Notes under the pieces: model-generated
Databases searched by the model: none
What the model was told of the DNA's origin: nothing
Seen by the model: the letters and a program-made list of their open reading frames with translations, nothing else
Source: a virus
DNA: 64,000 nt
Strand: one strand, 5' to 3'
IMG/VR virus record: IMGVR_UViG_3300020182_000022
Coordinates: 18,262-82,261 of that record
Shown: positions 1 through 64,000 of the stretch, piece after piece
Layout: each line of letters starts with the position of its first letter
Position numbering within the stretch: the first letter of the stretch is position 1
Program-made: the position numbers and the translations under genes

Positions 1-2386
1 TAATATCGTTATTCTTACATGTCTCCACCACTGTCGGGTTGATTATCTGTTCGCCAAATTCCCCCGGGCGACCATTTACCTCGTTCAAGCTGTATTCTGA
101 AGCGGATAACCAGTTACTCGATGGGTTTGTTGTTCTAGAGTCTGCTAGAAAATTAATCTCCTCCGGAACTGCGCATGCTATTACATTGTTATTTTTACCG
201 GAAATTTTAATAGTTGAAACTGTATCATATAATGTTACCCAATAATCAAGGTTCTTATCTAAACTAACACTACTGGGACTGTACCCATATGCATCATTAT
301 CTCCGGGGTAAAAGTAAGCACTAATACTTGGTAGTAGTGAGCTTATATCAATCTCAGCTCTCGTAGCACCTCGTCTGTTATATCGTAATATTCTATCTGT
401 ATCACTATCCACGATGATCACTTCACCGGTGGGTTCAGTTGCGAAACCATACATACCACTATTACCAGGAGATGTAGTAGTTACCGGTTGTGAATATGTT
501 TGTGTTGCACCGTCTTCACCATAACTAAACTCCCGGAAATAAACCGGTTTGATTTGATGAAATAAATCGTTAGATGGATTAGTTAGGTAGTAAAACATTA
601 CTTCATAATTAAAATACAGAGGAGGGTCGACTAGTGTGTGTGTAAATAGTCTAAATTGATTGTCTCCTGATACATTATCCCAGGTGTTATCAATGTTCAT
701 GAACGCGTTCCATGTCCCGGGCGTTCTCATAGGCAGATCGTTGTTGATAATTTCAGTATACATGCTATTATCAGGTTCATATCTTGAATCGGGGGCGATA
801 TACGCATAATATTTCCGACCATCAATTGTACTCCACCATCTAGGACTACCAGGCCCATATACATAGTCCCTTAACGGTGTGTTCAGTAAAATTTCGCGAG
901 TATCTTTATCAACTTGTGATAGTAGTAGTGTCACTACCTCCCCGGTGGGGACTGGTGCAGTCTCGCGAGTTGGATGGGTTATAACCAACCGGATGAACGC
1001 GTCCTTACTATCTGGATAGATTGTACCGACATCCCATACCTTAAAATCATCGGATGAGGATATTGCTGTAGTCACTCGAGTGAATGTAGAGTCTGTCCCG
1101 GATAGGTACATTGTCACGAATCCTTGAGCAGTCAACACATCGGTGGTGATATCTCCTCCAGAGAATGCAGAACTAGGTGCTAACCACCCGCTACTTAACG
1201 GCACAATATCATCAGTGCATATTATGTTACCACTAACATCCTGTGTTCGTACTGATAATGAGAATGGTGAGTCTAGGTATTTGTTCGCGTTTATCTTAAA
1301 ACTCTGAATACCGTTGCTTGATATATTTAGAGAGCTAGGTGGATTAAACTTAACCTTGATGGGTAGGCCTACTTTTTGCGTTTCGTATATCTGAAAGTAA
1401 TCGTTTTTTAATAGTTCAAATTTTGTTATGTCGCTATCATTTTCAGTTACAGGGAACTTGCTAGTATCAAAACTAGCGAACAGTATTACATCCTTAGGTT
1501 CAGTAACTGGGACGGCATTAGCTGCTGTGTATGAATCGGGTATATTATCATTTTTTAAAGTCGCATCACTTGATCCGGATTTGTTTTCCCTAGCTGCGCT
1601 TGTTAATTTATTCGCATTATCATCCAGATAGTTGACGATTGCTAGGCCGCTAGTACCGGCGAAGACTCCGTCAGGGTCATCGTATGTTGTATGTACTATC
1701 TCGTTGTTGACATTTTTTACGTATATATGATCGTTGTCGTCAGTCTGTACGCGTTCAACAGGTACCGTACTATCTTTAGATTCTAAAAATCTCCATGTAG
1801 GGCTTAGGTGGGCATCCGCCGAACTCCAATATAGTTCTGGTGTTAGTGGTCGTGAGTGACTCGATTGTGAGTATAGATTGATAAAATAGCCTCCGTCACC
1901 TGATACAACAGGCCATGACTGCCAGCTGTTATACCTGTATATCGTTAGATCATCGCTCGGTACTCCAAGTGAACATCTCTCCGGTAATCCGGATTCAATA
2001 GTGGGTGTATACCATGTTAGAGCGTCTGGTATATAGTTATATACCTTTATAGTTTGAGATCTCCGATTCCGGTGTGTTATACCGTTTTGGTCAGTAAAGA
2101 TCATTGTTACCTTATACTCCCCGGGGAATTTATATTGTTTTGATATCGAGTATCCGGTTTCATACGTACCGTCACCCATATCCCATATAAGTTTGTCTAG
2201 ACTTGCACCTACATAGGTACCAGCAATCGCTGATATGATGGGAGTGAATGTGAATTCAGTTACATCTAGTGTATAACCGGAGATTGCGCGGGATCCTGTT
2301 GAAATTTCCCCTAGTCCGTTACTGCAAGTAAAAGGTACAACCAGATCAGTAAAGCTAGTGAATTGAATATCCTGGTATGTTGCCAT
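1..2386 (-). CDS. Large virion-type protein with PKD domain, C-terminus outside window
   Basis: The frame is open for 795 codons from ATG at 2386 to the left edge without a stop, so the C-terminus is missing. Residues about 45-117 look like a PKD (Ig-like) domain, with the signature WDMGDG near residues 68-73 and a later YKFPGEYKV strand. The stretch near residues 640-670 (GFATEPTGEVIIVDSDTDR) resembles an NHL or beta-propeller repeat. PKD domains in phage virions usually mediate surface adhesion. The gene follows gp6 by one base, the place where T4 has gp7, but I see no gp7 resemblance. I infer a baseplate or fibre-associated structural protein in the late tail operon. The exact role is unknown. 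Confidence 0.7.
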   Translation of the reverse strand, partial: MATYQDIQFTSFTDLVVPFTCSNGLGEISTGSRAISGYTLDVTEFTFTPIISAIAGTYVGASLDKLIWDMGDGTYETGYSISKQYKFPGEYKVTMIFTDQNGITHRNRRSQTIKVYNYIPDALTWYTPTIESGLPERCSLGVPSDDLTIYRYNSWQSWPVVSGDGGYFINLYSQSSHSRPLTPELYWSSADAHLSPTWRFLESKDSTVPVERVQTDDNDHIYVKNVNNEIVHTTYDDPDGVFAGTSGLAIVNYLDDNANKLTSAARENKSGSSDATLKNDNIPDSYTAANAVPVTEPKDVILFASFDTSKFPVTENDSDITKFELLKNDYFQIYETQKVGLPIKVKFNPPSSLNISSNGIQSFKINANKYLDSPFSLSVRTQDVSGNIICTDDIVPLSSGWLAPSSAFSGGDITTDVLTAQGFVTMYLSGTDSTFTRVTTAISSSDDFKVWDVGTIYPDSKDAFIRLVITHPTRETAPVPTGEVVTLLLSQVDKDTREILLNTPLRDYVYGPGSPRWWSTIDGRKYYAYIAPDSRYEPDNSMYTEIINNDLPMRTPGTWNAFMNIDNTWDNVSGDNQFRLFTHTLVDPPLYFNYEVMFYYLTNPSNDLFHQIKPVYFREFSYGEDGATQTYSQPVTTTSPGNSGMYGFATEPTGEVIIVDSDTDRILRYNRRGATRAEIDISSLLPSISAYFYPGDNDAYGYSPSSVSLDKNLDYWVTLYDTVSTIKISGKNNNVIACAVPEEINFLADSRTTNPSSNWLSASEYSLNEVNGRPGEFGEQIINPTVVETCKNNDI

Positions 2387-2387
2387 A

Positions 2388-4193
2388 TTAACTCTCTATA
2401 ATTATCTTCTTGTATAGATTGAATGCATCGTGTAAATATGGATATTTGTAGTAGGGTAATTTATAGTTTTGGTTCATTATTACTATGTCATTATCATATA
2501 CAGGGTTCCATATACATAAACTTAACCCAGGTAATGTTAGTGATAGGTCCGTACGTGAAGTAGATATCGACTCAACACCTTGTATGTTTTGTATTAACGA
2601 ACCGATTGTGTTTACTTCAATTAATTGTCCTAGCTCCATCTTAGTGTTCATAAAATACACAGCTATCGTGTCTGCTACTTCCTGTATAATTGCTGAATCT
2701 TCTCTTATGATCCCAGGTGTTTTTTGTATAACTAATTGAGTGTTATCTGATATCTCCGGTGTTACTACTTCTTGTCCTGTGGTGAGTCCTAAATTAACAC
2801 CAACAAATACAGGATCCATTAGAACAATCTCTTGGGATATCATTTTCTTCTTGTTGATGTCATTTAATATTAGCTCTTTCATTGATGGAGATATAAAGTT
2901 AGTCATAACAGATGCAGTTGTTGCTGCTGGCATAGACGGCACGCAGTATATGTATACATTATTGAATGTAGTTGATGTTGAAACTTGCATGTGATTGAAC
3001 ATCACTCTGCTCTCTTTATTGGGATATGAGATACCTACATCCTCGCTGAGATATCTCATATGACCATCGATATAAGTTGTGTTGTCGACAACTTTAGATG
3101 ATGTCAGTAAATTGCCGTAGCCTCTTTCTATATATGACTCATAATCGATTGCTGTTACTAGTCGATCTTGATTGGATAGATTTAATGGTGCTTTACGTTT
3201 TATTTCATCGACTGTCTCGCGTTGTTGTGGTATGGTACTGGGTTGAGTATTCGTAAATGACATTGTCTCGATGTTATCAAATGTTATATATTTGATATTT
3301 TCGGGTTTGATATCAGTCTTAATGGCATTGAATATATTACTACCATAGAGTGTCATCTTGAGCTCATCCAAGAAGTTCGCTCCTACTTGCCCTGCTTCTC
3401 CAGTAGACTCAAGATAATACACCCATACTTCGTCTCCTGAGTTTAACTTAGCGCCAGTGACATCATCACCAAACTTTAATTCATATATTTCATTCTCATT
3501 TAACCTTTTCTCAAAAACTCGATCAGTGGGGGTTGCTAAATACATTGATGTTGTTTCAGTATACTGGTAATATTTTCCGGAATCAAAGTCCTTAACATAC
3601 ACGTGAATGTGAAAGTGATCTAGTTTTGTTTTCTCTTCTATTGTATTTACATACACCGTCTCGAAGTCTTGACCAGTTGATTGTTGACCGGGAAGTTCAA
3701 CCCATTTACCTTGATATAGTAGATGCTTTTCTCCTATAATTGGTATGGGTTCATCACTGGGGGAATTTTTTGTAAATGATATATCAGCGTCGGTTGAGTA
3801 GTATGTATCGTTCGAGCTGATGAATGAGTACCTAGGTATAGTATATGTACCAGGGATAAGGTCTTCAGTAGCGAATGCATCGAAACTAAGATTACTAGTT
3901 TGATACCCGACAGGGTTATAGTTCAACATTTTAACTATACGGTTTACGTTTTCATATATAGTAGACTCGGTGAACATACTCTCAGTTGATGTTCTGTTGA
4001 GATAATATAGTAATGTATGGAAGCTATATGCAATCACATCAATAAACGATGACATGTTACTACCTCTGTATACCTGATCTGTGAAGGTTCCTTGTTCTGT
4101 TAGTCTGTTTATTATGAAATCTCTAAGACTTGTAGCATCGAAAGATGTATATGCTTTATCAGGTAAACTATATTCTGTATATTTATCGGTCAT
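2388..4193 (-). CDS. 6: Baseplate wedge subunit gp6
   Basis: This 601-residue protein matches the T4 gp6 family (660 residues in T4). The N-terminus (SFDATSLRDFIINRL, then YRGSNMSSFIDVIAYSFHTL) and the segment around YNPVGYQTS are typical of gp6 N-terminal domains. The middle contains the Baseplate_J-like region and the C-terminus carries the dimerising part. In T4, gp6 dimers form the inner ring that clips wedges together around the hub. It follows gp25 by one base and precedes the PKD protein by one base, so the three are probably one late operon. The T4 order 25-6 in this tail module supports the call. Confidence 0.9.
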   Translation of the reverse strand: MTDKYTEYSLPDKAYTSFDATSLRDFIINRLTEQGTFTDQVYRGSNMSSFIDVIAYSFHTLLYYLNRTSTESMFTESTIYENVNRIVKMLNYNPVGYQTSNLSFDAFATEDLIPGTYTIPRYSFISSNDTYYSTDADISFTKNSPSDEPIPIIGEKHLLYQGKWVELPGQQSTGQDFETVYVNTIEEKTKLDHFHIHVYVKDFDSGKYYQYTETTSMYLATPTDRVFEKRLNENEIYELKFGDDVTGAKLNSGDEVWVYYLESTGEAGQVGANFLDELKMTLYGSNIFNAIKTDIKPENIKYITFDNIETMSFTNTQPSTIPQQRETVDEIKRKAPLNLSNQDRLVTAIDYESYIERGYGNLLTSSKVVDNTTYIDGHMRYLSEDVGISYPNKESRVMFNHMQVSTSTTFNNVYIYCVPSMPAATTASVMTNFISPSMKELILNDINKKKMISQEIVLMDPVFVGVNLGLTTGQEVVTPEISDNTQLVIQKTPGIIREDSAIIQEVADTIAVYFMNTKMELGQLIEVNTIGSLIQNIQGVESISTSRTDLSLTLPGLSLCIWNPVYDNDIVIMNQNYKLPYYKYPYLHDAFNLYKKIIIES

Positions 4194-4194
4194 T

Positions 4195-4689
4195 TTAGCT
4201 GGTTGAGTTCGTCAGGAAGTTAAACCCGGGTTGGTTAAGGATTGCTTCATATGTCTTATCTATTATATTTAATGAGGGGATGGTGAGAACCAACTTTAAA
4301 TCGTATTGATTTCTCTCGGCATCCATATTAACTGTTATATTCTTCACACTTACACGTGGTTCAAATTTCTCAATACCCTCAACAATTGCTTCTCCGATTT
4401 CTTGAGCTATAAACTCATCAACCGGCTCAAATAACCATTTAGTTAAATTTAGACCAAACGTCGGATCTAAAATTTTTTCTCCGGGATTGGTGGTGAAGAT
4501 GTTTCTCAAGCTATTCATTATCGCTCCTTCATCGATCGATGTTTGTAAGTCTAGTCGTGTTACCTTACCATATAGAGAAGACGTTACAGGTCTCTCATCC
4601 TCTGTCAAATCTAGGTGTAGATCTCGGTATGTAGTTCTACGTTCTGTTTGAGTCGATCGACTCGCTACTCTGCTTACTTTAATGGCCAT
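4195..4689 (-). CDS. 25: Baseplate wedge subunit gp25 (lysozyme-like fold family)
   Basis: The 164-residue product carries the gp25/W family signature: a short N-terminal extension, then GAIMNSLRNIFTTNPGEKI, LDPTFGLNLTKWLFEP and a final beta segment. T4 gp25 has 132 residues; the extra length here is N-terminal. The family is called lysozyme-like from sequence, but in T4 it is structural and sits at the sheath-baseplate contact. It is the first gene of the 25-6-PKD operon. A perfect late promoter box lies at 4697-4704, with predicted transcription start about two bases before the ATG. Confidence 0.92.
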   Translation of the reverse strand: MAIKVSRVASRSTQTERRTTYRDLHLDLTEDERPVTSSLYGKVTRLDLQTSIDEGAIMNSLRNIFTTNPGEKILDPTFGLNLTKWLFEPVDEFIAQEIGEAIVEGIEKFEPRVSVKNITVNMDAERNQYDLKLVLTIPSLNIIDKTYEAILNQPGFNFLTNSTS

Positions 4690-4696
4690 ACATAGA

Positions 4697-4704
4697 TATT
4701 TATA
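4697..4704 (-). promoter_or_regulatory. T4-type late promoter for gp25 operon
   Basis: Read on the minus strand this is TATAAATA, the perfect gp55-dependent late promoter box. With T4 geometry the start would be base 4691, two bases before the gp25 ATG at 4689. Confidence 0.85.
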
Positions 4705-4743
4705 CTGAGGTTATTGGAGCCGCTAGGAAAATCGTTGGGGTAA

Positions 4744-4751
4744 CATAAATA
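4744..4751 (+). promoter_or_regulatory. T4-type late promoter, plus strand
   Basis: CATAAATA matches the late box at seven of eight positions. The predicted start is base 4757 and the ATG is at 4758. It diverges from the gp25 promoter about 40 bases away. Confidence 0.75.
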
Positions 4752-4757
4752 ATTAAT

Positions 4758-5360
4758 ATGAAAAGCAAGTTTGATGTAATTTTTGAAAATAACTTCTCTA
4801 GATTTCAAGGTGGTGGGTATCTCACAGGGGATATCATTAAGCTCAAGAAAGGCTGGGAGAAGAACGATTGGTGCAAGGAAGCTCCGGAGCAAACGATAGA
4901 CATGCTCAAGGCGTTTGATGCAGAAGATCTTATCTTAAGAGTCAGTACAGTCAAGACTTTAAGACCAGCGGTTAATTCGAGTGTGGATGCTGCTGCTGGA
5001 GTTGATGGATTTCATATTGATGTGACACAAGAGACAGCTCCTGGTAGATACACTGGTGCTTTTATCACAGTACCACATCAATTAATCGAACTAGATGGAC
5101 CTAATGACAAGCTTCCGGATATTCCAGACTCAATGAAGAGGGATGAGAAGATTTCAGTTAAACCTAAATCACTAGAGGAAGACCAAGCAGAGAATAACCC
5201 GAACGGTATTACATCTGATACAGAGAATGACCCGGGGATGACCAATCCATTGAAGCAAACTGGAATGGATGACAAATTTAACAGGCGTTTACATGACAAG
5301 GATATCAAGCAACCTAAAGCGATTGCTGCAACATCATATACCGCTGGATATCTAGGATAA
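4758..5360 (+). CDS. Conserved-looking late protein with capsid-targeting-like N-terminus
   Basis: I do not recognise this 200-residue protein by function. It starts MKSKFDVIFE, a short charged/hydrophobic peptide ending in I-F-E, like the N-terminal capsid-targeting peptides of T4 internal proteins. The middle (residues 50-120) looks globular, with a VPHQLIELDGP segment. The C-terminal third is acidic then basic and probably flexible. It has its own late promoter and is followed after nine bases by a small Lys-rich gene. An internal head or other virion role is my inference. Confidence 0.75.
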   Translation: MKSKFDVIFENNFSRFQGGGYLTGDIIKLKKGWEKNDWCKEAPEQTIDMLKAFDAEDLILRVSTVKTLRPAVNSSVDAAAGVDGFHIDVTQETAPGRYTGAFITVPHQLIELDGPNDKLPDIPDSMKRDEKISVKPKSLEEDQAENNPNGITSDTENDPGMTNPLKQTGMDDKFNRRLHDKDIKQPKAIAATSYTAGYLG

Positions 5361-5369
5361 AATTTTATT

Positions 5370-5570
5370 ATGGCAATGAACATTAAAGGACAAGGGATCA
5401 CATCCAAGAAGGAGAGCCCAAAAGTAACAGCTAAACCAACTCGCGCTAAAGATGAAGAAGGTAAGTTTATCGGAGATGATAAATCAACACCAGATATTAA
5501 CGAAGCATGGGATGGTGGATATGCTCCTAAGAAGAAGAGCAAAAAGTCTAAGTCCTCTAAGTCTAAGTAA
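5370..5570 (+). CDS. Small Lys-rich basic protein
   Basis: The 66-residue product is strongly basic and ends in a run of Lys and Ser (KKKSKKSKSSKSK). The centre contains an acidic patch and INEAWDGGYAPKK. It follows the previous late gene by nine bases and its 3' end overlaps the convergent clamp loader gene by eight bases. The composition suggests DNA binding or packing next to DNA in the head. No family is recognised. Confidence 0.6.
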   Translation: MAMNIKGQGITSKKESPKVTAKPTRAKDEEGKFIGDDKSTPDINEAWDGGYAPKKKSKKSKSSKSK

Positions 5571-6480
5571 GAGCTAACAAGCAACTAAAGAAGTTAATCT
5601 CCGGATCAACCACGAATGTTGATCTGTACAGATGTTCAGCCACTACTATCAAGTGCTCTGATTTCTTTATATCAGGGGTGTTGGATTCATGTATACAGTT
5701 AAACAAGGCTCGTAGTAACTCTACATAATCACCATTGAACACATGTTCATTCTCTATAACCTTTTTACGGGCTTTGATTGCTAGTCCTTCCTTGGCGATC
5801 TTATATATGTTCTCTACGAACTTATCTTTAACCTTGACTAGATTGTCAAACTCGATTTTACCATCAATACAATTCTTCTGGATCTCGTTTATACATTTAC
5901 GTAGATCAGGATAACATGTCTTGACAAATTCATCTAGACGGTCGATATCACTTTCCAGTACCGAGATGTTCTCGAGTTTGAGTATCTGCTTGATTCTATC
6001 AGAGCATCCTGAGAGTGACGGTGTTAGATCGAATGATTGGCAGCGGCTCTGTAGAGGTGGTATGATTCTGTGATTGTAATTAGCAGTTAGTATGAATCTA
6101 GTCAATCCGGCATGATCTTCCATTGTGTTACGTAGAGCTCGTTGAGCGTCTAAGCTCAATCCATCAGTCTCATCTAATATAATACATTTGATAGTACCAT
6201 CAAAGCTTTTGGTCCTTGAGAAATTAGTAACCTTGGTACGGATCATGTCTATACCGTTCTCGTCACTAGCATTGATATACAAGTACTGACATTCTAACAT
6301 TGAGTTGCATATGATCTTAGCTAAGCTAGTTTTGCCTATACCAGCTGATCCAGAGAAGAGTAAGTTAGGAATCTCGCGAGCTTTGTCGAACTTCTCAAAG
6401 CATCTCCGGTTGGCGTCACTCAACACCATTGATCCTAGATCACTAGGTCTGTATTTCTCGACCCAGAGATTATCAAACAT
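5563..6480 (-). CDS. 44: Sliding clamp loader large subunit gp44
   Basis: This 305-residue AAA+ ATPase matches T4 gp44 (319 residues). It opens LWVEKYRPSDLGSMV, typical of RFC/gp44 proteins. Walker A is GSAGIGKT near residue 45, Walker B is CIILDETDG, and the SRC motif (LQSRCQSF) supplies the arginine finger. It loads the gp45 clamp onto primer-template junctions for gp43. No gp62 small subunit was recognised in the window. The gene is the third of an early operon with the small 48-residue ORF and dUTPase, overlapping dUTPase by eight bases. Confidence 0.93.
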   Translation of the reverse strand: MFDNLWVEKYRPSDLGSMVLSDANRRCFEKFDKAREIPNLLFSGSAGIGKTSLAKIICNSMLECQYLYINASDENGIDMIRTKVTNFSRTKSFDGTIKCIILDETDGLSLDAQRALRNTMEDHAGLTRFILTANYNHRIIPPLQSRCQSFDLTPSLSGCSDRIKQILKLENISVLESDIDRLDEFVKTCYPDLRKCINEIQKNCIDGKIEFDNLVKVKDKFVENIYKIAKEGLAIKARKKVIENEHVFNGDYVELLRALFNCIHESNTPDIKKSEHLIVVAEHLYRSTFVVDPEINFFSCLLALT

Positions 6481-7111
6481 CTTTACCAGCCTCTTTCATC
6501 TTGTATAGCATATAATCCTTATCTGATTGCTGTGTTGATTGAAGTATAGTATGACAATCGGTATATACCCAGAAAGGGTCACCTTTATCGAGTTTAGGAT
6601 AAACGCTACGGTCACAATCAGGTAGAGCATGGGATGATGTTGTGTCACTGCTACCAAATCCTTTATCACCCCGGGCAGTCTCTGTTATCTCGTCAGTAAA
6701 CTCAAAGATCGGTTGTAACAATGGATATACTACCAATTGTGCAATCTTATCCCCTGATCGAACACGATATTCCTTGTCAGTACTAAAATTATACAACTTC
6801 ACACCTAAATCTCCTCGATATCCGTTATCAATAACACCTAGATGTGGTTGAATGTTGTGCTTGAATCCTAAACCACTTCTAGGCTCGATTCTGAACCAAT
6901 ATCCAGGTGATATATCAGCGACCGTTAGTCCGACTGGTATCACTTGACTGCCCATTGGCGGGATAACTTTATTCTCAACTGATACCAGATCATATCCAGA
7001 GTCTCCAGTGCCTGGTTCCTTGTTATTTGCAGTGGGTAGTACAGCATCAGCATGCGTCTTTTTAATTTTAATAACCGGGTCGTGTAGCGGTCTAATTCTC
7101 ATCGAGCTCAT
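6473..7111 (-). CDS. dut: dUTPase (deoxyuridine 5'-triphosphate nucleotidohydrolase)
   Basis: All five motifs of trimeric dUTPases are visible: DSGYDL (I), EPRSGLG (II), GVIDNGYRGDLGVKL (III, with the catalytic Asp), SGDKIAQLVV (IV) and RGDKGFGSSD (V). The enzyme converts dUTP to dUMP, keeping uracil out of phage DNA and feeding dTMP synthesis. The core ends near residue 157. About 55 further residues (SHALPDCDRS to the end) form a C-terminal extension not usual in the family and of unknown role. It sits between a small ORF and gp44 in an early operon. Confidence 0.94.
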   Translation of the reverse strand: MSSMRIRPLHDPVIKIKKTHADAVLPTANNKEPGTGDSGYDLVSVENKVIPPMGSQVIPVGLTVADISPGYWFRIEPRSGLGFKHNIQPHLGVIDNGYRGDLGVKLYNFSTDKEYRVRSGDKIAQLVVYPLLQPIFEFTDEITETARGDKGFGSSDTTSSHALPDCDRSVYPKLDKGDPFWVYTDCHTILQSTQQSDKDYMLYKMKEAGKDV

Positions 7112-7113
7112 TA

Positions 7114-7260
7114 TTATCCGTTTAAAAGAGTGTCTCCTGGGCGAGTATTAGATGAGCCTTCTACTGGCATTGAGTTGTTTGTCAACCATGTTAATAATTC
7201 GTTTAACTTGTTCGCAGGGATCGCAAATGATCCGTGACCTTGTATGTTTACTGTTACCAT
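7114..7260 (-). CDS. Small early protein, 48 residues, unknown
   Basis: The frame is open further upstream, but the ATG at 7260 is chosen because a strong sigma70 promoter (7267-7295) predicts transcription starting exactly on it. The product begins MVTVNIQGHGSFAIPANKL, contains LNELLTWLTNNS, and has no recognised domain. It is the first gene of the early operon with dUTPase and gp44, ending two bases before dUTPase begins. Confidence 0.6.
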   Translation of the reverse strand: MVTVNIQGHGSFAIPANKLNELLTWLTNNSMPVEGSSNTRPGDTLLNG

Positions 7261-7266
7261 ATGTGT

Positions 7267-7295
7267 ATTATACGGTCTGTCACTGTATAAGTCAA
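7267..7295 (-). promoter_or_regulatory. Early sigma70-type promoter for small ORF-dut-44 operon
   Basis: On the minus strand there is TTGACT (7295-7290), a 17-base spacer and TATAAT (7272-7267). The predicted start is base 7260, the A of the ATG, implying a leaderless transcript. Confidence 0.85.
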
Positions 7296-7303
7296 CTTTA
7301 TTG

Positions 7304-7311
7304 TATAAATA
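7304..7311 (+). promoter_or_regulatory. T4-type late promoter, plus strand
   Basis: A perfect TATAAATA box. With T4 spacing, transcription would begin at 7317, the A of the next ATG. It lies just beyond the -35 element of the divergent early promoter. Confidence 0.88.
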
Positions 7312-7316
7312 CCTAT

Positions 7317-7784
7317 ATGAGTGAGGAGAGCGATCGAGAGAATACAGTAAAAACACTAGTTGACCAGCTACGTGAAGGTAACACGCTTGCGAAAAAGGTG
7401 CAAAAAGCTGATTTTAATTTAGATCCTGCTGACTTGGAGCAGTTTATATTGAATAACTCAGGGAGATTGATACAGGATAGTATGGACACTATAGATAATA
7501 TAAAACAATTCATTATCAGTGCTCCTGAACCAGAAGATGTTCATTCATTAGCGGAATTATATAAAGCAAGCACTGGTGCTCTTGAGACTCTCAACAAGAT
7601 ATTCCTACAACAGAAGAAATCAGAGACTACTATCAAGGTAAAGACAATGGACATTCAATCCAAAACTCAATTAGCAGAACACAAACAAGAAAATCTAACG
7701 TTCACAAGAGAAGAGATTTTCGAACAACTGCTCAATTCAGGTAAAGTTATAGAAGCTGAGATTTCAGAAGAAGAAGATCTGTAA
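7317..7784 (+). CDS. Possible terminase small subunit (gp16-like), coiled coil
   Basis: The ATG at 7317 is chosen over upstream in-frame ATGs because a perfect late promoter predicts initiation exactly there. The 155-residue product is helical. The segment VHSLAELYKASTGALETLNK followed by KKSETTIKVKTMD recalls small terminase subunits of marine T4-like phages. T4 gp16 (164 residues) has a similar size. Small terminases form rings that load DNA onto gp17. The C-terminus is acidic (EISEEEDL). It is convergent with, and abuts, the 7785-9074 gene. The assignment is tentative; a generic coiled-coil structural protein is the alternative. Confidence 0.5.
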   Translation: MSEESDRENTVKTLVDQLREGNTLAKKVQKADFNLDPADLEQFILNNSGRLIQDSMDTIDNIKQFIISAPEPEDVHSLAELYKASTGALETLNKIFLQQKKSETTIKVKTMDIQSKTQLAEHKQENLTFTREEIFEQLLNSGKVIEAEISEEEDL

Positions 7785-9074
7785 TCATTCTTCTGTCACG
7801 CCAGGCACACCTAACACTTGAGCGTTTGTGTATGTCTGTTGTAATCTTGTTGGTCTTCCAAACTTAGGTTCAATTATCTCTCCTTTGGTCGCGGAGTATT
7901 TCTTTATCTTGTTCTTGAGAAGATCAACAGCATGGGTAAATTCCTCAACCTTGAGTGATATTTGAGCTGGTTTGCCTTGAACCATTATGTTTTCACGGTT
8001 GCTTATCAACTCAAGTACCTTCCACAATCCTTTCAAGTGATCCTGTATTGCTTTGTGTACAGTCTCTATGAATATGATCATGCGAGTGTTGTGTGGGTAA
8101 TCGCTAACGAAATCCTGACCATGGCTGGTCTTGTTATGATCGAGAGGTGTCATTATTGATGTGATTGTCTCGTCTCTTGATGGATCTTCGATCATCTGCT
8201 TTAAATTTTTACGATAAACTTTATTTGTCTCCTTTGATAGGTCATTTATCAGTTGTTTTGAATCTTCACTGGCGCAATACAGTGCGACACTCGAAGTAGT
8301 GGATGGTATCGAGTGATTTGGGATTGCTTCAACATTATCATCATATATGGGTAGTGTTGATGTGTCTTCATACATGCTTAGGTTTTTTAACTGACCAACA
8401 CTCTCACTAAAATCAACGAAATACTCATTATCATCACCTAATAATTCAAGAAGATCGCGCTTTACCACTTCATGTGCAGTACGGAATTTCTCAATCCACC
8501 ATGATACAAACCAAGCGCTCATATCTTTCATTCCAAACGCGCTTTCTAGCTCTATATCGGTGTATTGACCTTCTAATGGAGGTACGATGATTTCTTGTTT
8601 CTTATCGGATACAATATTCGTTACACTCCACTCAGCGTTTGCATCTGAGTGCGTTTGGTCAGGTGACAGTGGTTTCCATTCTTTATCATATCCTTTATTC
8701 ACTATATCGACATTATTACCAGAAATAACAGGCTCACCATATATACCACCTGTTGATGTACTCAAGTGTGAGTTGTCACTCAACTGATCTCGTATATTCT
8801 TGTTTCTGATATTAGCAGGTGATGTCTTGTCCTTGACTATACCATCGTTATTGTCCTTTAACTTGATTGTACCGTCATTTAGTTTTTTAAAAAAGTCTAT
8901 TTTACTTGTGATAGGGTCACTATGACTGTCAGTATGCCAATACAGGCTGTTCATTGCAGTTTCACTAGGAAAAGCAGTCAACAGGCTTGTGTAGTCAGAT
9001 AAACGCTTTTGAAGGTCAGATGAACTAACTAAGTTTATGTCTATAATGAAGGGATCTAGTGTCTGTATCGCCAT
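7785..9074 (-). CDS. Putative virion structural protein, unknown
   Basis: The 429-residue protein is not recognised. It lies downstream of the hub-like and wedge-like genes in the late tail operon, one base after the previous gene, which suggests a baseplate or tail role. The first 150 residues are polar and low in complexity. A better structured part begins around FGMKDMSAWFVSWWIEKF (about residue 180), and a helical C-terminal third contains ETVHKAIQDHLKGLWKVLEL. I infer a tail-associated structural protein and cannot say more. Confidence 0.6.
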   Translation of the reverse strand: MAIQTLDPFIIDINLVSSSDLQKRLSDYTSLLTAFPSETAMNSLYWHTDSHSDPITSKIDFFKKLNDGTIKLKDNNDGIVKDKTSPANIRNKNIRDQLSDNSHLSTSTGGIYGEPVISGNNVDIVNKGYDKEWKPLSPDQTHSDANAEWSVTNIVSDKKQEIIVPPLEGQYTDIELESAFGMKDMSAWFVSWWIEKFRTAHEVVKRDLLELLGDDNEYFVDFSESVGQLKNLSMYEDTSTLPIYDDNVEAIPNHSIPSTTSSVALYCASEDSKQLINDLSKETNKVYRKNLKQMIEDPSRDETITSIMTPLDHNKTSHGQDFVSDYPHNTRMIIFIETVHKAIQDHLKGLWKVLELISNRENIMVQGKPAQISLKVEEFTHAVDLLKNKIKKYSATKGEIIEPKFGRPTRLQQTYTNAQVLGVPGVTEE

Positions 9075-9075
9075 A

Positions 9076-10722
9076 TTATAATGTGTTTGTATTCTTCATG
9101 AACAGGTCATTAGTGTCGAATTTTACATCCTTGTAGAAGAAGGGCTTGACACCCATTATGTTATTTGTGTACGCGCCAGATGAATCAATCCGGTGAGTTA
9201 CTCGAGTCACGAAATATTGTCCTAGTATTTTCATATCATATTCATTCTCTATATAGTTGTTGTCCCTGTCCAATGATATCCATACTCCAGCTCTCCGAGA
9301 TGTATCACCTCGAACATCAAACTGTATGGTGTTGCCTAATAGAAACGCTGCCAATAAGATTTTGTTTCTAGATTCAGTGAATGACAAGCTGCTATCTGAT
9401 GTCCAGGAACTACTAACCCGGAAGTTGAAGTTCTCGGCCCTAGATGTATCAGACAACCAGCTCGTAAACCCATGACCACCGATACCTCCGAATGTATGGT
9501 TAATATACAGTCGTTGAAATTGCTCTTGTAAGGTCCTAACATTACCGGACGCTAGGTCAACGTTAAATGTTTTAGTTCTCTCATTATATCGGTGTGTGAT
9601 TACACTGTTTAACATTTCTTGACAGTCAACTCCGTTCATCTCGGAGAAAATATAATCATCGATGACTGATAGATCTGGGTAATGATAGTTTATTGCAGCA
9701 TTCCGGAATTCCTTACCAAATGTCTTTCTTTCTGGCGGTATACCAGTCGATATAGCCTCTGACCCGCTACTCAATAGAAAATACTCAGATTGGTATTCTC
9801 CTGGGCCAAACCCTCTTTTACTTCTCGCAAAATATTCTGTTATAGGTAATAATTCCCATCTCTCGGTATATCGTTGTAATCGTAATAAGCACGGTTGATG
9901 TTCGTGGTTGGCATCACTGACGTGTCTGTCGAGGATATAGTTCAAGTCATCAATGGCTTTAAAATTTGAAGGGCTGGTGTAGTGTAGCTTTGGACCTCCG
10001 GCGTTCCAGTGATACGAGAACATATTCTTAGTATCACTTTCTAATAACGAGCTCCGGAGGATATCCTGGACTATCTCACCGGTTGGTTTACCTCTCTGAT
10101 CATTATTCATTCTAGATACCGGGTACTTCGATAAACCATGAGCACCGGTGGATTGGAGGAACTTTGCGGTACTGTAGTATATATTCTTTTCTCGAAGCAT
10201 CTGGTACCTGTAGTCATGGAAGTATAATTTCTGTTTCTTATACATTCGACCTTTTTCAGATATTATATCCTCGCTAGCATATACCGAAAATAAAAACTTC
10301 ATGGTATGAATCACACTATTTAGGAATGTAGGAATTCCCTTGTTTATCTCCCCGGAATCTAGATGAGGTTCGAATGTCAATAGTAGTAAGTCTCTACAAT
10401 CGCTCCTAAACCGATATGGTACGGTAGGAACTCTAGAACCATCCGGAGCGTCAGACAACAATACAGATTCAGACCTCTCTATAATATCATCAGGGTTTAG
10501 AAACGTAACATTACCTTGATGAAACCAGTCTAATACATTATCTTCGATATACAGGTCGTCTATCGATCCTTTTCTAATTTTAATCGCCTGTCCGTCTTGA
10601 TTTAATAAATATAAACTAAACTTGTATCGCCTGTCATCAAATTGCTCTATCTTAGCATTATTATCATGATCTAGACCTAGAGCGTTGACCCAACTCTCTA
10701 TAAACTCAATATTACCTGCCAT
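9076..10722 (-). CDS. Putative baseplate hub-type structural protein
   Basis: The 548-residue product is in the tail operon between a LysM-like wedge protein and an unknown protein. The C-terminal 120 residues (IQFDVRGDTSRRAGVWISL, then ILGQYFVTRVTHRID) resemble the domain of gp27/VgrG-like hub proteins in which an extracted beta-barrel is followed by the YxVxxVxH-type strand. T4 gp27 has 391 residues, so this protein is longer. A gp27-like hub assignment is an inference from position and this segment; no lysozyme domain (gp5) is seen in the window. Confidence 0.5.
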   Translation of the reverse strand: MAGNIEFIESWVNALGLDHDNNAKIEQFDDRRYKFSLYLLNQDGQAIKIRKGSIDDLYIEDNVLDWFHQGNVTFLNPDDIIERSESVLLSDAPDGSRVPTVPYRFRSDCRDLLLLTFEPHLDSGEINKGIPTFLNSVIHTMKFLFSVYASEDIISEKGRMYKKQKLYFHDYRYQMLREKNIYYSTAKFLQSTGAHGLSKYPVSRMNNDQRGKPTGEIVQDILRSSLLESDTKNMFSYHWNAGGPKLHYTSPSNFKAIDDLNYILDRHVSDANHEHQPCLLRLQRYTERWELLPITEYFARSKRGFGPGEYQSEYFLLSSGSEAISTGIPPERKTFGKEFRNAAINYHYPDLSVIDDYIFSEMNGVDCQEMLNSVITHRYNERTKTFNVDLASGNVRTLQEQFQRLYINHTFGGIGGHGFTSWLSDTSRAENFNFRVSSSWTSDSSLSFTESRNKILLAAFLLGNTIQFDVRGDTSRRAGVWISLDRDNNYIENEYDMKILGQYFVTRVTHRIDSSGAYTNNIMGVKPFFYKDVKFDTNDLFMKNTNTL

Positions 10723-10723
10723 A

Positions 10724-11104
10724 TTATAGTGTTTTCTTTATATCATCGATAATAGTTCTAATCATCGATGGAGTTGGTACCATGAGAGCTGTCCCGGGGG
10801 ACAGTGGTGTGAATGTATCGTCTATCCTGTTGTAAGCTGCTATAATCCACCATAAATCTATTCTATTATAAAATTTATACGAAATCAACGTCCATGTTTC
10901 ATTAGGCTTGGTATTATACTTGGTGTATGTGGAGGGGGATATGTTGTCAGGAAAATCGACCCTATTTAGTATATTATAATAAAAGTGCTTAGATCCATGC
11001 TGTTTATATACGTTAAATATACGTTCCATTGCGAATGAACTATCACTATTTAATTGTAATAATGACTGTACTTCAAATTTATTGTATTTCGTGGGTTCAA
11101 TCAC
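10724..11104 (-). CDS. LysM-like baseplate wedge protein (gp53-like)
   Basis: The 126-residue protein ends with a LysM-like module: ETWTLISYKFYNRIDLWWII, an AxN segment and PGTALMVPTP. T4 gp53 (196 residues) also carries a LysM-fold domain in the wedge, and a similar protein is common in contractile tails (P2 gpX type). It sits one base from both neighbours in the late tail operon. The wedge role is inferred from domain and position. It could instead be a generic tail LysM protein. Confidence 0.55.
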   Translation of the reverse strand: MIEPTKYNKFEVQSLLQLNSDSSFAMERIFNVYKQHGSKHFYYNILNRVDFPDNISPSTYTKYNTKPNETWTLISYKFYNRIDLWWIIAAYNRIDDTFTPLSPGTALMVPTPSMIRTIIDDIKKTL

Positions 11105-11105
11105 T

Positions 11106-12440
11106 TTAGTATTGGTTGTTGGTTACTTTTATCTTGTCGCTCATGCTCTCTTTTACCATATGATACATAAAGTTTTGTGTCTCTGAAAATAGCTCTGTAA
11201 TTGTTATCGTCAACATGTATGCATCCGGGATTACTGTTGTTATCTTTCGTTTTTGTAATAACCAGTTACTCTCTGACTTACCGTCTGCAGAGCCATCCTC
11301 CGCGGAGGTTAAGTATGGAACTGGCATGTCCATCTCTCTACGACCACCTACAAAGTCAACCTGCATGTTTGTTATACTTGCATACTTACTATACCATACC
11401 CCGGGGATTTTCGCTTCATATATACAGGGCGGATCGATCAAATCTCTAGTTATTCGATTAGGTGTATTTTGATATGTTAACAGGTAGATGAATTGCCAAT
11501 TCCGGATGATTTCCGTGAAGCTCTTAGTATTGAATAATGGGAACTTAACAGTGTATGATCGTTCTCTGCCATCGAATGTGAATCCCTTCGGTTGTTCGAT
11601 CATCCGGCCAGGGGCCATTACTTTCTTTGCTGAGATATCGCTTAATGCTTCTGCTGCTATAGATGTTACATCTGTCATGAAGCCTCCTTCAGCGGCCGAT
11701 CCGAATCCTCCGGATTTTTGTATATATGCATCTTCCATGTACGGGAATGTGTACTTAAATTTAGTAGGTGTTACTGTATATAGCATAGAGTATGGATTTA
11801 GCGGATTAGCATAACCACTATCAGTACCTTCTAACGCTTTAATTGCTCCGGCTCCAATAGATTCTGTTATCTTTTTATTTATATTCTCTGATATTGTAGT
11901 TTTATTTGCAGTGAAGTTACCTTTTTCATCTTTAGCTAGACCGGCGAGTAAATTGGCTGCATTAGCGCCCTGTTGAACTAAGCCGGTTCCGGTCTGGACA
12001 GCAACACCGACGTTATTCATCACTTGATTTAACATTGGATTTGTTAATATTCTATATTCCTTCAACATTAACATTGGTACCTCACGTCGAGAGTGAGTTG
12101 GAGATTCTGTCCAGTGGTGTACGTCTCTAATGTTCACATGAGTCGATGGACCAGCGGCATCATTCATATGATCTCCTACTGTCGGGTCTCTCGATTCAGA
12201 AGCCGGGGACAATCTAGGTGCTGGTCCGTACCCAGCGATTTTCCCAGGGGCGCCACCAGACGCGCTTCCTTTTTTTGGTGGTAACATCTTCCAGTAGAAT
12301 TTTGCCCCGGCCGGGATAAGAGTCTCACCCCAGGCGTTACTAGACTCATCAATCTTCGTACGACCTTGTCCTGATGCGTCAGCTGCTTTTTCGGCCGCGG
12401 TGTTTGATGTGTTTTTATCTGGTAAGTCTGGATTTGCCAT
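11106..12440 (-). CDS. Putative baseplate tail-tube cap protein (gp48/gp54-like)
   Basis: The 444-residue protein has a polar, Ala/Gly-rich N-terminal third. From about residue 210 (YSMLYTVTPTKFKYTFPY) it contains a tube-like fold ending in IPDAYMLTITITEL and a FSETQNF segment, which recalls the C-terminal strand and tail of gp48/gp54 proteins that join baseplate hub to tube. It lies directly downstream of the Hint-domain gene and the tape measure gene. T4 gp48 has 364 residues. The assignment rests on fold impression and position. Confidence 0.5.
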   Translation of the reverse strand: MANPDLPDKNTSNTAAEKAADASGQGRTKIDESSNAWGETLIPAGAKFYWKMLPPKKGSASGGAPGKIAGYGPAPRLSPASESRDPTVGDHMNDAAGPSTHVNIRDVHHWTESPTHSRREVPMLMLKEYRILTNPMLNQVMNNVGVAVQTGTGLVQQGANAANLLAGLAKDEKGNFTANKTTISENINKKITESIGAGAIKALEGTDSGYANPLNPYSMLYTVTPTKFKYTFPYMEDAYIQKSGGFGSAAEGGFMTDVTSIAAEALSDISAKKVMAPGRMIEQPKGFTFDGRERSYTVKFPLFNTKSFTEIIRNWQFIYLLTYQNTPNRITRDLIDPPCIYEAKIPGVWYSKYASITNMQVDFVGGRREMDMPVPYLTSAEDGSADGKSESNWLLQKRKITTVIPDAYMLTITITELFSETQNFMYHMVKESMSDKIKVTNNQY

Positions 12441-12441
12441 A

Positions 12442-12864
12442 TTAAGAGTCGTTGTGAACGAGTATATCGTTGGCGAAGAAGCATTGAGTGTCTTCTATTG
12501 TTAGGTTATATACTTTTTGAGTCATATCGTTATGGATTTTGTGCATATCCACTATTTTGGTTTGTTCGAGTTCAGAGTTGAGAACTGTCAAACCTACGGC
12601 TATTTTATCCGCGCGAAGCCATTCACTATCTACATAAATCTTATGATCATGAGTCAATATGATCGACTCACCGGTTTCTACTTGAATGTATATGAAGTCC
12701 TTGGATGAAGAGCTTCGGGTGGCTACCACATCACTAGTGATGATCTTTTTCTTTTTCACCGCATATGACTTTATGCTCATGTCGACTGATGTCAGGCTCT
12801 CTATAATATAGTCTAAGTCGCGTTCTTCTGAATTGACATTTATGACTGTAGTTGATGGTAGCAT
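12442..12864 (-). CDS. Free-standing Hint (intein-like) domain protein
   Basis: The 140-residue protein is essentially one Hint domain with no extein of useful length. The start MLPSTTVINV fits the first intein block except that the catalytic Cys1 is Met. The second block is present (GESIILTHDHKIYV, with Thr and His), and the C-terminal blocks are intact (VYNLTIEDTQCFFAND, then ILVHN). After the terminal Asn only Asp-Ser follow before the stop. No homing-endonuclease insertion is present. The gene has its own late promoter and lies between the tape measure and a tube-cap-like gene. A domesticated intein or bacterial-intein-like domain that can perhaps only cleave at its C-terminus, or has a structural role, is my inference. 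Confidence 0.8.
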   Translation of the reverse strand: MLPSTTVINVNSEERDLDYIIESLTSVDMSIKSYAVKKKKIITSDVVATRSSSSKDFIYIQVETGESIILTHDHKIYVDSEWLRADKIAVGLTVLNSELEQTKIVDMHKIHNDMTQKVYNLTIEDTQCFFANDILVHNDS

Positions 12865-12872
12865 GGTGTATA

Positions 12873-12880
12873 TACTTATC
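12873..12880 (-). promoter_or_regulatory. T4-type late promoter for the Hint gene
   Basis: The minus-strand box GATAAGTA predicts a start at 12867, three bases before the ATG at 12864. Confidence 0.7.
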
Positions 12881-12883
12881 AGG

Positions 12884-15800
12884 TTACTTTGATAATCGAC
12901 CTACTACTCTGTCGCGAAAGTCCATTATACTTGGCTCGGCAACTGAGTTGTTGACGGTAGTGCTGTTTCCTCCATTGTTAACTACTGTATTACCTTGTTT
13001 GTCAATTAAACCAGACTCTGTTAACACTTCCAGTACCTTAGTATGTATACCTGAGTGCTCGGTCATCAGTTCAACCATTTTATCCATTCGATTGATCATG
13101 TCTTTACCAGAGGAATCGGATTTCCCTGGTGTACTTGGTGATATGTTATCTTCATGTGATCCTATCAGAATATCACCCTTGCTAAATGTCATTGGTTTTT
13201 GACCAGGTCTCCATATAAAATCGTTCATTTCTGGTGCTTCAACTTGAACTGGCTTGGCTGCTCTCATGGCCTTGTGTATACCTACTTTCTCCAAAGCTCG
13301 TGCGAATGCTCTACCATCATCTGTCTCAACATCAAGAGCATCATACATGAGGTTGTATCCGGCTAGTATATCACTAGTTATTGAATCTTTGTCAGCTAGT
13401 GTTGCCCACGGGTATTGGAAGTTGTCGATCTTTAATCCTTCATCCTTGAGAACTTTTGCGTATTCATTGACCATACTTACCCACCTTTTATGCTCACCCT
13501 CTTGGTTCGCGATTTGCATTGCTATGTCACCCATACCACCATCCTTGTGAATAAAGTCTTCACCAGCATCCGAAACTGAGTCGTAAATATGCCCATATTC
13601 ATAACCTTTCGTCATCTTCTTTAAGAAGTCCTTTTCATCCATCCCTGAAGTCTTGAGCAATGCTTTGTAATCCCCGGATTCAATTAATAGTTCCTTGGTT
13701 TTTTCCTCATCACCTTTTCCGTCTACCATGGCTTTCTTCATGGAATCGATTAGATCGTTAGTGCGATCAGCTGTGTTATCTCCACCAACTGTATCCTCTA
13801 TATTCGCGCGAGCTTTGGCTATTGTCTTTTGAGCAGTCTCGCTCAAACCAGCGACCGAAGCTGTGGCTTTAGTTGCAGCTTCACGTGATTCAGCAGCTTT
13901 ACCGGATGCCTCTTCTTCTTCAGTACCAAAGAGTAGTTCGTATCCTGCTTTGGGGAGGAGGTTTTTTGCCTTGCTCTTCAACATGCCAACCAGGTCTATA
14001 TCGAGTAGTGATGTGATTAAATCTCCAATTGGTTTTATCAACGTATTGTATACCCATTGACCTACATCTAGCATCCAGTCTGGAAGGAGTTCCGTAAAAC
14101 CTACACTAGGATCAGCAAAGTCTGTAAACCATTTTGCAATTGGGGCTATAACCTCGTCAAATACCCATCCCCCTATACCGGTCATCCATTTTGGTAACAT
14201 CTCTAAAAACGCAGATTTTGATCCTTTTGGGTCCTTAGTAATGTCAGAGAATATATCCATCAGTGGTTGTATTGTGTTGTTATACACCCATTTTCCGGTA
14301 TCTTTCAACCACTGTGGAATCAATGCAGATAGTATTTCTGATGCGCTTGTAGAGTTGAGTAGTTTGTCGAAATATTGTGATATTGGTAGTATTAATGAAT
14401 CAAATACCCAATCACCAAACCCAGACATCCATTTTGGTAATAGTTTTTTGAATGCTGCTTTTGCCGCCACTGGGTTGTCTGCTGTAGCTGTAAGCAACTT
14501 AGCGACAGGTGCTATAAGTGTGTCCCATACCCAAGTTCCAAAGTCTGTCATCCATTTTGGTAATAACTCTTTGATTGTTCCTATTGGGTCAGCAAACAAC
14601 TTGTCAAACCACTTTCCTATCTTCTCAAACGCCTTTTTTGGCTCTGTGAACAGTGACTTGACGAATTCGAATGCACCCTCCATAAATCCGAATATAGCCC
14701 CGATCAGATCCTCATAAATCTTGGCGAAAGACCAACTATCTAGTGATTTCTCTGCATTCTCGAATCCAAATGCACCCAGAAGCCAACTTACTGTATCCTT
14801 TATCAGATCTAACGGTAGGGTTAATATTTTATAAACGAAAACCAGCGCTTTCTCGACCATTCCCTTTTCATCCGCCTCTCCTGTGGAGGTGAATATACCT
14901 ATAAATGAATCCCATATGCCTGTGAGTACACTAGTGATCTTGGCAAATATATCCTTGTATGTCTTAAAGAGACCACCAATCATATCACTAATCAAGGTGC
15001 TAAAACTGAATGCGTCCAATGTCTTCTCTGCTTCTTTGAACCCAAACTTGCCGAGGATCCAACTAACCGCTGATTTTAACATATCCAACGGCATGGCGAT
15101 CAAAGTATCAAACACCTTTGTGATTCCACCTTCTATTCCATCTATAATCGATCCTTCTTTTTCGTAACCATCCATAAACCCGGTCACAAAGTCAAACACA
15201 CCCATTATGATGGTGATAGGTAGAAATATCTTACCTAGCATACCACCAAGCCCCTTGAAAAATGCTGTCATTCCTTTTATCACAGGATTCTTCAGTATTA
15301 TGTTCATCAAGCGAGTGAACAACCCAGGCTTTGTAGCGCCACCGAATATAGGACTCAATAAAGACTTGATACTCTTACCAATATTCTTGATCTTTGTGCC
15401 TATATTTTTGAGTGTGTCTGTGACTGGTTTGAAAAACTTCTTGACACTTTTCCATAAATTACTAATTCGGGTTTTGAACTTATCGAAGAATGATGTTATA
15501 GGTTTAAATAGTTTTGCTAACGGTCCTCCTACTTTCTTTTTTAGAAATTCCTTCAGAGATATAAACCACTTCTGTTTTCCAATCTCTTCAAAGAATGCAA
15601 ACAAAGCGATTATAGGTCCAATAATCAATGCGAAAGCGCCGTATCCTATCATTTTTAGTGCCTTCAACCAACTAGGAGCTTTGTCTTTAGGTGCTTCAGT
15701 GTCCTTAGTGACCCTATCAGTTATGTTATTTGACACCACTTCACCTAACTGCTTCAACGCTTTGCTATCAAAGTTAACCACTGATACTGGCATTACATCT

Positions 15801-16030
15801 TTGAGTATTTTTCGAGAGGCTTTCTTCTCTTTATTGTTCTTCGCGTTTTCTTTGGCGATATCTTTAGCTAACTCCTTGTTCTCCTTAGCTGATACCTGCT
15901 CTTCTGTAGGTGCGAACATGTCATCCGGGTTGAACCTAGCCTTTGATGTGACCTCACCAGTAGGTTTGTCATCAAGCTTTTCGACCAGCTCAGTTAGAGC
16001 GGTAATTAAATCTCCTAGTTTATCTTCCAT
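12884..16030 (-). CDS. Tail tape measure-type protein with Trp-rich repeats
   Basis: The 1048-residue protein lies where T4 has gp29 (590 residues). It has a charged N-terminal coiled coil, a hydrophobic segment near residue 150 (YGAFALIIGPIIALFAFF) and a long amphipathic middle, as in tape measure proteins that set tail length and are ejected ahead of DNA. Two copies of a roughly 80-residue unit (around SAVSWILGKFGFKEAEKTL and DTVSWLLGAFGFENAEKSL) are followed by five copies of a shorter unit with the core LLPKWMTDFGTWVWDTLI. The C-terminal 350 residues are polar. Late promoter at 16041-16048. The size predicts a longer tail than T4 if it sets length in the usual way. Confidence 0.8.
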   Translation of the reverse strand: MEDKLGDLITALTELVEKLDDKPTGEVTSKARFNPDDMFAPTEEQVSAKENKELAKDIAKENAKNNKEKKASRKILKDVMPVSVVNFDSKALKQLGEVVSNNITDRVTKDTEAPKDKAPSWLKALKMIGYGAFALIIGPIIALFAFFEEIGKQKWFISLKEFLKKKVGGPLAKLFKPITSFFDKFKTRISNLWKSVKKFFKPVTDTLKNIGTKIKNIGKSIKSLLSPIFGGATKPGLFTRLMNIILKNPVIKGMTAFFKGLGGMLGKIFLPITIIMGVFDFVTGFMDGYEKEGSIIDGIEGGITKVFDTLIAMPLDMLKSAVSWILGKFGFKEAEKTLDAFSFSTLISDMIGGLFKTYKDIFAKITSVLTGIWDSFIGIFTSTGEADEKGMVEKALVFVYKILTLPLDLIKDTVSWLLGAFGFENAEKSLDSWSFAKIYEDLIGAIFGFMEGAFEFVKSLFTEPKKAFEKIGKWFDKLFADPIGTIKELLPKWMTDFGTWVWDTLIAPVAKLLTATADNPVAAKAAFKKLLPKWMSGFGDWVFDSLILPISQYFDKLLNSTSASEILSALIPQWLKDTGKWVYNNTIQPLMDIFSDITKDPKGSKSAFLEMLPKWMTGIGGWVFDEVIAPIAKWFTDFADPSVGFTELLPDWMLDVGQWVYNTLIKPIGDLITSLLDIDLVGMLKSKAKNLLPKAGYELLFGTEEEEASGKAAESREAATKATASVAGLSETAQKTIAKARANIEDTVGGDNTADRTNDLIDSMKKAMVDGKGDEEKTKELLIESGDYKALLKTSGMDEKDFLKKMTKGYEYGHIYDSVSDAGEDFIHKDGGMGDIAMQIANQEGEHKRWVSMVNEYAKVLKDEGLKIDNFQYPWATLADKDSITSDILAGYNLMYDALDVETDDGRAFARALEKVGIHKAMRAAKPVQVEAPEMNDFIWRPGQKPMTFSKGDILIGSHEDNISPSTPGKSDSSGKDMINRMDKMVELMTEHSGIHTKVLEVLTESGLIDKQGNTVVNNGGNSTTVNNSVAEPSIMDFRDRVVGRLSK
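14050..14580 (-). repeat. Five tandem W-rich repeats within the tape measure gene
   Basis: Five degenerate units with the pattern LLPxWMxxxGxWVxxxxIxPI occur at intervals of about 35-45 residues (roughly residues 483-660). Trp and Pro positions are kept while linkers vary, so selection probably acts on the protein rather than the DNA. Confidence 0.8.
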
Positions 16031-16040
16031 GGACCATAAT

Positions 16041-16048
16041 TATTTATG
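16041..16048 (-). promoter_or_regulatory. T4-type late promoter for tape measure gene
   Basis: The minus-strand box CATAAATA predicts a start at 16035, five bases before the ATG at 16030. Confidence 0.75.
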
Positions 16049-16060
16049 GTCAGATCGTTA

Positions 16061-16843
16061 CTATTCAGTGGTGAATAGGCTAGCGTCTATACTAATGGAC
16101 ACTCCTTCTGGTAGAGATTCTGGAGTCAGGCATGCTATTTCAAATTTACGGGTTTGTTTAACAAGGGCTGCTAATTTGTTACTGACTTGCATAGGCAGGG
16201 ATTCAAATACATTTACCATGTCTGATATATTGACATCAACTCCTGGAGTGACTACATCTTCACCTATGATTATCGCCTGTATATACTTGACCAACTCAGA
16301 TACATATATATCTCCAATCACATCCGTGACTTTTAATTTTTCTTTTGATTTTGGCTTTTGAACTTTCTTTGTGAATTGCTTGTTGTACTTGGTGTCTGTA
16401 GCTATATCAGGTACATGACATGTGATCTTGATGATATCATGCTCAATCTCGAGGTTATCGGAAATTGATGCATCAAGTGATTTACAAGTAGCAATATGTT
16501 CACTCAAGTTGATCTCATGAGTAGTGTCATCCTCTTCAATCTTAAGTGTACCACCGATCGCATGTTCTCTCAATTGTAACACGATTAAAGGTTTATCAGT
16601 CGTTAGTATTCGAACACTCTGCTTACAATTAGTTGATATGATACTGTTGATAGCGTTCATGAACGACAAGTTTTCAAAGTCTGTATCAACGCTGCTGGAT
16701 AGTAACAGCTTCTGTTGCTTGACTGTTAGTGGTGCAAATGGCACATCATTACCAACACTCGGTACATATACACTCAGTGTGTCTTTATTGTTGAGCTCGT
16801 TAATACTAGCTAAAAGATTCTTATATGAACTATTGTTTGACAT
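16061..16843 (-). CDS. 26: Baseplate hub assembly protein gp26-like
   Basis: The 260-residue product resembles the T4 baseplate protein family that includes gp26 (208 residues). The segment VPFAPLTVKQQKLLL is the family hallmark and the C-terminus carries VNVFESLPMQVSNKL. These proteins help assemble the central hub and lie beside the tape measure gene, as tail assembly chaperones do in other phages. There are two adjacent ATGs (16846 and 16843). The late box at 16850-16857 predicts initiation at 16844, so the second ATG is preferred. Confidence 0.7.
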   Translation of the reverse strand: MSNNSSYKNLLASINELNNKDTLSVYVPSVGNDVPFAPLTVKQQKLLLSSSVDTDFENLSFMNAINSIISTNCKQSVRILTTDKPLIVLQLREHAIGGTLKIEEDDTTHEINLSEHIATCKSLDASISDNLEIEHDIIKITCHVPDIATDTKYNKQFTKKVQKPKSKEKLKVTDVIGDIYVSELVKYIQAIIIGEDVVTPGVDVNISDMVNVFESLPMQVSNKLAALVKQTRKFEIACLTPESLPEGVSISIDASLFTTE

Positions 16844-16849
16844 CATATA

Positions 16850-16857
16850 TATTTATC
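16850..16857 (-). promoter_or_regulatory. T4-type late promoter for gp26-like gene
   Basis: The minus-strand box GATAAATA predicts a start at 16844, one base from the ATG at 16843. Confidence 0.78.
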
Positions 16858-16878
16858 GGTGTGTTTGTGTAAATCAAC

Positions 16879-17772
16879 CTACATACCTGGCATCATCGGT
16901 GAGGCTCCTACTGTACCACCTTGTGCTCGTTCAGCTTTCTCGCGGGCCTTTTCTTCCTCCTTACGTTCACGCTTGTAAAACTGTAGATATGTTTGAATTT
17001 CAGCTGGTGTTGATGTTTCTATCTGATCTCCAGGTAAGTTTATATGCTTAGCCATAAAGTATCTATAGTAGTACTCTGCTTCCAAGTTGGAGTTGTATAT
17101 AACCTTCAGTAATTCGAACATGCTGTTGTTATACAAGTTTAATGTTATAACCGTTGGTGGGTCCTGGCCATATTTTATCACATCGAGCTGATAGTTCTGG
17201 TCTATCTCTTTGATCTTCCGGATTATATGCGTAGTTACATCACTAGATATGTTGTCGATCAGTGATTGTTGTTGTTTCTGGTCAAATTGTGAGAAGTTAA
17301 ATGTCTTCCCGGTGATGTGAATAGTGTCTATAACACTAGTGATCAGATTGTCAGTTGATGCTTCGTATATTGTAGATGGAGTGGCTAATTTAATTTTTAT
17401 ATCGTCGCTGATCTCTAGAAGATGTGTATACTCGAAGTCAAAGTTGGTTACCTTGTCAAGTATATCATATAGGTCTATCTTGAGCTTACTTATTTGCTGG
17501 TCCTTTGGAGTTATCTCTAGTACATTTGAGACGCACACGATATATAGATTGATCAGTATACAAAAACTATCAATCCGAGAGATTTTAGCGGGTATCACTT
17601 TCTTTCCTGATAACCGATATATAATATCATTGAAGTGTGTTAGTAGTTGATCGTTATCGGAGTTTGATATTATCTTTACTATATCAAGGTAGTCTCTGTT
17701 GGTTATTTCACTAAAGTTATAGTACCTTTGTTTGGATGGCAGGTATACCTTGAATTTAAACGCGGTACTCAC
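16879..17772 (-). CDS. Putative baseplate hub/tail assembly protein (gp51/gp26-like)
   Basis: The 297-residue protein starts with GTG at 17772. A weak late box (AATAGATA, 17785-17778) predicts transcription starting exactly on that codon, supporting GTG over nearby out-of-frame ATGs. It opens AFKFKVYLPSKQRYYNFSEI, much like the opening of gp26-type proteins. The helical C-terminus contains ELLKVIYNSNLEAEYYYRYF and ends in a charged, then Gly/Met-rich tail. Next to the gp26-like gene and the tape measure, a hub-assembly or tape-measure chaperone role is likely. The exact T4 equivalent (gp51, 249 residues) is uncertain. Confidence 0.55.
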   Translation of the reverse strand: MSTAFKFKVYLPSKQRYYNFSEITNRDYLDIVKIISNSDNDQLLTHFNDIIYRLSGKKVIPAKISRIDSFCILINLYIVCVSNVLEITPKDQQISKLKIDLYDILDKVTNFDFEYTHLLEISDDIKIKLATPSTIYEASTDNLITSVIDTIHITGKTFNFSQFDQKQQQSLIDNISSDVTTHIIRKIKEIDQNYQLDVIKYGQDPPTVITLNLYNNSMFELLKVIYNSNLEAEYYYRYFMAKHINLPGDQIETSTPAEIQTYLQFYKRERKEEEKAREKAERAQGGTVGASPMMPGM

Positions 17773-17811
17773 ATTAATATCTATTAATATTTACAGAAAA
17801 GTCAATTACTC

Positions 17812-18876
17812 CTAGGAATCACTCTGAAATCTATTATCAACTGCGCGACCTGCAGTAGGATTAGACACAGACCGATTACCACCGGGTTTGTTTTTTGGTT
17901 TCCCTAAACCTCCTAGAAATCCAAGCACTTTATCAACCTTCTTCTTAATTTTAGTAGCTTTGTCAACAAACCTCTCGACTTTTGCTATCTTCTTGTTGAG
18001 TTTCTTAAAAAATCTAGACTTTGCTAGCAATTTGTTAGCCATGTCCTTTACAAACTTTTGAAACCCTTCTTTACTCATGTAAGCATCCATGTCTGTGTCT
18101 GGTAGACTTTCTACAGAGTAATGTGTATAATTCCAACCAGTATTATATAGTTGTACTTCGGCAGCATCGTATGTTAGCTCCTTACCATCTATCGAGACAG
18201 GCACACAATTATAAAACCTCCATATCTTTCTCTCGACCAATGGTATTTGTGGGTATGTTTTGCCTAATTGTACGATGGATATGTTTGTTTTAATGTTTCT
18301 ATTGTTATCGGTTGGTGGCCTGGCAGTCAATCCCATGTGGGATGCGATATATATCCATGGTCTTATGACCATATCTGGGAAAGATCTATTAGTTTCTCTG
18401 AATTGGATCTGTAGAGGTGGTGAAGCGCCTTTATTACCGCCAACCTTACCGGGTAGGAATCCCATGTTGTTACTAATCGGTATATCCTTGACTTCATAAC
18501 TCTCTCCAGGTAGTACAACTCCTTGAGCAAGTATACAACCATATTCATTAGCAGTGTGCATGTATGTTTGTCTAGTTATTTCTGATTTCGCTTGATTCAA
18601 ATCCCAACCTTTCATCTTTCCTCCAGGACCGGCGATAGAACCGCTCGACTGAATTGCTCCGTGTGGTTCCTTGTTCCACATTGTCTGAGAGGATATAACA
18701 CTTGGTATCGTTTCGATGTGTACAAACCATAGAAACTTCATGGGAATAGCAAATTCCCACTTGTCCATATGTTGAAGAAAGTTCTCAGTATGACTGAATG
18801 GATAGTTGAACGGGAAGATATCTGTACCTAACAGATTGTCTACCTTCTCGCCAATTCTTCTTATATCATCGAACAT
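17812..18876 (-). CDS. Putative tube-cap/baseplate tube protein (gp54-like)
   Basis: The 354-residue product contains a tube-like region: PDMVIRPWIYIASHMGL, then RKIWRFYNCVPVSIDG and EVQLYNTGWNYTHYSVE. This is the recognisable core of tube-fold proteins in which a strand pair is followed by a conserved aromatic motif. The C-terminal 90 residues are Lys-rich and helical. It lies just after gp19 across a terminator, where gp54-type tube initiators (320 residues in T4) would suit. A weak late box ATTAAATA lies at 18886-18893, predicting a four-base leader. Confidence 0.5.
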   Translation of the reverse strand: MFDDIRRIGEKVDNLLGTDIFPFNYPFSHTENFLQHMDKWEFAIPMKFLWFVHIETIPSVISSQTMWNKEPHGAIQSSGSIAGPGGKMKGWDLNQAKSEITRQTYMHTANEYGCILAQGVVLPGESYEVKDIPISNNMGFLPGKVGGNKGASPPLQIQFRETNRSFPDMVIRPWIYIASHMGLTARPPTDNNRNIKTNISIVQLGKTYPQIPLVERKIWRFYNCVPVSIDGKELTYDAAEVQLYNTGWNYTHYSVESLPDTDMDAYMSKEGFQKFVKDMANKLLAKSRFFKKLNKKIAKVERFVDKATKIKKKVDKVLGFLGGLGKPKNKPGGNRSVSNPTAGRAVDNRFQSDS

Positions 18877-18902
18877 ATGTACTATTATTTAATGTACGTA
18901 CA

Positions 18903-18929
18903 CAAAAAAGCCGTACACTGGGCACGGCT
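18903..18929 (-). terminator. Rho-independent terminator after gp19
   Basis: Read on the minus strand, AGCCGT and ACGGCT form a six-base-pair stem with a nine-base loop (18929-18924 and 18914-18909), followed by a run of T. It lies 26 bases past the gp19 stop and ends the sheath-tube transcript before the next tail gene. Confidence 0.85.
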
Positions 18930-18954
18930 AATTTGGTTTGTGATTTGGTGCTGG

Positions 18955-19494
18955 TTAAAATCTTGTGGATCGTACAAAGTGGTAGTTGAGAGTACAAGTG
19001 AATGTCACTGGTGCTCCTGTTCCCGCTGCAGTGTAGGTCACTTCTCCAATTTCTTGAGGATAAGCGCCAACAAGCGTAAACTGTGCGACACGTTCTAGCT
19101 GTGTATCTAATTGTACCAAGTCAACAATCGATGTCTCCTTGGGCATATAGTAGTTACCAGTGCTTGTAGCGTCATCAAAGGTATCCTTACTCCATGTCAG
19201 TAAGAGATTACGAAGGCTGTCTTCGCGATCACTATAGAATGTGAGCGGATATGTTCCGGAGTATGAAGCTGCACCAGGTACTTTAAAGTTCATGCCCATG
19301 AATGCTACGTCGTGGTTAGCTACAGTACGACCTGGTATACTACCACCTTGGGCATACACTAGGTCATCCTCAGTGATAGCAAAAGCGCCATCTCCACTCT
19401 GAATGTTAAGTACTCTAAATTGGAAGTCACGACTGAAATCTCTTTCTTGTGCGACTCTATAGAAATCTGATATTGTTTGTCTTACGTCTGGCAT
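18955..19494 (-). CDS. 19: Tail tube protein gp19
   Basis: The 179-residue product matches T4 gp19 (163 residues). The N-terminal helix (ISDFYRVAQERDFSRDFQFR) is followed by the tube fold with IPGRTVANHDVAFMGMNF and YPLTFYSDREDSLRNLLL. It ends in a beta segment with TCTLNYHF. Hexamer rings of this protein stack to form the inner tube through which DNA passes. It lies directly after gp18, as in T4, and is followed by a terminator, consistent with high expression. Confidence 0.92.
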   Translation of the reverse strand: MPDVRQTISDFYRVAQERDFSRDFQFRVLNIQSGDGAFAITEDDLVYAQGGSIPGRTVANHDVAFMGMNFKVPGAASYSGTYPLTFYSDREDSLRNLLLTWSKDTFDDATSTGNYYMPKETSIVDLVQLDTQLERVAQFTLVGAYPQEIGEVTYTAAGTGAPVTFTCTLNYHFVRSTRF

Positions 19495-19503
19495 AGCTTT
19501 AAA

Positions 19504-19511
19504 TACTTATG
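19504..19511 (-). promoter_or_regulatory. T4-type late promoter for gp19
   Basis: The minus-strand box CATAAGTA predicts a start at 19498, four bases before the ATG at 19494. Confidence 0.72.
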
Positions 19512-19512
19512 G

Positions 19513-22500
19513 TTAGGACACTAATTCACTGAAGTCTTGACCGGTTCTAGTAGCATAAAAGTTAACTAGAATGAATTCCGCAGCGCGTGTAGGTTTGATG
19601 TAGATGTCTATGACAAGCTCATTGCGGTCAATAACATCTGGTGAATTGTTTCGTTCGTCGCAAACGAGCAAGTAATCGTACATACCTTGTGTGTTCTTTA
19701 CCTCCTCGAAGATTGGACGAAGAACGTTTAGTACTTGTGTCCGTGTGAATAATGTGTTCGGTTCGAATACGAAGTATTTAACTGTATTCATTGTAGCCTT
19801 TTGTAGGTATAAGAACAACCTTCTAACGTTGATACGATCGAAAGCACTTGGTTTAGCTTGCATGGTCTTTTGACCGAAGATTGCAAATCCTTCATTAGGA
19901 AAGTTAGCAACTGGATTCAATCCAATTTTGTATAACTGATCTCTTTCCTTCTGTTTTGGATAAAACGCAAGGTCTTGAATACCACTCACTAAGCCTCTTG
20001 TGAAACCTGCAGGTGCGATCCATGGATAGAAGTTACTATCTGTATTACCCATTGCGGCGGCAGCGAATCCACTCATCGGTACCCAAACGCCACGGTTAAG
20101 TGCTTTATCGTTTGTGAATCCCCAGTTAGCGTAAGTACAGCAATAACTACTGTTCTTAGTACCACCGGTCATCATGTGACGCAACGGCCAGTAAATGTGT
20201 TGTGAGAAGTTTACTCCGGATTCACGTTGCTGGCTTGTGAGAGTTTTACTATTTCTACCTTGAACAAAAATGTATCTCAATGGATCAGCGATAAAGATAT
20301 TGTCTTTTCTTGCGAATTGACTGAAACTCTTGAATGTATCGAAGATTGTGTCGTATTGTGTCAAGTAATTGATTTCACTTCTGTTATCAATCAGCTTGGT
20401 TGTATACAATCCACTTCCGCTCAATCCGGTGCTGCTAACTACATGATCTCCAATGTTGAAGAACTCTTCATCATCAAAGCTCTCAACTGTACCACCATCT
20501 GTACCGACATAAACTGTACCTAAACCGCTCTCAATTGTGATATCAATCGGGAATAGATCAAAATTGTCTGCTAGTTCGAAGATACGATCCAATTTAGCTG
20601 GGATATTACCAGTTTCTTTAGCTGCAGCAGCTTGCTTGCGATACACACCGTGAGGATACACATTATTACCGTGCTTGATTTGAGCTTTTCTAGAAGCTTG
20701 CAAGTCTTGCCAGGATTTGATGTATAGTCGGTCTTCTTTTTCTTCATTTCCGTTGAGGAACGCTTGAGCTACCTTAAAGTCGTTAACTTCTTGAGTTGTA
20801 TCTAATTTTTGATCTGATGTTAATTCATCGTAGTAACTTACTGATTTAGCTGGAAGTACTCTGATCTTACGGGTCGGATAACCATTCTCGTCTAACCAAT
20901 TTCCGGCATCTTTAGAGATACCTTCATTGAATTTCATGTAAAGGTTGTTACTATTACTAGCTTCACTCTCGATGAAGTAACTAGTAGCTGTACCGCCTGT
21001 GGATTTGAATGCTTCTCTAAAGTAATTAACACTACCAATAACACTATCAGCAACGAGATAATCGAGCTTAGTAGCATCAGGTTCGAGTGTTGATTGACGT
21101 ACTTTAAATACAGCGAGTGTTAACACATCACTGAACTCATCAGTATTGAGGTCGAATTCACTCAAGTTTTCTAGAGCTTCACTCATACTACCATCTAATC
21201 CTACTTGTTGTTTATTTCCGTATTGATCGAAGATAAATCCAGCACTAAGTGAGAAAGTTAAACGGCTTTTAACACCTGTATCAGGTACATTAACATACCC
21301 GCCAGTTGTTCCGCCTAGCTTTTTACTTAGCGATTTCAATTGTCCTACTGAATCAAAGTCTGTAGCAGGGTTCAAGTTAGTATTATCTGAAATACCGATG
21401 TAATAGCCTTCAAATTTCTCATTGAGAACAAATTTCTTGTCATTCACAATCATCATTCCTGCACCACCTTTTGTGAGTAAGTCATTGTAGGTTGTGAATT
21501 TTTGATTTTCTAGTTTACCAGCATTTGCTTGGCTAAGCTTTACTTCACCCTTGATGGTCTTCTGAAAATCATCGTTTGATAATTCGATGTTACTAGGCTC
21601 ACCTAGATAATAACGATCACTAGCACTCAAGTCCCATCCAACACTATTAACAGCGTCTGCAACTATGTCTGCAACATCTGCGATTTCATACGCATTTAAG
21701 GCTGGTATACTCAATGGGTTACCAGCCTCTGTTTCCGACCAGTATAGATTATCCTGTGAATAAGCGCTTACAGAGGGTATAGATGCGATGACGCTATCAA
21801 CTGCGTCTTTAAGAGTTGTCCCGACGTAACCTCCTGGATTAGTATCACCGAACTTCCACGCACTAGCTGGTACAACTTTTGTACTTAATCCAGAAGCAAT
21901 ACCTCCGGTGATGGTATAACTTTGATCACTCGATACCGAGTCATCGGCTTCAACTCCTTCAAGACCACCACCAAAAACTAAATTATCAGAGGTTATTAAA
22001 TCTCCACCTGACACCACTTGCACTTGTTCATCAGGACTAGCGGTTAAATTATGAGCGGCGACTCTTTGTGTGAGTGTTCCAGGCAATGAACCTCCATCAA
22101 GTACAAGAGTACCAGCTGCCGGTACGACTCCATGTCCTCCGATAACCGCGATATGGATTCCAGATACAGGTTGGTTATCAGGACCGTTATGGTCGTTTAC
22201 TATTTCCTGGAGCGTCTTGATACCGTCTGCTTCGACAGATATTGTTTCGACGAATTCATCAGTCACAAGCCACAAATTATAAGCATCATTTGATTTATAT
22301 TCTGCTTGCACACCATCTATCGATTGTAGTACGATACTATTACCGGCGAACCCGGGGGTTACTACTTCAACAATCATGTCTTCATTGATAGGTGTGTTGT
22401 TGTAACCAAAAGTGGTAGCTCTAACAGCTGGTGTGTCTTCTAATCCACCAGTTGCAGAGAGGTATGCTGAGAAGTTTTGGTTGATACGATTTACTATATC

Positions 22501-23325
22501 CTTGCCGGTTAAACGGGCTGCGGTAGCACCTATTCCAAACCCGGAGATAGGATCATAAATTGTTTCATTCTCCGGTTGGCTTGTGTATATATCTATATTC
22601 GTATTATTTAATTCTGTACCGGGAGTAACTGCAACAACACTTATGGTTGAACCAATGTTAACAGAAGCTGGTTTTGCGATAACGAAGTCTCCATCCTCTC
22701 CCCCTTTAAAAGTTATTTTTGTACCGGATTCTAATACAACATCTTGCCCAGATGTGAAGGTCACGTCTAATCCGGTCAGGACTTGTGATACTGACGATAC
22801 ACCATTAGCAGTAACTGAATAATTACTCTCAGCACCAGGGTTGTTAGCTGTAACACTTACACCTTTTTCAGGATTAGAGTAACTGCCGGCTTTCTTTCCG
22901 CTAGTATCGTTAGCACTCTTTGGGTGCCAAGCGATGATTCTTTCGTCTTTCTCGACTGAGTTGATCTCCGGGGCGGCTCCATCAACGATAATAGGACGAG
23001 GAATTACAGGATAAACTTGAACACTATATTTGTCTGCTACCGTCGCTCCGGCTCCTTGACCGTATGGTAATCTAGATACCAGGACGTTTGCAGGGCTTTG
23101 GAATACAGCCTTGACAGAATGATACATGTATCGCTCTGCAGCGTTTTGTGGGAGGCCATAAATTTGTTCGAATTCGCTCAAGCTGGACACCGTGAGTAAC
23201 TCATCGGTTGGTCCTTGATTCGCGAAACCGGGTATAAACACTGTTGTGCCTACGGGTAAATTAGGTCGTAAAGAAAGATCTACTTCCTTTATTTCTACTC
23301 CAGGGGATTGTATTGTTCTTGCCAT
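19513..23325 (-). CDS. 18: Tail sheath protein gp18, nearly twice the T4 length
   Basis: The ends are clearly gp18: SPGVEIKEVDLSLRPNLPV and TTVFIPGFANQGPTDEL at the start, and the C-terminal domain with FIADPLRYIFVQGRN, NTDSNFYPWIAPAGFTRG, then KTMQAKPSAFDRINVRRLF and VIDIYIKPTRAAEFILVNF. The C-terminal domain makes the inter-subunit mesh that contracts. T4 gp18 has 659 residues; this one has 1270. The extra 600 or so residues lie between about residues 100 and 850. They include beta-rich segments (VSVTANNPGAESNYSVTAN; FTSGQDVVLESGTKITFKG) that would project from the outer surface. Late promoter at 23345-23352. Confidence 0.92.
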   Translation of the reverse strand: MARTIQSPGVEIKEVDLSLRPNLPVGTTVFIPGFANQGPTDELLTVSSLSEFEQIYGLPQNAAERYMYHSVKAVFQSPANVLVSRLPYGQGAGATVADKYSVQVYPVIPRPIIVDGAAPEINSVEKDERIIAWHPKSANDTSGKKAGSYSNPEKGVSVTANNPGAESNYSVTANGVSSVSQVLTGLDVTFTSGQDVVLESGTKITFKGGEDGDFVIAKPASVNIGSTISVVAVTPGTELNNTNIDIYTSQPENETIYDPISGFGIGATAARLTGKDIVNRINQNFSAYLSATGGLEDTPAVRATTFGYNNTPINEDMIVEVVTPGFAGNSIVLQSIDGVQAEYKSNDAYNLWLVTDEFVETISVEADGIKTLQEIVNDHNGPDNQPVSGIHIAVIGGHGVVPAAGTLVLDGGSLPGTLTQRVAAHNLTASPDEQVQVVSGGDLITSDNLVFGGGLEGVEADDSVSSDQSYTITGGIASGLSTKVVPASAWKFGDTNPGGYVGTTLKDAVDSVIASIPSVSAYSQDNLYWSETEAGNPLSIPALNAYEIADVADIVADAVNSVGWDLSASDRYYLGEPSNIELSNDDFQKTIKGEVKLSQANAGKLENQKFTTYNDLLTKGGAGMMIVNDKKFVLNEKFEGYYIGISDNTNLNPATDFDSVGQLKSLSKKLGGTTGGYVNVPDTGVKSRLTFSLSAGFIFDQYGNKQQVGLDGSMSEALENLSEFDLNTDEFSDVLTLAVFKVRQSTLEPDATKLDYLVADSVIGSVNYFREAFKSTGGTATSYFIESEASNSNNLYMKFNEGISKDAGNWLDENGYPTRKIRVLPAKSVSYYDELTSDQKLDTTQEVNDFKVAQAFLNGNEEKEDRLYIKSWQDLQASRKAQIKHGNNVYPHGVYRKQAAAAKETGNIPAKLDRIFELADNFDLFPIDITIESGLGTVYVGTDGGTVESFDDEEFFNIGDHVVSSTGLSGSGLYTTKLIDNRSEINYLTQYDTIFDTFKSFSQFARKDNIFIADPLRYIFVQGRNSKTLTSQQRESGVNFSQHIYWPLRHMMTGGTKNSSYCCTYANWGFTNDKALNRGVWVPMSGFAAAAMGNTDSNFYPWIAPAGFTRGLVSGIQDLAFYPKQKERDQLYKIGLNPVANFPNEGFAIFGQKTMQAKPSAFDRINVRRLFLYLQKATMNTVKYFVFEPNTLFTRTQVLNVLRPIFEEVKNTQGMYDYLLVCDERNNSPDVIDRNELVIDIYIKPTRAAEFILVNFYATRTGQDFSELVS

Positions 23326-23344
23326 AGTTAATTGCTGTTGAAAT

Positions 23345-23352
23345 TATTTATG
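23345..23352 (-). promoter_or_regulatory. T4-type late promoter for gp18
   Basis: The minus-strand box CATAAATA predicts a start at 23339, giving a 14-base leader, longer than at most late genes here. Confidence 0.75.
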
Positions 23353-23380
23353 ACTTCTCGGAGCTGTTTTCCGAAAAAGA

Positions 23381-23962
23381 TTACAACAAAATTGGCGTTA
23401 ATTTTGAAAATGAGAATTCAAATGTTGTATCTATGTTATCAGCTGTACGATAATTATAATCTATATTACCTAAACTGACCGGCAACAATCCTTCATAGTC
23501 AAATCTCATCGTTTGCTTGTTATACTCATCTAAGGCATACATGGTCGCGGTACCTTGGTATTGCTTGAACATTGATTCATCTAACCCTACACGTTTTTGC
23601 TTCATGAATATCGCATCTTTATCATCATTCAATATATCTAACCATTTCCAGATGACCCAATAGTTGTTGAACCTGTTGTCAATAGTAAAATTGACTGTCA
23701 CGTTATCATATGCTGGTCTGCTGTGTGTACTGAATTTGACGGCATGACCGGAATATCTAATCTCACCGGAGTCGACTCTAATACTAGGTACTACAGCTCC
23801 GTACACACTAAATTGTAGGGTATCTGGTATCACTCGATCATCCTGCCGGTTTTCAGGTAACGAGTATGCGATATCCTTCATTGCATCAGGCAATGTCAAG
23901 ACAAATACGAATTTATCTTTTTTGGCCTTGTTTAAAACTGATTGTTGTATATATTCCTTCAT
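23381..23962 (-). CDS. Tube-fold tail protein, gp19 paralogue-like
   Basis: The 193-residue protein has a tube-like pattern: IPDTLQFSVYGAVVPSI, a central DNVTVNFTIDNRFNNYWVI and a late GLLPVSLGNIDYNY strand. This resembles gp19 but is clearly distinct from the true tube gene at 18955-19494. The start at 23962 is preferred because its ATG overlaps the gp17 stop as ATGA; an in-frame ATG 12 bases upstream also exists. Between gp17 and gp18, a role as tail terminator, tube end protein or minor tube subunit is plausible. Confidence 0.6.
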   Translation of the reverse strand: MKEYIQQSVLNKAKKDKFVFVLTLPDAMKDIAYSLPENRQDDRVIPDTLQFSVYGAVVPSIRVDSGEIRYSGHAVKFSTHSRPAYDNVTVNFTIDNRFNNYWVIWKWLDILNDDKDAIFMKQKRVGLDESMFKQYQGTATMYALDEYNKQTMRFDYEGLLPVSLGNIDYNYRTADNIDTTFEFSFSKLTPILL

Positions 23963-25704
23963 AAAGTCTCCCATCCTTGTTCCATCAAATCACTAACATC
24001 CCGATCATACAGAGGATTACTAGCTCCTCCATCCATATGCTCACTATCTATATATACGGGCAAAGTGTTCCACTCTTCTGTCATCATCTCGTCCCCATAC
24101 AAGTTTAATGTGTTACTGAACTGACGTAACCCAAAATCGAGTCTGGATATGATCGCAGGCTTCTGATTTTTATCAAATTGTTCGATTTCGAAATACTGTT
24201 CTGTTATACCTACTTCGAGTATCATCAATGACCATATCAAACTCATCACTCTATCATCTTGCACGTTTGTACCTTTGATAGCTTTCCATGTACCGTTAGG
24301 ATACCGGACAAATGTCTTCAATTCTTCTAGAGTTTGTGTGTCGTGTAGTGTCACTGCATGTAATTCACTCAACCAGTACTTCATGTTCATCACACCTTTA
24401 TATTTTGTGTTAGTATGCGCTATAACACCAGGTCGATCAGCTTGGACTGATTTACTCGGTGAGTAATTGACTATATTCTCATAACCATACACATTTTTTA
24501 ATGTGTCAACCACTTGAGCTCCGCAATTGTTACGCTCTATCAAAGCTGGTGGGTTACCCCATTGTTGTAGTATCTCTAACAATTTGGTCGTGAAGTTATA
24601 AGGACTGATACGGTCATTACAGTACACAGCCACTTGTTCAATGTCAGTCAGGTCAGTTATATCTAATATCTGCACCACTGTAGCAGCATCTCCAACTCCT
24701 TCAGATATATCAACTCCTATAGTGTATGTACGCTCTTCATTAGGTAATGACCACACTTTGTAGCTACCTTCATCGAATAAATGTTTAGGGTCTTGTAATG
24801 TAAGTGATGTTCTGCGGACCAATTCTTCATCAAGCACGCTTTCCCCTGTTTCAATAAACTGACAACCAAATTCTTGATCGAATATTTGACTACTACCTAA
24901 ACTCTGTATTGTGTCAGCTTTCCATTTCTCATCTCTGCCAGGTACTTCCCACCAATCAACTCTAACAGGAGTCCATCCATTCTTACCTTTCACTCCATTA
25001 CTATATAGATCATGGAATAAATTGCCGGTACCATTTGGGGTACTTGCTATAAAGATCTTACTCTTCTTACTACTACTGATGATAGGATATACTGATTTCC
25101 AGAATGCCTCAACTAAATGATTGTCAATAAATGCCATCTCATCCAATATCAACACATTACAACTGTCACCTCTACCAGCATCACTACTCGTTGTGGATAT
25201 ACCGATGCTACTACCATTAGATAACGTCATGGCAGTCTTGCCGTACTCCAACACACCAGGTTTGATCCAATTGGGTAACTGCTCATATGCTAATCTTATT
25301 CTTTTGAATATGTTGATTGCGGTTTGTTCTTTATTGGCCACAACTAAGATACGTTGATCCTCTTGAAAGCATGCGATCCAAAGAGCATATATAGTCATCA
25401 GAGTTGTTTTGCCTATCTGTCTAGATGCTAGTACAATATTGAATCTATTGTCACGCAAGCTTCTGAGAACCTTCTTCTGACACGGAAACAATTGAATTTT
25501 CTCCTTACCTCTGTCTAGATTGACGATGGTGAAGAAGTTCTCAGCGAAGTGGAGCAAGTTCTTCTTGCACTTCTTAAGACTGGCAACCATCTTTGGAGTC
25601 CACTCGAATTCTGCCCTATCTGTGGGTAGATTCTTGTTACCCATATATAAGTGTTTGGTTTTGTCTCCATTAAAGTTTGATTGAGGTTGGTGTTTACTGC
25701 TCAT
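23959..25704 (-). CDS. 17: Terminase large subunit gp17
   Basis: The 581-residue protein matches T4 gp17 (610 residues). The ATPase domain has an adenine-binding FPCQKKVLRSL, Walker A ASRQIGKTT, Walker B NVLILDEMAF and coupling motif IASTPNGTGN. The nuclease domain starts near residue 325 with GVDISEGVGD and further acidic residues. It is the packaging motor and headful nuclease docked on the portal. It is followed in coupled ATGA overlap by a tube-like gene. Its late promoter overlaps a divergent one at 25709-25722, giving a five-base leader. Confidence 0.95.
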   Translation of the reverse strand: MSSKHQPQSNFNGDKTKHLYMGNKNLPTDRAEFEWTPKMVASLKKCKKNLLHFAENFFTIVNLDRGKEKIQLFPCQKKVLRSLRDNRFNIVLASRQIGKTTLMTIYALWIACFQEDQRILVVANKEQTAINIFKRIRLAYEQLPNWIKPGVLEYGKTAMTLSNGSSIGISTTSSDAGRGDSCNVLILDEMAFIDNHLVEAFWKSVYPIISSSKKSKIFIASTPNGTGNLFHDLYSNGVKGKNGWTPVRVDWWEVPGRDEKWKADTIQSLGSSQIFDQEFGCQFIETGESVLDEELVRRTSLTLQDPKHLFDEGSYKVWSLPNEERTYTIGVDISEGVGDAATVVQILDITDLTDIEQVAVYCNDRISPYNFTTKLLEILQQWGNPPALIERNNCGAQVVDTLKNVYGYENIVNYSPSKSVQADRPGVIAHTNTKYKGVMNMKYWLSELHAVTLHDTQTLEELKTFVRYPNGTWKAIKGTNVQDDRVMSLIWSLMILEVGITEQYFEIEQFDKNQKPAIISRLDFGLRQFSNTLNLYGDEMMTEEWNTLPVYIDSEHMDGGASNPLYDRDVSDLMEQGWETL

Positions 25705-25708
25705 TATC

Positions 25709-25722
25709 GATAAGTACTTATG
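25709..25722. promoter_or_regulatory. Overlapping divergent late promoters, palindromic
   Basis: The plus strand reads GATAAGTA (25709-25716) and the minus strand reads CATAAGTA (25722-25715). The two boxes share two bases, and their core TAAGTACTTA is a perfect 10-base palindrome. The plus box predicts a start at 25722, the GTG of the rightward gene. The minus box predicts a start at 25709, five bases before the gp17 ATG. Confidence 0.75.
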
Positions 25723-26573
25723 TGAACGAATCTAGAGATACAAGGGACCTTGAACAAGTGTATGGTCGAATGATAACTGAAAGCGATGACAGCAAGGTAT
25801 GGAAGTCAGGAGACTGTCCGGAAGCCTTGGGTGATTCGCCACATGCTCAGGAGTTAAAACCTGATAATAACTGTTCCACCGGTGATGATGAGTGTATCAC
25901 TGGCGGAAAGCCTCTAAAACCTGAAGATGCTGGTGAGGATAACGCTTATTATATGAAGAAGATTTCAGAACGTTTAGACAAAAAGGACAAAAAACCTGGA
26001 AAAAACATTAAAGAGGGTATAAATAATTCCAGAACGATGAGCAAAAAAGATCCAACAAATATTTTCGACAAATTATACTCAACTATCATGGAAGGAGACG
26101 ATCCTTTCGCTGATCTTAACGGCATGGGGTCAGATGATGACTTCGGTGGTGAAGATGAATTCGGTGGTGAAGACGAAATGGGTGGCGATGAAGTCACATT
26201 AAGTCTTCCTAGAGAATTAGCTGAGCAACTTTTAGATACACTTAAAGCTGAGCTTGATGGAGGAGATGAGCTCGAAGACCTAGAAGACGAAGAGTCGATG
26301 GGCGACGACATGGATGACGAGATGTTAGGTGATGCTGTTGTATCAAAACCTGAGCCATCTGCTGCTTCTGATGGAGTTCCAGGGCTTACAGGTAAAAATA
26401 ACAAAACTTCCGGTAGTGGTTACTCTGCAAAGGGTGGATCTGCTGAAGGTGGTAAGATCAAAGAAGATCCAACACCTAAGCCTTTAGGCGGACACGGTGA
26501 TCGTGACCATCCAATGGCCGGTAACAAGAGTAACAAAGTTACTAACGGTAAATCTAAAGCTCTCGGAGACTAA
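25722..26573 (+). CDS. Acidic late protein, prohead-core-like, with GTG start
   Basis: The start is taken as GTG at 25722 because the late promoter predicts initiation exactly there and no good ATG is near. The 283-residue product opens NESRDTRDLEQVYGRMITES. Inside is a second tag-like segment, NIFDKLYSTIMEGDDPF, followed by an extremely Asp/Glu/Gly-rich stretch with repeated GGEDE units. A short ordered motif, EVTLSLPRELAEQLLDTLKA, is the kind conserved in acidic head proteins of T4-like cyanophages, by my recollection. The C-terminal third is Gly/Lys-rich. A prohead core or internal protein role is inferred. A strong terminator follows. Confidence 0.65.
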   Translation: MNESRDTRDLEQVYGRMITESDDSKVWKSGDCPEALGDSPHAQELKPDNNCSTGDDECITGGKPLKPEDAGEDNAYYMKKISERLDKKDKKPGKNIKEGINNSRTMSKKDPTNIFDKLYSTIMEGDDPFADLNGMGSDDDFGGEDEFGGEDEMGGDEVTLSLPRELAEQLLDTLKAELDGGDELEDLEDEESMGDDMDDEMLGDAVVSKPEPSAASDGVPGLTGKNNKTSGSGYSAKGGSAEGGKIKEDPTPKPLGGHGDRDHPMAGNKSNKVTNGKSKALGD

Positions 26574-26600
26574 GAACAATTTAACTCCCCAAAATAAAGA

Positions 26601-26627
26601 AAGCCGTTCAATTGAGCGGCTTTTTTT
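26601..26627 (+). terminator. Rho-independent terminator overlapping a late promoter
   Basis: AAGCCG (26601-26606) pairs with CGGCTT (26617-26622), followed by a seven-T tract. It ends the acidic protein transcript 28 bases past its stop. The last T is also the first base of the late promoter box at 26627. Confidence 0.88.
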
Positions 26628-26634
26628 ATAAATA
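26627..26634 (+). promoter_or_regulatory. T4-type late promoter, perfect box
   Basis: TATAAATA begins inside the terminator T tract. The predicted start is 26640, one base before the ATG at 26641. Confidence 0.85.
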
Positions 26635-26640
26635 CTGATA

Positions 26641-27033
26641 ATGATGCTATTTGAGAAAGCTTTCTGGACTCATATCAACGAGTTTGTCGATTTACAACAG
26701 AAGAAGAACGACGATGCTAAGAACCCATGGCACCGTAGACTTGATAAGCATGCTACTAGCAAGAGTCAGAATCAAGTAGCTGACAGATACAAAGGTAGAT
26801 ACACTGGTGAAGGTGAGTTTACCTACAGTGGTGAACTGGATAACAAGATAGAGTTGATAAGATCAGGTAGTTCAGCACTTCAGATATTGTCTGATGTTGA
26901 TTGTGATCATATACTTAAAAATTATCCAATTGATGAACTACCAAAAGACAAACCAAAGAGTTTGAGCAACTCAGGTATGATCGTTAGTTGGGATCCTATG
27001 AAGAGTGCTTTTATACTTCAACGTGATGAGTGA
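26641..27033 (+). CDS. Small late protein with capsid-targeting-like N-terminus
   Basis: The product (130 residues, or 129 from the second ATG) begins MLFEKAFWTHINE, an amphipathic peptide ending I-N-E, as in T4 internal head proteins. A basic middle (NPWHRRLDKHATSKSQNQVA) is followed by a compact C-terminal region that includes LSNSGMIVSWDPMKSAFIL. No family is recognised. The following gene starts inside its last codons. Confidence 0.7.
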   Translation: MMLFEKAFWTHINEFVDLQQKKNDDAKNPWHRRLDKHATSKSQNQVADRYKGRYTGEGEFTYSGELDNKIELIRSGSSALQILSDVDCDHILKNYPIDELPKDKPKSLSNSGMIVSWDPMKSAFILQRDE

Positions 27034-27766
27034 GTTTGACGATATATTTGCTGGTAGTAACAAGGGTCTTAGATTTTTAGATAAGAGTATATCTAAGAAC
27101 GAACAAGCCTTGTATAACGGTTGGTGGATGGAACAAATCTATCAATACGGTACAGTTGTAGATTATTATACAAACAACACAACACTCGAAACAATGGACC
27201 CGTTGTACGGAGAGGATCCAGTTCAAAAGTTTAGTGATCCTAAGAAGTTGATATTCGCTCTCACATTGAATGAGAATTCAGTTGTGTTACAAAAGTTTGG
27301 GTTAGTTGCTGATGACGAGCTTACTGGGTTTATTGCTATTGAGAGTTACACCTTAGCTATGAGCTCTGCTGAAAATCCAAACCCGGAGCCCAAGTCAGGT
27401 GATGTTTTAGAATTGACAGAGTTTGGTTGTACCAGACCAGGTGGAAGAGGAGCAAAGAAATTTGAGATTACAGATAGGTTAGATCAAGACGTCGAACAAT
27501 TAAATCCTTTACTAGGTCATTATGTGTGGTTGATAAAGGGTAAACGCTTCGATTATAGTTATGAGGATGGTATTGAAGCCGAACCGGCATTAGAGCAAGT
27601 TACTGACGACACATATCATGGAGGACTGAGCGGCGAGGATTATACTGATGAGACTGAGGATGATAGTTTATACTTCAATCAAGTGGATACCGCAGGTCGT
27701 AATATATTTGATTATAGTGTATATGGAGATTATGACGACATATACGGGGGATACGACGACGATTAG
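27026..27766 (+). CDS. Putative neck protein (gp14-like)
   Basis: The ATG at 27026, overlapping the previous stop by eight bases, gives MSEFDDIFAG and 246 residues. The order of segments resembles gp14 neck proteins of marine T4-like phages: an N-terminal EQALYNGWWMEQIYQYGTVV, then LDPLYGEDP-like TMDPLYGEDPVQKF, then KFGLVADDELTGFIAIES, DVLELTEFGCTRPGGRG and a C-terminal LLGHYVWLIKGKRFDYSYE. T4 gp14 (256 residues) joins head and tail with gp13. The C-terminus is strongly acidic and Tyr-rich. I rate the match as suggestive only. Confidence 0.5.
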   Translation: MSEFDDIFAGSNKGLRFLDKSISKNEQALYNGWWMEQIYQYGTVVDYYTNNTTLETMDPLYGEDPVQKFSDPKKLIFALTLNENSVVLQKFGLVADDELTGFIAIESYTLAMSSAENPNPEPKSGDVLELTEFGCTRPGGRGAKKFEITDRLDQDVEQLNPLLGHYVWLIKGKRFDYSYEDGIEAEPALEQVTDDTYHGGLSGEDYTDETEDDSLYFNQVDTAGRNIFDYSVYGDYDDIYGGYDDD

Positions 27767-28092
27767 TCTGTTTGATCTTCGTATGCAGCACTATAATCAG
27801 GTAACTGCTCTCCCTTTGCTTCCGAGATAAACTTCTCCGCCTGACTAACAGTATCGAACAACAACTCTACGCGTGATCCGCTTCTGTCCGCAAAGACATA
27901 ACACACTTTGTCATCTTTGTTGTGTATACGAAGTAGAGAGTATTTTTCTCCGGCAGTTAGCTGGTCTCTCTGAGTCTTGAATCCAGAAACTCCGGAGCTC
28001 ATTTGTCTGATTTGTGAGCTGGTCATCCCAGGTTTGATCTTAGCTGATCCTCGAGATGATAGAGTTATTGTAGTGCCGGCTATATAGTGCAT
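27763..28092 (-). CDS. Conserved-looking hypothetical protein
   Basis: The 109-residue product has a small alpha/beta look, with YSLLRIHNKDDKVCYVFAD and RVELLFDTVSQAEKFISEA as its best-ordered segment. Function is unknown. It is the last gene of a late minus-strand operon of overlapping unknowns (from 29636) and converges on the neck-like gene with a four-base overlap. Confidence 0.6.
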   Translation of the reverse strand: MHYIAGTTITLSSRGSAKIKPGMTSSQIRQMSSGVSGFKTQRDQLTAGEKYSLLRIHNKDDKVCYVFADRSGSRVELLFDTVSQAEKFISEAKGEQLPDYSAAYEDQTD

Positions 28093-28355
28093 TGTTCTTC
28101 TTTACTGAGATCGTCTGCTATTTCAAATAACATGCTCTCTGTACGGTCATCAATATACTTTTGAATAGCGATCGGTTTGACCCAATTGATACTATCACCG
28201 GACTCTCCGAGCTGCTGGGCTTTCTGATCGATAATATCGACAGCCTCAATCAAGCTCAACCACCGGCATACTTCATACTCTGACATTACGTGTGAGACAC
28301 CCTTGGGTGTTGTTAGTTTAATCTTAGTTTCTTTATGTTTTTTTATATCAATCAT
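28080..28355 (-). CDS. Hypothetical protein, 91 residues
   Basis: A small mainly helical protein opening with a Lys/Thr-rich strand-like segment (KKHKETKIKLTTPKGVSHV), then VCRWLSLIEAVDIIDQKA. It overlaps the next gene by 13 bases and the previous one by eight, so translation is probably coupled. No family recognised. Confidence 0.55.
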   Translation of the reverse strand: MIDIKKHKETKIKLTTPKGVSHVMSEYEVCRWLSLIEAVDIIDQKAQQLGESGDSINWVKPIAIQKYIDDRTESMLFEIADDLSKEEQCTI

Positions 28356-28779
28356 GGTAAAAATTCCGGATCACTTTAGTCATGTATCCTGCGAGTTTAG
28401 CTACGAACACCTTATCTACATCATTACTGTCGTATTGTTTGAGTCCTAATGTTATTAAATTGATTCCCTGACATAAGTTTTTGAAGTTTAATTTGTCAGT
28501 TGGTGACATGCCACTATCATTAGAGCAGTGATTAAAGGCCAGGTCATTCAAATTGTTTATCAGGTCTATATTACGATAATCTTCACTCACGGGTATATTT
28601 AAACCTTCATGAAACGCTTGCTTGCATTCATAGTCTTTTTCGTTAAAAAACTTAGACATCTTGTCTCTGAGTTCGAGATATGTCATTGGCATTTCATCTT
28701 CACTCAACATGACACTACTAGGATCCTTCGTGTTAGGTTGGTTGACGAGTTTGTTCTCTTCTGGTATACTAGGATTCAT
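28348..28779 (-). CDS. Hypothetical protein, 143 residues
   Basis: The N-terminal 25 residues are polar. The rest is predicted helical with Cys residues scattered (CKQAF, NHCSND, LCQGINL). No domain is recognised. It overlaps the membrane zinc-ribbon gene by 11 bases and the following small gene by eight, in the late operon that starts at 29636. Confidence 0.55.
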   Translation of the reverse strand: MNPSIPEENKLVNQPNTKDPSSVMLSEDEMPMTYLELRDKMSKFFNEKDYECKQAFHEGLNIPVSEDYRNIDLINNLNDLAFNHCSNDSGMSPTDKLNFKNLCQGINLITLGLKQYDSNDVDKVFVAKLAGYMTKVIRNFYHD

Positions 28780-29209
28780 CGTCTTTGCTGATATCTTCTA
28801 TAATCTTACTAATCTTTGATGTATCTGCACCTACTGTAGTTTTCTGTGCTGTGGTCACATCAACGTATACCGAGTTTGACTTTCCACATACCTCACAATC
28901 AAAACTATTGTCGTCATCGAATCTTACTGGTATGAAAGCTGAGGCGTTACAATGTGCGCAAGTAACATCAGTACCTTGCATCGCGTACAACTCTAAACGC
29001 TTGGTCTCTTCGTTCATCATTCTGCTCTCCAATAGGAACCTAGCAATCGACTTCCAAACATAAGAAACAACAAACTGAATGCAAACTAGGGCAGTGAATG
29101 TCTCTATAACACCGGCACCAGTGAAGTAATTAATGATCGAGGTGAGTATACCAGCGATTATTAATGTCTTGCCTAGAGATGTTAGTATTTGTTTGAGTAT
29201 ATCAAGCAT
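28769..29209 (-). CDS. Small membrane protein with cytoplasmic zinc ribbon
   Basis: The ATG at 29209 overlaps the previous stop by eight bases and is preferred to an upstream ATG. The 146-residue product has two hydrophobic segments (about residues 13-31 and 36-52, rich in I, L, V, F and T) and then a four-Cys zinc-ribbon pair, CAHC at 84-87 and CEVC at 105-108. The tail is acidic. The family is unknown. A membrane-anchored adaptor or regulator is possible, and its location in a late operon could point to lysis or envelope functions. Confidence 0.6.
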   Translation of the reverse strand: MLDILKQILTSLGKTLIIAGILTSIINYFTGAGVIETFTALVCIQFVVSYVWKSIARFLLESRMMNEETKRLELYAMQGTDVTCAHCNASAFIPVRFDDDNSFDCEVCGKSNSVYVDVTTAQKTTVGADTSKISKIIEDISKDDES

Positions 29210-29636
29210 GATCTTCTGGTACAGATGTACCAACACTCAAACCGTCAATATCGCTAGAGACGGATTTAATTGCTTGTGCAATTGTGGATAATTTCTTGTG
29301 TATCTTTTTCACTGTTTTAATAGCCCTTTCATTATCCTTAATTATAGAGTGTTTTGCAGATTGTGCAACTTTATCTTTCACTTGGAGAGTATCAACATAC
29401 AACTTTCCGAGTTGATCACTTAGACCATCCTGGAGAGGGTATGGAAGTCGGTTTGGTGCTTTTCCCATTTCATTCTCCCAATCACCGGCTTGTTTTATGA
29501 GATCTAACAACGTAACTTTTCCAGGTTTATGTGTCATGGCCGCTTGACCAGCTCCACCACCTACACCTAGATAGTTATTTGATCCGATATTCATATCTTC
29601 GAATATAGTCTTCTTTTTACCTTTTTCTTTACTCAT
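29202..29636 (-). CDS. Hypothetical late protein, first gene of operon
   Basis: The 144-residue product opens with a basic stretch (SKEKGKKKTIFEDMN), followed by a Gly-rich segment and helices such as NERAIKTVKKIHKKLSTI. It has its own late promoter with a predicted four-base leader and heads the overlapping operon down to 27763. Function is not recognised. Late timing and the basic start would suit a virion-associated protein. Confidence 0.55.
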   Translation of the reverse strand: MSKEKGKKKTIFEDMNIGSNNYLGVGGGAGQAAMTHKPGKVTLLDLIKQAGDWENEMGKAPNRLPYPLQDGLSDQLGKLYVDTLQVKDKVAQSAKHSIIKDNERAIKTVKKIHKKLSTIAQAIKSVSSDIDGLSVGTSVPEDHA

Positions 29637-29645
29637 ACCTGTAAA

Positions 29646-29653
29646 TACTTATA
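29646..29653 (-). promoter_or_regulatory. T4-type late promoter, minus strand
   Basis: The minus-strand box TATAAGTA predicts a start at 29640, four bases before the ATG at 29636. It is back to back with the plus-strand late promoter eight bases away. Confidence 0.8.
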
Positions 29654-29660
29654 CAACCTG

Positions 29661-29668
29661 TATAAATA
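29661..29668 (+). promoter_or_regulatory. T4-type late promoter, plus strand, perfect box
   Basis: TATAAATA predicts a start at 29674, four bases before the ATG at 29678. Together with the box at 29646-29653 it forms a compact divergent late promoter pair. Confidence 0.85.
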
Positions 29669-29677
29669 ATTAAAGCT

Positions 29678-30127
29678 ATGAACCTATTTGAAAAGAAATT
29701 CCTCAACATTTTACATGAAGCACCAGGAGATGCCGTTGATCCAGCCGCGGCAGTAGACGTACCAGCAGAAGCAGAAGCAGCAGCAGTTGCTGATACAATG
29801 GAGCCGGCGACTGATCCAGCAGAACTAGCAGTACCTGACAATCCTGAACTAGCGTTAAAGAAACAGCAATCAGAGCGTACCATATCCACCATCCAGACTT
29901 GGATCGGAGAAGTTGAGGGGTTTATTGATTATCTTAACGGTACGGATGAAGGTTCAATTAACTTCACTCTCAATAGTGCAGATTGTGACAGCTTGATAAC
30001 TGATATCCAGCGAAGTGAGAGTAAGAAGATTTCTAGATTGGCTCAAGACCTATCAAGTTTAGGTGAGTCTCTCAAGCAATACCTGTTGCTAGCTAGAAGG
30101 AAAGAATCTAATTCAGATTCTATCTAA
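29678..30127 (+). CDS. Ala-rich late protein with capsid-targeting-like N-terminus
   Basis: The 149-residue product starts MNLFEKKFLNILHEAPGD. The L-H-E and following residues match the cleavage style of T4 prohead protease sites. Next comes an Ala/Pro/Val/Asp-rich linker (residues 15-60), then a helical domain with WIGEVEGFIDYLNG and SRLAQDLSSLGESLKQYLL. This looks like a cleavable leader, a linker and a small folded cargo. It overlaps the convergent primase gene by eight bases. An internal head protein is my inference. Confidence 0.65.
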   Translation: MNLFEKKFLNILHEAPGDAVDPAAAVDVPAEAEAAAVADTMEPATDPAELAVPDNPELALKKQQSERTISTIQTWIGEVEGFIDYLNGTDEGSINFTLNSADCDSLITDIQRSESKKISRLAQDLSSLGESLKQYLLLARRKESNSDSI

Positions 30128-31139
30128 TCTGCTTTATTTTTACCAAGCCTCTCAAACCACAGTAAGTGTTGTCGAGTATAAACTGCTCAGATATATGATC
30201 CAACTTGAAATGTACACACATTTCGTTAATATCCTTGAATCTCGTTCCAATATCCTTGGGCCATATGAACACACATGATCCAGCTGTAAGTAATGCCTCC
30301 GATTTGAGCCGGCTAGCCTGATCATCCCATTGACTGTCAAGTACCCATACAGATTGCATTAGAAACAGTCTGTCTATTTGAGCTTTTTGTTTTGATGTTA
30401 AACTTTCTTTCGATCTCTCTTGAATACCAGCAACAGCAACAGAGTTCTTGATGAAAAATGAATCTATAGGACCTTCTGTGATGAATATGTTATCAGCACT
30501 TGACTCTATGTTGTTATAATTGAATAATGTCTTGTCACTGTTCTGCTTAGATAAGTATTTCGGTCGATCTCTATCTGATTCTAGTAATGTTCTTGATTGA
30601 TAATGCACACTCCGACCGGATCTATCGTAGAATGGCAATATCAATCGATTTTTATGTACAAAATCTGATAGACTCACAAACAAAGCCTTAGGTTTGTTGA
30701 TCGCAGTGTTCAGACGTCTTGTTACTATTGTATCTATGGCCTTTCTCACAATATCCTCATCCTTGTAATACATGACCTGTGATCTATCGAATAAATTTAT
30801 ACTATCTTTCGGTAAATCTGGTGTGTCGTACACAGTATCAGGTGTGGTCTTTGGTATACCATACTCAAAGTCGCATGATTCAATTTGTTGAGCCACTTCC
30901 TTGAAGGAAATTTGCTCTACTTCCATCACCCACTTGATAGGATTACCATACCATCCACAATTGTGACAGCATATCGCCTGATCGTTCGGTATATAATAAG
31001 CTCTACGTTTTCTACCCCAACTCTTACCTTCTCTACACACAGGACAACCACCGGTATATGTGTTAGTAGATCTCGCATACTTAGGATAACCTGCATGCTG
31101 GTAGAACTTTTGTATTACGTACTCTTCTGGTACTATCAT
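30120..31139 (-). CDS. 61: DNA primase gp61
   Basis: The 339-residue protein matches T4 gp61 (342 residues). An N-terminal zinc finger (CPVC near residue 32 and CHNCGWYGNPIKW near 58) precedes the TOPRIM-type catalytic part with FITEGPIDSFF and a later VLDSQWDD acidic pair. It makes short RNA primers with the gp41 helicase on the lagging strand. It follows a 60-residue ORF and the RNase H gene, so replication genes are clustered here. Confidence 0.9.
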   Translation of the reverse strand: MIVPEEYVIQKFYQHAGYPKYARSTNTYTGGCPVCREGKSWGRKRRAYYIPNDQAICCHNCGWYGNPIKWVMEVEQISFKEVAQQIESCDFEYGIPKTTPDTVYDTPDLPKDSINLFDRSQVMYYKDEDIVRKAIDTIVTRRLNTAINKPKALFVSLSDFVHKNRLILPFYDRSGRSVHYQSRTLLESDRDRPKYLSKQNSDKTLFNYNNIESSADNIFITEGPIDSFFIKNSVAVAGIQERSKESLTSKQKAQIDRLFLMQSVWVLDSQWDDQASRLKSEALLTAGSCVFIWPKDIGTRFKDINEMCVHFKLDHISEQFILDNTYCGLRGLVKIKQIR

Positions 31140-31176
31140 CTATATGATTATAGGTACTGCGAGCGTATAAGGCGAC

Positions 31177-31359
31177 TTATACCTTATCTTCTACACTGAC
31201 AACACCCTTCATCACAAACCGACCGGAATCAGGACAGATCCAGTGAGCTTCCGTATAAACTTGATTTCCGGTTTCTCTTTTAACGATCCGGGGTTTAATT
31301 GGAGATCCACTGAAAGGAGAAGGGATTATCTTGGGTTGTACTAAAGGCATGTCACTCAT
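31177..31359 (-). CDS. Small conserved-looking protein, 60 residues
   Basis: The protein contains PFSGSPIKPRIVKR followed by EAHWICPDSGRFVMKG, a compact beta-type pattern I associate with small unnamed proteins in T4-like marine phages. Upstream, an AATAAT box at 31366-31371 would place transcription start exactly at the ATG, although no good -35 is visible. It lies between RNase H and primase. Function unknown. Confidence 0.55.
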   Translation of the reverse strand: MSDMPLVQPKIIPSPFSGSPIKPRIVKRETGNQVYTEAHWICPDSGRFVMKGVVSVEDKV

Positions 31360-31366
31360 TACTCTA

Positions 31367-32287
31367 TTATTTATTAAGACCCAGTGAATTTACAATGTCT
31401 GCTAGAGTGTTTGTTACAGCTTGAGGAGCGAATGCTGTTTGCCACACGTTTATATTGTCTAGAGCAGTGTTGATATTGTATTCAGTACACAGATCACGAA
31501 ATTCATCCATATCACACTCAAGATCTTGAAGTTCATCGTACTGCTTCTCGTACAACTCGACATCCTCTGGATGTTCCTTCGGTCCTTGATTGAGGTCTAT
31601 CATTCTCAAGTTAGTAAAATACGGCTCGAGAGCATCTGCATCAACATTCTCCCTAAGCAGGTCGTCAGTCGGGTATTTGTCTACATACTTGCGTGCGGTC
31701 TTGGCTCCACATTTATTGATACCAGGTAAATTGTCTGACTTGTCACCTATCATAGATTTGTATCGAAGAAATTGATCTATAGGACAACCGGTATGATACT
31801 CAAAGTTGAGTTTATCGATCAACACATCCTTCATAGGGCTATACACAACGTTATTATCGTCTATCAATTGTAACATATCTTGATCAACACTAACAATCAC
31901 CTTCAGCTCGCCTGACTTCTTAGACATCCAGGATATCACATCATCTGCTTCAAGCACTCCTGGGTACATATTCTTGACACCTAAAGAGGTTAACAAGCGT
32001 GTCGTTAGATCCTCATGCTTGAACACAGCTTCATTCTTCTTCTTGTCTCTGGTACCTTTGTACTCAACAACTTTAGATGATCGCCGGAAGTTAGTGGATG
32101 GGTATATAAGCTTTTTATCCCATACTGAGTATACATTACTACAGGAAAACTTCTCAACATACTTTTTAATACTAGTTAAAAATATGTATGCTGGATTGAC
32201 GTTAGTTCTTACGTTTTCCCCTATCCACACTGCTCGGTGGAGTAGGTTGCTTGAGTCTATTAATATTGTTTTTGGCTTTAGCTTCAT
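31367..32287 (-). CDS. rnh: RNase H / 5'-3' exonuclease (T4 Rnh, FEN family)
   Basis: The product has PIN/FEN nuclease motifs: TILIDSSNLLHRA with the first metal-binding Asp, VLEADDVISWM with two more, then VSVDQDMLQLI and the helix-hairpin-helix region SMIGDKSDNLPGI and GAKTARKYVDKYP. T4 Rnh (305 residues) removes RNA primers from Okazaki fragments. The ATG at 32287 gives 306 residues. Upstream in-frame ATGs at 32311 and 32317 exist, but a sigma70 promoter just upstream predicts a start near 32309, favouring 32287. The 5' end overlaps the 32202-32597 gene by 86 bases in another frame. Confidence 0.88.
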   Translation of the reverse strand: MKLKPKTILIDSSNLLHRAVWIGENVRTNVNPAYIFLTSIKKYVEKFSCSNVYSVWDKKLIYPSTNFRRSSKVVEYKGTRDKKKNEAVFKHEDLTTRLLTSLGVKNMYPGVLEADDVISWMSKKSGELKVIVSVDQDMLQLIDDNNVVYSPMKDVLIDKLNFEYHTGCPIDQFLRYKSMIGDKSDNLPGINKCGAKTARKYVDKYPTDDLLRENVDADALEPYFTNLRMIDLNQGPKEHPEDVELYEKQYDELQDLECDMDEFRDLCTEYNINTALDNINVWQTAFAPQAVTNTLADIVNSLGLNK

Positions 32288-32597
32288 TATATTGTGCACG
32301 ACAGATGTCATATACATTATACGGTATTTTCTCTAAATGCTCAACTATTTTGTTTGTAATTCCGGTTTCCCATTTGTCTAGTGGTACTTCGATGTATTTG
32401 TTGTCAGGTAAACTCAAGCAATATATATTGTTCTCATCCTTGTGCATATATACCCAGAACTCTCCACGAAATGTACCTGATGATACCGCAAATATCGAAC
32501 GCTCCAACGGATCAGCATTCTTGGCGATTTTACGCTTCCATAACTCTTTAGCGTAATTGATCACTGATGTTTCTAATGCATCTATGAAGACTGTCAA
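32202..32597 (-). CDS. Hypothetical protein overlapping rnh
   Basis: The 131-residue product has an ordered N-terminal part (VINYAKELWKRKIAKNADP, then SSGTFRGEFWVYMHKDENN and IYCLSLPDNKYIEVPLDKW) and a basic tail ending in RGKRKN. The tail is encoded across the start of rnh. It also overlaps the upstream RmlD-like gene by 50 bases. No family is recognised. Confidence 0.6.
   Translation of the reverse strand: MTVFIDALETSVINYAKELWKRKIAKNADPLERSIFAVSSGTFRGEFWVYMHKDENNIYCLSLPDNKYIEVPLDKWETGITNKIVEHLEKIPYNVYDICRAQYNEAKAKNNINRLKQPTPPSSVDRGKRKN
32316..32344 (-). promoter_or_regulatory. Early sigma70-type promoter inside upstream gene, for rnh
   Basis: On the minus strand, TTGAGC (32344-32339), a 17-base spacer and TATAAT (32321-32316). 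The same -35 sequence precedes gp43. The predicted start is 32309. Confidence 0.6.
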
Positions 32598-33420
32598 ATG
32601 TGTTGGGTAATCTCAAGTTGTATGATGCCGCTTTACTATCATCTAGCACACAATTCGATCTTCCAGTAGCAGTCATCTTTTTCAGTTCTTCATATTCAAT
32701 GGTTTTCCAGTTAGGGTTTCCAATACCATACTGTTCCATTATTTTTGTTATTTCTTGAGTGCTAATTTCCTGCGGGTTCACCACATTGTAAATTCCAGGT
32801 TTTAAATTGCTTATATTCTCGTTGATATCTGCCATCATCAAGAGACAAAAACCGCATAGATCTTCGATATTAGTTAGTGAGTTGACTTTGTTGATTATCT
32901 TGTCATACTTACGAAGTTTCATTATGATGTTACGCTCACTAGGAGTCTCACAAAATGGCATTCGTATACGGAGAATATATACCGGGGTGTCTCTCAGCAT
33001 CATCTCACATGCATGTTTGGTCTTGCTGTACCAACTACTAGATGTGCTCAATAGACCGAAATCCGGTTCATCTTCTTCAGTGTATCTCCTGTCATAACCA
33101 TCATATATACATCCACTAGAAATATGTATCATTTTAGTACCAACATCCTTGCAGACCTTCTGTATATTAACCGGTACGATCACATTATAATACCAAGTAT
33201 CCTCTCTGTTGGCTTCACAAGCGTCTACGTTGGGTCTCCCAGTGTAACCGCATGTGTTGATAACATATGCGTACTGAGCTTTCGACATGTGATTAAATAG
33301 CGTGCTTCTGTCTGTGTAATCTAGATCTGCTCTAGACAATATAGTCACATCATAACATGTACCCATGGCTTTAGCTATATTCTGTCCGACATATCCTTTT
33401 CCTAGGATTAATACTTTCAT
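32548..33420 (-). CDS. NAD(P)-dependent sugar-nucleotide reductase/epimerase, RmlD-like
   Basis: The 290-residue short-chain dehydrogenase begins with the Rossmann motif LILGKGYVGQNIA (GxGxxG). It continues with a VINTCGYTGRPNVDACE segment typical of RmlD-type dTDP-4-dehydrorhamnose reductases, then HISSGCIYDGYDR and the catalytic YxxxK (WYSKTKHAC). The C-terminal domain includes GIYNVVNPQEISTQEI. The substrate is unknown. As an auxiliary gene in the replication cluster it could supply or alter a sugar nucleotide for host or phage glycosylation, together with the two glycosyltransferases in this window. Confidence 0.8.
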   Translation of the reverse strand: MKVLILGKGYVGQNIAKAMGTCYDVTILSRADLDYTDRSTLFNHMSKAQYAYVINTCGYTGRPNVDACEANREDTWYYNVIVPVNIQKVCKDVGTKMIHISSGCIYDGYDRRYTEEDEPDFGLLSTSSSWYSKTKHACEMMLRDTPVYILRIRMPFCETPSERNIIMKLRKYDKIINKVNSLTNIEDLCGFCLLMMADINENISNLKPGIYNVVNPQEISTQEITKIMEQYGIGNPNWKTIEYEELKKMTATGRSNCVLDDSKAASYNLRLPNTFDSLHRCIRNISDQLR

Positions 33421-33428
33421 GAATCTAC

Positions 33429-33809
33429 TTAATACAATGGTGGTTGTTGAGGTGGAGGGTCAACATACTTCATCAAGAATTTTTGTAACGCTGTGCCTAA
33501 TGAGTCACTATCCTTGACTGTAGGGGCATTTACTAATGTTACTGGCTCTCCAGCACATGTGTATCCTAACAACACGAAACAACTTAAATGCTCCTCAATG
33601 AAGGAGTTTATAACTGTTATCTGTTTCTGAGATAACCGTTTTTTCTGAGCATACTCAATCAGATTAGCTTCTAGAGCCTTTTGTATTTTTCTCTTGTACT
33701 CATCATCACCTTTTTGCTTGACTGGCTTTGATTTATTCACTACCTTCTTCTTTCGAGTGGTTGGCTTTTTTGATTCAGGTGTTTCGTCGTCTTCAGTTGT
33801 CATGTGCAT
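33429..33809 (-). CDS. Lys-rich hypothetical protein
   Basis: The ATG at 33809 lies just past the previous stop and is preferred to upstream in-frame starts. The 126-residue product has a basic N-terminal tail (KPTTRKKKVVNKSKPVKQKG), a helical middle (KIQKALEANLIEYAQKKRLS, then ITVINSFIEEHL) and a Pro-rich end. It is downstream of gp45 and may serve replication. T4 has gp62 or gp33 near such positions, but I see no clear similarity to either. Confidence 0.55.
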   Translation of the reverse strand: MHMTTEDDETPESKKPTTRKKKVVNKSKPVKQKGDDEYKRKIQKALEANLIEYAQKKRLSQKQITVINSFIEEHLSCFVLLGYTCAGEPVTLVNAPTVKDSDSLGTALQKFLMKYVDPPPQQPPLY

Positions 33810-33810
33810 A

Positions 33811-34161
33811 TCATTCAACCGGTTTTGCGTACAGACTATCGTCCGCAACAATGCCTTTTTTCGATAACAGGTTAATCAGCACCTCCATGCTGTTTGTTTT
33901 GAGTGTCAAGTTCTTTTGAAATCGCAATCCACCGTCATTTACTTCAAATTCAGGTATGTCACCTAATTGCTCTCTATTGACTATACAAGTTATAAATACA
34001 GACTCGATACTAGGGTTGATCATGACGGTCCATTTTCTAGGATCTTCCATGGAATATTTATTCATGATCTCCCACACGATGTATCCGCAATCCTTTAACC
34101 TCTTTTTGAAGTATGATAGTGTATGTACTTTGTTCTTCATATATAAACAATTATCCGACAT
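33811..34161 (-). CDS. Conserved-looking hypothetical protein after gp45
   Basis: The 116-residue product contains YFKKRLKDCGYIVWEI, then DPRKWTVMINPSIESVFITC and FEVNDGGLRFQKNLTLKT. This looks like a compact alpha/beta domain. I associate the pattern with an unnamed family beside gp45 in T4-like marine phages, but cannot give a function. It overlaps gp45 by 11 bases. Confidence 0.6.
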   Translation of the reverse strand: MSDNCLYMKNKVHTLSYFKKRLKDCGYIVWEIMNKYSMEDPRKWTVMINPSIESVFITCIVNREQLGDIPEFEVNDGGLRFQKNLTLKTNSMEVLINLLSKKGIVADDSLYAKPVE

Positions 34162-34888
34162 ACCCGGAGGATACTACTGTAATCTTGGTATTATCTGTGT
34201 CTATCTGAAATAAGAACACGTTTAGTGTTGGATTCACATTGACTTTGAGAGAATCAAACCGGATACTACTTATGATACGAATGGTTTCAAAACTCAATGC
34301 TAACGGTGCCTCTAGATCATCACCCTTGTATTCGCTGGCGATTTCTTGAGTGTAACTATCAACATTATGTCGTTGATGATCAGTCAGTGTACCTAATACT
34401 TTACCTTCTTCAGTAGAGAAATAAATCTTGTTGGTGTCTGTCGTGAATGTACTACCTTTCACCAATTGATTGATGCAGTTATCATTAACAGTAAACCGGA
34501 ATGGAAAGTCAATCTTTTTGATCTTGTTAATATCAACGGATGGTGGATCTATGATACCATCTTCTAATAGATGATACTTGAATCCTACGGCACCGGATTT
34601 ATACTCGATATTATTGTTGTTAAACTTGAGAAATATATCTTCATCTGGAATACAGGACAATACCTTTATAAGTTTGTTTATATCTGGGATGTTCAGAAAT
34701 ATAGTCTCATCGACTTCGTTATCTTGATCGATCGAGCAGTTTACAATCAGAGTACCATCGTTTGATGAGCTCAATGTATTGTACTCGTTCTTACGAACTT
34801 TAATGACTGTGTTTTCAGTTAACTTTCCTATGGGAGACAGGAAGTTATTGATAAACCTACTCTTGTTTTTTAGATTGAGTTGTTGCAT
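34151..34888 (-). CDS. 45: Sliding clamp gp45
   Basis: The 245-residue product resembles T4 gp45 (228 residues), the trimeric clamp. Its length, the two-domain repeated beta pattern, and segments such as FLNIPDINKLIKVLSCI and FPFRFTVNDNCINQLVKGS support this. It tethers gp43 and, with gp55 and gp33, activates late transcription. It overlaps the gene between it and gp32 by 32 bases. The expected partner gp44 is elsewhere in the window (5563-6480). Confidence 0.82.
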   Translation of the reverse strand: MQQLNLKNKSRFINNFLSPIGKLTENTVIKVRKNEYNTLSSSNDGTLIVNCSIDQDNEVDETIFLNIPDINKLIKVLSCIPDEDIFLKFNNNNIEYKSGAVGFKYHLLEDGIIDPPSVDINKIKKIDFPFRFTVNDNCINQLVKGSTFTTDTNKIYFSTEEGKVLGTLTDHQRHNVDSYTQEIASEYKGDDLEAPLALSFETIRIISSIRFDSLKVNVNPTLNVFLFQIDTDNTKITVVSSGYVG

Positions 34889-35429
34889 CTATTAATTTTA
34901 ATGTGATTGATTTCGTGTTCTTTGCGATTTCAGTTGATATGATATCTAGAATAGTCGACGGGTCCTTGAACTCACCTTTGATCTTGACAGTATTGATGCT
35001 ATAACTGATTCCTCTCTTAAACTTCTCTACTTTTTTGTAACTCTCAACGACAGCTTCTAGAGCTCTGACCCTTTTCTCTAATTCAGTTGTATATGTGTTG
35101 TTTTGATGAGCCGGTACTCCAGCACTCGGAATTGGTGCTGGAGGTGGTATTGAGTATGCTTGTTGTGGAATGTGTTGAGGTGGTTGATGATTAGTTGGTT
35201 GATCGATCACTGCACCATTAGCTGTAGCAATCTTCTGCAAGGCTAGCTTTGGGTCCATTTGTTTTGCTTGAACACCACCTAGGTTTCTTTTATCAATCTC
35301 CCCTAATGCACCATTGACGGTACCAAGTAGACCAGCGACTGCCAAGACATCTTCCCTGTCCATAGGGATTGGAGTCTCATGATCACGGCCTTGTTGATAT
35401 GGATTTGGTTGGTCGTTGTTCTCAGGCAT
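34857..35429 (-). CDS. Hypothetical protein between gp32 and gp45
   Basis: The 190-residue product has a helical N-terminal part (EDVLAVAGLLGTVNGALGEI), a Pro/Gln-rich linker (HQPPQHIPQQAYSIPPPAP), a coiled coil (TTELEKRVRALEAVVESYKK) and a C-terminal alpha/beta segment. It starts inside the end of gp32 and ends inside gp45, so it is co-expressed with both and probably acts at the fork. No family recognised. Confidence 0.6.
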   Translation of the reverse strand: MPENNDQPNPYQQGRDHETPIPMDREDVLAVAGLLGTVNGALGEIDKRNLGGVQAKQMDPKLALQKIATANGAVIDQPTNHQPPQHIPQQAYSIPPPAPIPSAGVPAHQNNTYTTELEKRVRALEAVVESYKKVEKFKRGISYSINTVKIKGEFKDPSTILDIISTEIAKNTKSITLKLIDATTQSKKQE

Positions 35430-36303
35430 CGTCTAGACCGGCAAGTAGTTCTTTCACTTTATCATCTTCCAAAGGATCTTCGTCAGTATCAGATGCAGAA
35501 GGAGTATCACCCATTGGAATCTCATCATCGTCATCGTCCTCAACAGTATTAGCAACTGGAGCAGCTACTGGAGTTGGGGTGGCTACAACTTCATTAGGAT
35601 CAACACAATGAAAATGCTCGTCAAGCATGGCTTTGAGTTCTTCATATGTTTTGGTCCTGAAAGTTTCTTTCAAGTCATGACCTCCAGCGTAAATTTCTTT
35701 GATTCTAGAATCATCCAGTCCTGGTATTTCAGAAGGAAACAAGAACTTACTTGAAACGTAAGTAGGAAAGTCACCTTGCTTGTCACATCGGATCCTGAAC
35801 GTACATCCTTTGTCAGACAAGTCGAAGATCTTCTCACCAAACTGATCTGAGTCTTCACCAGTAATACCTTCCATGATAATCTTATGAAGCTGTTTACCAA
35901 ATCGCAAGATCTTGACAGTGTCGTTATTTTCTGGGTCAGCAGGATCGTTCACAACATAAACATTAACTAACCAGTTCTCCCGGCGATAAATTGCTTCAGA
36001 TTTAGCTTTCTCTTCAGCTGTACCACCACGGTATATTTTCAATCGATGTTCTGCGATTGGATCTCTGTCACCCCAAGTAGTCGGGCTCACTGCAGTCACA
36101 TATTGACCTGTACTATATGATGTCCAACCGTGGCTGTAGTAATGATAAAATGTATTGGCTGGGTCCTCGATATCAGGAAGAAATCGTACTTCATACGAGT
36201 TACCAGGTTTGGTTCTGAGGATATCAGCAGTCTTGTTTGAAGACCCTTCTTTAGATAGTGCATCTTTGATGCTAGCGAACATAGATTTTGTAAATGTACT
36301 CAT
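35422..36303 (-). CDS. 32: Single-stranded DNA-binding protein gp32
   Basis: The 293-residue product matches T4 gp32 (301 residues). It has a basic N-terminal B region for cooperativity (FTKSMFASIKDALSKEG). The core OB-like domain includes YEVRFLPDIEDPANTFYHYY, VNVYVVNDPADPENND and LRFGKQLHKIIMEGI. The acidic C-terminal tail (VEDDDDDEIPMGD and DEDPLEDDKVKELL) contacts partner proteins. The Cys/His zinc-binding loop of T4 gp32 is replaced by TTWGDRDPIAEHR, so no zinc site is seen. A sigma70 promoter at 36337-36365 gives a 27-base A-rich leader, unusual in this genome and suited to translational autoregulation. Confidence 0.92.
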   Translation of the reverse strand: MSTFTKSMFASIKDALSKEGSSNKTADILRTKPGNSYEVRFLPDIEDPANTFYHYYSHGWTSYSTGQYVTAVSPTTWGDRDPIAEHRLKIYRGGTAEEKAKSEAIYRRENWLVNVYVVNDPADPENNDTVKILRFGKQLHKIIMEGITGEDSDQFGEKIFDLSDKGCTFRIRCDKQGDFPTYVSSKFLFPSEIPGLDDSRIKEIYAGGHDLKETFRTKTYEELKAMLDEHFHCVDPNEVVATPTPVAAPVANTVEDDDDDEIPMGDTPSASDTDEDPLEDDKVKELLAGLDDA

Positions 36304-36336
36304 ATATTATTTGTTTTAGTTATTAGTTGTATAGTT

Positions 36337-36365
36337 ATTATATGATCTCATAGAACTATATGCAA
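36337..36365 (-). promoter_or_regulatory. Early sigma70-type promoter for gp32 operon
   Basis: On the minus strand, TTGCAT (36365-36360), 17 bases and TATAAT (36342-36337). The predicted start is 36330, leaving a 27-base, A-rich leader without Shine-Dalgarno sequence before the gp32 ATG at 36303. Confidence 0.75.
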
Positions 36366-36374
36366 CTTTTAAAA

Positions 36375-36710
36375 TTATTTCTTTGTTTTCAGACTATCCA
36401 TAAACTCTTTTGTGGTCATTGAGTTGGATTTCTTTTTGTATATTCTGTAACATGTTAACGCTTTCATCGTGTTGTAGAATCTTATATCATACTCATACGG
36501 CTCTGGATATACCTTGAATGGAGCAGTGAAGAATTCATCGATATTTATATTATCGAATTTCATGAATAGTTTGGCTAATTTTCTCACGTGTCCGTACTCT
36601 GGCTTGGCTTCGAAGTCATCCCATTTTTGCCTTAACTTGAACGGTTTACCGTTTTTAGAGCGAACGGTAGCTAACCACGTGTTATAAATTCTCTTCTCTA
36701 GTGAGGTCAA
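36375..36710 (-). CDS. Hypothetical protein upstream of gp32
   Basis: The 111-residue basic product includes YNTWLATVRSKNGKPFKLR, then FMKFDNINIDEFF and YNTMKALTCYRIYKKK. It looks like a small helical DNA- or protein-binding protein. It is the last gene of the operon from the amidotransferase through gp41. T4 has gp59 and gp33 near gp32, but I see no convincing similarity to either. Confidence 0.6.
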   Translation of the reverse strand: MTSLEKRIYNTWLATVRSKNGKPFKLRQKWDDFEAKPEYGHVRKLAKLFMKFDNINIDEFFTAPFKVYPEPYEYDIRFYNTMKALTCYRIYKKKSNSMTTKEFMDSLKTKK

Positions 36711-36712
36711 AG

Positions 36713-37027
36713 CTAAAATTTTAAATTTAAATCTGGATTCGCTTGGATGTAGTTTCTGATATACTTAGATCTATACAATGTAGGATCATGTTTAAGAAAG
36801 CATTTGAGTACATCATAATCTGTATCGACATCACATACCATCTTGAATGTGTCTCTCAACTCCTTCTCTCTCAACAACCATAAAAATATATTAGGTAGAT
36901 TCATCTTCTTGTTCTTAACAATGCAAACATACGAACAGAAACCTAAAAATAGATGAAGATATTCACCTTGATATGTATTGTTAACAGGATCACCATTTCC
37001 TATCATTCCGCTTATTATGTCGCTCAT
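36713..37027 (-). CDS. Hypothetical protein, 104 residues
   Basis: A helical protein with a hydrophobic segment LHLFLGFCSYVCIV that is too polar around it to call a membrane anchor, followed by LPNIFLWLLREKELRDTF and a charged C-terminus. It overlaps the DHH gene by four bases (ATGA-like coupling) and precedes the 36375-36710 gene by two bases. Function unknown. Confidence 0.55.
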   Translation of the reverse strand: MSDIISGMIGNGDPVNNTYQGEYLHLFLGFCSYVCIVKNKKMNLPNIFLWLLREKELRDTFKMVCDVDTDYDVLKCFLKHDPTLYRSKYIRNYIQANPDLNLKF

Positions 37028-37965
37028 GTAACTACAGGGGATAAAAGTTTCGTTAAGGTTAGTACCTTATCAGTTAATTGACCTCCGGAAGCATATGGAT
37101 GGCCTCCACCTTCTGCTATGCTGCTAGCTAATTTTCCTAAGTCAACTTCCGGGCATTTCTCTTTGTTCACTCTGAAACTAACTCTTTTAGTATTCATATT
37201 CATTACCATCACTATGTCACATTCATAACTGTTTATAACATGGTGAGCCACTTCATTCAGACTCTCACTAGCCATTGTTGCGAATAAATTATATTTTTTA
37301 CCATTCAATGGCAGCTTTCCTTCAAATACTTGCAATTCTGATATGACTCGAGCAACCTTTTTCTTGTTCAAAGCGATCATGTTTAAATGTGATTGATTGA
37401 ATCCTTTGAATCCGTTTCCGAAGTCTCTGGTGAATTGTTCTGCACGTTGTCCTACATAATTCCATAAAATCACATTCAACTCATATGACCCCTTGACCTG
37501 TAATTTGTAGCTATCATAATCATCAATCATCAATATCAATAACTTCTGATAATCAGTTAATGTTCTCTTCTCGTATTTCTTTCTCAGCAAATCATACAAC
37601 AACTTGCAGCAGGATGTGTACTCAGACAATATAGTCGTGGCTTTTTTGTACTTATCTTTATTCTGCACGTGTGTGTCGTGATGATCCACTATCGATACAT
37701 TCTCATGATCAACTAAGTCTAGATTATTTTGACTCACGTCTAGATCAAATATGTAAACCTTGTCGTAATCCTCGATTTTGTTCTTCATCGACCACGCTGA
37801 GAACGTTTTACGAAAATTAGACTGAGAACATATTTCATGCTCTACATTCTTCATACCAGTAAACCACCGGAACACTAAGTATGAACCTATTCCATCTAAA
37901 TCACAATCTGAAAATATAATACATTTTTTCACCACGTCTATTGTATATTTATTAGTGGTGCTCAC
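37024..37965 (-). CDS. DHH-family phosphoesterase (RecJ/NrnA-like)
   Basis: The 313-residue protein starts with GTG. It has DHH motifs: IIFSDCDLDGIGSYLVF (motif I, DxDGxGS), VYIFDLDVS (II), VSIVDHHDTH (III, DHH) and a C-terminal DHHA1 signature AEGGGHPYASGG. Members are manganese-dependent exonucleases or nano-RNases/pAp phosphatases. Here it sits directly downstream of gp41 helicase, so a replication or DNA-end processing role is possible. Degrading short oligonucleotides or signalling nucleotides is the other option. Confidence 0.82.
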   Translation of the reverse strand: MSTTNKYTIDVVKKCIIFSDCDLDGIGSYLVFRWFTGMKNVEHEICSQSNFRKTFSAWSMKNKIEDYDKVYIFDLDVSQNNLDLVDHENVSIVDHHDTHVQNKDKYKKATTILSEYTSCCKLLYDLLRKKYEKRTLTDYQKLLILMIDDYDSYKLQVKGSYELNVILWNYVGQRAEQFTRDFGNGFKGFNQSHLNMIALNKKKVARVISELQVFEGKLPLNGKKYNLFATMASESLNEVAHHVINSYECDIVMVMNMNTKRVSFRVNKEKCPEVDLGKLASSIAEGGGHPYASGGQLTDKVLTLTKLLSPVVT

Positions 37966-37973
37966 GGTTGCAA

Positions 37974-39302
37974 CTAGATAGACAGATCGTCTAGAGATTG
38001 GATAGTGTCAGTCATGTCAATGTTTTGTAACTGCACGCTAGCTTCCTTGAGAGTCAACGTATCATAGTCAATCTCCATAGCGATACTACCGTAATTCTCA
38101 CCAAATCGATTTTTCATCACACCTAATTTGATCACACCCATCTCAATATCCTCTTCTTCTCTCCATATACTGAATATCGCATCTGCAGTTGCTGCTAAAC
38201 CATAACTCTCACCAACAGTATCAAGTCCAGGATTGACTTCATTGTAACCAGCTCTGTTTAACTGTGTCGCGGTGATGATAGGACATTCATATACATATGA
38301 TAATGCTCTTAGTTCTTCAGTCGCGTACTTTATACGTTCATAAGAGTTGGTTCCTATGTCACTCTTGAGCAAGTTGACGTAATCGATCACGATCGCGTCT
38401 AATTTGACTCCTCTGTCGATAAGTTTCTTGATATAACCTTTGATGTGTCTGCAACTCACTGTGCTAGGAGGGAACTCTTTTACTATTATTTGAGCTCTCT
38501 TGTTATTCTGTTTGTATTGATTGACTGAATCTTCAATATCATCAGTACGTCGATGTAATGCTCGAATTGGTATCTGAGTCAAGTTTGTGGTTATTCTTTT
38601 AGCATACACTAGCTCACTCATCTCGAGACTTATTAGTAATACAGTCTTGCCTTGATCAGCAATGTTCTTGGCGATGTTACCTAAGAATATACTCTTACCA
38701 ATATTAGTCTCACCGGCGAACACATACAATGCTCTACCATGTTCCAAGAAACCACCATCTAACTTCTTGTCTAACCAAGGCCAGCCGCATGCTATAGTAT
38801 CATCTTTGGTGTTCAAATCTGTTATGTGTTGTTCTATGTCATTGAAGTAATCTAAACCTATGTCTGTAGCTAATGTTATGTTACAAGCTTTCTCAAATTT
38901 AGTTAATATACTACTAGTATCTACATCTTGATCGCCAGCTGAATCAGCCACTTCTAATAATGTGTTGAACACTGCTTTCTCTTTGAGAAATTTTTCTGTG
39001 TTCTCGTAAAGTTCATCCTTGTTGAAATGTCTGTCAAATCCTTCGAATAATGCTGCTACACTCTTGAAGCTATTTTTTAATTCTGGTGTTGTCAGATATC
39101 CTTTGATTTCAGTTAACGTAGGAGACACACTTCTCTTCTCGTAGAAGTCTGTGACAATCTGTACCACGTTCTTGATATCTTTATTGCTAAAGAACTTACC
39201 ATCTAAGTGATCAACTATACTTGACAGATATGCTTCATCTGTTAGCATATTGTAAGCTATAACGACCTCATAGAAGTCTCCATCTAGTGAATTTTTATTC
39301 AT
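37974..39302 (-). CDS. 41: Replicative DNA helicase gp41
   Basis: The 442-residue product matches T4 gp41 (475 residues), a DnaB-type hexameric helicase. The N-terminal helical domain precedes the RecA-like domain, with Walker A FAGETNIGKSIFLGNI, Walker B DAIVIDYVNLL and a following arginine-rich region. It unwinds the fork and binds gp61 primase. It overlaps the glycosyltransferase gene upstream by eight bases and is co-expressed with it and the amidotransferase. Confidence 0.92.
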   Translation of the reverse strand: MNKNSLDGDFYEVVIAYNMLTDEAYLSSIVDHLDGKFFSNKDIKNVVQIVTDFYEKRSVSPTLTEIKGYLTTPELKNSFKSVAALFEGFDRHFNKDELYENTEKFLKEKAVFNTLLEVADSAGDQDVDTSSILTKFEKACNITLATDIGLDYFNDIEQHITDLNTKDDTIACGWPWLDKKLDGGFLEHGRALYVFAGETNIGKSIFLGNIAKNIADQGKTVLLISLEMSELVYAKRITTNLTQIPIRALHRRTDDIEDSVNQYKQNNKRAQIIVKEFPPSTVSCRHIKGYIKKLIDRGVKLDAIVIDYVNLLKSDIGTNSYERIKYATEELRALSYVYECPIITATQLNRAGYNEVNPGLDTVGESYGLAATADAIFSIWREEEDIEMGVIKLGVMKNRFGENYGSIAMEIDYDTLTLKEASVQLQNIDMTDTIQSLDDLSI

Positions 39303-39978
39303 TCTTGTATTGATTGTAAAATATTTGTTGTGACTCTTGAAATGTTTTATCGTTGATGTCTCTCAAGCCTGGGCTCGCATGAGTGACATGAATAGGATAT
39401 GTTCCTATTTTGAGTTTCAATTTGTTCGCATCTAAACAACTCGAGAGATCGTAATGATGAAATTTGAACGACTCATTAAATTTCCATCCAGCCTGCAATA
39501 CATTCTTCAGATTTACAGCCATGAACAATCCATCAATCACAAGACATCTTTTAGGCCATGGACCGAAGCTAGTCACTCCTAACTGACTACTATCATTGAT
39601 TGGATGTGACACCGCGCCTGACATGTCTTCACGTTCACTCATGACGTGCCACAAGCATGGTTGTTTGATTTTAACTTTGCTAGAACCAGCTAGTCCTACA
39701 ATATCGTACTTCATCTGATTCATCGCAGTATACAACTTACCTTTCAATTTCAGGTCATCGATAAACACATCATCATGCACAAACAACACAATATCATGTT
39801 TGATTAGATTTTCTGCTGTTAACTGTCTGTTGTATGCTTGTGACAAACCAGACTTGTTGTTAGCATTGATAACAACAGTCACATCGTTTTTTAATTCATT
39901 GAGAGATTTCGCTAACATTGAATCTCTTCCGTCACCCTTGGAGCAAGTGACTACTAATATCTTTCTCATTTCGTTCAT
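39295..39978 (-). CDS. Glycosyltransferase family 2-like protein
   Basis: The start at 39978 overlaps the upstream stop as ATGA, giving 227 residues; other in-frame ATGs exist upstream. The GT-A features are the opening strand RKILVVTCSKGDGRDS, a NNKSGLSQAYN helix and the metal-binding DxD-like segment VLFVHDDVFIDD. A later FNESFKFHHYDLSSC could be the acceptor-side part. The substrate is unknown. It sits between an amidotransferase and gp41; a link to DNA modification or to host envelope sugars cannot be decided from the sequence. Confidence 0.7.
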   Translation of the reverse strand: MNEMRKILVVTCSKGDGRDSMLAKSLNELKNDVTVVINANNKSGLSQAYNRQLTAENLIKHDIVLFVHDDVFIDDLKLKGKLYTAMNQMKYDIVGLAGSSKVKIKQPCLWHVMSEREDMSGAVSHPINDSSQLGVTSFGPWPKRCLVIDGLFMAVNLKNVLQAGWKFNESFKFHHYDLSSCLDANKLKLKIGTYPIHVTHASPGLRDINDKTFQESQQIFYNQYKNE

Positions 39979-40676
39979 AGGAAAAATGGGCTGTTTGATT
40001 GGAATTCTCCGCATGTCGCTAATCCTTCCGTAGTTGAGCAATATATGACACCTTCTCTGAGTTCTTCTTCGACAACACCAGGCACTTTGATGGAACTAAA
40101 CTCACCGGTGTCAGTATTACCAAACAACGTGCTGCCGCTTCTCACCAGGAATGTACATCCGGTCAGCTTGCTGTATATCCAGCATGCGAAGGTTCCTTGC
40201 AATTGATTACAAGCCTTTTCTAAAGCCACAATCTCAGCTGTTCTCTTGCCTTCATCTAACTCCTCACCTAAGAATTCCTCGCTAAACTCAAATACTAATG
40301 ATATTAAAGCTGGTATCACTGAGCTGTCTACTGAATTGTAATGATCTGGCATCAACTCCTCTACTAATTGTCTGTCATTCTGCAAGACACCGTTATGAGC
40401 CACTATATAATAGAAGTCTTCAAATGGATGGCTTGTTACAGGGCTGAACTCGCGATTGGACGATGTAGGAGCTTGTGTGTGACCTAAAAATTGATTGTAA
40501 TCACCTGAGAAAGCGTAATCACCGGTAAGATCCACCACATTCGGATCTTTTCGGATGTAAATCTCCCGGCCTCTTGTTGTGTATAAGCTACCATACGAGA
40601 AATTACCTCTCTCGCGATTAGCAATGTATAATTTCTCATAATTTTTAAATATTGTTGAACCGAAAATACCGCACAT
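39975..40676 (-). CDS. Class II glutamine amidotransferase (Gat), QueC neighbour
   Basis: The 233-residue protein begins MCGIFGS, placing the catalytic Cys at position 2, as in N-terminal nucleophile amidotransferases. It keeps the NREFSPVTSHPF and VAHNGVLQN segments that bind glutamine. No synthetase domain follows. The next gene upstream is QueC. Fused or adjacent Gat and QueC are known from archaea and from phage 9g, where Gat-QueC is tied to conversion of preQ0 to archaeosine (G+). An ammonia donor for 7-deazaguanine DNA modification is therefore the best inference. It has its own promoter starting exactly at the ATG. Confidence 0.82.
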   Translation of the reverse strand: MCGIFGSTIFKNYEKLYIANRERGNFSYGSLYTTRGREIYIRKDPNVVDLTGDYAFSGDYNQFLGHTQAPTSSNREFSPVTSHPFEDFYYIVAHNGVLQNDRQLVEELMPDHYNSVDSSVIPALISLVFEFSEEFLGEELDEGKRTAEIVALEKACNQLQGTFACWIYSKLTGCTFLVRSGSTLFGNTDTGEFSSIKVPGVVEEELREGVIYCSTTEGLATCGEFQSNSPFFL

Positions 40677-40682
40677 AGTTAT

Positions 40683-40711
40683 ATTATAGCTGAGCTAACT
40701 GTTTATCGCAA
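40683..40711 (-). promoter_or_regulatory. Early sigma70-type promoter for Gat-GT-gp41 operon
   Basis: On the minus strand, TTGCGA (40711-40706), 17 bases and TATAAT (40688-40683). The predicted start is 40676, the A of the ATG. The -35 lies inside the end of queC. Confidence 0.82.
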
Positions 40712-41408
40712 CACAATTGTGTGACTTCCATGGTATTTCTCTGCTGTATGGTATTGGGTCAATATAACCAGCTTCTAAAAATCCTTGAATACGTGAACTA
40801 CATGCCGTGCACTCCCCACATGCCTCGTCTTTACCTTCATAACAAGTCCATGTATTAGAGAAGTCTACTCCTAGCTCGACACCCATTCTGATGATCTCAG
40901 CTTTGCTCTTGTCAATCAGAGGCGCTTCTATTGTGACTCGATCGCGTCTGTTCAATTGGTTTACGTTGTTGATCGCTTCTAGAAACTCTTTGCTACCGTC
41001 CCAGAATCCTGCTTGACTGTCAACCAGAGCAGATCCATGGAACACGGTACTAGCGCCAATTGATTCTGCATATGCTGTGCATATAGACAACATCATCATG
41101 TTTCTGTTAGGTACATAATTGACAGTTTGTGGGTCTCCTAACACATCTCTCGCTTTTGCTACATCAATATCATCATTAGTCAGAGCACTAGTTGTCACAA
41201 TGTCTTTGAAGAACTTTAGATCTAGTATCTTGAGGTTTTCTTGTTTGGTTCTGTGTATTGTATTTTGTGCGCAAACCAATTCTTTGTCTCTGTGTTTCTG
41301 TCCATAATCATACCCAACGGCCTGAATTTCATATCCTTTTGATCTAGCGAGATGGTATATCACTGTGGAGTCTAAACCACCGCTTAACGGTACAATACAT
41401 TTATCCAT
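40695..41408 (-). CDS. queC: 7-cyano-7-deazaguanine synthase QueC
   Basis: The ATG at 41408 is supported by a promoter starting one base away and gives 237 residues, usual for QueC. It has the PP-loop ATPase motif PLSGGLDSTV at the start, NYVPNRNMMML in the middle and the C-terminal zinc site CYEGKDEACGECTAC. QueC converts 7-carboxy-7-deazaguanine to preQ0 with ATP and ammonia. With FolE at 63812-64000 and the amidotransferase next door, it suggests that the phage makes a deazaguanine base for its DNA. QueD, QueE and DpdA are not seen in this window. Confidence 0.93.
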   Translation of the reverse strand: MDKCIVPLSGGLDSTVIYHLARSKGYEIQAVGYDYGQKHRDKELVCAQNTIHRTKQENLKILDLKFFKDIVTTSALTNDDIDVAKARDVLGDPQTVNYVPNRNMMMLSICTAYAESIGASTVFHGSALVDSQAGFWDGSKEFLEAINNVNQLNRRDRVTIEAPLIDKSKAEIIRMGVELGVDFSNTWTCYEGKDEACGECTACSSRIQGFLEAGYIDPIPYSREIPWKSHNCVAINS

Positions 41409-41415
41409 AGTTTTT

Positions 41416-41444
41416 ATTATATGAACTATATAAAATGAAGGCAA
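41416..41444 (-). promoter_or_regulatory. Early sigma70-type promoter for queC
   Basis: On the minus strand, TTGCCT (41444-41439), 17 bases and TATAAT (41421-41416). The predicted start is 41409, one base before the ATG at 41408. Confidence 0.8.
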
Positions 41445-41449
41445 CTTAA

Positions 41450-41457
41450 TATAAGTA
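41450..41457 (+). promoter_or_regulatory. T4-type late promoter, plus strand
   Basis: TATAAGTA predicts a start at 41463, exactly the ATG of the large Ala-rich gene. Confidence 0.82.
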
Positions 41458-41462
41458 ATGTT

Positions 41463-43418
41463 ATGAGCAGCAGAAAGTACAATACTAATGACAATGATTT
41501 AATCTGGGAGAGTTTTCAAAACCGCACAAACCACAAGATCTCCAAGCAGAATAGTAGATACAGTGAATTGTTAGAGAACGATCTCAAGTATATCGAAGAA
41601 TTTCTAATCAGAGAAGGTATTTGGGATAAGGTTAAAGGTGCTGCTGGTGCTGCTGCCGGTAAGGTGAAGGATTTTGCTGCTGATAAGATCATGAAGCCTT
41701 TGATGGATATGTTGGCTGCAGCTATTCAGAAAGACCCAGCATCTGCTGAGAAGTTACCAGAACTTCAACAAGCTGCTCAAGGTGGTGGAGATATTGGAGC
41801 AATTTTACAGGCAAGTGGTGATCAAAGTATCATGAAGCAAATTGAAGGTCAACCAGATGCAGCTGCAGGTGGTGTAGCGGATCCGGCAGATCCGGAAGCG
41901 GCTGCCGCTCCACAGGCTGAGTCGTACTTGTATCAATTTAATATGAACAAAATGATTTGTGAGACTTTGGTTGATCAAGGAATCATTTCAGAATCAAAAT
42001 CTCAAATCATTCAAGAGAGACGGAAATTCGAAGCCGCGAATGTCCTGTTTGAGTCTCTAAAGAAAAACACACAACCGAAAGATTGTCCATGGATGCCTAA
42101 TCTCGTCATTGAGAAAGACGTGAGAGGTGCTGACGGAAGGTTTGCAGCCGGTAACCAATCAGGTGTTCAGTACGCACCAGCAGATGCACCAACAGCAGAA
42201 GCTCCAGCGGCGGCTCCGGCAGCCGGAGGCGGTTATACTGGTAGTGTTCGGAAGGACGTTAGTGTACTAAAGAGTAACATAAAGCAATTCTTAAAAGCTA
42301 ATCCAAAGATGGCGACAGATGGTAGGTTCAAGAGTATTGAGCAGATGGTAAGCGGACTGGATCGAGAGGGGCGAACAGCAGAGACTCCAGCAGAGGCTCC
42401 AGCAGAGGCTCCAGCAACCGGTACACCAGAGGCTCCAGCAGAGGCTCCAGCAACCAGTACACCAGAGGCTCCAGCAACCAGTACACCAGAGGCTCCAGCA
42501 GCAAAGCCAGAAGGTACACCAGGACCAGCAGCACCAACAGTAGGTGCAGGGGGTGCGTCAATGCCAGCTGAGAAGCCGGTAGCAGACGGTGCAACACCAG
42601 CAGGTGGTGCTCCAACACCAGCGGACGGAGCTAAGGCACCAGGAATTTTAGGTAAGGTTTGGAATTTTGTTAAGGCTAACAAGGGTGCAATTGGTGGTCT
42701 TGCTGCCATGGGTATTGCTGCAGCGTTAATCGCAGGTGGAGGTCCTTTTGCCATACCGGCTACTAGATATCTAACCGGTGCTCTTATGGGTGGTGTTAGA
42801 GGTGCTATAAAAGGTGCAAAGGGTACTGAGGGTGGTATGATGGATAAATTTAAAGGGGCAGCTAATCAAGCTGGTGCAGATTCAATGAAAGGTGGAGCGG
42901 TTGGAATTGCTGCCGGTATGGCTGGAGATGCAGTTGGTAGTGTGATGGGTGGAGCTGCTAATGCTGCTGCAGACGGTCAAGTGCCTAGTGCAGCTGCTGA
43001 ACCATACGTTGAGCCAAGTGCTGAGCCGATGGACCAGACTTCAGATTATGGAGGTAATCCAGAAGACTATAGTGCTGGTGGTCAATATGATATGGAAACA
43101 CCAGAGATCGCCGGTACTAGTGGTGGTTTTAATCCTGAAACTGGTGAGAGTAACATGGACATGTCGGATGAAGAAGCTGCTGCGTTCAATGCTCAAGATG
43201 CTAACGGCGAAACACCAGGAGTAGATTACCAAGAACCTACCGCAAAATCAGCTGCTGAAGCTGAAGCTGGAGTAGGTCAAATTGATCCTGTAACCGGAAA
43301 GAAAATCGAAATGATTGACCCAGAAAACAAACCAGGGTTCTTTAAGAAATTAGGATCATTTCTGCCAGGTGGGACTACACCTAGAGAGGTGTGGGGTTCG
43401 AACACCGGCAAAGGTTAA
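41463..43418 (+). CDS. Large Ala/Pro/Gly-rich late protein, possible internal or virion protein
   Basis: The 651-residue product has a polar start with NDLIWESF, then GIWDKVKGAAGAAAGKVKDF and further Ala-rich helices. Several short LFES/ICET-type tags occur in the first 200 residues. A low-complexity Pro/Ala/Glu-Thr region (residues about 300-390) is built of tandem repeats. Next comes a Gly/Ala-rich hydrophobic part (GAIGGLAAMGIAAALIAGG, then MMDKFKGAANQAGAD), which may insert in membranes, and an acidic C-terminal region. The composition, late promoter and position opposite the replication genes suggest a virion or injected protein. No family is recognised. Confidence 0.65.
   Translation: MSSRKYNTNDNDLIWESFQNRTNHKISKQNSRYSELLENDLKYIEEFLIREGIWDKVKGAAGAAAGKVKDFAADKIMKPLMDMLAAAIQKDPASAEKLPELQQAAQGGGDIGAILQASGDQSIMKQIEGQPDAAAGGVADPADPEAAAAPQAESYLYQFNMNKMICETLVDQGIISESKSQIIQERRKFEAANVLFESLKKNTQPKDCPWMPNLVIEKDVRGADGRFAAGNQSGVQYAPADAPTAEAPAAAPAAGGGYTGSVRKDVSVLKSNIKQFLKANPKMATDGRFKSIEQMVSGLDREGRTAETPAEAPAEAPATGTPEAPAEAPATSTPEAPATSTPEAPAAKPEGTPGPAAPTVGAGGASMPAEKPVADGATPAGGAPTPADGAKAPGILGKVWNFVKANKGAIGGLAAMGIAAALIAGGGPFAIPATRYLTGALMGGVRGAIKGAKGTEGGMMDKFKGAANQAGADSMKGGAVGIAAGMAGDAVGSVMGGAANAAADGQVPSAAAEPYVEPSAEPMDQTSDYGGNPEDYSAGGQYDMETPEIAGTSGGFNPETGESNMDMSDEEAAAFNAQDANGETPGVDYQEPTAKSAAEAEAGVGQIDPVTGKKIEMIDPENKPGFFKKLGSFLPGGTTPREVWGSNTGKG
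42379..42502 (+). repeat. Tandem repeats coding for Ala-Pro-Glu/Thr units
   Basis: Units such as GAGGCTCCAGCA and ACCAGTACACCAGAGGCTCC recur about eight times in 6-24 base steps, coding for EAPA and TSTPEAPA. They expand the linker of the Ala-rich protein and are a likely site of length variation. Confidence 0.85.
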
Positions 43419-44557
43419 GCTGATATCTTTACAGTCTTAGTAGACTTTTTAGTCTCATCTACAACCACATCATCAACACTGTAACTGTATTGCTTTTTGA
43501 GTTGTTTCTCGAGATTAGGTAGGATATGCGTATCCCATAGATCAGTATCACTCTTCCAGTTCTTGTAATACCCTAATTTCTTACCAGGTACACCGTCTTT
43601 TCCACTAGGTAATATAAATGTACTACCAGTCTGCTCAATCACACCATGATTGACTGCCATCTCTCTAAGACCACTATACAAGTCTAGACCCTTCTTGAAG
43701 TTTAAATATGCTTCACATTCTAAAAATGGTGGTACAAATCGATTCTTCACAGTCAATGCACGTAACGTGGTACCACTAACCTTGTTAGCTTCAGGTAACA
43801 ACTCATCTGATTCTTCTCCTCTGCTGGCATCATGCTTTTCATCTCTTTTAGCTAGTTGTACTAACACGCTCGCAAGATACACAGGGCCTTTGCCTCCACT
43901 TTGAGCTTTAACTAGAGTTGGAAACATCGCACTTGGATCATCATATGTATGATTACTGAACAATATAGTAACACCGGCTTGCGCAGCTTTGAATGTTAAC
44001 AATCTCATCATGCTCTTGAGACCTTTTGCTCTGGTACCCATGTCAGTAGCTGATTTACCTTTTTCAGCGTCATCTACTTCCTTTTGACTTGCTAAATTAC
44101 CAAGACTATCAATACTGATGATGAATTTATCACGCATTTTTGACTCGATAACACTATCCAGGAAGGCTGATATTTGATTCCTGCAATCTTCAACTGTTTG
44201 TACCGGTACATACTTGACTTGATCATTATCTAAACCAACTCCAGTGGTACTACTAGCATCTACAGCTGCTTCTGTATCAAATATAACAGGTACCATGCCT
44301 TTCTTTTGCGCATTCGCTAATATCTTGTTGATAATGTAAGTCTTACCAGCTGCACTCGGTCCACTGAACCCAGTTATTCTGCCCATAGGCACACCACCAT
44401 AAAGACTACCGGAGATAATAGCATTTAATGCCATACAACCGGTATCTACGTGGTCAGTCACATTGCTGAGCGCGCTTTCTGATAGAAATTTTGCTTCTGG
44501 GTTGAGTTTCTCAAGTTTATCAAAAACTTTGAGAATATCCTTGTCTAGTTTACTCAT
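43415..44557 (-). CDS. uvsX: Recombinase UvsX (RecA-like)
   Basis: The ATG at 44557 overlaps the upstream stop by eight bases, giving 380 residues (T4: 391). The RecA core has Walker A FSGPSAAGKTYIINKI, a catalytic-Glu region FDTEAAVDASS, Walker B KFIISIDSLGNLAS and an L2-like region before ALTVKNRFVPPF. It forms filaments on gp32-coated DNA and drives strand invasion for recombination-dependent replication with UvsY, UvsW and gp46/47. It is co-transcribed with the small gene 44550-44903. Confidence 0.94.
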   Translation of the reverse strand: MSKLDKDILKVFDKLEKLNPEAKFLSESALSNVTDHVDTGCMALNAIISGSLYGGVPMGRITGFSGPSAAGKTYIINKILANAQKKGMVPVIFDTEAAVDASSTTGVGLDNDQVKYVPVQTVEDCRNQISAFLDSVIESKMRDKFIISIDSLGNLASQKEVDDAEKGKSATDMGTRAKGLKSMMRLLTFKAAQAGVTILFSNHTYDDPSAMFPTLVKAQSGGKGPVYLASVLVQLAKRDEKHDASRGEESDELLPEANKVSGTTLRALTVKNRFVPPFLECEAYLNFKKGLDLYSGLREMAVNHGVIEQTGSTFILPSGKDGVPGKKLGYYKNWKSDTDLWDTHILPNLEKQLKKQYSYSVDDVVVDETKKSTKTVKISA

Positions 44558-44903
44558 CAAATAGTTTCACAACTTCAGGTTCGGTTTTTTCAGGAGCTGC
44601 TACTGGTTTATTAAAAATGTTCTTGTATTGCTGAATGATTGGATCATCTAGTTCAATATTATCACTAGTCACAGTGTTGTCTGTATTGAACTTCCAGATA
44701 ACGCCAGATTCACGTGTTTCAGCTTTGACAAACTCACGGAAAATAAAGGGTAACAGTTGAACTGATATCTGACCATTCTCTTGATTGACTTGTACATTAA
44801 CAACCGCTGGTTCCTTAATCGACATGATTTTCTCTACTGTTTCAACGTGCTCTCCCACGATAACACGACCTACACTATCTACAAATGCTTTAATATTACT
44901 CAT
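44550..44903 (-). CDS. Conserved-looking small protein upstream of uvsX (Sm-like fold?)
   Basis: The 117-residue product begins NIKAFVDSVGRVIVGEHVET, with KEPAVVNVQVNQENGQISVQ and LPFIFREFV following. The strand pattern of a short beta barrel with an internal NPAVV-type motif recalls Sm/Hfq-like folds, but this is an impression only. It heads the uvsX operon, with a promoter starting exactly at its ATG. Function unknown. Confidence 0.6.
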   Translation of the reverse strand: MSNIKAFVDSVGRVIVGEHVETVEKIMSIKEPAVVNVQVNQENGQISVQLLPFIFREFVKAETRESGVIWKFNTDNTVTSDNIELDDPIIQQYKNIFNKPVAAPEKTEPEVVKLFDE

Positions 44904-44909
44904 ACTCTT

Positions 44910-44938
44910 ATTATATGAACTTTGAGTGTGTTAATCAA
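44910..44938 (-). promoter_or_regulatory. Early sigma70-type promoter for uvsX operon
   Basis: On the minus strand, TTGATT (44938-44933), 17 bases and TATAAT (44915-44910). The predicted start is 44903, the A of the ATG. The AGTTCA just before the -10 is shared with the queC promoter. Confidence 0.85.
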
Positions 44939-45155
44939 CGGCTTTTTTCTTGAAGTATATACGAATTATATACTTTCTGATGATAGCTATTGCTGTGAAC
45001 ACAACCCATGTGAGTACAGCGGTGTTGAACACAGACATTTTTGAGTTAAACGCAAAATATAGTACTGCTAGGTTCAATGGGAAGTTTATAACTGTACCTA
45101 TCGCTGTGTCTGTGATGGCTTCTATCCATGCTTTCTTGTTATCGAAGAACTTCAT
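44931..45155 (-). CDS. Small two-span membrane protein
   Basis: The ATG at 45155 overlaps the gp43 stop as ATGA, giving 74 residues; an upstream in-frame ATG inside gp43 is less likely. It reads KKAWIEAITDTAIGTVINF, then LNLAVLYFAF and VFNTAVLTWVVFTAIAI as two membrane segments, ending in a basic tail. The ExxxxTxIGxxINFxLN pattern is typical of a small phage family of unknown function. Coupled translation with the polymerase is likely. Confidence 0.7.
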   Translation of the reverse strand: MKFFDNKKAWIEAITDTAIGTVINFPLNLAVLYFAFNSKMSVFNTAVLTWVVFTAIAIIRKYIIRIYFKKKAVD

Positions 45156-47716
45156 ACACCTAATAAATCGAACAGATCTGTTTGTACTTGATTTGATGGT
45201 TTGCTCAAGCGCCAATTGACAGCTTCATAAAATCTCTCAATCATACTGAAGATCAACTTCTCAAACATCTTCTCAATGTCTGGTTCGAATATAGCTTTGA
45301 ACTCATCTGGATAATAGTACTTGTAGGCTATTGCCTGTATGCCATACTTGTTGGGTTGATTGACATAAAAATACCTAACCTTGTCTCCAGTCTCGATTGT
45401 CTCGTACTTTCCACTCAGATCCAACTTCTCTAACAACATATTATAATGATATGCTGCTTTCACGTGAGCTGGCATTCCTTTGCATGTCACAAATCCATTG
45501 CATCTCGTGGAGTACTTCTCGTAGTCGGATATACCCATGGCAAATGAGTAGTCCTCTACTGGTAGTTTCTTGAATATCTCGTAAGCCTCTAAAAACACAT
45601 CGTTCGTTGTGCTTCTAGACTCTGTATCCATCATTGTCTCAACTATCTGCTTGACATATGGTTTGATTGGTGCTGGCATGGTGCTTCTAACAACCTCCAC
45701 ACCAGTATACTTGAATTTATTGACAGGTATACCTTCATCATCTAACACTCGCATCACATATCGTTTCTTCTGCAAGAATATACCAACATCACTCATACAT
45801 TCCCTCTTAAACACGAATCTACTGTCTTTACTGTTGAGAGAGGTTCCACTCCACTTGGTTATCTCTGTATTTAAGTGATTCTCGAGCTTGTCTGCTTGTT
45901 CGTATGCGTGTTTTGATATTTTAAAATCGGTATGAAACGGTTTGTCTATCTTTTTCATCAGGCGATTGATGGATATATAAGAACTATCTGTGTCATTATA
46001 GATGATCGGATCTAAACCAGATTCACCATGGTCGTCAATGTATTCACGTAGAATATCGTTCGATTTCTTGATGACAGCTTGACCGGTTAATGTGATACTA
46101 CGTGCTATATCAGGATCACCAATAGGAGCATGTTTGTTACCAAAATATCCATATACAGTGTTGATCAAAATCTTTAATGTGAACTGCTTTATGTCGAATT
46201 GATCAGCTTTCTTCTTGATAGCTGCGTAATCCTTGTCAGTTTTATCCATCTTAGACAGTTTCACCTTGAGTACTTGTAGTTCTTTCTTTATCTCTACTCT
46301 CTGTTGATATATGCCATCGACAATCTCCGGCATGATGCCTTTCTTGTTCTGTGAAAACAATATTTTAGCTCTGGTTATTGCTATGTTGTCCTTTTTAATG
46401 AATTCTAAGAACTTATCATGTGTTAATGTGAATGATTTGCCTGATACATGGGTGATATGTACATGCTCTTCATCTTTATGAGTAATCTTACCTACTTTAG
46501 TCTCTGGACTCAAGTTTAGTGATATCATTGTGTTGGGATATAGACTATTTGCATCAAAACTAACAACATCATGCTGAAACCCTCGTTGAGGTTCACCTAC
46601 ATAAGCACCCTCATACTTAGCCGCGTTTGTATGGTCCTTTATGAAGGTAGGTACGACTAATCCCTTGCTTCTAGCCTTAATTATAGTGGCTCCAGTGATA
46701 ACGCTCAATGTACCCATGGCAGACTCTATATTAGTCAGTCCAGTATATGCTAACATGCGTAATAACTCTAGATATCGTAATTTATCCTCCATTTTCACGA
46801 GTAGATTAACGTCTTGTACATTATACTCAACGAATGTCTGCCAATCATCATCAGCTAATGCTGATAAGTTGGTATTACCATAGTCTACCTTGCGCTCTCC
46901 TAACTCTCTTTCAGCTATTGCATCTAGTTTATAACTCTCACGTAGACCAACACTGAATTTCTTGTATATATCAAGATAATCGATACACGACACACCAGTT
47001 ATATACCATCTCTGTTGCTCTCTACCGAAAGCACCGGTCACCATGCGACTATATATGTTATTCACTGGTGAAAGTTGTTTAGCATCAGATTCATCAAGAA
47101 CATTTGCAGTTCTATTGATAATATAAGGCATATCGAAACCTTCACTGTTCCATCCGGAGATGATATCCGGGCTAGCGTTATGTATGTAGTTTAACATGCA
47201 TCTCAGTAGGATCGCTTCAGTCTCACAGTATACATACTCACAATTGTCTATCTTTTTCTGTAATTTCTTCGTTCCCCATGTGTAAAATTTGTTATCTAGT
47301 GAATCATATATAGTAACAACGTTGATTGGTTGAGATGCTTCTTCTGGGGTGGGAAAGAAGTCAGGACAATACACCTCTATATCAATATAGAATATTCTCA
47401 ATGGATGTTGTGTAAACTCTAAGTTCTCGTTCTCTTTGCTATATGTGTCTATTAGAAACTGTTGCTCTGGTCTGATATTTTCGAATACTCTATTAGATCC
47501 TAACTCTTTTATGAAGTTATTACGAGTTCTACTGTCTCTAAACACTCTCTTACGTAAAGGTGTCTCGAATATACTCGTAGCATCACTTTTAAGCGTCGTC
47601 TCCACGTATAGATAGGGGTTGAAGCTAACATCCGTCATGATCCTCTTACCTTCCTTATCCCATGTGAATAGCGTTACAGTTTCATCTCTAGGATTATAAC
47701 AAACATTGCGGTACAT
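45152..47716 (-). CDS. 43: DNA polymerase gp43 (family B)
   Basis: The 854-residue polymerase matches T4 gp43 (898 residues). The 3'-5' exonuclease DxE motif is IFYIDIEVYCPDFF. The further exonuclease site contains DIISGWNSEGFDMPYI. Polymerase motif A is SFDANSLYPNTM, motif B is KILINTVYGYFGN and motif C is IYNDTDSSYIS. The C-terminus (SNQVQTDLFDLLGV) ends in a clamp-binding LFDLL peptide. It copies the phage genome with the gp45 clamp. Its own promoter starts exactly at the ATG. Confidence 0.96.
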   Translation of the reverse strand: MYRNVCYNPRDETVTLFTWDKEGKRIMTDVSFNPYLYVETTLKSDATSIFETPLRKRVFRDSRTRNNFIKELGSNRVFENIRPEQQFLIDTYSKENENLEFTQHPLRIFYIDIEVYCPDFFPTPEEASQPINVVTIYDSLDNKFYTWGTKKLQKKIDNCEYVYCETEAILLRCMLNYIHNASPDIISGWNSEGFDMPYIINRTANVLDESDAKQLSPVNNIYSRMVTGAFGREQQRWYITGVSCIDYLDIYKKFSVGLRESYKLDAIAERELGERKVDYGNTNLSALADDDWQTFVEYNVQDVNLLVKMEDKLRYLELLRMLAYTGLTNIESAMGTLSVITGATIIKARSKGLVVPTFIKDHTNAAKYEGAYVGEPQRGFQHDVVSFDANSLYPNTMISLNLSPETKVGKITHKDEEHVHITHVSGKSFTLTHDKFLEFIKKDNIAITRAKILFSQNKKGIMPEIVDGIYQQRVEIKKELQVLKVKLSKMDKTDKDYAAIKKKADQFDIKQFTLKILINTVYGYFGNKHAPIGDPDIARSITLTGQAVIKKSNDILREYIDDHGESGLDPIIYNDTDSSYISINRLMKKIDKPFHTDFKISKHAYEQADKLENHLNTEITKWSGTSLNSKDSRFVFKRECMSDVGIFLQKKRYVMRVLDDEGIPVNKFKYTGVEVVRSTMPAPIKPYVKQIVETMMDTESRSTTNDVFLEAYEIFKKLPVEDYSFAMGISDYEKYSTRCNGFVTCKGMPAHVKAAYHYNMLLEKLDLSGKYETIETGDKVRYFYVNQPNKYGIQAIAYKYYYPDEFKAIFEPDIEKMFEKLIFSMIERFYEAVNWRLSKPSNQVQTDLFDLLGV

Positions 47717-47722
47717 ATTTAT

Positions 47723-47751
47723 ATTATAGTGTATTTTGATGTAAAGCTCAA
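47723..47751 (-). promoter_or_regulatory. Early sigma70-type promoter for gp43
   Basis: On the minus strand, TTGAGC (47751-47746), 17 bases and TATAAT (47728-47723). The predicted start is 47716, the A of the ATG. Confidence 0.85.
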
Positions 47752-47763
47752 CTAAGTAATGAT

Positions 47764-48123
47764 GTGATTAGAGATTCAGACAAGATAGCAAAGGTTATTA
47801 TTAAAAGAGGTAAAACAGTACTATTCCTACAGAAAGACTCCGGAGAGTGGGAACTACCAGGTGGTCACTTACATGTAGGTGAGAAATACCGCGCAGGTGC
47901 CAAGAGAGAAGTCATGGAAGAGACAGGTATTCGAATCTCTAAGCTAAAAGCAATAGTCGCAACTAAAGGCTTTAAGTTATATGCTGCCATGCCTAGGAAC
48001 AACAAAGTTGACCTGTCAGATGAACACACTGACTACACATGGGTCACCAAACAGCAGGTTAAACAATTGAAGTTATCCAACTCAACCAAGATCAACCTCA
48101 AGTTTATATTAGATACCATTTAG
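47764..48123 (+). CDS. Nudix hydrolase
   Basis: The 119-residue protein has a complete Nudix box, GGHLHVGEKYRAGAKREV followed by MEETGI (Gx5Ex7REUxEExGU). The start is GTG at 47764; a degenerate late-like box (ACTAAGTA, 47751-47758) would put the transcript start exactly there. Nudix enzymes hydrolyse nucleoside diphosphates linked to another group, such as damaged or modified NTPs, NDP-sugars or NAD. The substrate here is unknown. It is an isolated plus-strand gene among minus-strand replication genes and converges on a glycosyltransferase gene. Confidence 0.88.
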   Translation: MIRDSDKIAKVIIKRGKTVLFLQKDSGEWELPGGHLHVGEKYRAGAKREVMEETGIRISKLKAIVATKGFKLYAAMPRNNKVDLSDEHTDYTWVTKQQVKQLKLSNSTKINLKFILDTI

Positions 48124-49356
48124 CTTGTTTAAGAGCTTACGATCCGGGTGACCGTATGGTAAAGTATACAACTCAGTATACTTACCTATATTATCAGGAT
48201 GTTCTAACCATCTAGTCTCGATATACTGTCTGCCTTTACGTACTAATTTCATATAATCAGTCTTATCTGACATCACACTATCTATTTGATCAATCATCTC
48301 ACTACCATTGTTGAATTTCTTGTATGCGTTCTCATATGTACACATATCTTGACATATAGCAGGAGCTCCAAACGCACAACCTTCAATAAACTTCAGATCA
48401 CTCTTGGCTCTATTGAATACATTGTCAACTAATGGTGCAACCATTACATTAGCGCGTACCTTCTTAACTAGTCTAGGATAATCATACAAGTTAACCCAAG
48501 GATGATACTCAATCTTTCCGGCCTTGACCAAATCTCTCAATTTCATTGGAAATGCACCTATAAATATCCATTGATACTTGTTTACTGATTTTTTTACAGC
48601 TTCAACTACATGTCCGAAGTCATCCTGCTGGTTTACTAAATTGTCTACATCAAAATGTGCACCACTACCAGCGTATAACACTCTAGGTTTCTTTTTTCTC
48701 TTGCTAAAATTCTGCTCAACTGACAATTCATCATATTGATCTAACCAATAACGTGGAGGATAGTTAGGTATGACAGTTATGTTCTTATTACCGGTTTTGT
48801 CCATGTAATAATTCTTCATATACTCACAAGTGACTGTCATCTCGTCACTCATCTGCATCATCTCAGTTGTTGCTTGTCTTATAGCATCATCTGCAAAAGC
48901 TCCTCTGAATTTATTATACTCAGGTATGTCATCATGAAAGACAATATCATCAATCTCATACGCCACCTTGAATCCTAACTTTTCACCTAATCCTTTCAGA
49001 TATTTAACGAATTTAAGCTGATGAGGTGTTGCTTGTCGCTGTATACGAACTGTTTTGACGTTTGTATAGTACTTCTCATCACTAACCATCACAGTACTAC
49101 CGTGAATGATTGCTTTTTGGTATGCATTTAATGTATGCTCCGGCCAGATCATACGCCAGAAACCACAACCACTAAAATCTGCATAGTAATTCAACCCACG
49201 CACCATATCTACCTCACGAGGTTTACTGTTTGGTGTAATTTTATTTGCGACTGGTTTCTTCGCGGTGTGTTTGAGAGTAGTTGGTAGTGACTGACTTGGG
49301 TTTGGGCGTGATCCAATCACTGAACCCATTATTGATCCTTGTATTAAGTTTTGCAT
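48109..49356 (-). CDS. Glycosyltransferase, GT-B (GT4-like) type
   Basis: The 415-residue protein has an N-terminal domain with ADFSGCGFWRMIWPEH and VAYEIDDIVFHDDIPEY, and a C-terminal UDP-sugar-type domain with RVLYAGSGAHFDVDNL, VEYHPW-like IEYHPWVNLYDYPRLV, and FNRAKSDLKFIEGCAFGAP, where the acidic KFIEGCAFG motif suits the E-x7-E region of GT4 enzymes. The acceptor is unknown. DNA hydroxymethyl bases, host lipopolysaccharide or a virion glycan are all possible. It is last in the UvsY-UvsW-gp55-gp47-gp46 direction. Confidence 0.75.
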   Translation of the reverse strand: MQNLIQGSIMGSVIGSRPNPSQSLPTTLKHTAKKPVANKITPNSKPREVDMVRGLNYYADFSGCGFWRMIWPEHTLNAYQKAIIHGSTVMVSDEKYYTNVKTVRIQRQATPHQLKFVKYLKGLGEKLGFKVAYEIDDIVFHDDIPEYNKFRGAFADDAIRQATTEMMQMSDEMTVTCEYMKNYYMDKTGNKNITVIPNYPPRYWLDQYDELSVEQNFSKRKKKPRVLYAGSGAHFDVDNLVNQQDDFGHVVEAVKKSVNKYQWIFIGAFPMKLRDLVKAGKIEYHPWVNLYDYPRLVKKVRANVMVAPLVDNVFNRAKSDLKFIEGCAFGAPAICQDMCTYENAYKKFNNGSEMIDQIDSVMSDKTDYMKLVRKGRQYIETRWLEHPDNIGKYTELYTLPYGHPDRKLLNKLNGI

Positions 49357-49368
49357 TTTACTATATTA

Positions 49369-51183
49369 TTATTTAAGGTCGGTTTCTGGAGTGGCCACTC
49401 GTGTTGTCACACCGTTTTGCTTCTCCAAGAAGATTATCTCACCAGTTGCTAGTTTTGTACTCTCCTTGCGGTGACTTATGACCATCACACACTCGTTATG
49501 ATGTTCTATTCTCTCCTTTAGTATGTCAATCACTAACTCAACTCCACGTTCATCGAGACTACTATCAAACAACTCATCATACATGCTAAAGTTGAATGCT
49601 ACATCACCTTGAACGCGTCTTATGTCCATAAAAGCGAACAGGCATGCCAGATCTATATTCTTTCTTTCCGCTCCACTAAAATTGAAGTATGAACATAACT
49701 TTCCTTTTTCATCAACAATCTCTTCTTCAAAATACTCATTGAATATACATATACAATTGCTATCCATCTTCTTTAGGTAGTGTGCTAGCTTTGAGTTGAA
49801 TAGTTGTAGTATTTTCTTGACAATATATGATTTGACACCTTCTTCAGATACAATAAATTTTATTATATCTAACTTAGCGAGGTCCTTCTTGATCGTGTTG
49901 ATGCCGGTTTGAGTTTTCTCTAATCTAGCTTCTGACTCCTTCATTATTTGATCGAATCCTTCATCTTGTTTGTCTAGAGACTCTATATCATCAACTATAT
50001 CATCATTTAGTGAGGTTAGTTGTTCAATTCTCTGTCTTATGTTCGCTAAGTTTTGTATTTGAAGCTTTGCATCACTCAATTTGTCTTTCTGTTGTGTTTT
50101 CTTAGCACGTAACTCTGATCTGAGTGTCTGTTTCTCGGTTAACTTACTTTCTAGAGCGGTAGCTTTCTTTTTCAGTTTGGATATCAACTCAACTAGCTTT
50201 TCCTTCTCTTCATGGATGAAGTGTTTGTGATTATCATCTAGAGTGCTCAAGCAAACCGGGCAAGTGTCCTTATCAGTACCAATCTTGTTGTGTTTTGATT
50301 TGTTTACGTCTATGAGAGTTTGATACTCACTCTTTTTAGTTATTATCTCTTGTATACCTTGATCAACAGTAGGTATGACCTCGCTCAGCTTGGATATATT
50401 CGACTGATACTTCTCCATGTCAATCTTATCAACTTTCTCTTTCTCTAACTCTAATGACTCTAACTCTTTCTTGTTGGTTTCTAGTCTTGCTTTGAACTTA
50501 TTCATTGATCGGAGCTTTATATTAGCTGCATTCTGTTGTTGCTCTGTGTATGCTGCTAGATTGTTTGATATCTCTTCATATTTCGCACATTCTATATCAA
50601 GCTCACGATTCACTTTATTAAAATCCTGTCTAACATTAACTAGCATGTCACTGAACACTTGTAGATTGAATATACCTTCAATAAACTTACGCTTCTCTAA
50701 CTTTTTCTTAGCCATGAATGGAGTCGCGTTGTTTATTGTCATGATCACACAGTTTTGAAACACATCCGGTGTGGTATTCAACAATTTACATACATATTCA
50801 GTAGTGTTAGCTATTGAATCACGTGTTATATCCTCATCATCCTTGTATAACTTACACTTACTTGGTGCTAGTTGGCGTATTATATGATACTCTGAACTTT
50901 TCCCGTCAACATTTACTGTGAAAAACAACTCAACGACACAATCACGTTGTGTTACATTGTTGATGATATGATCCTTCTTTAGTTCTCTTAAAGTTGTACC
51001 GAAGATCGCGAAGTAAACTGAATCTGCTATTGTAGACTTACCTACTCCGTTTCTTCTGTCTACTTTATCTTTATTGTTACCGGTTATAATATTGAGTCCG
51101 GTGTTGAACTCAACTTGTACAGGTTCCTCACCTACAGAGAGGAAGTTTCTGATTATGACTTTGTTAAAATTTACGTATTTCAT
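49369..51183 (-). CDS. 46: Recombination endonuclease subunit gp46 (SbcC/Rad50-like)
   Basis: The 604-residue ATPase has Walker A RRNGVGKSTIADSVYFAIFG, a long coiled coil split by a zinc hook with CPVC near residue 306, a signature-like NFSGAERKNIDLACLF and Walker B FSMYDELFDSSLD. T4 gp46 has 560 residues. With gp47 it resects DNA ends for recombination-dependent replication and helps degrade host DNA. The start overlaps the gp47 end by four bases. Confidence 0.94.
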   Translation of the reverse strand: MKYVNFNKVIIRNFLSVGEEPVQVEFNTGLNIITGNNKDKVDRRNGVGKSTIADSVYFAIFGTTLRELKKDHIINNVTQRDCVVELFFTVNVDGKSSEYHIIRQLAPSKCKLYKDDEDITRDSIANTTEYVCKLLNTTPDVFQNCVIMTINNATPFMAKKKLEKRKFIEGIFNLQVFSDMLVNVRQDFNKVNRELDIECAKYEEISNNLAAYTEQQQNAANIKLRSMNKFKARLETNKKELESLELEKEKVDKIDMEKYQSNISKLSEVIPTVDQGIQEIITKKSEYQTLIDVNKSKHNKIGTDKDTCPVCLSTLDDNHKHFIHEEKEKLVELISKLKKKATALESKLTEKQTLRSELRAKKTQQKDKLSDAKLQIQNLANIRQRIEQLTSLNDDIVDDIESLDKQDEGFDQIMKESEARLEKTQTGINTIKKDLAKLDIIKFIVSEEGVKSYIVKKILQLFNSKLAHYLKKMDSNCICIFNEYFEEEIVDEKGKLCSYFNFSGAERKNIDLACLFAFMDIRRVQGDVAFNFSMYDELFDSSLDERGVELVIDILKERIEHHNECVMVISHRKESTKLATGEIIFLEKQNGVTTRVATPETDLK

Positions 51184-52235
51184 CTACACTTGTTGTATAA
51201 CTCTACTGTATACTCTATTATCTCTTGTTTGTTAGGTACATCTTCTAATAAATTGACGAATTCTTCTATAGCTACCGGTATGTCGACACCTGACAGGTCA
51301 GTTTCTTGATCTTCATCTAATCCGAACTTGTCGAAGTTAACATCATAATCAACAGTTATACTTTTTGCATCTAGTTCTAGGAACTTCTTGAGCAATATGT
51401 CCATGTCATCTGAAGCGACATTCATGTCGACTATCAACTTGACTATATTATTACGGAATGTTTCACGTACTTGCTTGTTTATAGTCTCTGCTTCCACGAG
51501 TTCAGACAATTTTACCTTCTGATGTGTTGGTGATATGTTGTTTTCATGGAAAGTGTAGTCACTAGTCACTAGATCCAGTATGTAATATCCCTTAGAACTG
51601 TACACATCACCAAAATCCATTTGAAAAGGGTTACCTACATACAATATCGTACCTTTCTTATACTTTCTCTCCTCTCTCAAGTGGAAATGACCAGTGATCA
51701 CCAATGGTGACTTCTTTAACAGCTCACTACTATTGATACCTTCCTCACATATCTTGTGTTGGTTGAACTTAAATGACTGAATCTCGAAATGACCGAAGAT
51801 AATATCACTCTTTTTCATCTCTTTGACTGTTGTTCCCCAAGGACATATCATGAACTTACGGTTAAAACACTCTATCTGAGTAGGTTCTGATATGACAGTT
51901 ATGTTTTCCCATCCGCTTATTATAGATAATGAATTAACATCTGATTTATCCTTGTAATATGCATCATGATTGCCGACCAATATGAGAATATTGAATGATT
52001 TCCATATATTCAGCACTTCTGTAACAACATGAATAGTATTTACTGCTATCTCATCACGATAGTGAAATAGATCTCCAGGAATTATTATATCTGTTACGCC
52101 TTTAGCAGTTAACTCTTTTTTTAGCCATGTTGCCCACTTGAGAGTAGTGTCATGCCACATTGCTGAGTTTTGATGCACTCCGATATGGATATCAGACACA
52201 CAACAGACTTTTCTTTGATTAAACTTATATTTCAT
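51180..52235 (-). CDS. 47: Recombination endonuclease subunit gp47 (SbcD/Mre11-like)
   Basis: The 351-residue phosphoesterase shows CCVSDIHIGVHQ, IIIPGDLFHYRDE, LVGNHDAYYK and ITGHFHLREE, the metal-binding motifs of Mre11/SbcD nucleases. T4 gp47 has 339 residues. It partners gp46 in end resection. It overlaps gp55 by 11 bases and gp46 by four, suggesting coupled translation. Confidence 0.94.
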   Translation of the reverse strand: MKYKFNQRKVCCVSDIHIGVHQNSAMWHDTTLKWATWLKKELTAKGVTDIIIPGDLFHYRDEIAVNTIHVVTEVLNIWKSFNILILVGNHDAYYKDKSDVNSLSIISGWENITVISEPTQIECFNRKFMICPWGTTVKEMKKSDIIFGHFEIQSFKFNQHKICEEGINSSELLKKSPLVITGHFHLREERKYKKGTILYVGNPFQMDFGDVYSSKGYYILDLVTSDYTFHENNISPTHQKVKLSELVEAETINKQVRETFRNNIVKLIVDMNVASDDMDILLKKFLELDAKSITVDYDVNFDKFGLDEDQETDLSGVDIPVAIEEFVNLLEDVPNKQEIIEYTVELYNKCR

Positions 52236-52707
52236 CCCCAGAGTGCTCGGAGCTACTGGTATTCATTTGATACTCACTCGCTAACTCTTCATAAACCATC
52301 TCTTGATAATCAGATACTACTTGACGTTGCTTCTTTTCTTTCTTTATTCTGTTGATAAACGCATGGAATGCGATTGTTGTAAAGTATGAGAATGGATTGT
52401 TACCAGTCTCAAGGTTAAATTTCTTGCTTTGTAATGCTGAGAACATTTTAACAATAGCATCACCGATCATGTCGTCCTTATATGAGTAGTTTATGAAGTT
52501 TGGTGCATAACTCAGGCCTGTAGCAATTTTAAATATACTTTCACCTAGTTTGTTACCTATCTCATCGGTCCCACTGTCATAATACGTCACAATATCTGCA
52601 GTAAATTCTTTTGCATTTACGTAATGAGGCTTTTTCTCTTTGGCCACGCGAGGTTTTCGAGGCTTCTTGGGAGCACCCGTGTTATTCTTTGATGATTTTG
52701 ATGCCAT
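52225..52707 (-). CDS. 55: Late transcription sigma factor gp55
   Basis: The 160-residue product matches T4 gp55 (185 residues). A basic N-terminal tail precedes the region-2-like core, with YKDDMIGDAIVKMFSALQSK and NNPFSYFTTIAFHAFINRIK. The acidic C-terminus would bind the clamp. It directs host RNA polymerase to the TATAAATA late boxes found throughout this window. It overlaps UvsW by 26 bases and gp47 by 11. Confidence 0.92.
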   Translation of the reverse strand: MASKSSKNNTGAPKKPRKPRVAKEKKPHYVNAKEFTADIVTYYDSGTDEIGNKLGESIFKIATGLSYAPNFINYSYKDDMIGDAIVKMFSALQSKKFNLETGNNPFSYFTTIAFHAFINRIKKEKKQRQVVSDYQEMVYEELASEYQMNTSSSEHSGDEI

Positions 52708-54136
52708 ATTTAATTTTCTCTGATTTGTATAAGTTTAGACGTTTTTTATAGTGTTTGTGGCTATAATATAACATATCCGCTATATCTATAATTATAACAC
52801 CTTTTTTATCCTTATGCAAGCGAAGACCTCTACCAATACTCTGTACTATCTTCACTTTAGCTTTGCCTCCACCTGCAAAAACGATATAATGTAAATTTTT
52901 GATATTGATACCGGTACTAAATATCTTGGAGATAGCGACACACACAACATTACTTGTGTCCTCCATCAATTTCTTCACTCTGTCACGCTCCTCCACTGCC
53001 ACATCACCTCTGATGAAGAACACCTGTTTGTCTGGACAAGCGGCCTTCAGTGCACCGAACAATTGCTCACCATGCTCAATGTAATCTACCATTATCAGGC
53101 AGTTGTTATCAAATTTATTACTGAGCTTACTGATAATACCATTACGAAAAGTGTTCTTCGCAAGAAAATCATACTCTCTACGGAATTTAGCACCAGGATC
53201 ATACCGATCACCCGGGAATGCCTGTGGTTTGTCCCTGTAATCTAACTTTATCACTTGAACCACAGCTTCAGCAACGAAGTCATCCTGTCTCAACTGGTAA
53301 CTGTTCTTCTCATACAACACAGGACCAATCTTTCCTATTATATTCCATTGATCTACTTGAGCTTCAGGCATGGTGCCGGTGAATCCAAACTTGTGAGGGG
53401 TTCTGATCTTCTTTATCAGCTTGTTTATCTTGTTACCAGTACGCAATTTGTGTACCTCATCAATAATCAGCAGGTCTATATCCTCAATCCACGACACATC
53501 TGACTTGCTGCTTTGCAATATACCCATATTGGCAATGATAACATTGCTACCCATGCTCAATTGATCATTTCCGGTCCACTTTGAGTATAAAAACGATGTA
53601 CTATACTCTCTAAAGTCAGAATATGTCTGATTGACTAGACCTAAATCAGGTACGATTATCAAACACTTGATAGTCTTTTGTTGATTGTATATGCTCTGTA
53701 TCAAACTAGCGATCGTTAATGTTTTACCACCAGCAGTCGCCAATACTGTTACACCTCTACCTAACTTTAAACATACATCTACGATCTCCTTCTGATAATC
53801 ACGTAATTCCAGTGATAGCTTAGGTCTCTCTGTGTTATAAGCTGTATTAAATGATGGGTTAATGACCGGGCGTAACAGATCATCTACAGTGAGCTTGGTA
53901 TCCTCTGTGTTATCCTTTAAAAACTTACGAATCTCGAAGTACAAGCCAGGATCGAACCTGCCTTGTGGTGTTATTAGATATTTTCTACTAGGAGCGAAAC
54001 GATTTTTATATCTAGCGAACTTTGCCGCATCATTAGCCACAGAAAAATGTTCCCTCACCTCTTCGAAGTGATCCCCGGTCATGATAGCTTGCTTGCGACC
54101 GGTGTCATATGTAAAATTTACGTTAAACTTGCTCAT
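52682..54136 (-). CDS. uvsW: Recombination helicase UvsW
   Basis: The 484-residue superfamily 2 helicase matches T4 UvsW (about 500 residues). The Q-like and Walker A part is TVLATAGGKTLTIASLI, Walker B is LLIIDEVHKLRT (DEVH), motif III is FGFTGTMPEA, and motifs IV-VI end with IVQSIGRGLRLHKDKK. It unwinds R-loops and branched DNA, helping the switch to recombination-driven replication. It lies directly after uvsY. Confidence 0.92.
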   Translation of the reverse strand: MSKFNVNFTYDTGRKQAIMTGDHFEEVREHFSVANDAAKFARYKNRFAPSRKYLITPQGRFDPGLYFEIRKFLKDNTEDTKLTVDDLLRPVINPSFNTAYNTERPKLSLELRDYQKEIVDVCLKLGRGVTVLATAGGKTLTIASLIQSIYNQQKTIKCLIIVPDLGLVNQTYSDFREYSTSFLYSKWTGNDQLSMGSNVIIANMGILQSSKSDVSWIEDIDLLIIDEVHKLRTGNKINKLIKKIRTPHKFGFTGTMPEAQVDQWNIIGKIGPVLYEKNSYQLRQDDFVAEAVVQVIKLDYRDKPQAFPGDRYDPGAKFRREYDFLAKNTFRNGIISKLSNKFDNNCLIMVDYIEHGEQLFGALKAACPDKQVFFIRGDVAVEERDRVKKLMEDTSNVVCVAISKIFSTGINIKNLHYIVFAGGGKAKVKIVQSIGRGLRLHKDKKGVIIIDIADMLYYSHKHYKKRLNLYKSEKIKYGIKIIKE

Positions 54137-54531
54137 TATAATGTCTCAAGCTTCATAATCTCTGTTATGTTTTTGATATCGAACGACATTCCAGTGAATA
54201 TCTTCTCTCCTTTCTCTAAAAAGTCGATTATCAGTCTGTTCTCCTTCATCTCCTCGTTGATCTTCTTGACTCTAGCATGCTTCTCTGCAGCTTTCATTGC
54301 AGTTGGTAATGTGACTTGGTATGTAGCAGTAGCTATCACCTCTTTGGCTATCTCCATTATGACATTGTCCTTGCGATCCTGGATAGCTGACTGTGATCCT
54401 TTGGCTCTGATCAGTCTTCCCACCCACTTGTGCTTCAAGGCTGGTAATTTTAGCTGCACATCTTTGAGATTAAACTCATCAAGGTCAACATCATCACCCA
54501 TTTCTTTTATATATTGTTCTAGCTGTTCCAT
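54136..54531 (-). CDS. uvsY: Recombination mediator UvsY
   Basis: The 131-residue helical protein matches T4 UvsY (137 residues). It has the acidic start MEQLEQYIKEMGDDVDLDEF, the LKLPALKHKWVGRLI segment and a C-terminal helical oligomerisation region (FDIKNITEIMKLE). UvsY loads UvsX onto gp32-coated single strands. It is the first gene of the uvsY-uvsW-55-47-46 operon, with a strong promoter at 54550-54578. Its stop overlaps the first base of uvsW. Confidence 0.82.
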   Translation of the reverse strand: MEQLEQYIKEMGDDVDLDEFNLKDVQLKLPALKHKWVGRLIRAKGSQSAIQDRKDNVIMEIAKEVIATATYQVTLPTAMKAAEKHARVKKINEEMKENRLIIDFLEKGEKIFTGMSFDIKNITEIMKLETL

Positions 54532-54549
54532 ATCAAAAGCATAAGTACA

Positions 54550-54578
54550 ATTATAATATATTTTACCATATAAGTCAA
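54550..54578 (-). promoter_or_regulatory. Early sigma70-type promoter for uvsY-uvsW-55-47-46
   Basis: On the minus strand, TTGACT (54578-54573), 17 bases and TATAAT (54555-54550). The predicted start is 54543, twelve bases before the uvsY ATG, so this one has a short leader. Confidence 0.85.
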
Positions 54579-54580
54579 CA

Positions 54581-54835
54581 ATGAAATCATTCGAGAAAAT
54601 ATTCTATACCAAATTACTTGAAGACATGGCAGCTGGAGCTGGTGGAGTGTTCGGAGACACAGCAAGTATGGGTCATGGCGGAGACTTTGGTAACACAGAT
54701 TTTTATGCACCAGGAGACGCTAGAATTACTAAAGGTGGCAAGAAGAAACAAAAGAAGAAAAAGAAAAAAAAGCATGACGGTAGTATTGAGCCTCTTGTTC
54801 CTACTCAGAAAAGGTTTCTTGGATCTTCAATGTGA
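54581..54835 (+). CDS. Small basic late protein with capsid-targeting-like N-terminus
   Basis: The 84-residue product starts MKSFEKIFYTKLLEDMAAGA, ending a short amphipathic peptide in L-L-E. A Gly-rich middle (GGVFGDTASMGHGGDFGN, then FYAPGDARI) leads to a long Lys run and a short tail. This composition suits an internal, DNA-neutralising head protein. A weak late-like box TATAAGTC lies at 54569-54576. Similar small proteins with APGDARxPK are, to my memory, known in T4-like cyanophages, without function. Confidence 0.65.
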   Translation: MKSFEKIFYTKLLEDMAAGAGGVFGDTASMGHGGDFGNTDFYAPGDARITKGGKKKQKKKKKKKHDGSIEPLVPTQKRFLGSSM

Positions 54836-54839
54836 CTAA

Positions 54840-54847
54840 CTTAAATA
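54840..54847 (+). promoter_or_regulatory. T4-type late promoter, plus strand
   Basis: CTTAAATA, with two deviations from the consensus box, predicts a start at 54853, one base before the ATG at 54854. Confidence 0.62.
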
Positions 54848-54853
54848 ATTCTA

Positions 54854-56191
54854 ATGAAACCGTTCAAGCAATACTATACTGAACAACAAACGTTACTAGA
54901 GAACAGAAGAACGTTCTTGAGAACCTTGTTTGGAGGTGCGGCAGCCATGGCAGTTAGCAATCCGGTCCGGGCTGCGAATGCTGTTGCGAATGCAGCTAGT
55001 GCTCCATGGATCAAAATGAGCTTAGAGCAGGATTTCTCCATGTATGATTACGCTAAAGTTTCAGCAGATGAGATCGCTAATTTGATCGCCATGAAAGGAA
55101 AATACACACCAGGAGTGAGTGCTGATGGTGGTATCACTGTCAATTACAATGACAGTGCAGTGGACATGGTCGAGGTGTATGTCAAGCCTGGCACGCCCAT
55201 GTACAAACAAGTCGCGGCAAGAATATCTGATGATCCAGATGTAGACGCACCAGGTGGGTTTGATTTTGAAAAGCAGGTGTTTAACACGATTGGAGATGAT
55301 GATGGTTCAGGTGTGAGTTGGCTTGAGGATCAGCTTGAATCGATGGCATCACAGGATTATGAAGAATTTAAAAAATTACCTCAAGACATGAAAGATGAAC
55401 GTCGAGATGTTGACGGAATAGATGATTCTGGTTACCAACCTGAGGCTCAAATGAATGCATCTAGTAGGGTGAAAGAGTTTATCGATCAGGCTGAAGAGAT
55501 CGGAGCCGAATTACCAGATTGGATGCGTGATGTGGTGGGTAGAGGATACATGAAAGGTCATGTGTTAGCTAATGCGAGTGGAAATGAAGAGGTATCCACT
55601 GACACATTGGTGGAGTTACAGGATTTGTACCCAGGTGAACACATTGATTACCCTGATGAGATGGATATTGACAGATGGTTGGATGGTACTGCTGACAATC
55701 CGATGGACTCTATGGGTTACGATCGAGAAGAGTATAGTCGGGACATGGATCAAGTCGCCGGCGAACTGGAATATAAGGATCAAGATGATGATATTCAAAG
55801 CAGAGATGATTCAGAAATGACCACCGTGACCGTTCCAGGTTACGATAGTTCTGCAGATAATTGGGCCGAGGCTGGATTCAATTTCCTCATGGGGGCTTCA
55901 CAAACTATGCAACAAGTCCCAGTGAAACACGTGATGAATGTTCCTGGTTTTTATGACGCGATCAAAAAAGGACGAGAGATGAATGGAGATTCTGAAGAAA
56001 CGGACATAGACGAACCGTTGACTATCGCGCATGATGGTAGTGACACGATCGAGATAATCGGTGGTTTCGCACAACTAGCAGCTGCAGATGATGAGAAAAT
56101 GCCCCTCCGTAGAGTGCGGATGGTGCATGTTGATGAGTTGCAAGCAGAACCAGAAAGCACCTCAAAATATTTAGACAATGAGAACATTTAG
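54854..56191 (+). CDS. Late protein with capsid-targeting-like leader followed by a Tat-like signal
   Basis: The 445-residue protein opens MKPFKQYYTEQQTLLE, a leader ending in L-L-E. Then NRRTFLRTLFGGAAAMAV and PVRAANA fit a twin-arginine (RRxFL) signal with hydrophobic core and AxA-type end at residues 18-43. The rest is acidic, with a compact C-terminal part. No enzyme motif is recognised. If the leader targets it to the head and is removed, the new N-terminus would expose the Tat motif. The last codons overlap the next ATG by 14 bases in an NENI-stop arrangement. Confidence 0.6.
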   Translation: MKPFKQYYTEQQTLLENRRTFLRTLFGGAAAMAVSNPVRAANAVANAASAPWIKMSLEQDFSMYDYAKVSADEIANLIAMKGKYTPGVSADGGITVNYNDSAVDMVEVYVKPGTPMYKQVAARISDDPDVDAPGGFDFEKQVFNTIGDDDGSGVSWLEDQLESMASQDYEEFKKLPQDMKDERRDVDGIDDSGYQPEAQMNASSRVKEFIDQAEEIGAELPDWMRDVVGRGYMKGHVLANASGNEEVSTDTLVELQDLYPGEHIDYPDEMDIDRWLDGTADNPMDSMGYDREEYSRDMDQVAGELEYKDQDDDIQSRDDSEMTTVTVPGYDSSADNWAEAGFNFLMGASQTMQQVPVKHVMNVPGFYDAIKKGREMNGDSEETDIDEPLTIAHDGSDTIEIIGGFAQLAAADDEKMPLRRVRMVHVDELQAEPESTSKYLDNENI

Positions 56192-56201
56192 ACAATTTTA
56201 C
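56178..56201 (+). repeat. Leader-coding repeat, copy 1
   Basis: The 24-base sequence codes for MRTFRQFY and also contains the stop of the upstream gene. A near-identical copy starts at 56599. Confidence 0.85.
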
Positions 56202-57419
56202 GAAGATAATTCAATGGAGTATCACTACACCATTATAGGTATAGGTGGATATCATAGTGAGAATATAATAGTGTTAAAATCGTTTGGACATGTACCAGAT
56301 CAAAAAGTAGAGGGATTGGTCAAGTACTCAACACAATTAGCAAATGAGCAATTCGGTGAAGATGAAGATTATCAAGGTGAGTATGAAGATTATGTTGAAT
56401 TTGGTACAGCCGATGCGATGAGCAATTTTTATCATGATGTGGGTATAGATGAAGCAGTTGGAGAGTATCACATAAACGAGCAATACAAGCTTGTCAAGCA
56501 CATCCCACCTCACCGGTCCATAACGGCTGGTGATGCCAATTTTGAAGGTGATGAGATGTTCTTTATTCGTACCCTAGATGGTTGGGATGGTAGTGTAAAT
56601 GAGAAAACATTTAGACAATTTTACACTGAGAATCTTAACAGATTTGAAAACATGGACGATTTAATCTTTGGAGTGATGGACCTGATTTACAGTGCCGGGG
56701 ATTATGAAGCCAATTTACGTCCTGTGAGTGTGGTTGATTATGGTATCAAGGAGACACAGCAAATGATTGACGATTACTTGACTGGTGCGGGATTGAAAGA
56801 TACACAACCTGAATGGTATCAGCAACGATTTGACATATACAAACAACTGGATGATGACGTGGTGCAGTCGAGTAAGGACCCGGACAATCTACCAGAAGAA
56901 CCGGATGGTGAATGGAAAACAGAAGAAGAATACAAAGAAGAGATGGAAGACCATCATGAACTATATGCTCGTTTCCGCGCCATGGTGCTAGCAGCCATGC
57001 ACAACAAAAGCTGGAAAGAGTATACTAATGAGTATAGTGATGATCACATACTCAACTCGACCAGACGTCAGAACGATGTATGGAAGGCGTCAGAGCGTAT
57101 GAGGGACGGATTTGGTATAAACGAAGGTCTATGGGCCAACATCAACGCCAAGAAAAAACGCGGAGGCAAGAGTGCCAAGAAAGGCAGCAAAGCATACAAA
57201 GCTGCTAAGAAGGCTGGTGACAAACTAGAAGTCACAAAAGAAAACTTCAAAGACGGCAAGAAAAAAGGCAAGAGTCGTCCTGGTAGAGTCAAAAAAGCCG
57301 GCACAAGCTGCAACGGATCAGTGACAGAGCTTCGGAAACGCGCCAAGAACAGCAGTGGTGAGAAGGCCAAAATGTCACACTGGTGTGCGAATATGAAGAG
57401 TGGTAAGAAAAAGAATTGA
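56178..57419 (+). CDS. Apparent fusion of two capsid-targeted proteins with basic tail
   Basis: The 413-residue frame begins MRTFRQFYED and carries a second copy, KTFRQFYTEN, at residues 143-152. The DNA around both copies is nearly identical, but the second has AAAA instead of AA. Without those two bases, the first part would stop as NENI and a new gene would start with ATGAGAACATTT, exactly as at the junction with the previous gene. The C-terminal 85 residues are very basic (KKRGGKSAKKGSKAYKAA, then ending MKSGKKKN), of the kind seen in DNA-associated phage proteins. It may be a true fusion or a homopolymer artefact. Confidence 0.6.
   Translation: MRTFRQFYEDNSMEYHYTIIGIGGYHSENIIVLKSFGHVPDQKVEGLVKYSTQLANEQFGEDEDYQGEYEDYVEFGTADAMSNFYHDVGIDEAVGEYHINEQYKLVKHIPPHRSITAGDANFEGDEMFFIRTLDGWDGSVNEKTFRQFYTENLNRFENMDDLIFGVMDLIYSAGDYEANLRPVSVVDYGIKETQQMIDDYLTGAGLKDTQPEWYQQRFDIYKQLDDDVVQSSKDPDNLPEEPDGEWKTEEEYKEEMEDHHELYARFRAMVLAAMHNKSWKEYTNEYSDDHILNSTRRQNDVWKASERMRDGFGINEGLWANINAKKKRGGKSAKKGSKAYKAAKKAGDKLEVTKENFKDGKKKGKSRPGRVKKAGTSCNGSVTELRKRAKNSSGEKAKMSHWCANMKSGKKKN
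56599..56624 (+). repeat. Leader-coding repeat, copy 2, with two extra A
   Basis: Same sequence as copy 1 except for a two-base expansion of AA to AAAA (56604-56607). The ATG at 56599 is out of frame with the downstream coding region because of it. Confidence 0.85.
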
Positions 57420-57435
57420 TATTCAGATAATTTAG

Positions 57436-57443
57436 TGTAAATA
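57436..57443 (+). promoter_or_regulatory. T4-type late promoter for nuclease gene
   Basis: TGTAAATA predicts a start at 57449, exactly the ATG. Confidence 0.72.
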
Positions 57444-57448
57444 AATAC

Positions 57449-57946
57449 ATGCCATCTCCTCAGAAAGCCAAAGGAAATGCCTTTGAGAGGGACACAGCAA
57501 AGCATCTCTCGGACGTATTCGGATTGAATTTTACGCGTGTACCCACTAGTGGTGCTATGACTGGAGGAATGAATGCTGATGTGTTGGCTCGTTTGTCTCA
57601 CTCACAAAAACTATTACTAGAGGGAGATTTGATTCCACCTGATGAATTGTACAAGATGAAGATCGAATGCAAAGCTCATAAGGATATATCATTCAGTAAA
57701 TTCTATACTGAGAATAAAATGTTAGACAGTTGGTTGGAGCAATCATTTTCTGATGAGAAAAATTGGTTTTTAATATTTAAAATCAACAACCAAGGCAAAT
57801 TCATTGCGTTTGATACTAATGTATTCGAGCAATGTAACAAATTAGACGGTGCTAACTACTTGGTATATAAAGAAACCAATTACGTGACTCCTTTAGATGG
57901 GTTCTTTGAGAGATACAAAGATGTTTTGTTGCGTTTATGTAAGTAA
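57449..57946 (+). CDS. PD-(D/E)XK nuclease, resolvase-like
   Basis: The 165-residue protein has the layout of a small PD-(D/E)XK nuclease: KGNAFERDTAKHL with Glu13, then a Gly/Thr loop (RVPTSGAMTGGMNADV), Asp60 in LEGDLIPP, and the E-x-K pair Glu73-Cys-Lys75 in KIECKAHKDI. Archaeal-type Holliday junction resolvases and VRR-type nucleases share this look. There is no leader peptide like those on its neighbours. In a late operon, it could trim or resolve DNA during packaging. Confidence 0.75.
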   Translation: MPSPQKAKGNAFERDTAKHLSDVFGLNFTRVPTSGAMTGGMNADVLARLSHSQKLLLEGDLIPPDELYKMKIECKAHKDISFSKFYTENKMLDSWLEQSFSDEKNWFLIFKINNQGKFIAFDTNVFEQCNKLDGANYLVYKETNYVTPLDGFFERYKDVLLRLCK

Positions 57947-57951
57947 TCTCT

Positions 57952-57959
57952 TATAATAC
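57952..57959 (+). promoter_or_regulatory. Late-type promoter box, degenerate
   Basis: TATAATAC; with late spacing the start is 57965, exactly the ATG. Read as a sigma70 -10 (TATAAT) the start would be one base earlier, so the class is uncertain. Confidence 0.55.
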
Positions 57960-57964
57960 AAGTT

Positions 57965-58549
57965 ATGGACTCAATCGAGTTAGATAATTACAGCTTACAT
58001 GTTATAAATTTCGAATCTATATTCACGCGCGCGTACAAGTGTATTGTTGACGATTTGTTCACGTATGACAAGTTTCATGATCATAACGTGAGATCACAAG
58101 ACACTAAGCGTATATACTATTATCATCTGATCAAGACCATATGTGATGTTGTTATTGAGACTAAAACTACGAACAAGATTGTGATATATTATTGTGAGAA
58201 GGATGTCAAGTGTGATTTCAAGTCCTGTATCAATTCTAGAACTCGCAAAGGTGGTGATAATGATAATAGATCAGACTTTGTGTTGTTCATGAATCGATTT
58301 TTCAAGCAGATCAAAACCATGATACCGGTTCGCGTGTTTATTGGTGATGTCAAGTTCAATACGTTTGTTCAATATTACAACACCAACAAAGGGAAATACA
58401 TTGAAGTGATCAACGAGTTGAGGAACATCACAAGCAAGCCTAATTTTAATTTCTCCAAGCTCAAGAAATATAGTGACAAATATAAATTGATTTATATAAG
58501 CAAGGATTATCTCAATCAAGTGAAAGTTAAGTCGATTATGTATAAATAA
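57965..58549 (+). CDS. Hypothetical protein, 194 residues
   Basis: The product has alternating strand and helix segments, including NYSLHVINFESIFTRAYKCI, NKIVIYYCEKDVKCDF and TMIPVRVFIGDVKFNTFV. The early Asp/Glu-containing strand and later acidic residues faintly recall PIN-like nucleases, but no motif set is convincing. Its last two codons and stop (Y-K-stop) form the late promoter of the next gene. Confidence 0.6.
   Translation: MDSIELDNYSLHVINFESIFTRAYKCIVDDLFTYDKFHDHNVRSQDTKRIYYYHLIKTICDVVIETKTTNKIVIYYCEKDVKCDFKSCINSRTRKGGDNDNRSDFVLFMNRFFKQIKTMIPVRVFIGDVKFNTFVQYYNTNKGKYIEVINELRNITSKPNFNFSKLKKYSDKYKLIYISKDYLNQVKVKSIMYK
58541..58548 (+). promoter_or_regulatory. T4-type late promoter built into the upstream stop
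   Basis: A perfect TATAAATA made from the last two codons and part of the stop of the previous gene. The predicted start is 58554, exactly the next ATG. Confidence 0.88.
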
Positions 58550-58553
58550 TATT

Positions 58554-59141
58554 ATGAAACGTGATTTTAACAGTTCAATTCAGCATGCTCGGAGCAAGTA
58601 TCTCCCAACAGTTACTGAGAAATCTGACAGCATGAGCAACAAGACTAACAATTTGATTGAAGGTATGATGAATGATTTAGCTGGTAGTGTGAAGAAAGGT
58701 ATAAATAAAGTAGCTGGTGCTACTCAAAAGATTCGTACATTCGCACAGAATCAAAAACACGGTGGTACATTCGGGGCGATGAGCAGTGCTGGTATGTTTG
58801 ACCCCAAAGGAGACAGTCAAAAGGTTAGAGCAGAATGGGACAAGTTGGATGCTGGTGCCAGAAAGGCATGGGAGCAAAAGGGAAAAGATTTCACTCCTCC
58901 ACAGGAGGGAAAAGATTATTTCTATAATTTTAAAATGCAGGCACTCGCGAAAGATAAAACGCGCGCGGCTGAAGGGAAATCACCACCAACCGGTGGTGGG
59001 ACTCAAACCCAACAAACTCCAGCACAACAAGAGCAAGCTTGGAGAGATTCATTTAGAAACAACCCTACCATACAACAACAAGCTCAAGCCAACAACATGG
59101 ACGAGGATAAATACGTACAGTTCATGAAAGCACAACAATAA
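58554..59141 (+). CDS. Hypothetical late protein
   Basis: The 195-residue product has a polar N-terminal part (containing LIEGMMNDLAGSVKKGINKV), then a segment AEWDKLDAGARKAWEQKGKD that faintly recalls HMG-box spacing, and a Gln-rich C-terminal part (TQTQQTPAQQEQAWRDSF). A perfect late promoter starts transcription on its ATG. A DNA-bound virion protein is possible but not shown. Confidence 0.6.
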   Translation: MKRDFNSSIQHARSKYLPTVTEKSDSMSNKTNNLIEGMMNDLAGSVKKGINKVAGATQKIRTFAQNQKHGGTFGAMSSAGMFDPKGDSQKVRAEWDKLDAGARKAWEQKGKDFTPPQEGKDYFYNFKMQALAKDKTRAAEGKSPPTGGGTQTQQTPAQQEQAWRDSFRNNPTIQQQAQANNMDEDKYVQFMKAQQ

Positions 59142-59152
59142 TAATTTAATAT

Positions 59153-59515
59153 ATGAAAAAGTTCACACATCTAATAGAAGAACACCTTCGCGTTTTAAAC
59201 GAAGAGGATCCAGCATTACCACCAGCTGATCCAGCCGCGGCACCAGTTGACCCAGCTGCTGCTCCTGTACCAGAAGAGACTCCAGAGAGTGCAATTCCGG
59301 ATGAAGAGAGTGAAGGTCAAGAAGACACAGCAGTGTTGAAAGTCAATTATGTTGAGATGATACGCAAAGCATTGATCATGGCTCCTAAGCATATTGATGA
59401 TGTTGATTATGCCAAGTTGACCAAGGTTGTTGACACAGAGAATCTAGAAGAGATGCAAGAGTTGGTTAGTCGTATTGTGAAGAACAATTATCCACATTCA
59501 GATTTTGAAGTATGA
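59153..59515 (+). CDS. Small late protein with capsid-targeting-like N-terminus and Ala/Pro linker
   Basis: The 120-residue product starts MKKFTHLIEEHLRVLNEED, with two [I/L]-x-E sites. A linker of DPAAAP-type repeats (residues 20-42) and an acidic stretch follow. A small helical domain (KVNYVEMIRKALIMAPKHI, then ENLEEMQELVSRIV) ends the protein. The plan of leader, linker and small domain is shared with 29678-30127. No clear late box is visible directly upstream, so it is probably read from the previous promoter. It overlaps the next gene by four bases. Confidence 0.65.
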   Translation: MKKFTHLIEEHLRVLNEEDPALPPADPAAAPVDPAAAPVPEETPESAIPDEESEGQEDTAVLKVNYVEMIRKALIMAPKHIDDVDYAKLTKVVDTENLEEMQELVSRIVKNNYPHSDFEV

Positions 59516-61077
59516 GCGATCGTGATTTAAGAAATTTATATGAGAATGTTCGGCGCGGTGACGAGTATGTTGCACCGAAACGCGAGAGTGAATTATATTC
59601 TCACGTGTTAAATAACCAAGAGAATAATAACGTGATCGAAGAGGCGACAGTTACTGTTACACTTACAGACGGTACGACACAAACGGTTGAAATAACAGAT
59701 AGTAATGCGAAGGAATTACAAAATGTATTAAAATTACCATTAGACAGAAACTCAGCATTTTTTAAAACAAATGACGGATGGGACTCTTATCGAACTACTC
59801 AAGATCAAGCTCATGAGCTGAGCCGCGAGACAGGATCAATCGCCGATAAGGGTAGGTTACTGAAGAAGATTAAAATGAGAGCGGCAGAATCTACTGCAAT
59901 TGCGAACGTACAGGAGCGTACTTTAAGTGATGTTGTACAGGATTTGCTTAAATTTGTTATGGATACCGCTGACCGAACGATGAAAATAGAGGGAGAATCG
60001 ATCAATCAAAGCGTCAAGGCTAATCAAATAATGAGCCAGATCGAGAGCGGTGTTTTGCAGAGAGAATTAATCGGTTTTATGGGTAGTGTAGGTAAAAGTA
60101 AGTTCAATCTATGGGCTCCATTAGAGGGTAAACAGTCCACTCATACTTCAGGTGCTCAGCCAATACACTTCGATTTGGAACGAAACCCAGATATGAAATA
60201 TTTAAAGCCGTTTGATGAGGCAAAGAAGGCTAGAGGAGCTGCAGGCCCGGGTGAATCTCTACTATCATTCATATATGGAGGTCAAAAACCGGATGGAGCG
60301 GGTGATATACAACTCAACTCTAATACAGAACATACAATAGAATTGAAATTTAACCAGGGCAGGATAGGCAAGGGTATCAAAGGTGCGAAGCCTAAGAGTG
60401 TGACAGCTCTGTTTATCAAGGGCATTGACCAAGCGATGGCTTATTTTGGTGGTAACAATAAGAATAACCCTATATATAAAGTACAAAATCCGATGGGTGA
60501 AGACGAGTATTTAACGTATGAAAAATTAAAGAACTTAAGTGAAGACGAGCATTATAAGATATATTTCAACGCCAGCACCGGTTTGCCACTTGCAAAACTA
60601 AAAATTAAGCAAAGTGAAGTTGCTGGAGCGTTTGCTCATGGTAGTTCGGTTAAAATCAACACAGAAGATGGCGATCAGACCGTCCCGGTCGATCAGATGA
60701 CTGTTCAACAATTTAAAGATGCATTCTCTGGAATTCAAGAAACTGGAAAATATAAAGACGAGCCTTGGGCTGTTGTTAATTATGGGGGTGAGTTTTTGAG
60801 TGAACTGCTCGTGGATGCACTAAAACAAATACCAGGTAATACTGATAAAAATAGAGTAGAGAATCTCATTGGTGTTTTTCACCTTAAGAACTACCTGACA
60901 CACATTGCTAAATTCAAGTGGTTGGTTGTTTATAATGAGAGCGGTGATGCAGTATCAGTAACATCTGATGATATACTAAAACTCGATCCAATACCACTAC
61001 TCACTAGATTGGGTGAGTCCGGACTTAAATTTTACCCACGTGATGATGCGTCTGGGTTTGATATTCGTTTTATATAA
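59512..61077 (+). CDS. Putative PD-(D/E)XK-like protein of the late cargo region
   Basis: The 521-residue protein begins MSDRDLRNLYENVRRGDEYV, a tag of the second type seen in this window. The middle is helical. From residue about 245, PGESLLSFIYGG, then GAGDIQLNSNTEHTIELKF places Glu248, Asp265 and Glu277-Leu-Lys279 in the spacing of a PD-(D/E)XK nuclease core. The C-terminal part is mixed alpha/beta. It overlaps the ligase-like gene by one base, suggesting that the two proteins act together. The nuclease call is an inference from motif spacing. Confidence 0.5.
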   Translation: MSDRDLRNLYENVRRGDEYVAPKRESELYSHVLNNQENNNVIEEATVTVTLTDGTTQTVEITDSNAKELQNVLKLPLDRNSAFFKTNDGWDSYRTTQDQAHELSRETGSIADKGRLLKKIKMRAAESTAIANVQERTLSDVVQDLLKFVMDTADRTMKIEGESINQSVKANQIMSQIESGVLQRELIGFMGSVGKSKFNLWAPLEGKQSTHTSGAQPIHFDLERNPDMKYLKPFDEAKKARGAAGPGESLLSFIYGGQKPDGAGDIQLNSNTEHTIELKFNQGRIGKGIKGAKPKSVTALFIKGIDQAMAYFGGNNKNNPIYKVQNPMGEDEYLTYEKLKNLSEDEHYKIYFNASTGLPLAKLKIKQSEVAGAFAHGSSVKINTEDGDQTVPVDQMTVQQFKDAFSGIQETGKYKDEPWAVVNYGGEFLSELLVDALKQIPGNTDKNRVENLIGVFHLKNYLTHIAKFKWLVVYNESGDAVSVTSDDILKLDPIPLLTRLGESGLKFYPRDDASGFDIRFI

Positions 61078-62405
61078 TGAACTTTAAAAAATTTAACAGA
61101 ATATTAGAAGAAGGAGGAGCGTATGGTCACATGGCGAATGTACATGAAGATTACACTCTACAATTTGAAGACCTTCAAAACATAATCAGACAAGCACTCA
61201 CTGGAGGCATTCAAGGCACTATCAAGGAGAAGACAGACGGTCAAGCATTAGCAGTTGGATACAGAGCTGGTATAGTTAGATTTGCTCGTAACAAAGGACA
61301 TTACAGAGGATTCGGTAAAGACAGTATCAAAGGTAGCAAAGGTGTTATCAATTTCTTTAAAGATCATCCAAATGAAAACGTCAAAGAGGCATTCAGTTTT
61401 GCAGCTAAAGATTTAGAGAAAGCCATTCAAGCATTGAGTGACAAGCAAAAACAATTGTTGTTCGGAGATGGTAAAAGATGGATCAATATAGAAGTAATCT
61501 GGCCTGCTACTGTGAATGTGATTCCATACAATCATGAATTGTTGGTGTTACACAACTTCAGAGAGTATGATGAAGAAGGTAATGTGTTAGATGGAGACTT
61601 TGATGAATATGGACGCATGATGGCGGGTATGATCAAGCAAGTCAATCAGGATGTTCAAAACAAATTCACAATCACTAGCATGCCAATGTTAAAACTTCCG
61701 CAAGTGAGTAACTTCGAAGCTAGTCAAGATGAGTATTTGTCCACTATCAACAATATAATGAGTCAATATCAGTTGAACCCTACTAATACAATAGGAGACT
61801 ACTGGGTAAGCTACATGTCACAGGCTATCGCTAATGGCGCTAAACAGTTTAACTATATTGTTCAACCAGATGCTCTCAGGAAAGTTGCATTGAGATGGGC
61901 ATACAAAGGATTAACACCAGGTAAACGACCTAGAGAATATAACGCTACAGCGCTAAAGAATATAGGTGAATTGAAGGCTGCAGTTGACAATATGGAATTT
62001 GTACAATGGGTCAGTGCTACTGAGAAGAGTGGTGAGTTGAAAGGATTGTTTGATAATATGAACGATCCGCTCAAGACATTGTTTCTCAAGCTTGGTGTGC
62101 AGCTCAATAAAAATATTTCCAATCTACTCACATTGAATCCAGATGAAGCAGTTCAGGATATCAGGAGAGGTATTGAGGAAGTCACTAGAGAGATTGAATC
62201 TACCGGTGACATGACTCTTATGGCTAAGTTGCAGAAAGAACTCAACATGATTGAAAAGTTAGGTGGGCTCAAGGAGATTGTACCTACTGAAGGATTGACC
62301 TTCACATACACACCTAAAGGTACAGATGAGCAGAAGATTTATAAATTCACAGGTATATTTGCACCAGTGAATCAGATTTTAGGCAGTTTGAAGTTCGCTA
62401 GGTAG
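61077..62405 (+). CDS. Ligase-like nucleotidyltransferase with capsid-targeting-like N-terminus
   Basis: The 442-residue protein opens MNFKKFNRILEEGG. It then shows a covalent-nucleotidyltransferase pattern: KTDG at residues 52-55 (motif I, Lys52 as nucleophile), RFARNKGH near 68-75, an acidic WINIEVIWP (Glu139) as motif III, and a far C-terminal TEGLTFTY (Glu405-Gly406) with YKFTGIFA (Lys423), which fit motifs IV and V. DNA and RNA ligases and capping enzymes share this order. The substrate is unknown. Unnamed relatives with KTDGQ and RNKG occur in T4-like marine phages, to my recollection. An adenylate-forming ligase carried in the head is the inference. Confidence 0.65.
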   Translation: MNFKKFNRILEEGGAYGHMANVHEDYTLQFEDLQNIIRQALTGGIQGTIKEKTDGQALAVGYRAGIVRFARNKGHYRGFGKDSIKGSKGVINFFKDHPNENVKEAFSFAAKDLEKAIQALSDKQKQLLFGDGKRWINIEVIWPATVNVIPYNHELLVLHNFREYDEEGNVLDGDFDEYGRMMAGMIKQVNQDVQNKFTITSMPMLKLPQVSNFEASQDEYLSTINNIMSQYQLNPTNTIGDYWVSYMSQAIANGAKQFNYIVQPDALRKVALRWAYKGLTPGKRPREYNATALKNIGELKAAVDNMEFVQWVSATEKSGELKGLFDNMNDPLKTLFLKLGVQLNKNISNLLTLNPDEAVQDIRRGIEEVTREIESTGDMTLMAKLQKELNMIEKLGGLKEIVPTEGLTFTYTPKGTDEQKIYKFTGIFAPVNQILGSLKFAR

Positions 62406-62406
62406 C

Positions 62407-62748
62407 TTATTGCATCTTCGCACTAAGCTCTGCTTTTTTATCATCTAGATACTTACTAGACAAGTTTTTCATATCCTTAACCTGTTTAGGTAATTGTTTA
62501 CCAGTTGCTTTAGCTTCTTCCTCAGCTTCAGCAGTTTCAGTTGCAGCATTGATTGCAGTTTCAGTTGAACTCTCGACATCATCTACTTTCTCCTGTACGT
62601 TAGAATCGTTCCCAAGACATTTTCCAGCCTCTTCGCACTTCGATTCAGTTGAGCAATGAGAACACGGCTTGAATCCTGATTTCCCTTCAAATATATTCAT
62701 ATATGCATTCGCGAGTGCGTCAAAGTCCTTCTTGTGTGATGATGTCAT
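62407..62748 (-). CDS. Small late protein with tag-like N-terminus and four-Cys cluster
   Basis: The 113-residue product begins with a helical tag (DFDALANAYMNIFEGKS, ending I-F-E) followed by a Cys cluster (CSHCSTESKCEEAGKC) that could bind zinc. The remainder is an Ala/Glu/Lys-rich helix. A late box starts transcription exactly at its ATG. It converges on the ligase-like gene with one base between stops. Function unknown; probably part of the same cargo set. Confidence 0.62.
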   Translation of the reverse strand: MTSSHKKDFDALANAYMNIFEGKSGFKPCSHCSTESKCEEAGKCLGNDSNVQEKVDDVESSTETAINAATETAEAEEEAKATGKQLPKQVKDMKNLSSKYLDDKKAELSAKMQ

Positions 62749-62753
62749 ACGTT

Positions 62754-62761
62754 TATTTATT
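62754..62761 (-). promoter_or_regulatory. T4-type late promoter overlapping an upstream stop
   Basis: The minus-strand box AATAAATA predicts a start at 62748, exactly the ATG. It overlaps the stop codon of the preceding minus gene. Confidence 0.78.
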
Positions 62762-63032
62762 AGAATTTATCAGATATCGATGGATTTGGGTGATTTATTT
62801 GTGTACCTCCATCACCATGCTCAGGACCTTGTTCAATGTATTCAGCGTCAACACCGGGGTTGGACGTCACCATACCTGACACATTCATAACAGCCGTATC
62901 ATTACTAGGATTATACAAGTATAAATCCCATTCATTGTATGATTCTAGTTTTCCTTGTGAGTTAATCGCTTGTTTAACTGTTGGTGTTCCTGGAGACTTT
63001 TTCCTCCAATATGATTTACTTGTACCGGCCAT
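62760..63032 (-). CDS. Hypothetical late protein, 90 residues
   Basis: The ATG at 63032 is preferred to an upstream ATG because the late box at 63038-63045 predicts initiation exactly there. The product starts AGTSKSYWRKKSPGTPTVKQ and then has a beta-type segment (WDLYLYNPSNDTAVMNVSGM). No family is recognised; a small virion decoration-type protein is possible. Confidence 0.6.
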   Translation of the reverse strand: MAGTSKSYWRKKSPGTPTVKQAINSQGKLESYNEWDLYLYNPSNDTAVMNVSGMVTSNPGVDAEYIEQGPEHGDGGTQINHPNPSISDKF

Positions 63033-63037
63033 GTCAT

Positions 63038-63045
63038 TATTTATG
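63038..63045 (-). promoter_or_regulatory. T4-type late promoter, minus strand
   Basis: The minus-strand box CATAAATA predicts a start at 63032, exactly the ATG. Confidence 0.78.
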
Positions 63046-63075
63046 ATAAAATCAGTAGATCTGTAATATGTTGAG

Positions 63076-63083
63076 TATAAATA
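63076..63083 (+). promoter_or_regulatory. T4-type late promoter, plus strand, perfect box
   Basis: TATAAATA predicts a start at 63089, three bases before the ATG at 63092. Divergent from the box at 63038-63045. Confidence 0.85.
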
Positions 63084-63091
63084 GTATGTAT

Positions 63092-63271
63092 ATGAGCGAA
63101 TCACATAACACACTTTTGACTCTAGTCGAGTCCTATATTAGCGAGAATGAGAAGTTTTCTGAAAAAGGAAACAAAGCTGCTGGCACGCGTGCCCGTAAAG
63201 CTCTCATGGAGATCACTAAAATCTGCAAAGATCGCAGAAAAGAGATCCAAGAATCCAAGAATAGTGAGTAG
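63092..63271 (+). CDS. Histone H1/Hc1-like DNA-binding protein
   Basis: The ATG at 63092 is chosen from the late promoter position; ATGs upstream would lie before the predicted transcript start. The 59-residue product has the signature KGNKAAGTRARKALMEITK followed by KDRRKEIQE, typical of Hc1/H1-like proteins of chlamydiae and Bacteroidetes and of some phages. These proteins bind and compact DNA. It begins SESHNTLLTLVESYISENE, with an I-S-E site as in the other putative head cargo. A role in compacting packaged DNA is inferred. Confidence 0.78.
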   Translation: MSESHNTLLTLVESYISENEKFSEKGNKAAGTRARKALMEITKICKDRRKEIQESKNSE

Positions 63272-63277
63272 ACTATG

Positions 63278-63285
63278 ATTAAATA
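63278..63285 (+). promoter_or_regulatory. T4-type late promoter, plus strand
   Basis: ATTAAATA predicts a start at 63291, exactly the ATG. Confidence 0.7.
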
Positions 63286-63290
63286 CTTCT

Positions 63291-63641
63291 ATGGACAATA
63301 GATCATGGAAGAAAGAAAGGGACCTTCTCTCTGAAGCCTACGGTAAAACTAAAACTGTAACTGAAGAAGAAGGTTTACCTGTATCTGGAGAAAATGAAGA
63401 ACCAATGGAAGAACCGATGGGTGATCCTGTTGATGCTATTATCGATGCGCAAAGAGAACCTGATGAAGTTGACGCTGAGATTGAGTCTTTAAAAAACTTA
63501 CTGTTAAATCCACCTGCTGCTAAAATTGAGGAATATGCAGATGCGGGTCAGTTACACGTGTATGTGGACATGCTCAAGAAAAAACTTGAAGCAGCCGAAG
63601 CTGTTCAAGCGGCTGTACGTGGTACAGAAGACAACACGTAA
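63291..63641 (+). CDS. Small acidic late protein with tag-like N-terminus
   Basis: The 116-residue product begins MDNRSWKKERDLLSEAYGK, with an L-S-E site in a helix. An acidic linker (EENEEPMEEPMGDPVDA-like) and a helical C-terminal part with KIEEYADAGQLHVYVDMLKK follow. No family is recognised. Its late promoter starts exactly at the ATG. It probably belongs to the same head-cargo group. Confidence 0.62.
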   Translation: MDNRSWKKERDLLSEAYGKTKTVTEEEGLPVSGENEEPMEEPMGDPVDAIIDAQREPDEVDAEIESLKNLLLNPPAAKIEEYADAGQLHVYVDMLKKKLEAAEAVQAAVRGTEDNT

Positions 63642-63643
63642 AA

Positions 63644-63799
63644 TTACTCCCGGGTAGGAGACAACACATACAATGTGTATATGGTCAGTACGCCGATCAA
63701 TACTAATAAAGGTCCGTTGAGTTGATGAGAGGCATGCTCGCATGCTCCACCAGTACATTCAATAAGTTTTGGGTCTATTTTGTCAAATATAGTTTTCAT
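63644..63799 (-). CDS. Small single-span membrane protein, 51 residues
   Basis: The frame from ATG at 63799 reads MKTIFDKIDPKLIECTGGAC, then a hydrophobic segment LLVLIGVLTIYTLYVL near the C-terminus. An AGGAAC ribosome-binding sequence lies about 10 bases upstream, unusual in this window. It is just downstream of folE on the same strand. The orientation suggests a short exposed N-terminal part and one membrane helix. Function unknown. Confidence 0.55.
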   Translation of the reverse strand: MKTIFDKIDPKLIECTGGACEHASHQLNGPLLVLIGVLTIYTLYVLSPTRE

Positions 63800-63811
63800 T
63801 TTTTTAAGTTC

Positions 63812-64000
63812 CTATCTTTTTAAATCTCTTACAAAATCGTAAAACTCTTGTCGTGTGTTGATATCTTTACGATCTAAAAAGGCACCGCTCATTCTTGCAG
63901 TCTTCATCGTACTGTCGTGTTTAACACCTCGTACACATGCACACAAGTGGTTTGCTTCGATTAATACAGCAACACCTCTGTTACCTTCACAAACACTGTC
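63812..64000 (-). CDS. folE: GTP cyclohydrolase I FolE, C-terminal part (N-terminus outside window)
   Basis: The last 62 residues are present: GVAVLIEANHLCACVRGVKH, then TARMSGAFLDRKDINTRQEF and a final RDLKR. HLCACVRGV carries the zinc-ligand Cys of the GTP cyclohydrolase I active site, and the TRQEF end is typical of bacterial FolE. The enzyme makes dihydroneopterin triphosphate from GTP, the first step of preQ0 synthesis as well as of folate. With queC and the amidotransferase in this genome, the preQ0 route is the likely use. The N-terminal two thirds lie past the right edge. Confidence 0.9.
   Translation of the reverse strand, partial: DSVCEGNRGVAVLIEANHLCACVRGVKHDSTMKTARMSGAFLDRKDINTRQEFYDFVRDLKR

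Follow-up and report, generated by a model that had tools for sequence, protein, structure and literature searches.

Introduction

The closest described counterparts of the protein analysed here are the internal proteins of phage T4. In T4 IPIII the first 10 residues suffice for packing, with residues 4 and 7 mattering for targeting and residues 8 and 10 for processing, and gp21 cleaves after the motif L/I-X-E (PMC9026906). The T4 internal proteins are described there as ejected into the cytoplasm, IPI-III being small and basic (PMC9026906), and a constant leader joined to an exchangeable body is a known pattern of T-even internal proteins (PMC3012670). The second relevant system is the bacterial twin-arginine (Tat) signal, with the published consensus SRRxFLK (PMC13323110). 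An earlier note on this DNA knew of no described phage protein that combines the two, and our search of the open-licence literature agrees, as it returned no description of a capsid-targeted protein with a Tat signal.

Here, we analyse such a combination in a stretch of 64,000 nucleotides (the window) from an IMG/VR record of 82 kb. An ORF of 445 aa at 54854..56191 on the + strand (ORF call and translation), encoding the dual-address protein P0001, has an N-terminus that reads MKPFKQYYTEQQTLLENRRTFLRTLFGGAAAMAVSNPVRAANAVANAASAPW... and starts with MKPFKQYYTEQQTLLE-NRRTFLRTLFGGAAAMAVSNPVRAANA, a T4-type capsid-targeting leader and then a twin-arginine signal. Both segments are present in the sequence, and the leader is one of several similar ones in the genome. 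We tentatively propose, as a possible rather than a probable reading, that P0001 is a T4-type internal protein that is packaged into the head, injected and then exported by the host Tat system.

Results

The window derives from a T4-type myovirus fragment, an assignment based on a tail sheath that matches many T4-like phages; the terminase of the record matches phrog_2, the PHROG that T4 gene 17 matches in a control. The tail sheath protein (19513-23325) is 1270 aa long, about twice T4 gp18, and its phage-sheath matches are confined to the last part, about residues 983-1268. Neither the prohead protease PF03420 (gp21; T4 control 4e-113) nor the gp23 family matches anything in the 82 kb record, itself a fragment, and peptidase S78 (PF04586), sought as an alternative prohead protease, was found in 0 of 7 records. 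The P0001 locus adjoins a helicase gene that we take to be UvsW-like, and relatives of this helicase led to two homologous loci, L003 and L026.

The first 16 residues of P0001, MKPFKQYYTEQQTLLE (54854..54901, +), form a capsid-targeting-like leader as judged by the T4 rules (PMC9026906) and by sibling leaders in the window. Its start, MKPFKQYYTE, has aromatic residues at both T4 targeting positions (F4 and Y7) and keeps E10 (compare MKTYQEFIAE in T4 IPII), and L14-L15-E16 (54893..54901, +) is a candidate prohead-protease site of the L/I-X-E type (PMC9026906). P0001 is in this respect like T4 IPI, IPII, IPIII and Alt, with a leader of roughly 10 residues, key residues 4 and 7 and an L/I-x-E motif. 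The ORF, its coordinates and the segment are as the earlier note described them when it read these residues as a head-targeting-like leader ending in LLE. Leaders of the pattern M(M)[KRNL]xF begin 7 of the 68 non-overlapping ORFs of the window, all seven on the + strand (19 ORFs +, 49 -; Fisher 5e-5), and [LI]xE occurs within residues 6-24 in 6/7 leader ORFs versus 11/61 others (p 7e-4). One shared leader stands on several otherwise different proteins of the window genome, a feature of T4-type internal proteins. The upstream neighbour (54581..54835, +; ORF list and leader pattern) carries a leader of the same kind (MKSFEKIFYTKLLE). The Pfam TAT_signal model had no match in any of the six sibling-leader proteins tested.

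Residues 17-43 of P0001, NRRTFLRTLFGGAAAMAVSNPVRAANA (54902..54982, +), match the plan of a Tat signal: N-RRTFLR with the twin arginine codons R18-R19 at 54905..54910 (+), an uncharged, Ala/Gly-rich core from T24 to V38 (54923..54967, +), R39 as the basic c-region residue, and A41-N42-A43 (54974..54982, +), by its sequence a candidate signal-peptidase motif AxA. The best 12-residue Kyte-Doolittle mean of the core is 1.47, and five E. coli controls range from 1.35 to 1.97. A strict rule, which demands an RRxFL-like motif, an uncharged core (12 residues needed) and AxA, accepts 7 of 10 E. coli Tat controls and also accepts full-length P0001 with its leader included. Shuffles of P0001 residues 1-60 pass this rule in 22 of 200,000 cases, and among 1558 distinct viral ORF N-termini the three that pass are P0001 and its two homologues. 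Pfam TAT_signal scores P0001 below its cut-off of 22.7 bits (10.3 for the whole protein, 13.3 for residues 1-60, 14.2 leader-less); the E. coli controls pass this cut-off in 2 of 10 cases, and 4 of 10 score below 13.3 or give nothing. The best GTDB match to residues 12-63 among those listed is the N-terminal signal of a sulfatase-like protein from a Phycisphaerae MAG (L073), MTGRRDFLKQLGLGAAAMAVSHPVLARGA. P0001 is like bacterial Tat substrates, with L073 the closest among the matches listed, in its RRxFL[KR] motif, weakly hydrophobic Ala/Gly core, basic c-region residue and AxA; unlike them, it has a capsid-targeting-type leader in front of the signal and an unrelated body, and is encoded by a tailed-phage gene. 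The second segment of P0001 is, by prediction, a good Tat signal. The earlier note had called residues 17-43 a twin-arginine-type signal, and the strict rule, the shuffles and the recurrence of the pair on unrelated cargoes (below) uphold that description.

The search for close relatives of P0001 found two, L003 and L026. Up to W52 they are identical to P0001 at 51/52 and 50/52 residues, and after residue 52 at about 40%. At the DNA level near-identity ends at codon 53 (55010..55012, +), the recombination joint, and returns only near 57060; inside the diverged stretch lie two islands, one of 34 bases that is the next gene's leader (56177-56210) and one of 46 bases at the internal copy of that leader. 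Because near-identity breaks at codon 53, the body was exchanged and the 52-residue address kept. The address DNA differs from that of L003 and L026 at 3 and 4 of 156 bases, so that it is no more conserved than the flank (94.6% and 98.5%). Since the DNA of the whole flank is near-identical, conservation of the RR pair in these two loci is no evidence for function, and we dropped their conservation as a sign of selection on the leader, the upstream DNA being equally identical.

The variable acidic body (residues 53-445; 55010..56188, +) is about 40% identical to the L003 allele, and residues 44-445 have a pI of 4.05 and 0 Cys. In its C-terminal region (55991..56188, +) the L003 and L026 alleles match ParB-like PHROGs and carry the motif GQHRL; the C-terminal 70 residues of the L003 allele (L003 5941-6150) match phrog_17560 (8e-6), phrog_723 (4e-4) and phrog_8071 (4e-3). 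The same region of the window allele, which reads GGFAQL, has no ParB-like PHROG match, no Pfam match and no GxHR residues. With the GQHRL motif degenerate in the window allele, activity may not be the same in the two circulating alleles. AlphaFold models are poor (mean pLDDT 36.9 for P0001 and 39.9 for P0002), and comparison of P0002 and its C-terminal 70 residues with solved structures gave weak, short matches (best E 0.0056 and 0.48). INPHARED holds no whole-protein homologue of P0001, and no alignment of its body was found in GTDB genomes. L001, from an unrelated phage, was rejected as a homologue because it resembles P0001 by chance in one acidic motif, and Erwinia phage matches to residues 1-60 (E = 7) were taken as chance.

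We scanned IMG/VR three times with patterns that place RRxFL behind a capsid-type leader, taking the out-of-frame matches of the same scans as the null. The first returned 30 stretches, in which the real matches were the two known homologues and the others were out of frame or in short ORFs. The second returned 99 stretches and the third 19, with RRxFL in frame in 6 and 7 of them, respectively; L182 and L187 are identical in sequence. From the second scan we rejected L135 and L146, with in-frame RRxFL but ORFs of just 23 and 32 codons. A strict Tat core follows the motif in 4/26 in-frame versus 0/54 out-of-frame matches of the second scan, and in 5/9 versus 0/7 of the third (L182 is not among the five). 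As independent events we count three families, not nine matches.

Family 2, with proteins of 357-387 aa, comprises L150 (MKTFKQYVNEAQEQLN-RRGFLKGLASFAASAAV), L152 (MKTFKQYIEILEALDQPS-RRGFLKGLASFAAAAAV) and L173 (MKTLKEYINEST-RRGFLKSLASFAASAAV), which all have RRGFLK and retain the leader start MKT.K.Y. Family 3 is L182 and its duplicate L187 (MKTLREYIDQLDEIS-RRDFLRGAGATAGLAATDAISAP), a 175 aa protein with RRDFLR on a contig with a baseplate-hub gene. BLASTP finds no similarity between the bodies of P0001 and L152, and L182 is set apart from the other families by its length and by having no PHROG match and no INPHARED match. No INPHARED isolate was found to carry any of the three families. The L182 protein passes Pfam TAT_signal at full length (26.9 bits against 22.7; 29.1 for the first 60 residues) and fails the strict core rule, with 11 uncharged residues where 12 are needed. 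L152 passes with its first 60 residues (25.2) and scores 21.3 in full, and the first 60 residues of L150 and L173 score 21.8 and 17.2. By sequence, the leader and Tat pair is present on at least two further unrelated cargoes in other phage contigs. Because the same pair stands on two further unrelated cargo families, the bipartite address is best described as a recurrent design and not a one-off. It also suggests that viruses of this kind may be injecting proteins destined for the outer compartment of the host.

T4-type terminase was found in two of the three family 2 contigs (L150/L172 and L173; the 47 kb contig is the exception). No gp21 or gp23 match was obtained in the 130 and 143 kb family 2 contigs although the T4 control matched; both G011 (the L173 record, 142,901 bases) and G010 have a T4-type terminase and no match to gp21, gp23 or peptidase S78.

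Is the Tat segment under selection? In family 2 the block from RR to GVA shows synonymous/nonsynonymous codon differences of 10/1, 4/1 and 11/2 in the three pairs, whereas the bodies show 80/125, 27/69 and 66/139 (p 8e-4, 0.03 and 3e-4, for pairs that are not independent of one another). In the linker that joins the leader to RR, the differences sum to 1 synonymous versus 12 nonsynonymous, plus gaps. Judged by these codon differences, the RR-to-core block in family 2 is under purifying selection, and a conserved Tat block beside a freely varying linker is the pattern expected of a bipartite signal. The earlier note had named non-conservation of the RR pair in homologues as a refuting outcome, and this outcome did not arise: in family 2 the pair is retained in this way, and L003 and L026, being near-identical in DNA, are uninformative.

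Discussion

In the reading that we propose, residues 1-16 would direct newly made P0001 into the prohead core, the prohead protease would probably cut after L-L-E16, and the protein would enter the next host together with the DNA. There the Tat signal N-RRTFLR... would carry folded P0001 across the inner membrane, and the acidic, fast-exchanged body could act in the periplasm, for instance in envelope takeover or competing-phage exclusion. With slightly less confidence, we consider it possible that T4-type phages possess a general 'pack, inject, then export' route, in which the protease-removed leader leaves an N-terminal Tat signal and unrelated virion-delivered proteins reach the periplasm at the start of infection.

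Does the leader have to be removed before the Tat signal can act? N-regions of about 17 residues occur in natural Tat signals, and in E. coli HyaA the arginine pair likewise lies at positions 18-19. With RR at 18-19, a normal n-region length, the uncleaved P0001 precursor could be exported directly. Unmasking of the Tat signal by leader removal, as the earlier note had it, is thus possible but not required. The distance from the E of the cleavage motif to RR is 1 residue in the window, 2 in L173 and L182, and 6 in L152, so that cleavage would leave a Tat signal with a short n-region; for three of the five leader types, those of the window, L173 and L182, RR would then be preceded by 1-2 residues. 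L150 has V-N-E in place of L/I-x-E.

The main rival is late Tat export of newly made protein. The precursor, made late and left uncleaved, would be exported in the same infected cell with no injection, where it could, for instance, keep other phages out or act on the envelope as infection ends, and the leader would be a recombination relic or divert a fraction into heads. We regard this as unlikely, though a serious contender: the n-region length and the acceptance of full-length P0001 by the strict rule speak for it, the leader DNA lies inside the conserved block used as a recombination joint, and the P0001 gene has a late-promoter-like core, TAAATA (54842..54847, +), 12 nt 5' of the ATG and with 6/8 bases of the T4 late-promoter consensus TATAAATA. 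A relic would not, however, explain why the order of leader and Tat signal is found in three cargo families, mostly with L/I-x-E just before RR, nor why family 2 keeps the leader start MKT.K.Y while the linker drifts.

It is improbable that P0001 is packaged into the head with RR and the hydrophobic segment anchoring it in the membrane or forming part of a DNA-ejection conduit instead of marking a Tat substrate. Other phages have ejection proteins that build trans-periplasmic conduits (PMC8402733), and the hydrophobic segment is conserved in family 2; yet the full Tat consensus of RRxFL[KR], weak core, basic c-region residue and AxA is more specific than an anchor needs, L182 passes Pfam TAT_signal, and the bodies differ between the cargo families. 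Tat n-regions vary freely, so that P0001 might be no head protein at all and the leader the mere n-region of an ordinary phage-borne Tat substrate. This we consider a little less probable again, as the leader type also occurs on proteins of the window genome that have no Tat segment and on a tRNA-nucleotidyltransferase-like protein of a relative. Finally, a purely fortuitous Tat resemblance was rejected on the recurrence and the out-of-frame control, and a chance or decaying RR and Ala-rich stretch with no transport role, which would fit the sub-threshold Pfam score of P0001 and the uninformative L003/L026 conservation, is very improbable given the 22 passes in 200,000 shuffles, the recurrence, the out-of-frame counts of 0/54 and 0/7 and the purifying selection in family 2.

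Returning to the pack-and-export reading of P0001, several points count against it: the Pfam TAT_signal score below cut-off, L003/L026 conservation that is no more than DNA-level identity of the whole flank, a body pI of about 4.1 versus the basic T4 IPI-III, the lack of L/I-x-E in L150, the one residue by which L182 falls short of the strict core rule, the absence of gp21 and gp23 matches in the 82 kb record and in the 130 and 143 kb family 2 contigs, and an intact leader that does not block the Tat signal in principle. As in T4 internal proteins, one leader stands on diverse bodies and bodies are exchanged between close relatives; unlike in T-even internal proteins, the constant part of P0001 includes the Tat segment. 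Different from T4 IPI-III (PMC9026906) are the Tat signal directly behind the leader and the long, acidic body. The resemblance to ParB-like phage proteins holds for the C-terminus of the L003 allele, the window allele being without a match. If the proposal is true, phages use the host's export of folded proteins to put virion proteins into the periplasm within minutes of infection, and leader, L/I-x-E and RRxFL[KR] together would give a simple rule by which to recognise such proteins in the unnamed genes of phages.

The TAAATA core of P0001 has many counterparts. Several sibling genes on the + strand have one 11-17 nt before the ATG, and cores at 54842, 26627, 29661, 58541 and other positions lie mostly 9-17 nt 5' of many ATGs; 20 of the 64 TAAATA copies fall within 60 nt before an ORF start. 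If cores this close to the ATGs are promoters, the transcripts would be nearly leaderless.

The downstream neighbour (56178..57419, +) has the leader MRTFRQFYEDN, a second, internal copy EKTFRQFYTEN and a basic, Lys-rich C-terminal part, and is a chimera in which the internal leader copy lies at about residue 140, ahead of the Lys-rich part. The L003 version of this gene is without the first cargo and has a different insert at a later point. The leader DNA has the look of a handle by which recombination swaps cargoes. In L005, from a relative, a tRNA nucleotidyltransferase/poly(A) polymerase-like protein with an HD domain (2401-3873) stands behind the leader MKPFKQFYEE and is possibly a packaged enzyme.

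What the first reader, a model, noticed from the sequence alone, without database searches (positions are those of the whole stretch)
57449..62405. Nuclease, PD-(D/E)XK-like and ligase-like genes in one late operon, one with a head-targeting leader
A PD-(D/E)XK nuclease (57449), a second protein with PD-(D/E)XK spacing (59512; E248, D265, E277/K279) and a KxDG nucleotidyltransferase (61077; K52, E139, E405, K423) lie in a late-promoter operon, and the last two overlap by one base. The ligase-like protein carries an N-terminal leader ending ILEE. Late timing is odd for DNA repair unless the enzymes act during packaging or are injected. Possible roles include sealing or processing genome ends at entry, or attacking host DNA or RNA. 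This is my best candidate for an undescribed system.
Basis: partly seen in the sequence, partly recalled or inferred. Interest (0 to 1): 0.78.

Follow-up and report, generated by a model that had tools for sequence, protein, structure and literature searches.

The report
Hypervariable phage nuclease paired with ligase
In marine relatives of phage T4, a DNA-cutting enzyme whose body is swapped almost completely between near-identical phages always sits directly before a ligase-like enzyme, and both carry short tags suggesting they are loaded into the virus particle and injected into the host, as part of an arms race.

Summary
61077 is a divergent KxDG nucleotidyltransferase of RNA-ligase type: its catalytic motifs are invariant in 37 relatives, the AF2 model has pLDDT 86, and the leading PDB fold hits are all ligases, mostly RNA ligases. 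In all 42 contigs read, this nuclease gene lies directly upstream of a KxDG nucleotidyltransferase, either the 61077 type (7) or DUF6267 (35). The nuclease body is at noise-level identity (about 25%) even where the partner is 90-97% identical, while a short leader, often ending in a prohead-protease-like [LI]xE site, is kept. Window and L005 are 97-98% identical on both sides, yet 59512 is 34% identical and similarity resumes exactly at the ligase ATG. I read this as a packaged, co-injected nuclease-ligase pair under diversifying exchange, like T-even internal proteins. Packaging and substrates are inferred, not shown. 57449 is a known family (PDDEXK_15). 61077-type ligases also occur without the nuclease, as C-terminal domains of multi-enzyme proteins upstream of terminase.

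The parts
59512..59643 (+). Leader of the slot nuclease: about 33 conserved residues (MSDRDLRNLYENVRRGDEYVAPKRESELY...), ending near I42-E43-E44|A45, a prohead-protease-like [LI]xE site
   Evidence: DNA similarity to L005 ends at 59612, codon 34; leader shared by all window-clade slots; hydrophobic-x-E at this place in 21/30 homologues, [LI]xE in 17/30 against 1.3% base rate
59644..61077 (+). Swappable PD-(D/E)XK nuclease payload (E248, G264-D265, E277-x-K279)
   Evidence: Only invariant payload columns in 28 to 30 homologues; 34% identical to L005 although flanks are 97-98%
61077..61112 (+). Leader of the ligase-like protein, MNFKKFNRILEE|GGAYGH, probable head-targeting and cleavage sequence
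   Evidence: Residues before the conserved glycine fit [LI]xE in 56 of 73 distinct family members; leader has pLDDT below 50 in the model
61077..62405 (+). KxDG covalent nucleotidyltransferase of RNA-ligase type (K52, R71-N72, E139, E405, K423) with about 200 residues, mostly helix, between motifs IIIa and IV
59153..59515 (+). Small leader-bearing protein always directly before the slot in the window clade (function unknown)
   Evidence: Same order in all window-clade contigs; C-terminal half 76-86% identical
57449..57946 (+). PDDEXK_15 / phrog_244 nuclease (resolvase-like), same operon, replaced by GIY-YIG in sister phages
57965..58549 (+). Conserved operon protein of unknown function
   Evidence: 55-63% identical in relatives
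58554..59141 (+). Variable operon protein, 66% to L005
54854..56191 (+). Neighbouring cargo-like protein: conserved leader (MKPFKQYYTEQQTLLE) and first ~53 residues, rest swapped (41% to L005; L005 version ends in a ParB-like stretch)
56178..57419 (+). Neighbouring cargo-like protein: conserved leader, swapped middle, conserved C-terminus; contains a second internal leader copy at 56597-56642

Best explanation
59512 and 61077 are one two-gene module of marine T4-like phages. The first gene is a PD-(D/E)XK nuclease with a fixed N-terminal leader and a rapidly exchanged body. The second is a conserved KxDG nucleotidyltransferase of RNA-ligase type. Both are made for the virion, brought into the prohead by their leaders, trimmed by the gp21-type protease and injected with the genome. 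In the new cell the nuclease cuts DNA of the host, its mobile elements or a rival phage, at targets that change when the body is exchanged. The ligase repairs broken nucleic acid needed for infection, most likely RNA such as tRNA cut by host defences. Shown here: motifs, pairing, body exchange, leader conservation. Inferred: packaging, cleavage, injection, substrates. My step estimates: nuclease core 0.93, ligase-type core 0.9, functional pair 0.85, packaging 0.6, DNA target 0.6, RNA sealing 0.45. The confidence given is for the packaged, co-injected pair, not for every substrate named.
For: Nuclease core: invariant E, GD, ExK. Ligase core: motifs; AF2 pLDDT 86, pTM 0.84; top Foldseek PDB hits are T4 Rnl1, archaeal RNA ligases and T4 Rnl2; PF09414 RNA_ligase is the leading Pfam match in 18 of 37 members, best E 0.0033; hhalign to a T4 Rnl2 profile E 0.025 with KxDG in register. 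Pairing: 7/7 complete window-clade contigs and 35/35 DUF6267 contigs with upstream sequence, often overlapping by 1-4 bases; 61077-type and DUF6267 exclude each other in 9 contigs and look homologous (hhalign E 4.9e-4). Exchange: payload 24-26% against a 21% shuffled baseline where partners are 90-97% identical. Leaders. Prohead protease S77 is present in 4/4 DUF6267-clade contigs tested and in 3 contigs with the fused form. RNA-repair-like company of the ligase domain: P-loop kinase, HIGH and Pol-beta nucleotidyltransferases, fused or as leader-tagged neighbours. TerL lies within six genes downstream in 76/85 loci. T4 precedent: targeting residues 4 and 7, L/I-x-E cleavage, and anti-defence role of IPI and IPIII (PMC9026906, PMC9391042).
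Against: No virion proteomics. The AF2 model of 59512 failed (pLDDT 35), so its fold rests on motifs alone. Foldseek TM-scores for the ligase are low (0.2-0.35) and no hit reaches E 0.001 in PDB. 13 of 73 ligase junctions read LxM, not LxE. Only 2 of 208 Melnitz ORFs fit a strict head-targeting pattern. In cultured cyanophages DUF6267 often lacks a leader and sits beside replication genes. No head protease was recovered in window-clade contigs, which are fragments. The RNA substrate is an analogy.
Confidence: 0.45

Rival explanations
1. The pair works inside the producing cell on phage DNA: the nuclease trims or debranches replicating DNA and the ligase closes nicks before packaging, as T4 endonuclease VII and DNA ligase do.
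For: Operon lies next to UvsW-like recombination genes; PDDEXK_15 57449 is resolvase-like; ligase-fused proteins sit just upstream of terminase; no ATP-dependent DNA ligase (PF01068) was found in the 8 contigs searched.
Against: A housekeeping DNA enzyme should not be exchanged down to noise-level identity; fold hits favour RNA ligases; a leader with a cleavage-like end is kept on both genes; the contigs are fragments, so the missing DNA ligase is weak evidence.
Confidence: 0.2
2. The nuclease is a weapon against co-infecting phages or mobile elements, and the nucleotidyltransferase is its guard: it repairs the owner's DNA or modifies the nuclease until delivery.
For: Strict pairing with a conserved partner, translational coupling, diversification as in conflict systems. 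QueC in window-clade phages could mean modified, protected DNA.
Against: A specific guard should co-vary with its nuclease, yet the partner is conserved while bodies differ totally. No TGT/DpdA enzyme was found. PADLOC gives no match.
Confidence: 0.15
3. The slot is a landing place for mobile, homing-type endonucleases that spread themselves; the ligase next door is incidental.
For: T4-like phages carry many free-standing homing nucleases (T4 examples); a SegE-type GIY-YIG gene occupies the 57449 place in sister phages; sharp exchange borders.
Against: The slot is never empty in 42 contigs; leader and reading frame are always kept; the family has one catalytic core rather than mixed nuclease folds; no bacterial relative was found.
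Confidence: 0.1
4. Coincidence: ordinary neighbouring late genes with chance PD-(D/E)XK spacing.
For: No family library names either protein.
Against: Invariant residues across 28-30 diverged proteins and 42/42 pairing.
Confidence: 0.03

Closest known systems
T4 internal proteins IPI/IPIII and Alt (capsid-targeting sequence, gp21 cleavage)
   Same: Short N-terminal leader with aromatic residues and an L/I-x-E end; divergent mature bodies behind a related leader; injected anti-defence role (PMC9026906, PMC9391042)
   Different: Here the bodies are PD-(D/E)XK nucleases in strict pair with a ligase-like enzyme; packaging not shown
DUF6267 (PF19782, phrog_455, T4-like GC 71)
   Same: KxDG (KWDG) protein with a leader, occupying the same place after the slot nuclease; hhalign E 4.9e-4 to the 61077 family
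   Different: 61077 itself does not match PF19782
T4 RNA ligases 1 and 2 / PF09414 RNA_ligase
   Same: KxDG/KxHG motif I, motifs III, IV, V; fold hits
   Different: About 200 mostly helical residues inserted between motifs IIIa and IV; domain ends right after motif V; below Pfam cut-off; TM 0.2-0.35
Polyvalent proteins of phages (PMC5512222)
   Same: Relatives of 61077 are C-terminal domains of 800-1550-residue multi-enzyme proteins with kinase, HIGH and ParB-like domains near virion genes
   Different: In the passages read that paper does not report RNA-ligase domains in such proteins; 61077 is stand-alone
T4 denA-rnlA neighbourhood
   Same: A nuclease gene (EndoII) lies directly before an RNA ligase gene
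   Different: Different nuclease family, not shown to be packaged or hypervariable

Membership tests
PD-(D/E)XK nuclease superfamily (59512) | Catalytic acidic residue, D, and (D/E)-x-K at conserved places | tested here: met
   E248, D265, E277-x-K279 invariant in 28-30 homologues; shuffles 0.1%
PD-(D/E)XK nuclease superfamily (59512) | Alpha-beta core fold | tested here: inconclusive
   AF2 from two sequences failed, pLDDT 35, though a hairpin carries D265 and ExK; no PDB hit by sequence
PD-(D/E)XK nuclease superfamily (59512) | DNA cleavage | not testable with these tools
   Needs an assay
Covalent nucleotidyltransferase / RNA ligase superfamily (61077) | Motif I KxDG plus motifs III, IV, V | tested here: met
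   Invariant in 37 relatives
Covalent nucleotidyltransferase / RNA ligase superfamily (61077) | Nucleotidyltransferase core fold | tested here: met
   pLDDT 86 model; the first 26 PDB hits are RNA or DNA ligases, E 0.007 upwards, low TM
Rnl1 or Rnl2 family proper (61077) | Match above family cut-off | tested here: not met
   Best PF09414 E 0.0033 in a relative; none for the window protein itself
DUF6267 (61077) | Match to PF19782 | tested here: not met
   No match in G000; distant profile similarity only
T4-type packaged internal proteins | N-terminal leader ending in [LI]xE | tested here: met
   61077: ILEE|G, 56/73 relatives; 59512: VIEE|A, 17/30 homologues
T4-type packaged internal proteins | gp21-family prohead protease in the same phage | tested here: inconclusive
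   Found in sister-clade contigs, not in window-clade fragments
T4-type packaged internal proteins | Presence in the virion | not testable with these tools
   Needs mass spectrometry
PDDEXK_15 (57449) | Match above PF24608 cut-off | tested here: met
   85.8 bits against cut-off 27
Homing endonuclease (59512) | Sporadic presence, empty sites | tested here: not met
   Slot occupied in all 42 contigs
Known anti-phage defence proteins | Match in PADLOC | tested here: not met
   No convincing match

The most novel reading that the evidence does not exclude
A so far undescribed phage conflict system: an injected, target-specific nuclease whose body is exchanged as fast as restriction-enzyme specificity genes, obligatorily coupled to a conserved ligase-like enzyme that acts on the products or protects the owner. 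It would be shared by many environmental T4-like phages, with related arrangements in pelagiphages and methylophages.
Probability: 0.35. Interest if true: 0.88.

Novelty: new variant of a known kind. Interest (0 to 1): 0.72.

Why it matters
It gives two genes without any usable annotation a testable function, names a new nuclease family with extreme body exchange, and links the widespread unknown family DUF6267 (453 phage records) to ligase-type chemistry. If the pair is injected, it extends the small set of known packaged T4 anti-defence proteins to enzymes with changing targets in abundant ocean phages.

Tried and rejected
DNA search for the region in cultured phages found nothing. tblastn of slot nucleases in cultured phages found nothing. 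AF2 of 59512 failed. PDB profile searches for the slot family gave no nuclease. No bacterial relatives of the slot nuclease. A strict head-targeting pattern is rare genome-wide in phage Melnitz, so it is no general marker. DNA modification by 7-deazaguanine: QueC found, TGT/DpdA not, left open. Sealing of genome ends: no support. An obligate link of the 61077 family to nucleases was rejected: most family members are fused to other enzymes with no nuclease upstream. Contig counts from IMG/VR contain near-identical contigs, so the key counts were repeated on non-redundant sets.
Full report
WHERE IT IS. The window is the last 64,000 bases of an 82,261-base IMG/VR virus record, a T4-like phage fragment with sheath, tube and baseplate genes, UvsW-like helicase and family B DNA polymerase (my reading of the translations; helicase by PHROGs). 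No annotated phage has similar DNA over 57000-63000.

THE OBSERVATION. The three ORFs, the one-base overlap, the catalytic residues and the ILEE leader are all there. 57449 belongs to Pfam PDDEXK_15 and to a PHROGs resolvase group. The late-promoter claim is weak: TATAAATA is enriched over the window (13 against 6.1), but the copies near the operon are at 58541, a few bases before a start codon, and at 58700, inside a gene.

THE LIGASE-LIKE GENE. Three phage records and at least 588 IMG/VR stretches encode relatives. In 37 aligned members K52-x-D-G, R71-N72, E139, E405-G and K423 are invariant. AlphaFold gives pLDDT 86. The strands with motifs I, III, IIIa, IV and V are present, but residues about 176-400 are mostly helical and interrupt the set between IIIa and IV. 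Foldseek against PDB returns RNA and DNA ligases for all of the first 26 hits, with modest scores. Half of the members touch Pfam RNA_ligase below threshold; no other family does so in more than three. A profile of T4 Rnl2 aligns with motif I in register. I conclude that it is a new family of ligase-type nucleotidyltransferases, nearer RNA than DNA ligases.

In most environmental phages this domain is the C-terminus of a protein of 800-1550 residues with an N-terminal leader, a HIGH-type nucleotidyltransferase in every complete fused form, often a P-loop kinase, sometimes a ParB-like or Pol-beta domain. Such proteins lie just upstream of the terminase in 76 of 85 loci. The residues before the ligase core fit [LI]xE|G in 56 of 73 distinct sequences, the same place as the leader end of 61077. 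This fits release by a prohead protease; T4 gp21 cuts after L/I-x-E (PMC9026906). Kinases and Pol-beta nucleotidyltransferases accompany RNA ligases in phage RNA repair (PMC7824862), which is why I favour RNA; HIGH enzymes are not part of that picture and remain unexplained (NAD synthesis is an alternative, PMC9503650).

THE NUCLEASE GENE. No library names it. Its conserved upstream neighbour 59153 led to further contigs in which the order 57449-57965-58554-59153-slot-ligase is kept. All complete slot proteins begin with the same leader and contain the E, GD and ExK motifs, although bodies mostly share 20-36%. A search from the slot side found sister phages (L138, L142, L143); in the two that continue beyond the slot the next gene is a different KxDG protein, DUF6267, E 1.3e-78. 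From DUF6267, 36 loci were found; in 35 of 35 with upstream sequence a slot nuclease precedes it, within -4 to +18 bases (23 by strict pattern, most others by BLAST, the rest by the alignment). Among 28 aligned proteins only M1, Y10, G245, E248, G264, D265, E277 and K279 are invariant (30 of 30 for the catalytic set). A strict pattern hits 25 of 30 homologues and 0.1% of shuffles. The fold itself could not be modelled.

EXCHANGE. Window and L005 are 98% identical up to 55012 and 97% from 61077 onwards, but unalignable between 59612 and 61077. The border falls at codon 34 of 59512 and at the ATG of 61077. Genes 54854 and 56178 show the same pattern: kept leader, swapped body. Over all pairs, payload identity is 24-26% where partners are 90-97% identical; shuffled sequences give 21%. 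The slot is never empty in the contigs read.

PARTNER SWITCH. 61077-type and DUF6267 did not occur together in nine contigs tested; the contigs are fragments. Their profiles align at E 4.9e-4 (probability 32%) across leader end, GH/HLTH and KxDG, so they may be diverged forms of one ancestor. In cultured phages (HTVC008M, Melnitz, S-CAM9, P-SSM7) the gene before DUF6267 is not of the GE-GD-ExK family, but in each case has a D..(S/E)xK-like stretch (for example TPKTDFTIGNNKISLKSG), seen by eye and not tested further. Melnitz gene 15 begins MQGFKTFLSEA, with residues 4, 7, 8 and 10 as in the T4 targeting rule (PMC9026906).

MECHANISM. The simplest account is the T-even internal protein logic: a constant ticket into the head and a changing body that meets host defences or host DNA first. 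IPI and IPIII show that such proteins act against host defences (PMC9391042). What is new is that the changing body is a nuclease and that a conserved ligase-type enzyme always comes with it. Packaging, cleavage, injection and both substrates are inferences.

VERDICT. A real, strictly coupled gene pair with an exceptional exchange pattern; new family of nucleases, new family of ligase-type enzymes, function proposed but unproven.

Noticed in passing
54854-56191: After the leader MKPFKQYYTEQQTLLE the protein continues NRRTFLRTLFGGAAAMAVSNPVRAANA, which looks like a Tat signal peptide; cutting at the [LI]xE site would expose it. The L005 version ends in a ParB-like DGQHR stretch that is degenerate in the window.
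   Followed up: partly
56597-56642: Second, internal copy of the leader (EKTFRQFYTEN) inside gene 56178, as if two cargo genes had been joined.
   Followed up: no
L013-L091: Large family of multi-enzyme proteins (kinase, HIGH, ParB-like, ligase) upstream of terminase in environmental T4-like phages, with [LI]xE|G at the ligase junction; the ligase domain gave no PHROGs match and no Pfam match above cut-off.
   Followed up: partly
L142:6724-8954: Leader-tagged HIGH-type and Pol-beta-type nucleotidyltransferases downstream of DUF6267, separate genes here but fused in other phages.
   Followed up: partly
12442-12864: Protein with intein/Hint-like end (ILVHNDS) next to a tail gene.
   Followed up: no
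39975-41444 and 63812-64000: QueC and a GTP cyclohydrolase fragment: 7-deazaguanine pathway genes; no TGT/DpdA found in the fragments.
   Followed up: partly
L094:36341-37952: In T4 the nuclease gene denA lies directly before RNA ligase gene rnlA, the same order as in the pair studied here.
   Followed up: no
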